A DNA stretch of 36,011 nt from a virus: positions 1 through 36,011 of the IMG/VR virus record IMGVR_UViG_3300027759_000224; one strand, 5' to 3'. Both the position numbers and the translations under genes were made by a program. Shown here one piece after another: positions 1 through 36,011 of the stretch. The stretch's first letter is position 1. Every line of letters starts with the position of its first letter. The notes beneath the pieces are model-generated. The model searched no databases, was not told where the DNA came from, and saw only the letters and a program-made list of their open reading frames with translations.

Positions 1-823
1 AGTGTTGGCAATCCTCGGATATGGGTTCGCATATCGGGTGCTTGACGCTCAATATTTCGGAGTGGCACAGCGACGCAAACGTGTGTTCGTTGTCGGATAC
101 CTTGGAGACTGGCGACCTGCCGCAGCGGTACTTTTTGAGCGCCACAGCTTGCAAGGGCATTCTGCGCCGAGCCGAGAAAAGGGGAAAGAAGTTGCCGCCA
201 GCACTAGCGCAGGCACTTCAGTTGGTAGCCTGTGCGCCCGAACAGGACAAAGCATAAGTGTGCAGGATGCAGCGCAAGGTCATCTGATGCCAATCTACGG
301 CGGTTCTGACCCAAACACCTCAGATACCGTGACAAGCAAATGGGCTAAAGGTAGTGGCGGCTCAGCTGGTAATGAGTGCGGATTGTTTGTAGCACAACCT
401 ATCCCAATTGCATTCAGTGGGCAGATGTCAAACCCGCAGACTGATGTGGACATGACTCAGACATTGGGAGCCAAGAATCCAATGGCGGTGGCGCAACCTA
501 TTGCGATACAGGACATTCGCCCAGTTGAAAAGATGCAAGGCGGCAAGGGTTGGAATGATGATGGCACTGCTTACACAATTGACACCTGGGCAACTCAGGG
601 TGTAGCGCAAGCGATGGCAGTACGCCGCCTGACTCCCGTGGAGTGTGAGCGCTTGCAAGGGTTCCCTGACAAGTACACCGACATCCAGCCAAAGGGTAAG
701 GCGACCCCTGACGGGCCGAGGTACAAGGCGCTGGGCAACTCAATGGCTGTGCCTGTGATGGCATGGATTGGCAAAAGAATTCAAGAGGTGGACGCGATAT
801 GCAAGACTCAACAGAACACATAG
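1..823 (+). CDS. dcm: DNA (cytosine-5) methyltransferase, 3' part (partial at window start)
   Basis: C-terminal part of a C5-cytosine methyltransferase whose N-terminal part lies at 35537-36011. The enzyme methylates cytosine at C5 with S-adenosylmethionine. Reading from base 2, the start carries the conserved GYGFAYRVLDAQYFGVAQRR block (motif VIII region). The end carries RLTPVECERLQGFP (about 622-663, motif IX) and RYKALGNSMAVPVMAWIGKR (about 718-777, motif X). Between them (about 190-600) is a long, low-conservation target-recognition region in which VAQPI appears twice (near 390 and 490). The gene ends TAG at 821-823 and overlaps the primase start at 799. No start codon belongs here: the GTG at 2 is an internal Val. 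Role inferred: protection from host restriction or marking of phage DNA. The family call is secure, the target sequence is unknown. Confidence 0.9.
   Translation, partial: VLAILGYGFAYRVLDAQYFGVAQRRKRVFVVGYLGDWRPAAAVLFERHSLQGHSAPSREKGKEVAASTSAGTSVGSLCARTGQSISVQDAAQGHLMPIYGGSDPNTSDTVTSKWAKGSGGSAGNECGLFVAQPIPIAFSGQMSNPQTDVDMTQTLGAKNPMAVAQPIAIQDIRPVEKMQGGKGWNDDGTAYTIDTWATQGVAQAMAVRRLTPVECERLQGFPDKYTDIQPKGKATPDGPRYKALGNSMAVPVMAWIGKRIQEVDAICKTQQNT
23..113 (+). repeat. Terminal direct repeat, left copy (91 bp)
   Basis: Identical over 91 bases to 35921-36011 at the other end of the window, within the methyltransferase gene. This is what a circularly permuted or circular assembly looks like, and joining the ends restores one methyltransferase reading frame. 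Bases 2-22 just before this copy have no counterpart before the right copy, which therefore lacks 21 bp (7 codons). Confidence 0.92.
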
Positions 824-2877
824 CCAAAGCCCTGGGAAACGCCAAGCAAGTGAATGGGAACTGGCTTGCGAGTTGCCCTGTGCCTGGGCATGGCCGCGGC
901 AACGGGGACAAGAACCCGAGCCTCTCCATTAAGGAAGACAATGGGAAGTACCTGTTCCATTGCCACGGCGGCTGCGACCAGCACTCTGTATTCGACGCGG
1001 TACGGGAGCGCAACTTATTGCCAGCACTCCAGCGCCAGGAATATAGTCTCGCGCTTATCAAAGGTGAATTGATGACTATGCCGCAGTTGGAGAACGAGTG
1101 GGAGTATAAGGACGAGCAAGGCGAGACGCTATTCGTAAAGCGCCGGTTCAAGACCAACACTGAGAAGGGTAAGACGTACTCACTGCACAAGGTGGATGCC
1201 GCTGGCAACCGCAAGGGCAGCATGACAGGTGCGCGGATAGTGCCCTACCGCCTACCGGAACTGCTCAACGCAAGGGAAGCTGGACGCGCCATCTACCTGG
1301 TGGAGGGCGAGAAGGCAGCGGATGCCTTGGTCAGCATAGGTGCGATTGCCACTACGTCGCACGCTGGTGCTGGGCACTGGCCTGCTGACATCACCCAATA
1401 CTTCACCAACGCGGTGGTGATAGTGGTTCCGGACTGCGACGCACCAGGCTGGAAGTACGCCAAGCGGGTGGTGGAGGCGCTGCTGCCAGTAGCCAAAGCT
1501 ATCCGCGTGCTGGACTTCAACCTACCTGAACTCGGGGATGATGCCTACGAGTGGGTTGCGGACGGCGGGGATCGAGCCAGGCTTGCAGAACTCGCCAAGG
1601 CGCTACCAGTCATCACCAACATCAACCAGGTGGTGACGCCCGAGTGGATTGTTCCACGGGAAACTATCGAAGTTACGCTAGAACCCGATAACTTTGATAG
1701 AACTGAGCCACCCATCCTGGTTCCACGGCAGCTGCTCAACATCGAGGCTTGGGATGACATTGAGGACGAGCCGGTTGAGTGGCTGATAGACAACGTCCTG
1801 CCAAAGCGTGCATTCTGCGCCCTGTACGGGCCGCCAGGCAGCTACAAATCCTTTGTCGCACTTGACATTGCCGAGGCGGTGGCAACCGGCAGGGCGTGGA
1901 TGGGGCGGGAGGTGCAGGCTGCCGGAGCCGTACTGTATATCTGCGGGGAAGGCTTTGGCGGCATCGGAGCCAGGATCAAAGCCTGCAAGATGCACAACCG
2001 CACGCAAGCTGGAGCCGAAATCTACGTCATCAGGGCAGCCATCAACATGAGATCAAGCGCGGAAGACTTTGATCTGCTGGTGGCCTCGATCAAGGACCTG
2101 GTGGAGAAGACCGGCGTCCAGTTCGAACTGGTGCAGATTGACACCTTAGCCCGAGCGTTTGGCGGTGGCAACGAGAACAACTCAGAGGACATGGGAGCGT
2201 TTATCCACAACGCGGGAAGGATTCAGCGGATGCTGGGATGCGCCATGATGGTCCTGCATCACAGTGGGAAGGATGCCACCAAGGGATTGCGGGGGCATAG
2301 CAGCCTACTGGGAGCCGTGGACACTCAGCTGGAACTGATGAAGATTGACACCGTACCGAACCCGTTAGGCCCGATAGCGGGGTCAGGCATCCTCACGATC
2401 AGTAAGCAGAAGGACGGCCAGGATGGGCTAAAGATTGGTTTTGAGATGGTGAAGGTGGAGATTAAAGCCAGCGCACTTGGCATTAGCGACGCGCAGATTA
2501 GCCTGGCCGTGAGGGCAAGTGACGAGGCGATGCAGCAGCAGGAAACCGCGAGAAAGGCTAAGAAGCAGAGCAATACTTGGAACCCGACTACAAACCAAAG
2601 GCTTGGATTGAAAACGCTGCATGACGCCATAAAGAAGAATGGGCATAGGACAAACATCAATGACCAGAACCATAAGACGGTATCTGAAGACGAGTGGAAA
2701 GCTGAATACGGAATTTATATGAGCAAAAAAAGGCAGTGGACAAATACCTTTGACGTGATGGTTACCCAGTTAGTGGGCAGGGAGGCAATAGGAAAACACG
2801 TCACTCCCGTAGCTACTTACGTTTGGGCTGTATATCAATTTGATGATAACGACGAGCCATTTGTGGCAAAAGATTGA
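799..2877 (+). CDS. Bifunctional DNA primase-helicase (CHC2/TOPRIM plus RepA-like ATPase)
   Basis: 692 residues from the ATG at 799, preceded by AGAGGTG at 784-790. An upstream in-frame ATG at 763 has no such signal. Domains in order: a CHC2-like zinc finger (C26, H31, C55, C59); a TOPRIM core (YLVEGEKAA at 166-174, with the PDCD acidic pair D212/D214); and a RecA/RepA-type ATPase with Walker A GPPGSYKS at 344-351 (K350), a Walker B-like acidic strand ending in D448, and the sensor-like HHSGK at 487. The protein would make primers and unwind DNA at the fork. No DNA polymerase gene is present, so the host polymerase is presumably recruited. It overlaps the methyltransferase by 25 bp and is followed by the palindrome cluster that may be its origin. 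The activities are inferred from family membership. Confidence 0.9.
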   Translation: MQDSTEHIAKALGNAKQVNGNWLASCPVPGHGRGNGDKNPSLSIKEDNGKYLFHCHGGCDQHSVFDAVRERNLLPALQRQEYSLALIKGELMTMPQLENEWEYKDEQGETLFVKRRFKTNTEKGKTYSLHKVDAAGNRKGSMTGARIVPYRLPELLNAREAGRAIYLVEGEKAADALVSIGAIATTSHAGAGHWPADITQYFTNAVVIVVPDCDAPGWKYAKRVVEALLPVAKAIRVLDFNLPELGDDAYEWVADGGDRARLAELAKALPVITNINQVVTPEWIVPRETIEVTLEPDNFDRTEPPILVPRQLLNIEAWDDIEDEPVEWLIDNVLPKRAFCALYGPPGSYKSFVALDIAEAVATGRAWMGREVQAAGAVLYICGEGFGGIGARIKACKMHNRTQAGAEIYVIRAAINMRSSAEDFDLLVASIKDLVEKTGVQFELVQIDTLARAFGGGNENNSEDMGAFIHNAGRIQRMLGCAMMVLHHSGKDATKGLRGHSSLLGAVDTQLELMKIDTVPNPLGPIAGSGILTISKQKDGQDGLKIGFEMVKVEIKASALGISDAQISLAVRASDEAMQQQETARKAKKQSNTWNPTTNQRLGLKTLHDAIKKNGHRTNINDQNHKTVSEDEWKAEYGIYMSKKRQWTNTFDVMVTQLVGREAIGKHVTPVATYVWAVYQFDDNDEPFVAKD

Positions 2878-2880
2878 ATA

Positions 2881-3090
2881 TGTATGTATGTAATCGTATG
2901 TAAAAGCGTATGCAATTACATACAAACTTTACTTTGGAAATGTATGTAATTTGGTGCAAATGTATGTAATTACATACAACATACATACAAGGTATAGTTG
3001 GGAAATGTATGTAATAACACAAAATCGTTTAATACGATTTGTTATTACATACATCACATACGCACAATAGTTGTAATTTGAGATAGTGCA
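2881..3090. repeat. Iteron-like and palindromic TGTATGTAAT cluster (candidate origin or operator)
   Basis: The 230-bp gap after the primase is AT-rich and packed with one 10-mer. TGTATGTAAT occurs at 2885, 2941, 2961 and 3006. Its reverse complement ATTACATACA occurs at 2915, 2969 and 3044. Degenerate copies lie at 2895 and around 2981. Positions 2961-2978 form a perfect 18-bp palindrome. Such clustering next to a primase-helicase gene fits a replication origin with initiator iterons, or an operator for a dimeric regulator. No protein-binding assignment can be made from sequence alone. Confidence 0.8.
3005..3054. repeat. Long inverted repeat (hairpin/cruciform)
   Basis: The arms pair as 14 bp (3005-3018 with 3041-3054) plus 7 bp (3022-3028 with 3034-3040). 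There is a 3-nt bulge (3019-3021) and a 5-nt TTAAT loop (3029-3033). The outer arm contains the TGTATGTAAT element of the surrounding cluster. No T-run follows on either strand, so it does not look like an intrinsic terminator. An extrudable origin structure or a binding site is more likely. Confidence 0.85.
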
Positions 3091-3107
3091 TACATGAGGG
3101 CGTTTTG

Positions 3108-3755
3108 ATGGCAACGAAGAAATTGTTGGAGACTGACGTTTATCCGAGCGACCGTTTCAAAGTCTTTGAGCATTCGCTCATGGTTGAGATGGAGATGGCG
3201 AAGATGGAGCACGAGAAGGTCTGGGGCATAGACCGAGTGATTGACCTGGTGGATGCAGAGTTCCGCAGAAAGTTCAACGCGCAGCGGGAGCGCATCTGGG
3301 AATCAAGCCAGGCGCGGGACGAGGAACGGCTGGAAAAGGCCATCAAGGGAATGATCGCGGCCTATAAGGCGCTCACCAGGTGGTCGACTGAGGCAGGCAT
3401 TGAGCAGATGCCTAAAATCGATTGCATGGAACATAGGATGCAGGACGGTAGCTTGTTAGTCGTTGTCAGGGATAGGACAATGGCAACCTGGTACGAGCAG
3501 TTTCGCAAGGCGCCAGGCGCACGCTCGATTTGGACACTCGCGGAAATTGAGTTGGTGATGACGGGTCCGACGCTGACTCAGGTACGCGAGATCAAGGCGT
3601 TGATTCCTGGGGCGAAAATGGTTCCAGTGACGCCGCAAGGATCCAGCGGGTTTGAGGAGATGCCGAACGACATCGACATCAGCAAACCATTCAAGGGCGG
3701 CAAGATGTTTGATACGAAGGCAGCAGAAAGGGCAAGAGATGAGCGCAGGACGTGA
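3108..3755 (+). CDS. Hypothetical protein, helical, downstream of candidate origin
   Basis: 215 residues from ATG 3108, with GAGGG at 3096-3100 seven bases upstream. The N-terminal half is charged and predicted helical (many Glu/Lys/Arg, for example EMEMAKMEHEKV and RRKFNAQRERIWESSQARDE). The middle holds a mixed segment with MATWYEQFRKAPGARSIWTLAEIEL. The C-terminus is polar and unstructured-looking. I do not recognise a family. It sits between the palindrome cluster and the small terminase gene, so a DNA-binding, replication-initiator or packaging-accessory role is possible but unsupported by any motif. Coding is supported by the clear ribosome site and by length. Confidence 0.75.
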   Translation: MATKKLLETDVYPSDRFKVFEHSLMVEMEMAKMEHEKVWGIDRVIDLVDAEFRRKFNAQRERIWESSQARDEERLEKAIKGMIAAYKALTRWSTEAGIEQMPKIDCMEHRMQDGSLLVVVRDRTMATWYEQFRKAPGARSIWTLAEIELVMTGPTLTQVREIKALIPGAKMVPVTPQGSSGFEEMPNDIDISKPFKGGKMFDTKAAERARDERRT

Positions 3756-3818
3756 TTTATGGGATGAGGTGGTATGCAGGGTGCTTGCGGTAACGAAAAA
3801 CGCTTGGAGGGTCATGTA

Positions 3819-4265
3819 ATGCCTGGGAATCCGAAAGTGAGAGCCGATATCGCGCTGCTGGAGGACATCGATGACGAGTTGATTCTGTCGATGTTTGAGG
3901 AAGGACGCAGCAAGGCAGACATATGCCGTGGCCTAGGCGTCGGACGGCGTGCGCTCGATACGTGGATAGCGGACAATGACTACGAACCTATAATTACGCG
4001 CGCGCGGGTGGAAGCGGCCTCGCATCTCGCCTGCGAGACACTCACCATTGCGGACGGCATGGACGTGGACAACGGCCAGCGCGACGTGCAGCGCATCCGG
4101 ACGCGCCAGTGGCTGGCCGAGAGGTGGGACCGCAAGACCTACGGCACTGACAAAGCGCAGGCCGTGAACATTTCCATCCAGGGTTTACGCATGGAGGCGC
4201 TGCGCCACGTCGAAGTGGTTGAGCAGTTATCCACAGACCAGATGCCAAAGTTATCCACAGAATGA
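3819..4265 (+). CDS. Terminase small subunit (putative)
   Basis: 148 residues. ATG 3819 is chosen because GGAGG (3806-3810) lies eight bases upstream; the longer in-frame start at 3774 has none. The N-terminal region contains a helix-turn-helix-like segment (SKADICRGLGVGRRALDTWIA). The C-terminal half carries RIRTRQWLAERWDRKTYG, close to the R-x-W-x-A-x-K/R...YG segment common in phage small terminase subunits. It would recognise the packaging site and load the large subunit, which follows after an unusual 378-bp gap. The last coding bases carry two perfect DnaA-box sequences encoding Leu-Ser-Thr twice. The assignment rests on the segment pattern and on position next to terL. Confidence 0.7.
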   Translation: MPGNPKVRADIALLEDIDDELILSMFEEGRSKADICRGLGVGRRALDTWIADNDYEPIITRARVEAASHLACETLTIADGMDVDNGQRDVQRIRTRQWLAERWDRKTYGTDKAQAVNISIQGLRMEALRHVEVVEQLSTDQMPKLSTE

Positions 4266-4454
4266 GTGCATTTGCTCAAATATTAAGCAGAAACAGGCAT
4301 AAGTACCCTGTTTTCATTCACATATTGGACACTGTATTAAGTAGTCTTATCGCACTAAGTACAGACGCGCAGCGGAATACTCAATGGAATCATAGGCTTA
4401 CGCGCACCATAGCGCAGCGTCAGAGGGGACGCGCAGCGTGCTGAGTTATCCACA
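4227..4454 (+). promoter_or_regulatory. Three perfect DnaA boxes TTATCCACA
   Basis: Exact TTATCCACA at 4227-4235, 4251-4259 and 4446-4454, each within GTTATCCACAG and in the same orientation. The first two are 24 bp apart inside the end of the small terminase gene, the third is in the gap. TTATCCACA is the high-affinity DnaA-binding consensus. Expected chance frequency is below one per genome of this size, and one isolated copy at 22718 fits that. The cluster suggests host DnaA binding, for replication initiation or regulation. Confidence 0.6.
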
Positions 4455-4643
4455 GGCTGCAGCCCGTCGCCAGGTGGCCGCGCCCTGGCCGCTGGCCGCC
4501 CGACCCCCCCCCCGTCTGGCCGTGGCGGCGGGGCGGTTGTGGCAGTACCTAAACACCTACCGGATGAACGAATGCACACTAGCGACTATCCGATAGGCTG
4601 GTGACTATTCCCTGACCCCCTACCCCCTACCTGATTGCGCACT
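4266..4643. other. 378-bp non-coding gap between terminase genes
   Basis: I see no convincing gene here; a 60-codon frame at 4262-4444 has no ribosome site and no family resemblance. The stretch holds the third DnaA box (4446-4454), an 11-bp direct repeat GACGCGCAGCG (4364-4374 and 4428-4438), a run of ten C (4504-4513), GC-rich CTGGCCG/GGCGGC segments, and C-rich CCCCCTACCCCCTACC (4616-4631) just before terL. Terminase-adjacent non-coding DNA is a usual place for a cos or pac site, so this is the candidate packaging site. The long C run is also a place where the assembly could be wrong. Confidence 0.6.
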
Positions 4644-6071
4644 ATGGTTACAAAAAAAAATTTGGAAGTTCCCGCAAACCCGTTCATCGAGTTCGCCCTG
4701 CTGTACAAAAACAACCCAGTGCTGTTTGTCAGGGAGGTGCTGAACACCGAGCCTGATGTCTGGCAAGTAGAGTTTCTGAATCACATCGCGGCTGGAAACC
4801 GACGCATTAGCGTACGCTCCGGCCACGGCGTAGGCAAGTCAACCGCCAGCGCCTGGGCGATGCTCTGGTATCTGTTCCTGCGGTTCCCTGTAAAGATTGT
4901 CGTTACAGCGCCAACGTCAAGCCAGCTTTACGACGCACTGTTCGCGGAACTGAAGCGGTGGGTTAAGCAGCTACCGCCGATGCTGGCCGACCAGTTGGAC
5001 GTGAAGCAGGACAGGGTCGAGGTCAAAGAGGCTCCCAACGAGGCGTTCATCTCTGCCAGGACTAGCCGCGCAGAGCAGCCCGAGGCACTCCAAGGCGTCC
5101 ACTCTGACAACGTCATGCTGGTGGCAGATGAGGCGTCCGGCATCCCAGAGGCGGTGTTCGAAGCCGCAGCAGGTTCGATGTCGGGTCACAAGGCGGTGAC
5201 GCTGCTGCTGGGTAATCCTGTGCGGAGTACGGGTTTCTTCTACGACACCCACAACCGGCTGAAGGATGACTGGGTGACGATGAAGGTGAGTTGCGCCGAC
5301 TCGCCCCGCGTCAGCCAGGCGTACCTGGAAGAGATGGCGGCACGCTACGGCGAGGAGAGCAACGCCTACCGGATCAGGGTGCTGGGCGAGTTCCCCAGGT
5401 CAGATGACGATACTGTCATCCCTATGGAGTTGCTGGAGATGGCGCAGCAGAGGGATGTTGAGCCTAGCGCTACAGCGCCAATGGTCTGGGGTCTGGACGT
5501 CGCCAGGTTTGGGTCGGACAGGTCGGCACTCTGCAAGCGCAAGGGGAACGCGGTGACCGAGCCGATTAAGACCTGGAAGAACTTGGACCTGATGCAACTC
5601 ACGGGCGCAGTGGTCTCCGAGTACGAGTCCCTGCCACCGTCAGAGAGACCTACCGAGATCCTGGTGGACTCAATCGGCCTGGGCGCGGGAGTGGTTGACC
5701 GGCTGCGGGAGTTGAATCTGCCTTGTCGCGGCATCAACGTCTCCGAGAGTCCAGCGATGGGCGCGACCTACCGGAATCTGAAGGCTGAGTTGTGGCACAA
5801 GGCTAAAGCCTGGCTGGAGGGTCGGGACTGCAAGATGCCTAAAGATGAGGCTTTGGTCAGTGAACTCGCCATCGTGCGGTATTCGTTCACCAGTTCCGGA
5901 AAGATTCAGATTGAGGGTAAGGACGAGATCAGGAAGCGCGGGTTCCCGAGTCCGGACCGCGCAGACGCCTTTTGCCTGACGTTTGCGAGTGACGCGGTGA
6001 TAGGTGCATTTGGAGGTGCGAAGGTGTCCTGGAGCAAGCCGTTGCGCAGAAATCTGCCTCGCGTTGCATAA
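4644..6071 (+). CDS. terL: Terminase large subunit (ATPase-nuclease)
   Basis: 475 residues from ATG 4644. No good Shine-Dalgarno precedes it, and a TTG three codons upstream is the only alternative. Motor domain: Walker A SGHGVGKST (59-67, K65) and Walker B VMLVADEAS (157-165, D162/E163). Nuclease domain of RNase H fold: WGLDVARFGSD (282-292, D285), ILVDSIGLGAG (339-349, D342) and RADAF (439-443, D441), giving the expected three acidic metal ligands. It drives ATP-dependent DNA translocation through the portal and cuts concatemers. A run of nine A lies at codons 3-5, the only homopolymer of concern. It is followed by small basic-protein genes and the portal, the usual head-packaging order. 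Confidence 0.95.
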   Translation: MVTKKNLEVPANPFIEFALLYKNNPVLFVREVLNTEPDVWQVEFLNHIAAGNRRISVRSGHGVGKSTASAWAMLWYLFLRFPVKIVVTAPTSSQLYDALFAELKRWVKQLPPMLADQLDVKQDRVEVKEAPNEAFISARTSRAEQPEALQGVHSDNVMLVADEASGIPEAVFEAAAGSMSGHKAVTLLLGNPVRSTGFFYDTHNRLKDDWVTMKVSCADSPRVSQAYLEEMAARYGEESNAYRIRVLGEFPRSDDDTVIPMELLEMAQQRDVEPSATAPMVWGLDVARFGSDRSALCKRKGNAVTEPIKTWKNLDLMQLTGAVVSEYESLPPSERPTEILVDSIGLGAGVVDRLRELNLPCRGINVSESPAMGATYRNLKAELWHKAKAWLEGRDCKMPKDEALVSELAIVRYSFTSSGKIQIEGKDEIRKRGFPSPDRADAFCLTFASDAVIGAFGGAKVSWSKPLRRNLPRVA

Positions 6072-6098
6072 TTGCGCATCCAACCAAAGGGGTAATCT

Positions 6099-6266
6099 AT
6101 GAAGATTGACAAGGCCGCGAAGAAGATCGCAAAGGTGATGGGCGAGTACAAGTCCGGCAAGCTGCACTCGGGCATGACCAAGCGCGTGGTGAAGAATCCC
6201 AAGCAAGCAATTGCTATCGCGTTGTCTGAGGCTGGCAAGTCCAAGCCTATGAAGGGGAAAATGTAA
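6099..6266 (+). CDS. Small basic protein, DUF6496-like
   Basis: 55 residues, ATG 6099 with AAAGGGG (6086-6092) six bases upstream. Lys-rich, with the segment KVMGEYKSGKLHSG followed by KQAIAIALSEAGK, the signature I associate with the DUF6496 family of small phage proteins. The function of that family is unknown to me; high positive charge suggests nucleic-acid or virion binding. The stop overlaps the next start (TAATG), so translation is likely coupled. Confidence 0.8.
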   Translation: MKIDKAAKKIAKVMGEYKSGKLHSGMTKRVVKNPKQAIAIALSEAGKSKPMKGKM

Positions 6267-6754
6267 TGGCTACACGCGACGTTCCCGCCAAGTACCAGGC
6301 TGCGATGAATCAGATGATGACCTCCGAGAAAGAGGTGGCGAAGTGCCCTATGCCTACCCAGGACGTTGTGCTGAATCTGAAGAATCGGGCGAAGGCGATC
6401 ACCACTGCAGCCTACGGTCCTGAGAATCCAAAGCTGCCGAACACGGCCTACTGGAAGAAGAAGGCAGACACTTGGGACGTGAGCGTGGAAGACGCGAAGA
6501 AGAGCGTCTGCGGTAACTGCGCGGCGTTTAACGTGCAGGACTCAATCAAGCAGTGCATTGCGAAAGGAATTGGAAATGAAGCAGACCCTTGGGGAACTAT
6601 ACGCCTCGCTGACCTCGGCTATTGCGAGATTTTTGACTTCAAGTGCGCGGCTAGTAGAACGTGCGATGCTTGGGTTACGGGCGGCCCTAACGATGGCAGT
6701 GGAGACAGTGAAGAGTCTATGGACACGGAACTAGAGGGCGGGGTGGAAGAATGA
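6266..6754 (+). CDS. Cysteine-rich conserved phage protein
   Basis: 162 residues, start overlapping the previous stop. The N-terminal half (to about residue 75) is helical and includes NTAYWKKKADTWDVSVEDA. The second half has regularly spaced cysteines: CGNC (about 82-85), a Cys in IKQC about 12 further on, then GYCEIFDFKC and RTCDAW. This pattern suits a small metal- or Fe-S-binding fold, and comparable genes sit in the head region of podovirus-like marine and freshwater phages. The C-terminal 25 residues are acidic and look disordered. The metal binding is inferred from cysteine spacing only. The stop overlaps the next ATG (ATGA). Confidence 0.8.
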   Translation: MATRDVPAKYQAAMNQMMTSEKEVAKCPMPTQDVVLNLKNRAKAITTAAYGPENPKLPNTAYWKKKADTWDVSVEDAKKSVCGNCAAFNVQDSIKQCIAKGIGNEADPWGTIRLADLGYCEIFDFKCAASRTCDAWVTGGPNDGSGDSEESMDTELEGGVEE

Positions 6755-6909
6755 AAAAGCCAGGTTTGTACGCCAACATTCACGCCAAGCAGAAGCGTAT
6801 CGCGGCTGGCTCCGGCGAGAAGATGAACAAAGTCGGGACAAAGGCAGCACCTAGCGCAGCCGACTTTCGCAAGGCGGCTAAGACGGCCAAGCCAGTTAAG
6901 AAGAAATGA
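6751..6909 (+). CDS. Small basic protein, 52 residues
   Basis: ATG 6751 overlaps the previous stop and the stop (TGA 6907-6909) overlaps the next ATG at 6906, so it is locked into the late operon. Begins KKPGLYANIHAKQKRIAAGS and ends in a Lys/Ala-rich tail. Very basic, no hydrophobic segment. Proteins of this look recur between terL and portal in podovirus-like phages. No function is known to me. Confidence 0.8.
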   Translation: MKKPGLYANIHAKQKRIAAGSGEKMNKVGTKAAPSAADFRKAAKTAKPVKKK

Positions 6910-7619
6910 TCTCACCGATCTGCATTTCGACAGTGCATGGCAAAAGTTTGCGGGTAATGCTCACAAGTATTGCTGAATACTGCCCCGAAGTGCCTGTCTA
7001 CTTGCGCGGTACTGAGTCAGTGATTGGTGGCTTTGACGCTGACCTGAAAGTATTCGGTTCATCTAATACGTTTGGCGAGTCCTACAACGACATCATGGAC
7101 CGCGCCTTTGCCGATGGGTTTGAGTCAGTAATTTGCGCAAGTGACGATATTGTGCTGACTCCAAATAGTTGCCGATTCCTGATGGAGGATGTACGGCAAA
7201 TTAAAAAGGAAACCGGCAAGCCTGTGGGCTGGGTTTCTGCGCGTTGCGATGCTGCGCGGCCAGTGCAAAACATTCGCAGCAATCCCTTTGACCAGAAGCT
7301 GTACTATTTCAAGTACCCATATGAGGACGCCATTGTGCCAATGGAGGTTGTCAGCCCAATATTTGCCTGGATTGGGCGCGATGCTTGGGATATGCATAAA
7401 TTCCCACCACTGAACTGGTACTCGGACGATGTCCACTGCGAAGACTTGCGTGCAGCGGGTTTCCACCATTACCTAAGCCGGTCTTATGTGCACCACATTG
7501 GAAGCCTGACTGTGGGGGTGGACGGTAACGCATTGACTAATGCGGCGATGCCTTGGATAAAAGAGAACAGACCGCAATATGCAAGGCAGTGGTTTGAGGC
7601 TGAAGAAAGTTTGACATGA
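6906..7619 (+). CDS. Glycosyltransferase-like protein (GT-A type), first of two
   Basis: 237 residues, ATGA-coupled on both sides. The opening ISPICISTVHGKSLRVMLTS followed by an acidic ICASDDIVLTP (about 77-87) resembles the nucleotide-sugar site of GT-A folds, where the Asp pair binds a metal. The C-terminal part holds NWYSDDVHCEDLRAAGFHHY and a His-rich segment. It would transfer a sugar to a protein, DNA or other acceptor; none can be named. It sits between small basic proteins and the portal, so modification of virion proteins or packaged DNA is plausible. Distinct from the second glycosyltransferase at 12552. The fold call is moderate and based on local motifs. Confidence 0.6.
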   Translation: MISPICISTVHGKSLRVMLTSIAEYCPEVPVYLRGTESVIGGFDADLKVFGSSNTFGESYNDIMDRAFADGFESVICASDDIVLTPNSCRFLMEDVRQIKKETGKPVGWVSARCDAARPVQNIRSNPFDQKLYYFKYPYEDAIVPMEVVSPIFAWIGRDAWDMHKFPPLNWYSDDVHCEDLRAAGFHHYLSRSYVHHIGSLTVGVDGNALTNAAMPWIKENRPQYARQWFEAEESLT

Positions 7620-7906
7620 AGACACCAGCGTGGCAGCGTAAAGAGGGAAAGAGTCCATCCGGCGGCTTGAACGCCAAGGGACGCGCCAGCGCCAAAGCCG
7701 AGGGCATGAATCTGAAAGCGCCGGTCAAGTCTGGCGACAACCCGCGCAGGGCGTCATTCCTTGCGAGAATGGGCAATATGCCAGGCGCTGAGATGAAAGA
7801 CGGCGAGCCAACGCGCTTGCTGCTGAGTTTGAAAGCGTGGGGTGCGTCATCTAAGGCTGATGCGCGAGCCAAGGCCAAAGCAATATCCGAGAGGAACAAA
7901 AAATGA
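7616..7906 (+). CDS. DUF6321-like small basic protein
   Basis: 96 residues, overlapping the neighbours by ATGA at both ends. It shows WQRKEGKSPSGGLNAKGRAS near the N-terminus, then KSGDNPRRASFLARMGNM and LSLKAWGASSKADARAKAKA, which match the pattern I know as DUF6321. It is strongly basic and lacks hydrophobic helices. The family is common directly upstream of portal genes in podovirus-like phages; its role is unknown. Confidence 0.82.
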   Translation: MKTPAWQRKEGKSPSGGLNAKGRASAKAEGMNLKAPVKSGDNPRRASFLARMGNMPGAEMKDGEPTRLLLSLKAWGASSKADARAKAKAISERNKK

Positions 7907-10026
7907 ACATGAACGATATGCCAGTGACCACCGACGTGGCCGCCCAAGAGCCGATGGATGACACCGAACTGGAGGCGATCATTGGGCAGGACCTGACCGA
8001 CGCCGTCAGTTATATCGATTCCGATATATCGCCTGTACGGGCGATGGGTACGTCCTACTACCGTGGCGACCCATTCGGGAACGAGGAAGACGGGCGCTCC
8101 CAGGTGGTGGCGATGGAGGTGCGCGACACTGTCAGCGCAATGATGCCAAGCCTGATGCGGGTGTTTTTCTCCAGCGAGAACACCGTCGAGTACGTCCCCG
8201 AGACACCGGCCGACGTGGAGTACGCCAAGCAGGCCACCGACTACGCGAATTTCGTATTCAACCGTGACAACAACGGTTTCATGACCACCTACTCCATCTT
8301 CAAGGACAGCCTGGTCCGGAAGTGCGGCATTGCGAAATTCTGGTGGGAGGAGTCCGAGAAGGTGGAGATCACCGACTTCTCTGGCCTGGATGAGCAGACC
8401 CTGCAAATACTGATGCAGGAGCAGGCCGAGGTCAAGATTGTTGTCAGCTACCCCGACCCCGACGCGCCCCCCATGCAGCCAATGATTGACCCTATGACGG
8501 GTCAGATGCTGCCGCCCCCACCGCCTCCCATGCTGCACGACGTGCAGATCAAGCGCGTCACCAAGGACGGGCGCATCAAGATCATGGCAGTGCCGCCCGA
8601 GGAGTTGCTGATTGACCGCCGTGCGCGGTCCTTTGACGATTGCAGCATGATCGCGCACCGGATGATGGCAACGGTTGCCGAACTGGTGGCGATGGGATAT
8701 GACGAGGACGAAGTGATGGACTACGTCACGTCCTCCGACCTGGACGAGAACGAAGAGTACCTGGCACGCCAGCCATTGGCATCTGGACTCGGCCAGACAG
8801 AGAGCGCAAATCCCATGCAGCGCCGCGTCCTGTACATCGAAGCCTACGAGCGCATCGACTACGACGGTGACGGCATCCCCGAGTTGCGGAAAATCTGTTG
8901 CATGGGTTCCGGTTACAAGGTCGTGCGTAATCTGCCAGCGTCCTACATCCCATTTGTAGACTTCCCATGCGACCCCGAGCCACACACCAGCCCCATCGAG
9001 GCGATGTCCATATTCGACATCACCCACGACATCCAAGAGATCAAGTCCGAGATTCTGCGCAACACGCTGGATTCCCTGGCTCAGTCCATCCATCCCCGCA
9101 CTGCGGTGGTTGAGGGCCAGGTCAACATGGACGACGTTCTGAACAACGAGACCGGCGCGATCATCCGTATGCGTGCGCCTGGCATGGTGCAACCGTTCTC
9201 CAGCCCGTTTGTGGGCCAGGCCGCGTTCCCCATGCTGGACTACATCGACCAGATCAAGGAAGACCGCACCGGCATGAGCAAGGCCGCGATGGGTCTGAAC
9301 GCTGACGCCTTGCAGTCCAGCACCAAGGCGGCGGTGGCCGCAACCATCAGCGCGTCCCAGGGCCGTATTGAACTCACGGCGCGGATGATGGCCGAGGGCA
9401 TGAAGAAGCTGTTTAAGGGCATCCTGTTCCTGATGGTGACCCACCAGGACAAGCCCCGCATGATTCGCCTGCGCGACCAGTTTGTGGAGATCGATCCCCG
9501 TGCTTGGAACGCCAACATGGACGTGAGCATCAACATCGGCCTGGGCAACGGCGACACCAACGAGCGCCTGCAGGCACTGATGATGATCAGCGGAAAGCAG
9601 CAGGAGGCGCTGACGCAACTCGGCGCTCAGAATCCGCTGGTAAGCCCGTCCATGTACGCCAGCACCCTGCGCAAGATCGTGGAACTTAGCGGGTTCAAGG
9701 ACTCCAGCCAGTTCTTTAACGACATCCCAGCCGACTACCAGCCGCCAGCGCCACCACCAGAGAAGCCAACGCCAGAACAGGTGCTGGCAGAGGTCCAGGC
9801 CAAGTCCATTGAGGCCGACATCCAGAAGAAGGCCGCCGAGTTGGAACTCAAGCGCGAGCAGATGATCCGCGACGATGATTTTCGGCGCGACCAGCTGGCG
9901 CAGGATGGACTACTAAAGAAATACGAAATTGAGTTAAAGTACAACGCACAAATCAGCAACGCTGAGATTCAAGCTGTCACCAGCATGAATCGAGAGGCAA
10001 CCATCAACCAACCTGGAATGGCATGA
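7903..10026 (+). CDS. Portal protein
   Basis: 707 residues, ATG 7903 with a purine-rich GAGAGG upstream, ATGA-coupled. The dodecameric portal is the DNA channel and docking site for terminase. Evidence: length; N-terminal GTSYYRGDPFGNEEDGRSQ, followed by MEVRDTVSAMMPSLMRVFFS; a long central body with LYIEAYERIDYDGDGIPELR (about 307-326) and PFVDFPCDPEPHTSPIEAMS; and a C-terminal Gln/Glu/Lys-rich helical barrel-like tail after a Pro-rich linker near residue 620. A second Pro-rich run (PPPPPP) lies near residue 206. Position between packaging genes and the scaffold/capsid pair agrees. A 693-codon frame on the opposite strand here is a codon-bias shadow. Confidence 0.9.
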   Translation: MNMNDMPVTTDVAAQEPMDDTELEAIIGQDLTDAVSYIDSDISPVRAMGTSYYRGDPFGNEEDGRSQVVAMEVRDTVSAMMPSLMRVFFSSENTVEYVPETPADVEYAKQATDYANFVFNRDNNGFMTTYSIFKDSLVRKCGIAKFWWEESEKVEITDFSGLDEQTLQILMQEQAEVKIVVSYPDPDAPPMQPMIDPMTGQMLPPPPPPMLHDVQIKRVTKDGRIKIMAVPPEELLIDRRARSFDDCSMIAHRMMATVAELVAMGYDEDEVMDYVTSSDLDENEEYLARQPLASGLGQTESANPMQRRVLYIEAYERIDYDGDGIPELRKICCMGSGYKVVRNLPASYIPFVDFPCDPEPHTSPIEAMSIFDITHDIQEIKSEILRNTLDSLAQSIHPRTAVVEGQVNMDDVLNNETGAIIRMRAPGMVQPFSSPFVGQAAFPMLDYIDQIKEDRTGMSKAAMGLNADALQSSTKAAVAATISASQGRIELTARMMAEGMKKLFKGILFLMVTHQDKPRMIRLRDQFVEIDPRAWNANMDVSINIGLGNGDTNERLQALMMISGKQQEALTQLGAQNPLVSPSMYASTLRKIVELSGFKDSSQFFNDIPADYQPPAPPPEKPTPEQVLAEVQAKSIEADIQKKAAELELKREQMIRDDDFRRDQLAQDGLLKKYEIELKYNAQISNAEIQAVTSMNREATINQPGMA

Positions 10027-10274
10027 CAGATCAAGTAATTCGCTCTGGCCGCAAGGCGCAGGAACTCATGGAGGATGAGACGTTCAATACTGCACTAAGC
10101 AAGATTGAGAACGAACAACTCTGGATTTTCAAGAGCAGCAAACCCGAAGAATCCGCAAAACGCGAGATGGCCTGGTCCATGTTGAGGGCAATAGATAACC
10201 TCAAAGGTGAACTCACAAAGACCATCGACAACGCAAAAGTGGCGCAGCGTGCGCTGGAACGGGTTAATAAATGA
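10023..10274 (+). CDS. Small hypothetical protein between portal and scaffold
   Basis: 83 residues, coupled by ATGA to both neighbours. Mostly alpha-helical and charged, with KIENEQLWIFKSSKPEESAK and an amphipathic C-terminal helix. No membrane segment, no recognised domain. Position suggests a head-assembly accessory; nothing in the sequence proves it. Confidence 0.8.
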   Translation: MTDQVIRSGRKAQELMEDETFNTALSKIENEQLWIFKSSKPEESAKREMAWSMLRAIDNLKGELTKTIDNAKVAQRALERVNK

Positions 10275-11227
10275 CAGAATCACTCAACATGGACGCAGCA
10301 GTCCAGGCACTCACGGCCATACTTCCCGACGAGGGAGAAAAGTCAACCGACGAGGCGTTATCTCAGGAAACTGAGGCGGCGGTGGATGAAGAATTGTCCG
10401 GTGATGCAGACGCATCGGACGATGAAACGCCTACCGAACAGTCAGAGGAAGATGAGGAATCAGAGGAGAGCGAAGAGCCGCAGACTTTCACCGTCAAAGT
10501 AGACGGTAAGGAAGTTTCTGTAACGCTTGACGAACTCCAACAAGGTTACTCACGAACCCAAGACTACACGCGGAAGACCCAGCAGATTGCCGAGGTGCGA
10601 AAGCAAGTCGAGCAAGAGAGCCAGGCCATCCGCGCCGAGCGTGCGCAGTACGCTCAACTGTTAGGAGCATTGGAGCAACAGGTTCAGCAGGCAGCAGAGC
10701 CTCAGATTGATTGGGACCGTCTTTATCAAGAAGACCCCATCGAGTGGGTGAGACAAAAAGAGTTAGTGCGAGAGAACCAGACCAAGTACGCGGCTATTCA
10801 GAGCGAACAGCAGCGTCTTGCAGAAATCTCACGCGCAGAACAGGCGCAGTCTATGCAGGCATTTCTTGCTCAAGAGCAGGAAAGATTGATGGAAGTCCTA
10901 CCCGAGTGGAAGGATCCCGCCAAGGCCAAAGCAGAGAAGGCGTTACTCATTGAATTCGGGCAGAAAGCCGGATTTCAGCCTGATGAACTGAAGAACATTT
11001 TTGACCACCGCGTCGTGAACGTGTTGCGTAAAGCGGCACTCTACGAGCAGATGATGTCCAAGCGGGGCAACATCAAGCCGGTAGTCAACAATGGCCCAAG
11101 ACCAGCCAAGCCAGGTGCAGCGGGTCGAGTCTCCACGACAAGCGAGTCAACGCGTGCAAAACAACGTCTTGCAAAAAGTGGCCGCGTCCAAGATGCGGCA
11201 TCGGCAATTGAACTTTTATTGAAGTGA
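10271..11227 (+). CDS. Capsid scaffolding protein (putative)
   Basis: 318 residues. Residues 18-75 are extremely acidic (runs of Glu, Asp and Ser). A short conserved patch FTVKVDGKEVSVTLDELQQG follows, then YSRTQDYTRKTQQIAEVRKQ opens a long Gln/Glu-rich coiled-coil (about 100-220), and the C-terminus is basic. An acidic N-terminus, coiled-coil and basic tail directly before the major capsid gene is the usual architecture of podovirus scaffolding proteins. It would chaperone procapsid assembly and then leave or be degraded. Stop at 11225-11227, seven bases before the capsid gene. Confidence 0.82.
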   Translation: MTESLNMDAAVQALTAILPDEGEKSTDEALSQETEAAVDEELSGDADASDDETPTEQSEEDEESEESEEPQTFTVKVDGKEVSVTLDELQQGYSRTQDYTRKTQQIAEVRKQVEQESQAIRAERAQYAQLLGALEQQVQQAAEPQIDWDRLYQEDPIEWVRQKELVRENQTKYAAIQSEQQRLAEISRAEQAQSMQAFLAQEQERLMEVLPEWKDPAKAKAEKALLIEFGQKAGFQPDELKNIFDHRVVNVLRKAALYEQMMSKRGNIKPVVNNGPRPAKPGAAGRVSTTSESTRAKQRLAKSGRVQDAASAIELLLK

Positions 11228-11234
11228 GAACATT

Positions 11235-12197
11235 ATGGCAATCGTAACCAACACATTTACCACCTTTGACGCAAAGGGTATTCGGGAAGACCTCTCGAAT
11301 ATTATTACTAACATAGCACCGGAAGATGTACCGTACCAATCGAACATTGGCCGAGAGTCCATCAGCAACTCCTTGTTTGAGTGGCAGACCGACACGTTGG
11401 CAGCAGCCGCAGCTAACAAGCAGATCGAGGGTGATGATGTCGCCTCTTTTGACGCTGTTACTGCAACCGTTCGCCTGCAAAACTACGCTCAGATTTCGCG
11501 CAAGACCATCATCTTGTCGAATACTGAAGAGGTGGTCAACAAGGCTGGCCGTCGCAGCGAACTGGCTTACCAGATCGCCAAGCGCGGAAGTGAGTTGAAG
11601 CGCGACCAAGAGTTCACCATGCTTAACGGCGCGGTGGCTGCTGCTGGTAGCACCAGCGTTGCACGCGGTACTGCATCCCTTGGCGCTTTCATCAAGACGA
11701 ACGTCGATATGCAGACCAATGGCGCAAACCCGTCATACACCACGCTGCCATCCAGCGCACGCACTGACGGTAACGTCCGTACTTTCACTGAGACCATTCT
11801 CAAGAATGTGATTCAACAAGTGTGGACTGCTGGCGGAACTCCAAAGATTCTGATGACCGGCCCTGTTAATAAGCAGCGCGTCAGCGGATTTGCTGGTATT
11901 GCATCTAGTCGTTACAACATCAATGGTGGTGAAAAGCCTGCTACTTTGATTGGTGCTGTTGACATCTATGTCAGCGACTTCGGCCAAGTTAGCGTGATTG
12001 CTAACCGCTTCCAGCGTGAGCGTGATGCCTGGGTGTTGGACCCAGAATACGCCAAGATGACTGTGCTGCGTCCATATCAGAGTCTTGATCTGGCGACCAC
12101 AGGCGATGCGACCAAAAAAATGCTCCTCATCGAATTTGGGCATAAGGTATTGGCAGAAAATGCCCACGGTTTGGCTGCTGACCTGATTACATCGTAA
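11235..12197 (+). CDS. Major capsid protein (DUF5309/SU10-like)
   Basis: 320 residues, ATG 11235 after GAAGTGAG. Begins with TFTTFDAKGIREDLSNIITN and IAPEDVPYQSNIG, and has an internal QISRKTIILSNTEEVVNKAG segment and ILMTGPVNKQRVSGFAG, which fit the DUF5309 family that includes phage SU10 major head protein (HK97-type fold). It forms the icosahedral shell. A strong intrinsic terminator directly follows, as expected for a very highly expressed gene at the end of a transcript segment. Confidence 0.92.
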   Translation: MAIVTNTFTTFDAKGIREDLSNIITNIAPEDVPYQSNIGRESISNSLFEWQTDTLAAAAANKQIEGDDVASFDAVTATVRLQNYAQISRKTIILSNTEEVVNKAGRRSELAYQIAKRGSELKRDQEFTMLNGAVAAAGSTSVARGTASLGAFIKTNVDMQTNGANPSYTTLPSSARTDGNVRTFTETILKNVIQQVWTAGGTPKILMTGPVNKQRVSGFAGIASSRYNINGGEKPATLIGAVDIYVSDFGQVSVIANRFQRERDAWVLDPEYAKMTVLRPYQSLDLATTGDATKKMLLIEFGHKVLAENAHGLAADLITS

Positions 12198-12207
12198 TCA
12201 ACTTGAA

Positions 12208-12235
12208 GGGATCAGGGAAACCTGGTCCCTTTTTT
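12208..12235 (+). terminator. Intrinsic terminator after major capsid gene
   Basis: Stem GGGATCAGG (12208-12216), GAAA tetraloop (12217-12220), arm CCTGGTCCC (12221-12229), nine pairs with one G-U, then six T (12230-12235). It ends eleven bases after the capsid stop. Partial read-through is needed for the coupled genes downstream unless they have their own promoter, which I cannot see. Confidence 0.93.
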
Positions 12236-12240
12236 AACGC

Positions 12241-12555
12241 ATGAAAAATCAAATATTTGACGAGAACAAGGAAGCGGGTATCACCCGCTTTTGGCATTTC
12301 GATGATGAAACTGGTCAAGCAACAATTCAGACTCAGCAGGATGTCACAGCAGTTGTTGAAGCAAACAAGACAGATTTCAATAAAGTAGATGAGCGCGCAA
12401 ACTGGAAAGGCGAGTGGCATCACGTCGCCAGCATTCCAGAAGGCGTCTACTACAAACTCAAGGCCGAGGGCAAGCTGGACGATCAGGCGTACATGAAACG
12501 CTGGCTCAATGACCCGGACAACAGATTTTTCAGAACGAGACCTGGACAAGTATGA
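12241..12555 (+). CDS. Conserved hypothetical phage protein
   Basis: 104 residues. ATG 12241 starts just six bases after the terminator T-run, without a Shine-Dalgarno, so this start is uncertain. Contains ITRFWHFDDETGQATIQTQQ and ends with DDQAYMKRWLNDPDNRFF plus RTRPGQV. This is a small soluble protein type that I associate with the region between capsid and adaptor genes in podovirus-like phages. No function is known to me. Its stop overlaps the next ATG. Confidence 0.75.
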   Translation: MKNQIFDENKEAGITRFWHFDDETGQATIQTQQDVTAVVEANKTDFNKVDERANWKGEWHHVASIPEGVYYKLKAEGKLDDQAYMKRWLNDPDNRFFRTRPGQV

Positions 12556-13217
12556 ACAACTACATTGCAGTCTGCACCCCAGCCCGTGACATGGTTCACG
12601 CCAACTTCACCTATTGCTTGGTGAATATGGTCTGCTACCACACGCTGAACACGACAGATGCAGTGAGTTTGAAAATCATGCAGGGTACGTTGATACAGAA
12701 CCAGCGTGCTGACCTGGCGCTGGATGCGATGGCCGAGGGCTGCAGCCATATCCTGTTCATCGACTCAGACATGACGTTCCCGCAGGACATGATTGAGCGC
12801 CTGCTAAAGCACGACCTGGACATCGTGGCGACCAACTGCGCGCGCAGACGCATCCCTACCGGTCCGACTGCGCAGAAGTACGGTCCGGACGGTGAGCGCG
12901 AATTGGTCTACACGATGCCAGAGTCAACAGGCATTGAGGAAGTTGGCAGCATCGGAATGGGCGTGATGCTAATCAAGCGCAACGTCTTTGAGAAGCTGAC
13001 AGAACCCTGGTTCGAGACGCCCTGGCGCACCGATAAGCGCGGCTACATCGGAGAGGACATCTTCTTCTGCCGCAAGGCGCAGGACGCAGGGTATAAAATC
13101 TACATAGACCACGACGTGAGCAAAGAGATAGGCCACATCGGGACGTTTGAATTCAAGCACGACCACACCTGGATGATGCGCGACATCGAGAAGGAAAAGG
13201 CAGAGCATGGCACTTAG
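12552..13217 (+). CDS. Glycosyltransferase-like protein (GT-A type), second of two
   Basis: 221 residues, coupled by ATGA. IAVCTPARDMVHANFTYCLV at the start is a typical GT-A opening. HILFIDSDMTFPQDMIERLL (about 66-85) gives the DxD metal/nucleotide-sugar motif, and VGSIGMGVMLIKRNVFEKL plus YIGEDIFFCRKAQDAGYKIY gives the acceptor-side acidic E-D. This is a stronger glycosyltransferase candidate than the gene at 6906. It lies inside the virion-structure operon and overlaps the adaptor gene by 11 bp, so the acceptor is probably a virion component. That is inference; sugar and acceptor are unknown. Confidence 0.82.
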   Translation: MNNYIAVCTPARDMVHANFTYCLVNMVCYHTLNTTDAVSLKIMQGTLIQNQRADLALDAMAEGCSHILFIDSDMTFPQDMIERLLKHDLDIVATNCARRRIPTGPTAQKYGPDGERELVYTMPESTGIEEVGSIGMGVMLIKRNVFEKLTEPWFETPWRTDKRGYIGEDIFFCRKAQDAGYKIYIDHDVSKEIGHIGTFEFKHDHTWMMRDIEKEKAEHGT

Positions 13218-13827
13218 CACCTACGCTGAACTGAAAGCCTCGGTGGCCGACTGGCTCAACCGTAGCGATCTCACGTCTGCCATCACCGACTTTGTATCTC
13301 TCGCGGAATCCCAGATGGAGCGCACTCTGCGCACCACCCAGATGATTACCCGCGCAACGGCCACCATTGACGCCGAGTACAACGCAACGCCAGGCGACTT
13401 CTTGGAGGCGCGGACGTTCAAGATGGACACCAACCCCGTCACGCCATTGCAGTTTGAGACCATCGACAGCCTGGACAACTTGCTGACCCAGTACACCTCC
13501 AGTGGTAAGCCTCTGTTCTTTGGCATTGTCGGGTCACAGATTCGCGTTGTTCCTATCCCTGATTCCAGTTACACGGGCGAGTTGATCTACTACAGCAAAC
13601 TTGCCAAGCTGTCCACGTCCAACACCACCAACTGGCTGCTCACCAAAGCGCCTGACGTGTACCTGTACGGGTCACTGCTCCAGGCCGCGCCCTACCTACA
13701 GGATGACGCGCGAATCCAAGTGTGGGCTGGCCTGTACCAGCGAGGTATTGAGGAACTGCAAATTGCAGATGAGCGCGGTGCTACTACCGGTGGCGTGCTG
13801 AAGTCACGCGCCAGGTCTTTCGGTTAA
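13207..13827 (+). CDS. Head-tail adaptor (neck) protein, SU10 adaptor/P22 gp4-like
   Basis: 206 residues. TYAELKASVADWLNRSDLTS followed by ITDFVSLAESQMERTLRTTQ is the N-terminal pattern of podovirus adaptor proteins that bind below the portal. A beta-rich middle (GIVGSQIRVVPIPDSSYTGE) and a helical C-terminus (APYLQDDARIQVWAGLYQRG) complete the family shape. It would connect the portal ring to the tail hub. Position after the capsid gene agrees. Confidence 0.7.
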   Translation: MALSTYAELKASVADWLNRSDLTSAITDFVSLAESQMERTLRTTQMITRATATIDAEYNATPGDFLEARTFKMDTNPVTPLQFETIDSLDNLLTQYTSSGKPLFFGIVGSQIRVVPIPDSSYTGELIYYSKLAKLSTSNTTNWLLTKAPDVYLYGSLLQAAPYLQDDARIQVWAGLYQRGIEELQIADERGATTGGVLKSRARSFG

Positions 13828-13852
13828 AATTTTCCCAGTTTTGGAGAACAAA

Positions 13853-14407
13853 ATGCAATCTGAACGCATCAACAGTAAAGACGCCGCAAGCGTAGCAATT
13901 TCGCGCCAATCCTCTATGGATGAAAGCATCGGCATTACCGGCTCTTACGAGTTGACTTGCTTTGACAAGGATGGCAATCTGAAGTGGTCAGAGCCAATCA
14001 AAAACCTAGTGGTGACGGTTGGCAAGAACGACCTGCTGGACAAGTATTTTGCTGGCTCTGCCTACACCGCAGCATGGTACGTTGCCCTGGTTGATGGAGC
14101 GTCTACCCCTACCTATGCCGCTGGTGACACCATGTCCTCGCACGCTGGCTGGAGCGAGACAGTGCCCTACTCCAACTCCACTCGCCCGTCGGTTGCATGG
14201 AACTCGGCATCTGCTGGCTCAAAGGTGTCTACGGCAACGTCTTTCACGATCAACGCCACGGCTACAGTGGCTGGCGCATTCCTGACCACCAGCAGCACTA
14301 AATCAGGTACTGCTGGCACTTTGTACTCTGCTGGTAGCTTTACCGGTGGCAACCGTTCTATCGCGTCTGGCGACACGCTGAACGTCACCTACACCGCATC
14401 GGTCTAA
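13853..14407 (+). CDS. Putative virion structural protein
   Basis: 184 residues, ATG 13853 with GGAG at 13843-13846. The N-terminal part has GSYELTCFDKDGNLKWSEPI, then KNLVVTVGKNDLLDKYFAGS and TAAWYVALVDG, a pattern recurring in phage structural proteins near fibres. The C-terminal half is Ser/Thr/Ala/Gly-rich beta-type sequence. It may decorate the head or tail; I do not know an experimentally studied homologue. Confidence 0.7.
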   Translation: MQSERINSKDAASVAISRQSSMDESIGITGSYELTCFDKDGNLKWSEPIKNLVVTVGKNDLLDKYFAGSAYTAAWYVALVDGASTPTYAAGDTMSSHAGWSETVPYSNSTRPSVAWNSASAGSKVSTATSFTINATATVAGAFLTTSSTKSGTAGTLYSAGSFTGGNRSIASGDTLNVTYTASV

Positions 14408-14417
14408 GGAGTCAGAT

Positions 14418-14594
14418 ATGGCGTTCAAGACAGGCGATAGCGTGACCATCAAGGGTACATCCATGAGCGGAACGATTGTGGTCGGAGCAGTTGTGGATGA
14501 TGAGTCCACCTTGCTGTTCAAGGTCCAATACACCGATCAATCAAACCAGGCACAAGAGCGTTTCTTCAAAGAAAACGAACTTGTTGCAAGCTGA
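14418..14594 (+). CDS. Small hypothetical protein, beta-rich
   Basis: 58 residues, ATG 14418 with AAGGAG (14406-14411) six bases upstream. Sequence alternates short strands (FKTGDSVTIKGTSMSGTIVV) and ends with ERFFKENELVAS, compatible with a small SH3-like barrel. It lies between a structural protein gene and the receptor-binding fibre gene. No known function. Confidence 0.75.
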   Translation: MAFKTGDSVTIKGTSMSGTIVVGAVVDDESTLLFKVQYTDQSNQAQERFFKENELVAS

Positions 14595-14610
14595 CCTATA
14601 GGAGTCTTCA

Positions 14611-15888
14611 ATGGCTCTAGTCCTTGATGATCGCGTACAGGAGACCAGTACAACTACTGGCACTGGAACCTTAACGCTTGCCGGAGCAACACCTGGTTAT
14701 CAGTCATTTTCTGCAATTGGTAACGGTAACACAACGTATTACAACATCACAGACGGAACAAATTGGGAGGTCGGGATTGGAACCTATACTTCTTCCGGAA
14801 CAACTCTTAGTAGAGACACTGTTTTATCTTCATCCAATAGCGGATCGCTAGTTAATTTTTCTGCTGGAAGCAAAAACGTATTTTGCACATATCCAGCAAG
14901 CAAAGCAGTTTATACAGATACTCCAAGCAGTTTTGGTTTTAAAAATCGTTTAATTAACGGTTTAATGCAAATTGCTCAACGAGCAACTTCTGGAACATCT
15001 GGATCTTCTGTTCCAACTACTGCTCCTACATACCCATCTGTAGACCGCTGGTATGCTTATGCTACAGGCGCAACGGTTACTGTTGCTAGGGTAGCTGGCT
15101 CTAATGCAAACCAGTACAACATACAGGCCACAGGAGCGGCTTCTGTTACGGCAGTTGGAATAGGACAGCGTATTGAGCAATTGAACTGCTATGACATGGC
15201 TGGCAGCACTGCCACGTTATCTGTCAACATTTCTAATTCATTGTTGACTACGGTAACTTGGACTGCAAGTTACGCTACCAGCGCAGATACATGGTCTTCA
15301 AAAACGCAAATTGCTACTGGAACATTTACAGTTACTTCTACGCTCAAAAATTACACTGTAAAAATTAGCATACCAGCGGCAGCTACTACCGGAATTGAAA
15401 TTTTATTCACTGTAGGCGCTCAGACTAGCGGAACTTGGGTTATTGGAAATGCACAACTAGAAAAAGGAAGTGTAGCAACGACATATGATTACAGGCCATA
15501 TAGTATTGAATTGCAACTATGTCAAAGATATTTTGAAAAATCATTCTCCATAAATACAGAAGTTGCAAATGGTGTCGGACAAAATGCTACTGATGGATGC
15601 ATGGATACATTATTTAATGCTTATTCTACGCAAGAAGGGTTTTTTAGCCAAGTGACATTCCAAGTATCCAAGAGAAATTCTCCTACAATAACTTACTACA
15701 GAGCAGGAAATGGTGTAACTAATGGAGTGTGGGCAGTATATGATTCTGCATGGACAAGTGTGACTTCAATAGCCACAACAACTTGCAACACATCTGGATT
15801 TTTAGCAACCGGTTCACGCTCTGGTGCCTATACAACAAAATCTGCTTATCTTGGTACTGGTAATTGGACGGCTAATTCTGAGTTGTAA
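14611..15888 (+). CDS. Tail fibre / receptor-binding protein with carbohydrate-binding-like domain
   Basis: 425 residues, AGGAG upstream of ATG 14611. The N-terminal part (1-105) is a particle-attachment type region with [20 protein letters not shown] and [13 protein letters not shown]. From [17 protein letters not shown] (about 112) to [16 protein letters not shown] (about 283-298) it resembles a jelly-roll carbohydrate-binding module seen in phage tail proteins, ending in the typical [12 protein letters not shown]. The DNA is visibly richer in A/T than neighbouring capsid genes, suggesting exchange of the receptor-binding module. It likely determines host range. The domain call is by resemblance. 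Confidence 0.75.
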
Positions 15889-15890
15889 AA

Positions 15891-16046
15891 ATGTATAAGT
15901 TAATTAAAAATCCAATGACTAATGAAGTTTGTGTAATTCAACGGTTATCTGATAATGCTCAAATCCCATTTGACAATGCCAATTCAGATTACCAGCAATA
16001 TCTAGAATGGCTTGCTGAAGGCAATACGCCGTTACCGGCTGATTAA
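15891..16046 (+). CDS. Small fibre-associated protein
   Basis: 51 residues, ATG 15891, two bases after the fibre stop. [20 protein letters not shown] and [20 protein letters not shown] plus TPLPAD match a short phage protein repeatedly found next to tail fibre genes. It may assist fibre folding or be a small virion component; the function is unknown to me. It shares the A/T-rich composition of the fibre gene. Confidence 0.8.
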
Positions 16047-16048
16047 CC

Positions 16049-17083
16049 ATGTTTGGTCTTGCGCCATTCGGTACACCATTCAGCGCACCAGGAAATTCGT
16101 ACTCTGTTTACGCTTTCTCTGGAGGCTATGGCGGCAACTTCTACGGGTACGGACCGTATGGAATCGGCGGCTACGAGTCTCTCATTGGCGGCTTTGGATA
16201 TGATAAATCCTTATCTGAGTCAGGATCAGCAGCGGATGCTGAGTCAGCAACTACAACGCTTGGCTTGACCATATCGGAGACATTGTCAGCATCCGATGTT
16301 CTCACCAACATTGCCACGATGGTGGCAAGCATTTCAGAGTCAGGCTCTGCGTCTGATTCGATCAGCAATAACCTGGTGGCAGTCGCCTTTGCCAGCGAGT
16401 CTGTAACGGCATCCGACTCACTCAGCAGCACCATCGTATTCTTGGCGCTTGTATCTGAAAGTGCAAGCGCAGCAGACGCACAAGTTTGCATCTTGACAAT
16501 ACCTGTTCAGGTATCAGAGACACTGAGCGTATCGGATGCGATTACCAATGTTTTGCAAGCCGTTGCGTCTGTATCAGAAACGCTCACAGCGTCAGATTCC
16601 AGCATTGGTGCGTTGGATATGTCTGTCGCTGTAGCGGAGGCACTGACAGCCACAGAGTCAATAGTTCCGACGTTCACATATCAAGTATTAAATACTGAGT
16701 CTATAACTGCATCTGATTCGTCAACCATGACGGCGACATTCCTAGTGGGTGTTGCCGACTCTTTGGCAGCGATAGATGCCTATGCAGATATCGGTATTTT
16801 TGCAGCCAACATCTCCGAGTCAGGATCTGCGCTGGACGATTACTTACCAGGCTTGGATTTCCTTGCGTCAATAGCCGAGGCTGCAAACGCACTGGACCTA
16901 ATCACGCAGCGGCTGAAGTGGGAGCCGGAACCAGCAAATTCAGACACCTGGACCGACTCTGGCACGTCTACCACAACATGGACTACGCAGTCCCCGAATT
17001 CACGTAGCTGGACTATAATTTCTGACAACACCGACCCCTGGACACCAGTAGGCGCAACGTCCAAGGATTGGACAACCCAATGA
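16049..17083 (+). CDS. Repeat protein: 12 x 20-residue Ser-Glu/Ser-Asp repeats plus Trp decad repeats
   Basis: 344 residues, ATG 16049 three bases after the preceding stop, without a clear ribosome site, so probably coupled. Three zones. Residues 1-53 are Gly/Tyr/Phe-rich. Residues 54-293 consist of exactly twelve 20-residue repeats with consensus x-h-S-E-S-h-S-A-S-D and a hydrophobic second half. Residues 299-344 carry Trp at 301, 311, 321, 331 and 341, each followed by Thr, an exact 10-residue period. No signal peptide or catalytic motif. Exact periodicity without gaps implies a repeating solenoid or fibre. Location between two fibre genes suggests a virion fibre, linker or surface adhesin. 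I know no characterised homologue. Confidence 0.8.
   Translation: MFGLAPFGTPFSAPGNSYSVYAFSGGYGGNFYGYGPYGIGGYESLIGGFGYDKSLSESGSAADAESATTTLGLTISETLSASDVLTNIATMVASISESGSASDSISNNLVAVAFASESVTASDSLSSTIVFLALVSESASAADAQVCILTIPVQVSETLSVSDAITNVLQAVASVSETLTASDSSIGALDMSVAVAEALTATESIVPTFTYQVLNTESITASDSSTMTATFLVGVADSLAAIDAYADIGIFAANISESGSALDDYLPGLDFLASIAEAANALDLITQRLKWEPEPANSDTWTDSGTSTTTWTTQSPNSRSWTIISDNTDPWTPVGATSKDWTTQ
16208..16927 (+). repeat. Twelve in-frame 60-bp degenerate repeats
   Basis: Encodes residues 54-293 of the repeat protein. Examples of units: TISETLSASDVLTNIATMVA, SISESGSASDSISNNLVAVA, QVSETLSVSDAITNVLQAVA. The register stays at 20 codons through all twelve units although the bases have diverged, and the last units keep only the S/A-E/D-x3-A-x-D core. 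Confidence 0.9.
16943..17080 (+). repeat. Trp-Thr decapeptide repeats
   Basis: Encodes residues 299-344. The pattern x-x-W-T with a polar hexapeptide repeats every ten residues, five Trp in all (301, 311, 321, 331, 341). A separate repeat type from the 20-residue one immediately before it. Confidence 0.88.
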
Positions 17084-17091
17084 GGTAAATC

Positions 17092-18081
17092 ATGGCTGAT
17101 ACCACCACCACCAACCTACTCCTTACCAAACCAGAGGTAGGCGCAAGCACCGACACCTGGGGCACAAAGATCAACACCGACCTGGATTCTGTTGACGCGG
17201 TGTTCGCTGCGGCTGGAACCGGAACCAGCGTCGGTTTGAATGTCGGGTCTGGTAAGAGCCTAAAGCTGGTTGGCGATGTCATTGATACCAATGGCAATGA
17301 GTTGCTGAAGGTATCTGCAACCGCGTCTGCTGTGAATGAGGTGACACTTGCAAATGCAGCTACTGGTGGCGCACCAGCGTTATCTGCTACAGGTGGCGAC
17401 ACAAACATTGGCATTGCACTTACGCCAAAAGGAACTGGTGGTGTTGTATTTCCAGCGGGTGCAGTTGGTACTCCTGCCATCACAACTACCGGCGATACCA
17501 ACACAGGCATCTTCTTCCCCGCTGCTGACACCATCGGCTTTAGCGAAGGAGGTGCAGAGGCTATGCGGATTACATCTGCTGGCGATTTGCTATTGGGTGC
17601 AAATTCTGGTGGTGGAAAATTTAGCGTTACAGGCACAGGCTCAAGCGGATGGGTTCAAAACAACATTAACTCAGGTACATCATCTACTGCAAGCATTGTT
17701 TTCACAAATGATAATGGCGCTGTTGGTTCTATTTTGACAAGCGGGTCACTAACTGTTTACAGCACATCTTCCGACTACCGACTCAAAAACAGTATTGCCC
17801 CAATGACAGGCGCTTTGGCAAAGGTGTCTTTGTTAAAACCATGCACATATAAATGGAATGCGGGTGGTGTAGAAGGGCAGGGTTTTATTGCCCATGAACT
17901 GGCAGAAGTTGTACCTCAATGCGTTATAGGCGAAAAAGATGCTGTAGACGCAGACGGAAATCCCGTATACCAAGGCATCGACACCAGCTTTTTAGTGGGA
18001 ACCCTGACCGCAGCAATCCAAGAACAGCAAGCCCTCATCACTTCCCTGACAGCCCGTATCGCGGCGCTGGAGGCTAAATAA
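17092..18081 (+). CDS. Tail fibre/appendage protein with C-terminal S74 intramolecular chaperone
   Basis: 329 residues, ATG 17092 with GAGG upstream. N-terminal [20 protein letters not shown] and [13 protein letters not shown], then repetitive beta-type Gly/Thr-rich sequence. The C-terminus from about residue 224 is a peptidase S74 (endosialidase-type chaperone) domain: SSDYRLK (S227, D228, K232), [14 protein letters not shown] (H268), [20 protein letters not shown] and a short coiled-coil end. Such domains trimerise the fibre and then cleave themselves off at the Ser-Asp. This predicts a mature fibre ending near residue 226. The family is secure. Confidence 0.88.
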
Positions 18082-18314
18082 TGGAATTCCAGCCAATATT
18101 CAACTTCATCGGCGGCGCGATCCTGGTCGCTGTTGGCTGGTGGTGCAAAGAGATATGGGACTCTGTCAAGGCGCTGAAGGAAGACATCAAGGCGATTGAG
18201 ATTGACTTGCCAAAGAACTATGTAAGCAAGACAGACATCGAGAGCCGTTTCGACAAGATCGACGCAACCCTGGAGCGTTTATTTGACCGGTTAGATAGCA
18301 AGGTTGATAAGTGA
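18081..18314 (+). CDS. Small membrane protein with coiled coil
   Basis: 77 residues, start overlapping the fibre stop (TAATG). One hydrophobic helix (about residues 7-22, FIGGAILVAVGWW), then a charged amphipathic helix and YVSKTDIESRFDKIDATLER. This resembles a phage family of N-anchored small proteins placed near lysis genes. It could be a holin-like, antiholin or tail-associated protein; the sequence does not decide. First of four small membrane-protein genes before the endolysin. Confidence 0.8.
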   Translation: MEFQPIFNFIGGAILVAVGWWCKEIWDSVKALKEDIKAIEIDLPKNYVSKTDIESRFDKIDATLERLFDRLDSKVDK

Positions 18315-18478
18315 TTTCTCTACTTGCCTCGGCTGAAAGCCCGTGGCCTAACACTGAGACAAAGACGGTTTTGGTTTGTCGTATCCCTAAGAAAGATGAG
18401 GACAAGAAGATGGGCGCAAATGAATTCACTGACAAAGATGGACGCATCTGCCGCTGGGTAGTTGTGAACAAGAAGTAA
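18311..18478 (+). CDS. Small hypothetical protein (GTG start)
   Basis: 55 residues from GTG 18311, which overlaps the preceding stop (GTGA). The stop TAA 18476-18478 overlaps the next ATG at 18478. This chain of overlaps on both sides supports it as real. Sequence: ISLLASAESPWPNTETK, then VLVCRIPKKDEDKK and RICRWVVVNKK. Two Cys, no membrane helix, no recognised domain. Confidence 0.65.
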   Translation: MISLLASAESPWPNTETKTVLVCRIPKKDEDKKMGANEFTDKDGRICRWVVVNKK

Positions 18479-18965
18479 TGGACCCGTTCATTGCATTCGC
18501 TATGGCACAAGCTGCTGTCGCTGGCATAAAAAAGCCATTGCTCTTGGTAAAGACATCCACGGCCTATACAAAGAATTCAGCGGTTTTTATCAAGCAGCGG
18601 ATACAGTTCACCTAGCGAGCAGCAAAGCCAGGATTGCAAGCATAGGAAAGACAGATGCACAGATCAGCGCCCAGGCTCTCCAGATCGCGCTGGCATCCAA
18701 GGCGCTGAGAGAGCATGAGAAGGAATTGAAGGACATACTCTTCTATAGTGGCAATGCACCGGTCTGGGAAGAGATGATGGCAGAGCGCACCAGGATGATC
18801 AAGGAGCGCAACACGTTGGAAAGAGAAGAGTCAGAAAGAAAGCAGAAGGACAAAGAGATGAAGGTTGCGATCATTATGAACACACTCTGGATCTCAGGTG
18901 CGTCCGCTATCGTTGTCCCACTGGTCAGCATCACGTTTCACGTTATAACGAACAGGGGCTTTTGA
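18478..18965 (+). CDS. Membrane-anchored phage protein read through an apparent -1 frameshift
   Basis: The ATG at 18478 overlaps the previous stop. In the zero frame it encodes only 45 residues (MDPFIAFAMAQAAVAGIKKP... ending TAG). Stepping back one base after AAG 18532-18534 continues as KKAIALGKDIHGLYKEFSGF and stays open to TGA 18963-18965, giving 162 residues. The result has the shape of a known phage family: N-terminal MDP...GIKKA, a helical middle with LKDILFYSGNAPVWEEMM, a charged segment, and a C-terminal membrane helix (about residues 131-158). The -1 frame has no convincing start of its own upstream. The step falls on A AAA AAG, the classic slippery heptamer. Either programmed frameshifting, a sequencing indel in the A6 run, or a recent mutation. 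Confidence 0.7.
18528..18534 (+). promoter_or_regulatory. Slippery heptamer A AAA AAG (candidate -1 frameshift site)
   Basis: The zero-frame codons are AAA AAG preceded by A, the same heptamer and phase as the E. coli dnaX site. It is flanked by TGGC and GCCA, which could pair 4 bp around it. I see no strong downstream stem or upstream Shine-Dalgarno-like stimulator, so efficiency cannot be judged. Confidence 0.5.
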
Positions 18966-19312
18966 TGAGTGAAGAAAAAATCCAAGCAATGGAAACCAAA
19001 AGCGCCTTGGTTGAGAAAATCACATTTGCTTTGTTGCCGTTATTGTTTTCGTGCGTGGTTTATCTCATGTCGGCGCTATCTAACCTGTCCCATGAAGTCA
19101 CTATTCTTAACAGCAAAATCAGCTTGGTGGTGACCTCTGACAACAAGCAAGCAAGTAACACAGGTGCTGAGTTGGCGAGGGAAAAGTTACGCCAAGACTT
19201 GGAAAAAGAAATCCAAAAGAACAGGGATGATATTCAAGTCAACCGTCTGCACATTGCCATCTTGGAAGACAGAGCCGGAATGAAAACCACGTTTAAAAAG
19301 GAAGATAAATGA
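18965..19312 (+). CDS. Single-span membrane protein with coiled coil (i-spanin-like topology)
   Basis: 115 residues, ATG 18965 overlapping the previous TGA. One membrane helix (about 18-40, ITFALLPLLFSCVVYLMSAL) with a short cytoplasmic-looking N-terminus, then a long charged helix (LAREKLRQDLEKEIQKNRDD). This topology is that of inner-membrane spanins, and the gene lies just before holin and endolysin. However, no partner outer-membrane lipoprotein with a lipobox was found, so the spanin reading is only a suggestion. Confidence 0.75.
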   Translation: MSEEKIQAMETKSALVEKITFALLPLLFSCVVYLMSALSNLSHEVTILNSKISLVVTSDNKQASNTGAELAREKLRQDLEKEIQKNRDDIQVNRLHIAILEDRAGMKTTFKKEDK

Positions 19313-19821
19313 TTCCAATTATCGGTGCATTGCTAGGCACACTGGCTGAAAACGGGCTAGGTCTGCTGTCCTCTGCTATCCAGGCCAAAGGCAAGGAGGT
19401 GGTCGAGAACACGCTGGGCATCAAGATACCTGACAACCCTACCCCTGCTGATGTTGAGAAGTTGCGCGAGTTGCAGTTTCACCATGAAGAGCGCCTGATT
19501 GAGTTGGGCATTGAGAAGGCCAAACTGGAGATGGCTGAACTGGAACTGCTTGCCAAGGCCGCACAGAACGATGCCGACAACATCACAGACCGCTGGCAGG
19601 CAGATATGAACTCTGACTCCTGGCTCTCAAAGAACATCCGGCCAATGAGCCTGATCGCCATCTTCATGGGGTACTTCCTGTTCGCCATGATGAGCGCCTA
19701 TGGCCTCAACGCCAACGAGTCCTATGTGACCCTGCTGGGTAACTGGGGTATGCTGATTATGGGTGCCTACTTTGGCGGCAGAACGGTAGAGAAACTGGCC
19801 GAAATGAGGAGCGCAAAATGA
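19309..19821 (+). CDS. Holin, 3-TM GTA-type
   Basis: 170 residues, ATGA-coupled. Hydrophobic segments at about 2-24, 112-132 and 138-156, separated by a charged helical stretch (residues 45-90). DRWQADMNSDSWLSKNIRPM just before the second segment is the hallmark of the Pfam holin family of three membrane spans first described for gene-transfer-agent release. It would permeabilise the inner membrane and release or activate the endolysin. The endolysin gene follows with a 4-bp overlap. Confidence 0.87.
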   Translation: MIPIIGALLGTLAENGLGLLSSAIQAKGKEVVENTLGIKIPDNPTPADVEKLRELQFHHEERLIELGIEKAKLEMAELELLAKAAQNDADNITDRWQADMNSDSWLSKNIRPMSLIAIFMGYFLFAMMSAYGLNANESYVTLLGNWGMLIMGAYFGGRTVEKLAEMRSAK

Positions 19822-20156
19822 GTCTTAGTCAAGAGCAAGCAGCATTCCTACTGGATATGTGTAAGCTGATCCAACACGCCACAGATCTGGGGTTTATGGT
19901 CACTGGTGGCGAGTTGGCGCGTACACCGGAGCAGCAGGCCATTTACGTCAAGACGGGTCGGTCTAAGACCATGAACAGCATTCACCTCAAGCGGTGCGCG
20001 GTGGACTTGAACTTTTTCAAAGATGGAAAAATCATCTGGGACAAAGTTATCCTGGCTCCGGTTGGCGCCTATTGGGAGACGCTACACCCGAAAAACCGTT
20101 GGGGCGGTAATTTCAAATCGTTGCTAGACTGCCCACACTTTGAACGAAACATATGA
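19818..20156 (+). CDS. Endolysin, M15 L-alanyl-D-glutamate peptidase-like
   Basis: 112 residues. SKTMNSIHLKRCAVDLNFF provides zinc ligands H56 and D63. DCPHFE provides D104 (catalytic base position) and H107 (third zinc ligand), the same order as in the T5 endolysin. Short for the family but with the complete motif set. No signal peptide, so export depends on the holin gene just upstream. It cleaves the peptide stem of peptidoglycan. Confidence 0.9.
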   Translation: MSLSQEQAAFLLDMCKLIQHATDLGFMVTGGELARTPEQQAIYVKTGRSKTMNSIHLKRCAVDLNFFKDGKIIWDKVILAPVGAYWETLHPKNRWGGNFKSLLDCPHFERNI

Positions 20157-20806
20157 GTGACTTCAGCGGCCAGATCACAACGCCAGCGCAGCCGAATATC
20201 GGCAACCCTGGCGAGGTGTATGACCGCCTGTACTTCAGCCAAACATTCAGCAACATTGGAAGCTACGCCAGCCGCATCACAAGCGCTCTTGGAGCGTTAT
20301 TCGGACCGCGTGGAGGCAAGTACCTCAACGCTCCTTATGGCGCGTTCCAGGACTCCACAGACCAGGTGGCGGCCAACACTACTACGGCCTACGCCATCAC
20401 GTTTGACACCACCGACTTCAGCAACGGCGTCACTCTATCAAACTCATCTAGGCTGAACGTATCGCAGTCTGGTATATACAACATACAGTTCTCCATCCAG
20501 TTCACGAACACGACAAACTCATCCCAAGACGTTGACGTTTGGTTCAGAAAGAATGGAACCAATATTGACAAGTCGAACTCAAGGTTTGGGTTTGCACCCA
20601 GAAAAGGCGCTGGCGATCCGTTTCACATAATTGCAGCAATAAACTATTTTGTAAGCCTTAACGCAAACGACTATGTGCAGATCATGTGGCGGCCTACTGA
20701 TGTCGGAGTGTCGATTGAGCAGTATCCGGCAGGCACTTCTCCAACCAGGCCAGCAGTACCGTCGGCCATCGTTACACTGTCGTTTGTCTCCAACCTATCG
20801 GTGTAA
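20153..20806 (+). CDS. Putative structural protein with C1q/TNF-like C-terminal domain
   Basis: 217 residues, ATGA-coupled to the endolysin. After a short N-terminal region (DFSGQITTPAQPNIGN), residues about 62-215 have GAFQDSTDQVAANTTTAYAI, SGIYNIQFSIQFTNTTNSSQ, VDVWFRKNGTNIDKSNSRF and VSLNANDYVQIMWRPTDVGV, a jelly-roll pattern like C1q/TNF trimers in phage fibres. Probably a trimeric tip, decoration or fibre protein. Role inferred from fold and from the following tail gene. Confidence 0.72.
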   Translation: MSDFSGQITTPAQPNIGNPGEVYDRLYFSQTFSNIGSYASRITSALGALFGPRGGKYLNAPYGAFQDSTDQVAANTTTAYAITFDTTDFSNGVTLSNSSRLNVSQSGIYNIQFSIQFTNTTNSSQDVDVWFRKNGTNIDKSNSRFGFAPRKGAGDPFHIIAAINYFVSLNANDYVQIMWRPTDVGVSIEQYPAGTSPTRPAVPSAIVTLSFVSNLSV

Positions 20807-20808
20807 TC

Positions 20809-22287
20809 ATGGCACTCATCCCCTTAAAAATTCCACCAGGCGTCTACCGCAATGGTACAGAGTACCAGGCAATGGGCCGCTGGTACGATTCCAACCTGGT
20901 GCGCTGGTTTGAGAATACCCTGCGTCCCATTGGTGGGTGGCGAAAGAAGTCCACGTCTGCCATGACGGGTAAGTGCCGAGGCATCATTTCCTGGCGTGAT
21001 AACAGCGCCAACCGCTGGGCTGGAATGGGTACGCAATCCAAGCTGTACGCGATGAATGCTTTGGGCGTAGTCAAGGACATTACGCCATCAGGATTCACCA
21101 CTGGATCTGCTGATGCCACTGGAACTACAGGTTACGGGTACTGGACATATGGAAGCCTGTCTTATGGCACTGCACGTCCTGACACCGGATCAGTACCGGC
21201 CACCACCTGGAGCCTGGACACTTGGGGCGAGTACCTGGTGGCGTGCAGCAGCACCGACGGCAAGCTGTACGAGTGGCAGCTAGGTTTCACGACTCCTACG
21301 ATTGCGGCAGTAATTACCAACGCGCCAACAAGCTGCGCGGCGGTGCTGGTCACCAGCGAGCGCATCATGTTTGCCCTGGGTGCGTCGGGTAATCCTCGCC
21401 TGGTGAAGTGGTCGGACCAGGAGAACAACACTACCTGGACGGCGGCAGCCAACAACCAGGCCGGTGACTTTGAACTGGCAACTCCAGGATCTCTGAAGTG
21501 CGGCAAGCGCGTGCGAGGCGTCAACATCCTATTCACTGACACCGACGCGCACGTCGCCAACTACATCGGCCTGCCATACGTCTATTCTTTTGAGAAGGTC
21601 GGCAGTGGGTGCGGCGTCATCTCAGCGCAGGCGGTGGCGGCCATCGATACCTCATGTCTATGGATGAGCAGCAGCGGCTTTTGGAGTTACGATGGGTACG
21701 TCAAGCCTATGCAGTGCGATGTCGGGGACTACGTCTTCAACAATATCAACTACGCCCAGGCGTCCAAGGTCTACGCCGTCCACAACTCTACCTATGGTGA
21801 GGTGACCTGGTTCTACCCGTCGCTGTCCTCCAATGAGAATGATAGTTATGTCACCTACAACTATCGTGAAGGCACTTGGTATTTCGGATTGATGGCGCGT
21901 ACCGCGGGAACAGACCGCGGTGTATTCGTCAATCCAATGATGGTCAGCACCGACGGGTACATCTACGACCACGAGGTAGGCTACACCTACGACTCGGTTG
22001 CTCCCTACGCGCAGTCCGGTCCGATTGAACTGGGTAATGGCGACAACGTGATGGCCGTCAGGTCGGTGATTCCTGATGAGCAGACGCTGGGCGAGGTCCT
22101 GATCTCATTCACGGCCAGGCTGTACCCGACATCGGCAGAGGTCAGCTACGGCCCGTTCAGCGCCAAAGCGCCAACCGATACCAGGTTCTCAGGCCGGTCA
22201 GTCAAGATGAAGGTTACTGGCAATGTCTTGGACGATTGGCGGGTCGGCGTGATGCGGCTGGAGGCTACGTCGGCAGGGAAACGGTAA
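20809..22287 (+). CDS. Tail stabilisation/nozzle protein (P22 gp10-like)
   Basis: 492 residues, ATG 20809 two bases after the previous stop. Rich in beta strands with repeated W/Y-G units: KIPPGVYRNGTEYQAMGRWY near the start, WSLDTWGEYLVACSSTDGKL around 130-150, and YNYREGTWYFGLMARTAG. This is the pattern of podovirus packaged-DNA stabilisation or tail-hub proteins that form a propeller-like nozzle under the adaptor. Position after the lysis genes, before ejection proteins, is common in these phages. Confidence 0.7.
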   Translation: MALIPLKIPPGVYRNGTEYQAMGRWYDSNLVRWFENTLRPIGGWRKKSTSAMTGKCRGIISWRDNSANRWAGMGTQSKLYAMNALGVVKDITPSGFTTGSADATGTTGYGYWTYGSLSYGTARPDTGSVPATTWSLDTWGEYLVACSSTDGKLYEWQLGFTTPTIAAVITNAPTSCAAVLVTSERIMFALGASGNPRLVKWSDQENNTTWTAAANNQAGDFELATPGSLKCGKRVRGVNILFTDTDAHVANYIGLPYVYSFEKVGSGCGVISAQAVAAIDTSCLWMSSSGFWSYDGYVKPMQCDVGDYVFNNINYAQASKVYAVHNSTYGEVTWFYPSLSSNENDSYVTYNYREGTWYFGLMARTAGTDRGVFVNPMMVSTDGYIYDHEVGYTYDSVAPYAQSGPIELGNGDNVMAVRSVIPDEQTLGEVLISFTARLYPTSAEVSYGPFSAKAPTDTRFSGRSVKMKVTGNVLDDWRVGVMRLEATSAGKR

Positions 22288-22646
22288 TGGAGGATTTCTG
22301 GCGGTTGGCACAACACATCGAAGCCGCCTTAGAATACTCGGCAGGAACCCACACTCTTCAAGATGTTGCGCAGGGTGTAGAGGAGAACAGATTCCAGCTA
22401 TGGCCTGGGATAAATAGCGCAGTCATCACAGAGATCATTGTCTATCCGCGACTCAAGAATCTGCACTATTTTCTTGCTGGCGGCGACCTAGATGAACTCA
22501 AGCGGATGCGACAACACATCGAGGCTTGGGGTAAGCAGATTGGTTGCACGCGAGTTACCCTGGCTGGCCGTAAGGGTTGGGCAAGGACGTTTTTAGCAGA
22601 TGAGGGATACGCCCCAAAGTGGCATATTCTTAGCAAGGAGTTGTAG
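22287..22646 (+). CDS. GNAT acetyltransferase-like phage protein
   Basis: 119 residues, ATG 22287 overlapping the previous TAA. An in-frame ATG at 22236 inside the preceding gene is ignored. Carries GTHTLQDVAQGVEENRFQLW, VITEIIVYPRLKNLHYFLAG and GCTRVTLAGRKGWARTFLAD, ending WHILSKEL. This is the layout of short GNAT-like proteins common in phage late operons, though the canonical acetyl-CoA loop Q/RxxGxG/A is weak (AGRKGWARTF). A protein-modifying or purely structural role is possible. Confidence 0.7.
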   Translation: MEDFWRLAQHIEAALEYSAGTHTLQDVAQGVEENRFQLWPGINSAVITEIIVYPRLKNLHYFLAGGDLDELKRMRQHIEAWGKQIGCTRVTLAGRKGWARTFLADEGYAPKWHILSKEL

Positions 22647-23549
22647 ATGGCGACAAGAAACCGTTACGCTGAGATCATGGCGAATTACGCGCAGTCGCAG
22701 CCGTATTCGTTTTTTGGTTATCCACAAAGCTACACCGGCGGGTATGACGTGACGCCGTACACGCCATACACTGCACCAGCGAACCGATACGCCGACATCA
22801 TGGCGCAGCCTGCTGCACCTATGGGCGGTGGTGGACGAGGTATGCAAGAGGCTCCAAGCGCATGGTCTCAGATGACACCAGCAGAGCGTGCTGCTTACTA
22901 CTCGCAAAACCCGATTGAAGGAAAGATTGCATTGGGTATGCAGGACCTGTTTGGTAACGTATCACTCATGGGACAGGCGGCTAAATATTTTGGTAATGAT
23001 GGATGGTACGACAGCAGGCTGGAGAAGATGGGCGTAAATCCAACCATAAGTCTTGACACTCAGAATCAACTTGCTGGTGAGGCAATGCAAAGGGCATTAG
23101 ATTCACAAGCTCAATCTCAGGCTTTGCAAGGTGCTATAGCAGCAGCAAATGCGCAAAGCGGTTTTGTAGCTAACCCAATGGGTTCTGATCCTGCGCAGAG
23201 AGCCGCTGAAGCGCAAGCAAGCAGAGAGGCATCTGCTCAAGCATCACTCGCACCTGGCGCTGGTAGCGGCGGTGGTGGCGGTAACCGTGATGGCGGTATT
23301 GGAGGCAGCAGCCCTGGAGACCCAGGCCGTGGAGGTGGTGGAGCGCACTTAGCCAAAGGCGGTCCTGTCTCAATGCAACACTTGCAAGGCCCGAACCCAA
23401 TGGGTCCAGATGACGGTTACGGCGCACTCAAGGATGGCGAGTACGTCATCAACGACAAGGCAGTAAAAAAATACGGTATTGAGTTGATGGATGCCATTAA
23501 CTCGGGCAAGATTTCAAAGGGCAAGCTGCGCGGCTTGCTCGAAATGTAA
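22647..23549 (+). CDS. Putative virion/ejection protein, Gly-rich
   Basis: 300 residues, AAGGAG at 22635-22640. The N-terminus repeats NRYAEIM (5-11) and NRYADIM (about 46-52). The centre is Ala/Gln-rich helical and residues about 205-240 are almost all Gly with Ser/Asp/Arg. The C-terminus has LAKGGPVSMQHLQGPNPMGP and DGYGALKDGEYVINDKAVKK, the latter a recurrent phage virion-protein segment. Role inferred from position as first of five large proteins after the nozzle. A lone DnaA-box sequence at 22718 is probably chance. Confidence 0.7.
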   Translation: MATRNRYAEIMANYAQSQPYSFFGYPQSYTGGYDVTPYTPYTAPANRYADIMAQPAAPMGGGGRGMQEAPSAWSQMTPAERAAYYSQNPIEGKIALGMQDLFGNVSLMGQAAKYFGNDGWYDSRLEKMGVNPTISLDTQNQLAGEAMQRALDSQAQSQALQGAIAAANAQSGFVANPMGSDPAQRAAEAQASREASAQASLAPGAGSGGGGGNRDGGIGGSSPGDPGRGGGGAHLAKGGPVSMQHLQGPNPMGPDDGYGALKDGEYVINDKAVKKYGIELMDAINSGKISKGKLRGLLEM

Positions 23550-23560
23550 GGAGAAACGAT

Positions 23561-24304
23561 ATGTCTAAAGGCGGCGGCAGCACTACAGCAACCACAGCAA
23601 TTGACCCTGATCTGAAGGCGGCCTATCTCCGCAACATCGGCCAGGCTCAGAGCGTAGCGGGTGCATTACCAGCACGACAGTTCGCAGGGTTTAACCCGCT
23701 GTACCAGGCCGGCGAGCAGCAAGTCACAAATGAGGCTCTGACCCCGTTCACGGGTGAGTCTATCCAGCAGTTTATGAACCCGTACGAGAACGAGGTGGTT
23801 CAGCGTTCACTGGCTGATGTTGGTGGAGCATTGCAAACTCAACAATTGCGAGATCGTCAGGCAGCAACCGCTGCGCGCGCATTTGGTGGATCACGCCAAG
23901 GAGTGCAGGAGTCACTCACAAACGCTGCTGCCATCAAGCAGGCGGCTGATACCGCTGCTCAGTTACGCGCACAGGGTTACGGCCAGGCTGCTGGTCTGGC
24001 ACAGTACGCCAAAGGCGCGAACATCTCCGGAGGCCAGGCTGTTATGGGTCTTGGCGGTGCGCGTCAGCAGTTGGAGCAGGCGCAGTTGGACGCACTACGC
24101 AACATTGGCTTAGAGAAGTTACAGATTGCATCTGGAGGCATCAGCACCCAGCTACCCAACCTCGGGATGACCCAGACGCAACCGTACTATCGAAACCAGA
24201 CTGCTGGCGCTTTGGGTGGTGCATTGGCAGGCCAGCAGCTAGGCGGCGCAGCCTACGGTGGCTACGGCGCTGCACTCGGTGGCTTGCTTGGATACTTTGG
24301 ATAA
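23561..24304 (+). CDS. Putative internal virion/ejection protein
   Basis: 247 residues, GGAGAAACGAT upstream of ATG 23561. Gln/Ala-rich helical, with LQTQQLRDRQAATAARAFGG and SRQGVQESLTNAAAIKQAAD, and a Gly/Ala-rich hydrophobic C-terminus from about residue 215 (AGALGGALAGQQLGGAAYGG) that could insert in membranes. This resembles DNA-ejection proteins of podoviruses that cross the cell envelope. No enzymatic motif. Confidence 0.68.
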   Translation: MSKGGGSTTATTAIDPDLKAAYLRNIGQAQSVAGALPARQFAGFNPLYQAGEQQVTNEALTPFTGESIQQFMNPYENEVVQRSLADVGGALQTQQLRDRQAATAARAFGGSRQGVQESLTNAAAIKQAADTAAQLRAQGYGQAAGLAQYAKGANISGGQAVMGLGGARQQLEQAQLDALRNIGLEKLQIASGGISTQLPNLGMTQTQPYYRNQTAGALGGALAGQQLGGAAYGGYGAALGGLLGYFG

Positions 24305-24314
24305 GGGGAACAAG

Positions 24315-26198
24315 ATGGCAACACTGTACGGTGGTTATCAACGAAGACTTGCAGATTTGGGTTATGACTACTCGCCCACTGGAATCACCAGCCTAAAAAA
24401 CGCTTTGTTTTCTGGTCGGGCTTATCCATCCAATATGTATGAGGACCCTCAAAAACTTTATGGAGAACCAGCATATAGGAATATTGCTCCGGTTGCTGCA
24501 CCCGACATCCAGTATGGTGACTTACTCTCTGCACCATCAGGATCGCGGTACATCAATCAGACGTTGTCTGATCAATACTTGCGTTCAGCAACTGGTGAGG
24601 CTCCACCAGAAGATATGCAGTTAGAAGCTGGAGCAGCACCACAGCGCACACTCGGCCTGCTGGGTGATATGTTTGGCGGTGCATCAGCACTTGACGAGTA
24701 CATGACGCCGGAGCAACGAGCGCAGATGCAGAACCAGGGCGTGATGGCGGCTGCCATGCAACTGCTTGCGGCATCAGGCCCGAGCCGCACGCCCGTGGGA
24801 CTCGGTCAGGCGCTTGGTGAGGCGTATGGCGCTGGTCAGAAGGGCTACACGGCAGCGCAGCAGAATCTGCTTACGAGCATGACGATGAAGCAGAAAATGG
24901 AAGACGCGAAGGCCGCGAAGGCTATGCAGACTAACGTCTCCAATTTCCTATCTCAGAAAGCGCCGGAAGGCGTTGACGCCAATGCGTTCAAGGCGCAGCA
25001 GTACATGAAGCTGGCAGACGTTTACGCTGCAACTAATCCAGAGCAGGCCAGCAAGTTCTTTGACATGGCGCAGAAGCTGATGCCTGCAGCCGATAAACCA
25101 GTTGGTGAACCATTTAGGGCTGCTGATGGGAAATATTACCAGCGTACCGAATCAGGTAAAGCGGTGCTGTTTAGCGGAGGAACGGTAACGCCAGCAGACA
25201 AGCCAGTGGGTGAGCCATTTAGGGCTGCTGATGGTAATTTTTATCAGCGGACCGAATCAGGTGGAACTGTGCCATTTAGTGGAGGAACGGTAACGCCAGC
25301 AGCTAAACCTATGGGCGCTCCCATCAAGGTGACCGATGTATCTGGGAAACAAGTGCTGGTCAACCAGATGGATGATGGCACATTCAAAACAGCTACAGGC
25401 ATTGGACCAGCCAAGGAAATGGTGCAAGTTGATGTAGGCGGGTCCATTAAATTTATTGACAAAGACAAAATTCCTGCTGGAACATCTTTCACCAAAGGAC
25501 TTGCCCCGCAAATTGTTGGAAGCGCAGATACAGGTTTCTTTGTGTATGGTGGCGGTGGAGGCGGTGGAACCACTATAGGAGGCAGAGCGCCTGCTGCGGC
25601 TCCTGCTGCGGCTGGCGCTGCTGGTGCAGCACCTCCACCTGGTGGGCGTCAAGCTGCACCAGGGATGACTCAAATTATCCCTGGCACATCGTTCAAGAAT
25701 GATGAGCAGTTGCGTGGTGAGTACATCAGGAACATGGAACCATTTGTAAAACTTGCCCAAGCATTTGAGAAGGTACAAGTTGCGGCTCTAAACCCATCAG
25801 GCGCTGGTGACATTTCGCTTATTTATGGCTACATGAAAATTCTTGATCCTAATTCAACGGTTATGCAGGGTGAACAAGCTACTGCGCAAAATGCTGGAAG
25901 CGTACCAGAGGCAATTCGGGCTAAGTACAACTCAATTATTGCTGGGGATAAGTTGGACCCGAATGTGCGTGCTGATTTCTTAAATCAGGCAAGGCTCATA
26001 GTTGAGTCTCAACGGACAATGGCTAATGATGTAAGAGACCGTTACAGCGAACTTGCTCAAGCATATGGTCTAAAGCCAGAACAGATTGTCTTTGATCCAT
26101 TCAAGCGAATCAAAGCACCAGGCGAAGTTGTCAAGAGTGCGACTCCAATCAAGGCGAATGATTGGTGGAAAAAGTTTGATTTGCTACCGAAACCATAG
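24315..26198 (+). CDS. Putative internal virion/ejection protein with tandem duplication
   Basis: 627 residues. ATG 24315 is chosen because AAGGGGAA lies just upstream; a frame start at 24258 is inside the previous gene. A helical N-terminal half is followed by a 35-residue tandem duplication (residues 259-328), a Gly8 run and an Ala/Pro-rich linker (about 413-455). The conserved C-terminal helical domain has NMEPFVKLAQAFEKVQVAAL, then ISLIYGYMKILDPNSTVMQG, a segment found in several phage virion proteins. Likely ejected with the DNA or lining the channel; function inferred from neighbours. Confidence 0.7.
   Translation: MATLYGGYQRRLADLGYDYSPTGITSLKNALFSGRAYPSNMYEDPQKLYGEPAYRNIAPVAAPDIQYGDLLSAPSGSRYINQTLSDQYLRSATGEAPPEDMQLEAGAAPQRTLGLLGDMFGGASALDEYMTPEQRAQMQNQGVMAAAMQLLAASGPSRTPVGLGQALGEAYGAGQKGYTAAQQNLLTSMTMKQKMEDAKAAKAMQTNVSNFLSQKAPEGVDANAFKAQQYMKLADVYAATNPEQASKFFDMAQKLMPAADKPVGEPFRAADGKYYQRTESGKAVLFSGGTVTPADKPVGEPFRAADGNFYQRTESGGTVPFSGGTVTPAAKPMGAPIKVTDVSGKQVLVNQMDDGTFKTATGIGPAKEMVQVDVGGSIKFIDKDKIPAGTSFTKGLAPQIVGSADTGFFVYGGGGGGGTTIGGRAPAAAPAAAGAAGAAPPPGGRQAAPGMTQIIPGTSFKNDEQLRGEYIRNMEPFVKLAQAFEKVQVAALNPSGAGDISLIYGYMKILDPNSTVMQGEQATAQNAGSVPEAIRAKYNSIIAGDKLDPNVRADFLNQARLIVESQRTMANDVRDRYSELAQAYGLKPEQIVFDPFKRIKAPGEVVKSATPIKANDWWKKFDLLPKP
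25089..25298 (+). repeat. Tandem 105-bp duplication
   Basis: Two copies, 25089-25193 and 25194-25298, encode 35-residue units beginning ADKPVGEPFRAADG and ending FSGGTVTP. They differ at about six residues (for example KYYQ versus NFYQ). A degenerate third start, AAKPMGAP, follows at 25299. Confidence 0.93.
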
Positions 26199-26207
26199 GG
26201 GTAAAAA

Positions 26208-28253
26208 ATGGCTGATATGACAAACCTTGAACGGGTACAAGAGAATGTGCGTAGGCTGCAAGCGCAGGGAGTTGATAACGCATCACTCGCTGAGTATTTG
26301 AAGACTGAGGGTTACACCCCGACCAGGTACGAAGAGGCGTCTAGGAAGATGAAAGAACTGGGCGGTCCTGCTGTCAACGCGGGATTTGGTCGCTCCCTGC
26401 TGCAAGGCTTGACGTTCAACACGGCAGACGAGATTGAGGCTGCAGCGAAGGCCATGATGAGTTCTGGCATGAGCGCATTTGACGCGCAGCAGACCCCTGG
26501 CGCGAAGCCTAAGTCAGCGTATGAGCAGGAACTTGCAAGGGTTCGCGCTGGCATTAAATCCTACGAAGAGCAGTACCCTGGACGGGCATTCACTGGTGAG
26601 TTGGTGGGTGGACTGATTCCTACGGTGGCCGCGATTGCTGCTGCCCCGTTCACTGGTGGAGCCACAGCGCCAGTCGCTGCATCCAACGTCGCCAGAACGG
26701 TGGCAGCGATACCAGGTCTTGGCCGTCAGATCGTGACCGGAGCAAAGGTCGGTGCAACGACTGGCGCATTGTCTGGTGCTGGTGCGTCTGAGGGTGGACT
26801 AGGCAACCGAGTAACGGGCGCACTTGTTGGAGGCACTGTAGGCACAGTGCTGGGCGCAGGGTCGCCAGTTGTAAGCAAGGCGGTAGTTGGAGGTGGCAGA
26901 GCCGCTGGTGAAGCTGCTGGCCTTATCACTCCGCAAACAGCTACTCAGAGAGCGCAGGAGTTGCTGGCGAAGAAGTTGGCCCAGGAGGGCGTAGCCCCAG
27001 CAGAACTAGCCCAGCGCCAAGCGCAGATCATCAAAACTTATGGACCGCGAGATGAGACGCTTGCGGACTACGGCGGCGAGTCTATGCGGCGTCTGGCGCG
27101 TGGAGCGATGGCTATCCCTAGTGCCAGTCAGACTGACGTGCGTCAGATGCTTACAGAGCGTGCGGTGGCGGCTGGTCCAAGGATTACGAAGGACATCACT
27201 GACCTGACGGCCATTGGTGAGCGTGACATCTACGAGGTGGCTGATGAGATCATCCAGCGCAGATCCATGCTGGCATCTCCACTTTATAAAGAAGCATATG
27301 CCGCTGGTGAGATCAACTCATTTGCCATTGACAATTTATTGAAGAAGTCTAAAGACATTCAGTTTGCTATCAGCGAGGCTCGCAGATTGCCTGATTATGC
27401 TGATTTGCCTGACAACTCGATGCTTATGCTGGACAAGGCATACAAGTACATTGGCGGCCTTGCAAACAATGCGAAAATTTCTGGCAAGTCATCTCAGGCA
27501 AATGATTTAGACGCTTTGCGTATATCTTTGCGCGACGCTATCACAGAAAAAGTTCCTGTTTATGGCAAGGCGCTTAGTGCATTTTCTGATGAATCATTAC
27601 TTAAAGATGCGCTTGAAATTGGCTCTAAAAACTTCTTGAAGAAGTCACCGTCAGAGATCAACCGAGAACTTAAAAAGTTTTCGGGTGAAGCCGAGCAGCA
27701 GATGTACCGTCTGGGTGCGGTTCAGTCTTTGCGCGATGAAATTTACGGTATGCGCGAAACAGGGAATATTGCGGATAAGTTCTTGAACTCGCGTGAGATG
27801 CGTGACCGTATGCGCACCATCTTTAACTCAACTGGTGAGTACGAGACTTTCATAAAGAACCTGGAGCGTGAGCGCCAGATGGGTATAACCAGGGCAAGAA
27901 TTGAGGGTGGTTCTCCGACTGCTCCTATCCAGCAGGACATTGCCGAACTGCAAGGACCGTCAGCGACTGAGATCATAGCCTCCGGCGCTCAGATGGCGCG
28001 TGGTGACTTGCTGGGTGGCGGCATGAGCATGGCGCGTCAACTGGCTCCGAGACTGCAAGGCATAAACGAGAACGTGGCCCAGGAGTTATCTGACATTCTG
28101 CTGAACCCCAGTTTTAACGTGCAGCAGCAGGCACTGCTGAATGTTGCGCCTATCATGGATGAGTTGCGTCGCAGAGCGTTGCAGCAACAAGTTAGGCAGG
28201 CCGGTGGATCAGCAACCGCCGGACAACTTGTACCTGGACTACTTGGAGACTAG
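26208..28253 (+). CDS. Large putative ejection protein with hydrophobic segments
   Basis: 681 residues, AGGGG upstream of ATG 26208. Residues about 125-160 (GELVGGLIPTVAAIAAAPFT) and 190-225 (GALVGGTVGTVLGAGSPVVS) are Gly/Ala/Val-rich and membrane-active in character. The rest is charged helix, with RLGAVQSLRDEIYGMRETGN in the C-terminal third. This is the usual arrangement of podovirus internal proteins that form a trans-envelope conduit. No transglycosylase motif seen. Confidence 0.7.
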   Translation: MADMTNLERVQENVRRLQAQGVDNASLAEYLKTEGYTPTRYEEASRKMKELGGPAVNAGFGRSLLQGLTFNTADEIEAAAKAMMSSGMSAFDAQQTPGAKPKSAYEQELARVRAGIKSYEEQYPGRAFTGELVGGLIPTVAAIAAAPFTGGATAPVAASNVARTVAAIPGLGRQIVTGAKVGATTGALSGAGASEGGLGNRVTGALVGGTVGTVLGAGSPVVSKAVVGGGRAAGEAAGLITPQTATQRAQELLAKKLAQEGVAPAELAQRQAQIIKTYGPRDETLADYGGESMRRLARGAMAIPSASQTDVRQMLTERAVAAGPRITKDITDLTAIGERDIYEVADEIIQRRSMLASPLYKEAYAAGEINSFAIDNLLKKSKDIQFAISEARRLPDYADLPDNSMLMLDKAYKYIGGLANNAKISGKSSQANDLDALRISLRDAITEKVPVYGKALSAFSDESLLKDALEIGSKNFLKKSPSEINRELKKFSGEAEQQMYRLGAVQSLRDEIYGMRETGNIADKFLNSREMRDRMRTIFNSTGEYETFIKNLERERQMGITRARIEGGSPTAPIQQDIAELQGPSATEIIASGAQMARGDLLGGGMSMARQLAPRLQGINENVAQELSDILLNPSFNVQQQALLNVAPIMDELRRRALQQQVRQAGGSATAGQLVPGLLGD

Positions 28254-28256
28254 ACG

Positions 28257-29531
28257 ATGGCTGAATTTACTGGATTGCTTGGTGACGCACTTGGGTATAT
28301 GCAGGACCCTGTCCGCACTCCGCAGATGCGGATGCTGGGAGGCTTGCTATCTTCTTCTCTATCGAGTCTGGATGAGTCAGACAAGCGTTACCAGGTGCTT
28401 TACCAGAAGGCATTTGCTGACAAGAAAAACCCTATGCGGGTCACAGATCCTGATGCATTAGCAGAACTCACCAGCATGACAATGGGTGGCCCTATGGGTA
28501 TGGCAAGCGCTGGTGTAACCAAGCTGGCTAAAGCGCCTCGCATGAGTGCTGCTGAAGCTGAAGCGCAAGGTTATTGGCATCCTATTGGAGCAGGTAAGAA
28601 GTTGCCCATTCCAGTTTCAGAGATGAAGATGGAATTGCAGCCAATTGGCAATCTACCACCAAAAATCATTGCGTCACCAGAAAAAATGCAAGGTGGTGCT
28701 ATCACTCCATTCAGTGGTGATAGGTCTGCGGCTGGACAAAATCTTCTTGGCATTGGTGACACACGATTCCAGACACCTGTAGAACTACAAGGTGGCTATG
28801 ACTTTATGCGAATGCAGTCGCCAACTGGTTCTGTTTGGGCGTCAGAACAAGGTGCTGCTCAGTCATTGCAAAACAGAATCAACGAGGCTGCGAAAGGAAA
28901 CAGCGGAGATGTATACGGCGTATATACGGCTATGGGTCCTGAATCAATGAATTTCAACACCATGATGTCTGATGCCCTGCTTGAACAGATGAAAGCTGGA
29001 AAGATTTCAAAGAAAAATATTGCTGCTTTTGACCGTGAAGTTAGAACATTGCGTCCAGAGTGGGCCGGAGTTATGTCACCCGAGTCTCGATCACAACTTG
29101 AAACTAATGGCGCGTTACGTCATGCTTTTGTTAATAGGATGCAACTTGATGAGTTCCAAAATGCAGGATTCCCAAACATTGCGTACACGCGATATGCCAT
29201 CACTGACCCATTGCTGCTGAACGAGCCAATGTACTCTGGTGGACTTGCAATTGGGAAGATGAAACCTGAGGCTGCTTTAATCACCAATCCAATATCACCA
29301 CACAAAACATACGACACGCAATTGGCTGGTGAATACTTTGGTGGCTTTGAACAGTCTGTTCCTAAAGAAGTTCTGTTCCCTGATTGGTACAAGATGCGTC
29401 GTCAAATTGGCGCTCCAACAAGTGGTGATGTCAGATCATTCCAATTTGCAAAGCCTATACAGCCAACGAATCAAGAGTGGCTGGACAACCTTATGAATTA
29501 CATGGGAACCCAAAAATCTCTCTTAGATTAA
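28257..29531 (+). CDS. Conserved phage protein of unknown function (possible ejected effector)
   Basis: 424 residues, ATG 28257 three bases after the previous stop. An N-terminal helix-rich part (MQDPVRTPQMRMLGGLLSSS) is followed by a compact conserved domain: NLLGIGDTRFQTPVELQGG (about 161-179), then VYTAMGPESMNFNTMMSDAL, SGGLAIGKMKPEAALITNP and near the end NQEWLDNLMNYMG. I recall similar segments at the ends of very large phage virion proteins. No enzyme motif is certain. It is the last late gene, and its 3' end overlaps the convergent minus-strand gene by 41 bp. Confidence 0.72.
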   Translation: MAEFTGLLGDALGYMQDPVRTPQMRMLGGLLSSSLSSLDESDKRYQVLYQKAFADKKNPMRVTDPDALAELTSMTMGGPMGMASAGVTKLAKAPRMSAAEAEAQGYWHPIGAGKKLPIPVSEMKMELQPIGNLPPKIIASPEKMQGGAITPFSGDRSAAGQNLLGIGDTRFQTPVELQGGYDFMRMQSPTGSVWASEQGAAQSLQNRINEAAKGNSGDVYGVYTAMGPESMNFNTMMSDALLEQMKAGKISKKNIAAFDREVRTLRPEWAGVMSPESRSQLETNGALRHAFVNRMQLDEFQNAGFPNIAYTRYAITDPLLLNEPMYSGGLAIGKMKPEAALITNPISPHKTYDTQLAGEYFGGFEQSVPKEVLFPDWYKMRRQIGAPTSGDVRSFQFAKPIQPTNQEWLDNLMNYMGTQKSLLD

Positions 29532-29679
29532 CCAGGATCAAGTCAACCCTGTGTTGGGTCTCAATCTTGAATTCTGCTGGTTCAGATTGTTCTGATTCCA
29601 CAGCAGATTCAATGTAAATCTGGAGAGTGTTAAACGCATCCAGCTTTTCTTCTTGCGTCATAGTTTCTAGTTTCTTCAT
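29491..29679 (-). CDS. Small hypothetical protein, last gene of minus-strand operon
   Basis: 62 residues from ATG 29679, with GGAG seven bases upstream; the GTG at 29682 is the alternative. Acidic and helical (MTQEEKLDAFNTLQIYIESA). It overlaps the preceding minus gene by TGATG and, at its 3' end, 41 bp of the convergent late gene. No family recognised. Confidence 0.65.
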   Translation of the reverse strand: MKKLETMTQEEKLDAFNTLQIYIESAVESEQSEPAEFKIETQHRVDLILVNLREIFGFPCNS

Positions 29680-30047
29680 CACTTCACTCCATAAAAAGCC
29701 GCCATCAGCGGATCAACCTTGATCTTCCTGCGCTTGCCACGATCACGCGCCAAGCGAAAGTCCTTGTCCTCTTGGGACTCACGATCACGCACCCGCTGCA
29801 CGCGCTCATACCCCGAGTAGGCCGGTGGACGTGGAGCGTCAGTGCCTATCCCCCAGGCGTAGACCCTGGCAATCGTCCCCCTGGTGCGGGACCAGCCTGC
29901 AACGTAGACCTGGCCGCGCTCATGCATCTTCTTCATGTTGTACTCAACCGCACGCTCGGACAGGAACACCGTAGCCGCCAACTCCTTGCGCGTCATGGGG
30001 CGCTTTCTGAGGGCGCTCTCAATCTGCTTTAGGCGGGTTGGCTGCAC
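29679..30047 (-). CDS. Winged-helix-like DNA-binding protein
   Basis: 122 residues from GTG 30047. LKQIESALRKRPMTRKELAA and TVFLSERAVEYNMKKMHERG read as a winged helix-turn-helix (about 5-45) with the recognition helix at SERAVEYNMKKM. A strand YVAGWSRTRGTIARVYAWG follows, then a very basic tail (ARDRGKRRKIKVD). Probably a phage transcription regulator. It overlaps the preceding gene by 29 bp, and GTG has only a weak ribosome site, so the start could be the ATG at 29996. Confidence 0.7.
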   Translation of the reverse strand: MQPTRLKQIESALRKRPMTRKELAATVFLSERAVEYNMKKMHERGQVYVAGWSRTRGTIARVYAWGIGTDAPRPPAYSGYERVQRVRDRESQEDKDFRLARDRGKRRKIKVDPLMAAFYGVK

Positions 30048-30186
30048 GATCTACTTTCACTTTCTCCATCGTCGAGAACCGGTGGCCGTTAGCGCATTCA
30101 TAGCGGCGGTAGACTTCATTGTCGTATTTGTGCCGCGTCTCAAGCACGCGGGTCCAGGCTTTGCACTGCGGTTGTGGGCAGATCAT
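30019..30186 (-). CDS. NrdR-like zinc-ribbon protein
   Basis: 55 residues, ATG 30186 with AGGAGG four bases upstream. MICPQPQC (C3, C8), VLETRHKYDNEVYRRYECAN and CANGHRFSTME give the TRxxx...RRYxCxxGHRFxTxE pattern of the NrdR N-terminal zinc ribbon, without the ATP-cone. Likely a small nucleic-acid-binding regulator. The start overlaps the preceding stop by ATGA. Confidence 0.75.
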   Translation of the reverse strand: MICPQPQCKAWTRVLETRHKYDNEVYRRYECANGHRFSTMEKVKVDRAANPPKAD

Positions 30187-30536
30187 GTGCCCTCCTGTGG
30201 TGGTGTGCAAGTGTGGATGACGGTCTTGTCGGCTGTGCGCTTGCCGCAGCGTTCGCAGAAGTTCCACTCCCACGCTACAGGCTCCTGTGCTGGCTGTGCC
30301 AATGCTGCTTTGAAGTCAGCCACAAAGTCAATCGCTTGCAAGCCGTACTCATCCAGTATTGCTTTGATGCCCGCCCATTCTGATGGTGGCTCCTGCGCTG
30401 CATTGCAGATTTCGCATTGCTCTCCGCGTAACCAGCCATGACCACACCGCCAGTTGTTTCTGCGCCATGTGTCTTCGTTCCACGGCTCCTGCAACTTGTC
30501 CGCAGCCATCTTTTGCTTTGAATCAAATCCGGTCAT
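30183..30536 (-). CDS. Small phage protein with zinc-ribbon C-terminus
   Basis: 117 residues, ATG 30536 eight bases after AGGAG; a GTG at 30545 is the alternative. Two cysteine clusters: WRCGHGWLRGEQCEIC (about 33-47) and NFCERCGKRTADKTVIHTC near the C-terminus, both compatible with zinc binding. The linker holds AQPAQEPVAWEW, common in phages of Burkholderiales-type hosts in my recollection. Function unknown. Confidence 0.75.
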   Translation of the reverse strand: MTGFDSKQKMAADKLQEPWNEDTWRRNNWRCGHGWLRGEQCEICNAAQEPPSEWAGIKAILDEYGLQAIDFVADFKAALAQPAQEPVAWEWNFCERCGKRTADKTVIHTCTPPQEGT

Positions 30537-30715
30537 CACTTGCACTCCTGGGTAAATAAGGCGGCGATGCTGCCGCAGATAGGCTCATACGTGTAGTAGC
30601 CCCAAGCCATGCAAGCCGAGACTATGACGGCGACAACGCCAATGAAGAAGAACACTGTCGCTATCAGGCCCAGGACAATGCTGGCCCAGGACTCAATTTC
30701 ATCGTCTGTATCCAT
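30536..30715 (-). CDS. Small membrane protein, 59 residues
   Basis: ATG 30715 with CGGAGT eight bases upstream. The stop TGA 30538-30536 overlaps the next ATG at 30536. The acidic N-terminus DTDDEIESW is followed by a hydrophobic helix (about 11-37, ASIVLGLIATVFFFIGVVAV) and a short tail with two Cys. A single-span membrane protein encoded in the regulatory/early block. No family recognised. Confidence 0.75.
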   Translation of the reverse strand: MDTDDEIESWASIVLGLIATVFFFIGVVAVIVSACMAWGYYTYEPICGSIAALFTQECK

Positions 30716-30792
30716 GATGCGTACTCCGGTGAATCAAACACAAACAGCATGACGCACAGCGCCAGCACGACTAGGCTAATTGGCTTTGGCAT
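30664..30792 (-). CDS. Possible small membrane protein, 42 residues
   Basis: Frame from ATG 30792 encoding MPKPISLVVLALCVMLFVFD and a short polar tail. It overlaps the end of the preceding gene and the start of the 59-residue gene in another frame. The hydrophobic N-terminus is signal-anchor-like, and without it 30716-30775 would be the only gene-free gap in this part of the operon. No clear ribosome site, so doubtful. Confidence 0.35.
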   Translation of the reverse strand: MPKPISLVVLALCVMLFVFDSPEYASWIQTMKLSPGPALSWA

Positions 30793-31024
30793 ACGCCAAC
30801 TCGGTCTGGATCGACTTCAACTCCTGGCGCAACGTCTCCAGTTCCTGGTCCAATCGTTTCTGTGCGGTCTCAGCACCACGCGCCCAGCCTGCCAGGGCAG
30901 CCTCGGTGCAGGCGGTATGCAGGACCGTAGCCAGGTCACCGCGACTCAAGATGCCAAAGTCACCAACAGCGGGTAAGTGCGCGAACACTGTGCGCTTGAT
31001 CTCGATCTCTAGTGGATTCATCAT
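30776..31024 (-). CDS. Hypothetical protein with coiled coil
   Basis: 82 residues from ATG 31024, which overlaps the stop of the 28-residue gene (ATGA); a longer start at 31036 lacks a ribosome site. The N-terminal half has RTVFAHLPAVGDFGILSRGD. The C-terminal half (about 45-82) is a heptad-like helix (QKRLDQELETLRQELKSIQT). No domain recognised. Confidence 0.72.
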   Translation of the reverse strand: MMNPLEIEIKRTVFAHLPAVGDFGILSRGDLATVLHTACTEAALAGWARGAETAQKRLDQELETLRQELKSIQTELAYAKAN

Positions 31025-31107
31025 GCGAACCACCATTGAGTTAGGACGTAGGAAAGTGCGGCGAGGATTGCGGCAGAGAGTGCCGCGTCAAGGATAAGTT
31101 TTTTCAT
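31021..31107 (-). CDS. 28-residue membrane microprotein
   Basis: ATG 31107 overlaps the stop of the upstream gene (ATGA), and its own TGA 31023-31021 overlaps the ATG of the downstream gene (ATGA). Sequence MKKLILDAALSAAILAAL then SYVLTQWWFA: a Lys pair followed by one hydrophobic helix ending in aromatic residues, a compact membrane peptide. Double stop-start coupling on exactly the operon spacing argues that it is translated. No known family. Confidence 0.6.
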   Translation of the reverse strand: MKKLILDAALSAAILAALSYVLTQWWFA

Positions 31108-31403
31108 GCTCCGATTCCGATCTGAAAGGTTTGCTGAAGGTAGTGGTTCTGCGCCATCACCTGGTCGCGCTCATTGTCCTGCTCACGGCGGCGCGGGATG
31201 AAACGCTCAACGTAAGACCGGTGCGGGATCACGAACCCGTAGGACATAGGCTCATGGAAGAAGTTGCGTTGGTGCAATTCCGAATCGCGCAAAAAGGCTT
31301 CTGGGTTCTCGCGCTGCAAGCTGGCGGCGACCTTGTCGATCTGATCGCCTCCAAAGCAAGCGGCAGCTTTAAGCTGGCTGCGCTGGTAGTCTGTGAGTTT
31401 CAT
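31104..31403 (-). CDS. Hypothetical protein
   Basis: 99 residues, ATG 31403 with AGGAG eight bases upstream. DYQRSQLKAAACFGGDQIDK and LHQRNFFHEPMSYGFVIPHR, then an Arg/Glu-rich stretch (ERFIPRRREQDNERDQ). Soluble, no recognised domain. Coupled by ATGA to the microprotein gene. Confidence 0.75.
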   Translation of the reverse strand: MKLTDYQRSQLKAAACFGGDQIDKVAASLQRENPEAFLRDSELHQRNFFHEPMSYGFVIPHRSYVERFIPRRREQDNERDQVMAQNHYLQQTFQIGIGA

Positions 31404-31421
31404 TGTGGTGTCTCCTAGTGG

Positions 31422-31628
31422 TTAAGCGGTGGTTGTGATAAGAAAAGCGTCTGCGCCGATTTCGCCCCAACGGATAGCAACTTCATAAGCGTTGCCCTCA
31501 ACGCACTCTTTAGCGTAATCAAGTGTTTCACCAGTGGCAACCATTTCGTCGATGCTTGTGCCATTGATGCTGATAACAGCAACGCGGCCAGTTGGGTCTT
31601 GTACGGTGATTGAGTAGTCTTTAGTCAT
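31422..31628 (-). CDS. Small acidic hypothetical protein, first gene of minus operon
   Basis: 68 residues, ATG 31628 with GGAG nearby. Beta-type start TKDYSITVQDPTGRVAVIS, then IDEMVATGETLDYAKECVEG and a hydrophobic end. No family recognised. As the first gene after the divergent control region it is probably expressed early. Confidence 0.72.
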   Translation of the reverse strand: MTKDYSITVQDPTGRVAVISINGTSIDEMVATGETLDYAKECVEGNAYEVAIRWGEIGADAFLITTTA

Positions 31629-31756
31629 TTGGTTTCTCCGGTTGTTGATGAAGTGATCATCTCATAAATGATACCAACAGCAGTTGCTAATTGATTAGGG
31701 ATAACCCTTAGTAAAAAGAATGCATAATGCGTCACTTAGGAGTTGACAATACCATC
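31629..31756. promoter_or_regulatory. Divergent control region between minus operon and HTH gene
   Basis: 128 bp without genes between divergent transcription units, so both promoters must lie here. It holds a 15-bp inverted repeat GATGA-N5-TCATC (31647-31661). A TATCAT-like minus-strand -10 lies at 31668-31673 and a CATAAT-like plus-strand -10 at 31723-31728. No convincing -35 box was found for either. The HTH protein encoded next door is the natural candidate to bind the repeat. Confidence 0.5.
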
Positions 31757-31987
31757 ATGGAATCCACTACACAACAAGCAATCAGAGCCATCCGCGAGAA
31801 AGCGGAACGATCCGGTTTCACTCTAAGCGATGTCGCATACGCCGCAGGCATTGATAAGGCCCAGGTCTCGCGCTGGTCCACCGGCAAGGTCGTTCCACTG
31901 TACTCGGCAGTCATCAATCTGCAAGAGGCTTGCGATGCCCTGGTAGAGGCCAGATTGCTGGCGCTACAGAAGGAGAGGCAGCAGTGA
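31757..31987 (+). CDS. HTH (XRE/Cro-type) regulator
   Basis: 76 residues from ATG 31757. AGGAG lies at 31738-31742, which is far (14 nt), and a frame start at 31727 would instead overlap the putative -10, so the start is uncertain. IREKAERSGFTLSDVAYAAG and IDKAQVSRWSTGKVVPL form the helix-turn-helix with an XRE-like recognition helix (KAQVSRWS). Probably a repressor or early regulator acting on the divergent region. The end overlaps the next gene by GTGA. Confidence 0.75.
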   Translation: MESTTQQAIRAIREKAERSGFTLSDVAYAAGIDKAQVSRWSTGKVVPLYSAVINLQEACDALVEARLLALQKERQQ

Positions 31988-32664
31988 TTCACTATCACGG
32001 GACGCCTATTAGTCCCATGAAGGCCATAGAGACAATGGGCGGCAAACACTTTTGCGTTTCTTATGCCCAACCTCAAGACTTAAAACGCTGTTTGCGAATT
32101 GGGCAATCACTCATGTTGGACAACGGAGCATTTAGCGCAAAAACAAGGGGATTTCCTTTTGACCGTGATGGGTTTTATGCTTGGGTTGAGCCTTTTTTGG
32201 CACATCCACATTGGGCGGTTGTGCCTGATGTGATTGATGGGTCGATAGATGAACAGCGGGAAATGGTTAAATCTTGGCCTTTTCGTAAAGATATGGGCAT
32301 TCCGGTGTGGCATCTTGGCTTGCCAATTTCTTACCTAATTGAATTGTGCGATGCATGGGGACGGGTATGCTTTGGGTCAGCCGGTGAGTTTTGGCAGATT
32401 GGCACATCAAAATGGTGTCACCGTATGGATGAGGCATTCAACGCTTTGGTAAACACTTACGGCAGACAAATCCCTTGGGTGCATGGAATGCGTATGCTTG
32501 GGCAGGCAAGCGGACCTTGGCCTTTGGCGAGTGCCGATTCGACTAATGTTGCGCTGCATCACGCAGAGCATTTAGAGTGCGCTGGTTGCATGGCAAAGCG
32601 CATTGATTCAACCAATCCACCGACAAAGTGGAATATTCAACCACTACAAGAGGTTTTATGTTGA
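31984..32664 (+). CDS. DpdA-like TGT-fold protein (candidate 7-deazaguanine DNA transglycosylase)
   Basis: 226 residues from GTG 31984, which overlaps the regulator stop and follows AGGAG. Key segments: YHGTPISP at the start (4-11); LMLDNGAFSAK (43-53, D46); AVVPDVIDG (78-86, D82); IPVWHLG (106-112); VCFGSAG (128-134); WVHGMRML (165-172); and ASADSTN (182-188). CAGC at 199-202 may bind metal. This order matches a phage family related to tRNA-guanine transglycosylases, to which DpdA (which swaps guanine in DNA for a preQ0-type base) belongs. The next gene resembles preQ0 transporters. The transglycosylase fold is likely; DNA rather than RNA as substrate, and catalytic competence, are inferred. 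Confidence 0.62.
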   Translation: MIHYHGTPISPMKAIETMGGKHFCVSYAQPQDLKRCLRIGQSLMLDNGAFSAKTRGFPFDRDGFYAWVEPFLAHPHWAVVPDVIDGSIDEQREMVKSWPFRKDMGIPVWHLGLPISYLIELCDAWGRVCFGSAGEFWQIGTSKWCHRMDEAFNALVNTYGRQIPWVHGMRMLGQASGPWPLASADSTNVALHHAEHLECAGCMAKRIDSTNPPTKWNIQPLQEVLC

Positions 32665-33128
32665 TTGCTGCCATTGTTTGTTACGCCATTGCCATGACAT
32701 TGGCAAACCTATCCATTGCCACCTTTGGCGTTTGGGTCAGTCCTATCAATGCGTTTTTGTTCATTGGACTCGACCTGGCATTGCGGGATTGGTTGCAGAT
32801 GCATATTAAGGCCTGGCAGATGGCGCTCTTGATTGCAGTTAGCGGCGTCCTGACCTACGCCTTGAACCAGGATGCTGGCATGATTTCTGTGGCATCTGCT
32901 GCATCTTTTACGTTGGCAGCACTTGCGGATTGGGCGGTATTTTATAAGGTAACAGGGTCTTGGTTCAAGCGTGCTAATGCATCCAATGTTGCGGGTGCAG
33001 CAGTTGACTCTGTGGCGTTTCCGACAATTGCTTTCGGTGTGCTGATGCCGGAAATCATTGCCCTGCAATTTTCCGCCAAAGTGGCTGGTGGATATGTTTG
33101 GTCTGTGTTGCTTGGGAAACTCAAATGA
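32658..33128 (+). CDS. VUT/YhhQ-like membrane protein (candidate 7-deazaguanine precursor transporter)
   Basis: 156 residues from ATG 32658, overlapping the previous stop by 7 bp; AAGAGG lies just upstream. About five hydrophobic helices. ANLSIATFGVWVSPINAFLF, LDLALRDWLQ, SVASAASFTLAALADWAVFY and NASNVAGAAVDSVAFPTIAF, followed by AAKVAGGYVWS, are the VUT family pattern. In bacteria YhhQ imports queuosine precursors (preQ0/preQ1). It is coupled to the DpdA-like gene, suggesting supply of a modified base. It is shorter than bacterial YhhQ. Transport of a 7-deazaguanine is inferred from the family. Confidence 0.78.
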   Translation: MLIAAIVCYAIAMTLANLSIATFGVWVSPINAFLFIGLDLALRDWLQMHIKAWQMALLIAVSGVLTYALNQDAGMISVASAASFTLAALADWAVFYKVTGSWFKRANASNVAGAAVDSVAFPTIAFGVLMPEIIALQFSAKVAGGYVWSVLLGKLK

Positions 33129-33604
33129 GTTTCGTTATCGGCATCGACCCAGGCATCAGCGGAGCCATTGCTGTGTTTGATTGGTACTCATACACCTTAA
33201 AAGAAGTCATTGATATGCCCACCTTGGAGGTGGACTCTGGCAAGACGAAAAAACGGCATATCAGCGCGGCAGGGTTACGCAACATATTGGAGGGCTACCC
33301 CGACTCGCACGTCGTGATTGAGAAGGTTGGCGCTATGCCAGGCCAAGGCGTGACCAGTATGTTTAACTTTGGCCGCAGTGCAGGCATCATTGAGGGAGTT
33401 GTGGTTGGCTTGAAGATTCCGCACACCTACGTCACTCCGCAGACCTGGACGAAGGCTATGGGCCGCGCAGCGGGTAAGGATGCCAGCCGTATGCGTGCAA
33501 TGGAACTGTTCCCTGCCAAAGCTGACCTGTTCAAGCGTGCGAAGGACGATGGTCGCGCAGACGCTGCTCTTATTGCTTACTGGTACATCACAAAAAATGC
33601 TTGA
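33125..33604 (+). CDS. ruvC: RuvC-like Holliday-junction nuclease
   Basis: 159 residues, ATG 33125 overlapping the transporter stop. GIDPGISGAIAVFD (D8), VVIEKVGAMPGQGVTSMFNF (E66) and KDDGRADAALIAYW (D142/D146) give the acidic RNase H-type active site of phage RuvC proteins. It would resolve branched DNA during recombination or before packaging. It lies upstream of the PD-(D/E)XK nuclease and SSB genes. Confidence 0.9.
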   Translation: MSFVIGIDPGISGAIAVFDWYSYTLKEVIDMPTLEVDSGKTKKRHISAAGLRNILEGYPDSHVVIEKVGAMPGQGVTSMFNFGRSAGIIEGVVVGLKIPHTYVTPQTWTKAMGRAAGKDASRMRAMELFPAKADLFKRAKDDGRADAALIAYWYITKNA

Positions 33605-33818
33605 CCAACTACGCACCATGCGCGAACACATTATCTGGCTGGGGACTCAGTTGGAGCAGGAGCGCGAATCATCACGCGATAAGACTGTCCTGCTCAAGCG
33701 CCTGCTGGACCCCGATGACCTGGGGCACGCGGTCACCAACGAAGTCAGGAAACAAGCCTACGCAATCATTTCAAACGAACACGAAAGAGAGAGAGAAAAA
33801 TGGAACGGATCAAACTAA
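33597..33818 (+). CDS. Small coiled-coil hypothetical protein
   Basis: 73 residues from ATG 33597, overlapping the RuvC end by 8 bp and the next gene by 19 bp. LDQLRTMREHIIWLGTQLEQ then ERESSRDKTVLLKRLLDPDD: a charged helix with heptad-like hydrophobics, ending in an Arg/Glu-rich tail. No recognised domain. A longer frame upstream of 33597 lies inside ruvC and is ignored. Confidence 0.65.
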   Translation: MLDQLRTMREHIIWLGTQLEQERESSRDKTVLLKRLLDPDDLGHAVTNEVRKQAYAIISNEHEREREKWNGSN

Positions 33819-34855
33819 GGCCGAGCGCCGCATCACGCTGGATGGCTTGTCCTGCCAGTGTCCACCTATCAGTCGGCATTCCTGAGTCGCCTAGTGGCGA
33901 AGCCGCGCAGATAGGCACTGCCATCCACGCGTTGGCCGAGACGTGCTGGCAGACAGAGGATGACCCAAAGAACTACATCAACAAGATGGTTGAGCAAATT
34001 GTCATAACCGAGCAGAACGCTGAGTTTGCGCAGCTACACCTGGACACCATCAAGCGCCTAGAGACTGATCTAGGCCGTGTCCTGGTGGAGCAACATGGTA
34101 CGCTGCTAAACACGATGCAGATCTTTTTGGCTGGGACGTGCGACGTTGTTGGGTACAGCGTTAAGGACAGCATCATTGAGATCGTGGATCTGAAGACCGG
34201 ACGCAACTACGTTGACGCTGACTCCGCACAGTTAAAAATATATGCCCTTGCCATGATGCGTGAACTGGGAGACTTCCAGACCATCAGGCTGACCATTGTT
34301 CAGCCCCAGATCGGCGCTAACCGCACTCACGAGATGACGCTGGCCGAACTGAACGAGTGGCGCAGCAAGGATTTGATGAAGGCAATTGAATCTATCAGCT
34401 ATGGCAACGCCTACCCAACCCCGTCACGCGATGCCTGCAAGTATTGCCCTGCCAAGCTACACTGCCCAGCCTTGCGGGAGAAGGCTTACGAGTTGCCCCT
34501 AGCGCCTACCAAGGAACTCAGCGATCTGGAGATCTCCACCTGGTTGGAACAAGGGGAACTAGTGGAGGCATTCTATGAAGAACTCAAGAAGGTGGCGACT
34601 AAGCGCTTGGAGGATGGCGCTGCAGTGCCAGGATGGAACTTAGTTCCGAAACGCGCCATTCGTAAGTGGAAGGCAGACATTGACATCAGCAAATTGCCGA
34701 TTGAGACTGCCAAGCTGTACAAGAGCGAACCGATAACGCCAGCGCAAGCTGAGAAATTACTGAGCAAAGATGACCGGCATCTGCTCGACGATTTGACAGA
34801 GAAGGTCTCAAGCGGACTGACTCTGGCAAAGATGTTGGAATCCTCCGACATCTAA
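33800..34855 (+). CDS. PD-(D/E)XK nuclease, DUF2800/Cas4-like
   Basis: 351 residues, ATG 33800 after a GAGAGAGAGA ribosome site. C17 in SRWMACPASVHLS; GTAIHALAE (39-47); catalytic D115 (TCDVVG) and D130-L-K132 (EIVDLKTG, 127-134); then C213, C216 and C222 in ACKYCPAKLHC. The four cysteines fit an Fe-S cluster as in Cas4/AddB nucleases. In phages this type is usually a recombination exonuclease working with an SSB or annealase, and the SSB-like gene follows immediately. No RecT/annealase gene was seen. Confidence 0.85.
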   Translation: MERIKLRPSAASRWMACPASVHLSVGIPESPSGEAAQIGTAIHALAETCWQTEDDPKNYINKMVEQIVITEQNAEFAQLHLDTIKRLETDLGRVLVEQHGTLLNTMQIFLAGTCDVVGYSVKDSIIEIVDLKTGRNYVDADSAQLKIYALAMMRELGDFQTIRLTIVQPQIGANRTHEMTLAELNEWRSKDLMKAIESISYGNAYPTPSRDACKYCPAKLHCPALREKAYELPLAPTKELSDLEISTWLEQGELVEAFYEELKKVATKRLEDGAAVPGWNLVPKRAIRKWKADIDISKLPIETAKLYKSEPITPAQAEKLLSKDDRHLLDDLTEKVSSGLTLAKMLESSDI

Positions 34856-34889
34856 CTTTGGGCGCAAGCCCGTTACTTAGGAACTGAAA

Positions 34890-35471
34890 ATGCTAAATCT
34901 TTCAAACAACAACGGTAGTGGAAACAGCTACATCCGCTATGCACCCCAGGCTAACGCTTGGACGAACCGCGACGGTGAGGAAATCCAACTCAAGAAGGTG
35001 GTCATGGATCTGGACTCGGTGCAGACCGGCTGGTTGATGATTGGTGCTGGCGTACGTGACTGGCAGCCAGATGAGGTGCTGGGCGCTAAGAGCCAATCAC
35101 CTGGAGAGGGATACAAGCGCGGGTTTGTGGTGACGCTGTACTCAAAGGAACTCGGCCTGGTGGATTGGAGCGCCAACGCCTATGGTCCATGTAAGGGTTT
35201 CGAGAAAATCTACAACGAGTGCGACAAAGCTGCAGGCGATAACGGCGGCAAGCTGCCGGTAATTGAGTACGTCAACAGCACCGCCGAGAAGGTTGGTAAG
35301 GGCAACACGCGAGTACCGAACTTTAAGTTAGTCAGTTGGGTTGCGCGGCCTGCTGGCATGAACGCTGAAGATGGCCTGGAGCATTGGGCCGAGCCGGAGC
35401 CAGCACCAGCGCCAGTACGCAAGGCCAAGCCAGCGCCTGCGCCTGTGATGGATGACGAAGAGTTCTTTTAA
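34890..35471 (+). CDS. Single-stranded DNA-binding protein-like
   Basis: 193 residues, AGGA before ATG 34890. SYIRYAPQANAWTNRDGEEI and AKSQSPGEGYKRGFVVTLYS are consistent with an OB-fold phage SSB. A Pro/Ala/Lys linker leads to the acidic aromatic tail MDDEEFF, analogous to the DDDIPF tail that recruits partner proteins. It protects ssDNA and probably works with the nuclease upstream and the primase-helicase. A short GGGC-GCAA-GCCC hairpin (34860-34871) precedes the ribosome site. A strong terminator follows. Confidence 0.75.
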   Translation: MLNLSNNNGSGNSYIRYAPQANAWTNRDGEEIQLKKVVMDLDSVQTGWLMIGAGVRDWQPDEVLGAKSQSPGEGYKRGFVVTLYSKELGLVDWSANAYGPCKGFEKIYNECDKAAGDNGGKLPVIEYVNSTAEKVGKGNTRVPNFKLVSWVARPAGMNAEDGLEHWAEPEPAPAPVRKAKPAPAPVMDDEEFF

Positions 35472-35485
35472 CCAGTAGTCTGGTG

Positions 35486-35517
35486 GCCGGTGGGTTGATC
35501 TCCACCGGCTTTTTTTT
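35486..35517 (+). terminator. Intrinsic terminator after SSB-like gene
   Basis: Stem GCCGGTGG (35486-35493), loop of 8, arm CCACCGGC (35502-35509), eight perfect pairs, then eight T (35510-35517). Ends the 31757-35471 transcript before the methyltransferase gene. Confidence 0.95.
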
Positions 35518-35536
35518 CCTCTAAAAAAGTACAAGT

Positions 35537-36011
35537 ATGAAATTTCTATCAGTTTGCAGTGGGATTGAGGCGGCAAGCGTCGCCTGGCATCCATTGGGAT
35601 GGGAATCGGTGGCGTATTCCGAGATTGAGCCGTTCCCTTGCAAGGTGTTGCAGCACCATTACCCAGACGTTCCCAACTTGGGCGATATGACTAAATTTAA
35701 GGAGTGGCCTGATGCAGATGTCGATGTTTTCGTTGGAGGAACACCATGCCAATCATTCTCAGTCGCAGGACTCAGAAAGGGATTGGATGACCCGCGTGGC
35801 AACCTCATGCTTACCTATCTTGCCATTGCTAAACAATATCGCCCCAACTGGCTGGTCTGGGAAAACGTCCCCGGCGTTCTGTCCTCCGCTGACGGACGGG
35901 ACTTTGGTTCCCTCCTCGGAGGGTTCGCATATCGGGTGCTTGACGCTCAATATTTCGGAGTGGCACAGCGACGCAAACGTGTGTTCGTTGTCGGATACCT
36001 TGGAGACTGGC
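35537..36011 (+). CDS. dcm: DNA (cytosine-5) methyltransferase, 5' part (partial at window end)
   Basis: 158 codons from ATG 35537 to the window end; continues at the window start. LSVCSGIEAASVAWHPLGWE (motif I, SAM binding), FVGGTPCQSFSVAG with catalytic C71 (motif IV), VWENVPGVLSS with ENV at 109-111 (motif VI) and GVAQRRKR at 141-148 (motif VIII). At residues 128-129 (GSLLGGFAYR) seven residues are missing compared with the window-start version, which reads through VLAILGYGFAYR. The joined protein would be about 410 residues. It starts 20 bp after the terminator T-run with only a weak ribosome site. Confidence 0.92.
   Translation, partial: MKFLSVCSGIEAASVAWHPLGWESVAYSEIEPFPCKVLQHHYPDVPNLGDMTKFKEWPDADVDVFVGGTPCQSFSVAGLRKGLDDPRGNLMLTYLAIAKQYRPNWLVWENVPGVLSSADGRDFGSLLGGFAYRVLDAQYFGVAQRRKRVFVVGYLGDW
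35921..36011 (+). repeat. Terminal direct repeat, right copy (91 bp)
   Basis: Identical to 23-113. Immediately upstream the sequence differs from the left copy by absence of the 21 bases at 2-22. The flank (ending CTCCTCGGA at 35920) otherwise joins in frame to base 2. Confidence 0.92.

Follow-up and report, generated by a model that had tools for sequence, protein, structure and literature searches.

Organization of the locus and completeness of the genome

The DNA analysed here, called the window throughout, is the whole IMG/VR virus record IMGVR_UViG_3300027759_000224 (36,011 bases) of a freshwater phage. The genes of interest belong to a head-to-tail run of four genes on the + strand, HTH-dpdA-vut-ruvC, in which neighbouring genes overlap at 31984-31987, 32658-32664 and 33125-33128. 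The run opens with a gene (31727..31987) for an 86-aa Cro/C1-type HTH protein (Pfam HTH_31, 7.3e-7; phrog_4836, CII-like regulator, 4.5e-5), the stop of which overlaps the start of dpdA by 4 bp. The dpdA gene (31984..32664, GTG start) encodes a 226-aa protein assigned by profile matches to the DpdA family of TGT-fold base-exchange enzymes, and the vut gene (32658..33128, ATG start) encodes a 156-aa putative transporter of the Vut_1/QPTR (YhhQ) family. The original prediction had described the former by the successive blocks LDNGAF, PDVIDG, HGMRML and SADSTN, and the latter as a VUT-family membrane protein overlapping it by 7 bp; all of this was confirmed. The overlap reads ATGTTGA, and ribosome-binding-like sequences were found at 31970 for dpdA (AAGGAG) and at 32649 for vut (AGAGG). 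Strong purifying selection acts on both, with dN/dS of 0.03-0.07 for dpdA and 0.07-0.11 for vut. The fourth gene (33125..33604) encodes a RuvC-like Holliday junction resolvase (phrog_1770, 5.5e-38) and overlaps the vut stop by 4 bp; it is context only, lying outside the conserved cassette and absent beside it in most relatives.

The last 91 bases of the record equal bases 22-112, and the frame of a 398-aa DNA methyltransferase runs over the ends of the record (35504-36011 joined to 113-823). Because of this terminal overlap and the methyltransferase frame across the join, the phage genome is probably complete (closed). The end-spanning methyltransferase, of the C5-cytosine type as judged by its motifs, is a second DNA-modification gene of the genome. 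PHROG scans of 36 of the larger ORFs and a tblastn search of the full window with the genes of phage 9g revealed no folE, queD, queE or queC, so the earlier claim that the genome holds no genes of this type stands at that sensitivity.

The enzyme resembles phage DpdA

The 226-aa protein was matched by phrog_887, 'queuine tRNA-ribosyltransferase', with an E value of 3.8e-46. When a profile built from 159 enzyme sequences was searched against the 261 ORFs of phage 9g, the 9g DpdA was the sole match (hmmsearch 5e-14), and in hhalign it was aligned over 152 columns at 96.8 % with a score of 72.7 vs 22.4 for the next 9g ORF. The residues expected to be catalytic are conserved in this alignment. D46, within the invariant LDNGAF motif (32116..32133), and D185, the probable nucleophile within SADSTN (codon 32536..32538), are invariant in 28 sequences and align with D72 and D215 of 9g DpdA, respectively. 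H167 (codon 32482..32484), likewise invariant in the 28 sequences, falls on 9g DpdA H196, a histidine conserved in DpdA and absent from DpdA2 (PMC6884629). The DpdA-like identity proposed originally is thus borne out by the 9g DpdA profile match and by the retention of both aspartates and the histidine. The gp38 protein of Pantoea phage MED16 is 39.7 % identical to the enzyme, which by its sequence is placed in the DpdA family as a relative of the singleton group that includes gp38.

No Pfam entry matched the enzyme up to E 10, the TGT domain PF01702 included, and hhalign of the enzyme profile with 25 host TGTs gave 0.3 %, i.e. no profile match. A single-sequence search of the PDB with the enzyme, as well as profile searches of both proteins, returned nothing meaningful. 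The AF2 model of the enzyme had a pLDDT of 70, with residues 169-203, D185 included, below 50. In VIA-align of this model with its weak C-terminal part, Cap10 (9ntn) was placed at the top with Z 11.4, the TGT of Z. mobilis reached approximately 10.4, rows 2-19 were TGTs at Z of about 10 and other barrels scored 8.5-9.8. Structural matches in BFVD included phage queuine tRNA-ribosyltransferases. Foldseek of the model against the PDB gave nothing below 1e-3; its main matches were aldo-keto reductases with poor scores, which were rejected, and TGTs emerged on realignment only.

The transporter is a distant member of the QPTR family

Pfam Vut_1 (PF02592) matched the 156-aa protein with 7.8e-7 and 30 bits, above the cut-off of 27.2, and phrog_4899 matched it with 1.4e-32. 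Since these two matches are joined by that of phrog_887 to the enzyme, the motifs noticed in both proteins are not due to chance. The transporter reached 16.7 bits with the preQ0/preQ1 transporter equivalog NF008406 and failed its cut-off of 252, so that from sequence comparison it is best classed as a relative within the broader QPTR family and not as an E. coli-type equivalog. Six membrane helices were predicted in the AF2 model (pLDDT 94). The model resembles the folds of ECF S-components with Z of about 10.9, a likeness that is only suggestive because this value for a helical bundle falls below the tool guard of 13. QPTR members move preQ0/preQ1 in E. coli or queuine in Chlamydia and their substrates are not readable from sequence (PMC11130926); as family members differ in this respect, the substrate of the phage transporter is not to be assumed.

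The enzyme and transporter genes form a cassette with exchangeable partners

In 167 deduplicated viral loci from IMG/VR, gathered via similarity to a few starting transporters and hence no bias-free sample of the VUT genes of phages, a TGT-fold enzyme was encoded beside the transporter, always on the same strand. The median gap between the paired genes was 9 bp, and the enzyme gene came first in 157 loci and the transporter gene in 10. Five other IMG/VR transporters had no adjacent enzyme, and three of these sit at contig ends. Among records of isolate phages encoding the transporter, it lay beside DpdA in 14 of 21. A scan with the transporter of an Acinetobacter phage found no relatives. Most enzyme relatives lacked the transporter, which was missing from 49 of the 58 bacterial-genome loci and from 93 of the 107 records of phages.

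The flanks of the cassette were mostly unrelated to the window even at 97 % enzyme identity, which indicates that the pair moves as a cassette. Its parts are exchanged as well. Two loci, L101 (879-2825) and L102 (789-2672), share flanks of 86-90 % identical DNA and transporters of 96 % identity; their enzymes have just 41 % identity, so that one enzyme has been cleanly replaced by another in nature under a near-identical transporter. The converse swap was also seen, with enzymes 90 % and transporters 51 % identical. The pairing of the transporter with a TGT-fold enzyme is therefore real and general, and constitutes a unit with exchangeable partners. A functional link between the two is supported by this conserved adjacency in unrelated phages, by the partner swaps and by the occurrence of queD/queE at the enzyme gene elsewhere.

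A second enzyme family and transporters without an adjacent enzyme

The same transporter family pairs with proteins of about 200 aa from phrog_15826 ('unknown function'), which share the motif order of the first enzyme family in the blocks DNG, PDVV, WVHMGR and GCDSVDGT. Such genes were found beside or near vut in L318 (2389-2988), L320 (2306-2905), L327 (2384-2983), L335 (3524-4108) and L340 (4302-4889). The profile link between the two families is weak (hhalign 52 %), and phrog_15826 is probably, judging by these sequence features, another phage base-exchange family. The loci L287, L318, L320-L322, L327, L328, L335 and L340, considered as enzyme-less exceptions, were rejected as such, because each encodes another TGT-like enzyme close to the transporter. 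In the mEp021-type coliphage lineage the transporter had no such enzyme nearby in 25 deduplicated loci. In coliphages of this type (L239 3484-5217, L244-L270) it is flanked by a DUF6378 protein on one side and a DNA methyltransferase on the other. In L338 (2908-4857) approximately 650 bp lie between a VUT without DpdA and a gene of Mom-like DNA modification.

Association with 7-deazaguanine synthesis and with hosts

In Caulobacter phage DMCA (L242, 4705-5726) queD directly precedes the DpdA-like gene, and in a Rhizobiales MAG (L175, 8001-9607) queE and queD come after it. As a side reading, dpdA with queD or queE-queD may represent a 'make' version replacing the 'import' version.

Among 48 genomes with an enzyme relative, 5 lacked QueC and the same 5 lacked QueD and QueF; 4 of these 5 prophage hosts carried the form with the transporter. 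Hosts without the pathway thus made up 4/9 of those with VUT vs 1/39 of those without it (Fisher p=0.003; p=0.035 for Alphaproteobacteria alone), in a small, partly MAG-based and phylogenetically non-independent sample and by a test chosen after the data were seen. The test was not enlargeable: 385 sampled genomes of the Devosia class yielded the known match only. QueC was present in 5/9 VUT+ hosts and also in Ideonella livida (L156), which harbours the nearest of the prophages located on long contigs, hence import is not always necessary. Many hosts have their own preQ0 pathway, and import is not strictly needed there.

Proposed mechanism and alternative explanations

These data are best explained by a salvage-type phage 7-deazaguanine cassette composed of an importer and an inserter, a reading that we consider probable. 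The substrate, the direction of transport, the DNA target and any benefit to the phage, as we infer them, are the following. The 156-aa transporter would be made in the infected cell and import a free 7-deazaguanine base, most likely preQ0 and possibly preQ1 or queuine. The DpdA-family enzyme would swap guanine in phage DNA for the imported base, and by analogy with TGT it may use D185 as the nucleophile and D46 as the acid/base, with H167 as the family's conserved histidine. The outcome would be sparse marks of the dPreQ0/dADG type. The transporter would raise or secure the pool of the base where the host makes none, or where it makes little and this is drained to queuosine. Several observations count against this reading, namely the absence of the transporter from most enzyme relatives, the mEp021- and L338-type transporters without an enzyme, QueC in 5/9 VUT+ hosts and the low model confidence around D185.

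MED16 is the closest relative with measured DNA. This phage has no synthesis genes and its DNA contains dADG at 0.13 % of G with a trace of dPreQ0 (PMC8306585), which lends indirect support to the view that the enzyme of the window may insert a 7-deazaguanine into DNA. The proposal that the modification serves as restriction protection is unsupported, since at this level of dADG most of the restriction enzymes tested still cut MED16 DNA (PMC8306585).

If the target were tRNA and not DNA, the enzyme would be a phage tRNA-guanine transglycosylase that, together with the importer, tunes queuosine of host or phage tRNA in infection. The label 'queuine tRNA-ribosyltransferase' in PHROG and GenBank agrees with this, QPTR-bTGT fusions exist in bacteria (PMC11130926), and the lone transporter of the mEp021-type phages would suit an auxiliary role. 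The enzyme, however, matches neither the Pfam TGT domain nor the profiles of the 25 host TGTs and does match 9g DpdA, DpdA histidine included; moreover, the phage of one homolog carries 7-deazaguanine in its DNA (MED16, PMC8306585) and TGT is already present in 45 of the 48 prophage hosts. We regard the action on tRNA as improbable. The structural comparison brings in a different target, as Cap10 of type IV CBASS, a TGT-family enzyme acting on a 7-deazaguanine-linked protein (PMC11996544), heads the list with Z 11.4, near TGT at about 10.4. The phage enzyme might accordingly act on a protein or nucleotide, for example in counter-defence, with the transporter supplying or removing the base. A difference of one Z unit is not discriminating, though, and neither Cap9 nor CD-NTase appeared in the PHROG scans, nor QueC in tblastn of the window. 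An importer is not obviously needed in such a system, and both the similarity to 9g DpdA and the dADG measured in MED16 argue against it, so that a Cap10-like role appears very unlikely.

A further explanation concerns the transporter, whose substrate might be something other than a 7-deazaguanine, the adjacency to the enzyme reflecting only co-residence in islands of DNA-modification or moron genes. The mEp021-type VUT between Dam-type and C5-type methyltransferases and the L338-type VUT near a Mom-like gene, both without DpdA, speak for this. They are set against same-strand, overlapping or abutting genes in 167 loci in both orders, against enzyme swaps under one transporter and against the membership of Vut_1/QPTR, a family known to transport preQ0, preQ1 and queuine (PMC11130926). 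Mere co-residence seems to us an unlikely account of the pairing.

Significance of the proposed importer-inserter pair

In 2019, 76 phages with DpdA and no synthesis genes were counted and the source of their base was left as a question; phages with DpdA alone and YhhQ homologs in phages were both reported, and no correlation was noted. The term 'minimal' module used in the original prediction is wrong, DpdA-only phages being a known large group. No description of the tight, exchangeable coupling of enzyme and transporter was found in the searched literature, and a prior mention in the MMBR 2024 7-deazaguanine review is possible. The recurrence of the pair in many unrelated phages, with exchange of its parts, suggests that, in some phages, the base placed in their DNA is one that they import. 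An importer gene that overlaps or abuts the enzyme gene would be a concrete answer to where the base of DpdA-only phages comes from, and could explain how DpdA functions in hosts without preQ0 synthesis. It would also make phrog_4899 and phrog_15826, both annotated as 'unknown function', probable parts of phage 7-deazaguanine systems. A wider and quite tentative generalization is that in several phage lineages a swappable importer-inserter cassette ties DNA modification to an environmental base, possibly one beyond the synthetic capacity of the host, with genome chemistry changing from one environment to another, and that phrog_15826 is a further DNA base exchanger.

Comparison with known systems

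The closest counterparts of the enzyme are 9g DpdA and the singleton DpdA proteins (Hutinet 2019, PMC6884629) together with MED16 gp38 (PMC8306585), with which it appears to share the TGT-type base-exchange family, the Asp pair, the histidine corresponding to His196 and the location in a phage gene. As in the singleton DpdA phages, no preQ0 synthesis genes were found in the studied phage, whereas 9g has its own. MED16 has DpdA without an adjacent VUT gene, therefore the transporter is not required; here, in contrast, a short enzyme (226 aa) is encoded by a gene that overlaps the transporter gene.

With QPTR/YhhQ (COG1738, Pfam Vut_1) the phage transporter shares the Vut_1 domain above the cut-off and six predicted membrane helices, but it has 156 aa vs 221 positions in the QPTR/YhhQ equivalog model. 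In bacteria QPTR/YhhQ is sometimes fused to bTGT, whereas here it is phage-encoded beside DpdA. Bacterial TGT (PF01702) stands high in the structural ranking of the enzyme model, and the phage LDNGAF resembles the TGT motif DSGGFQ; the bacterial protein, however, has approximately 370-400 aa vs 226 aa and gives no detectable sequence-profile match. Cap10 of type IV CBASS, the top structural row, probably has in common with the enzyme the TGT-family fold and the 7-deazaguanine chemistry, but binds a deazaguanylated protein within CBASS, and such partners were not found in the studied phage by the PHROG scans and QueC tblastn.
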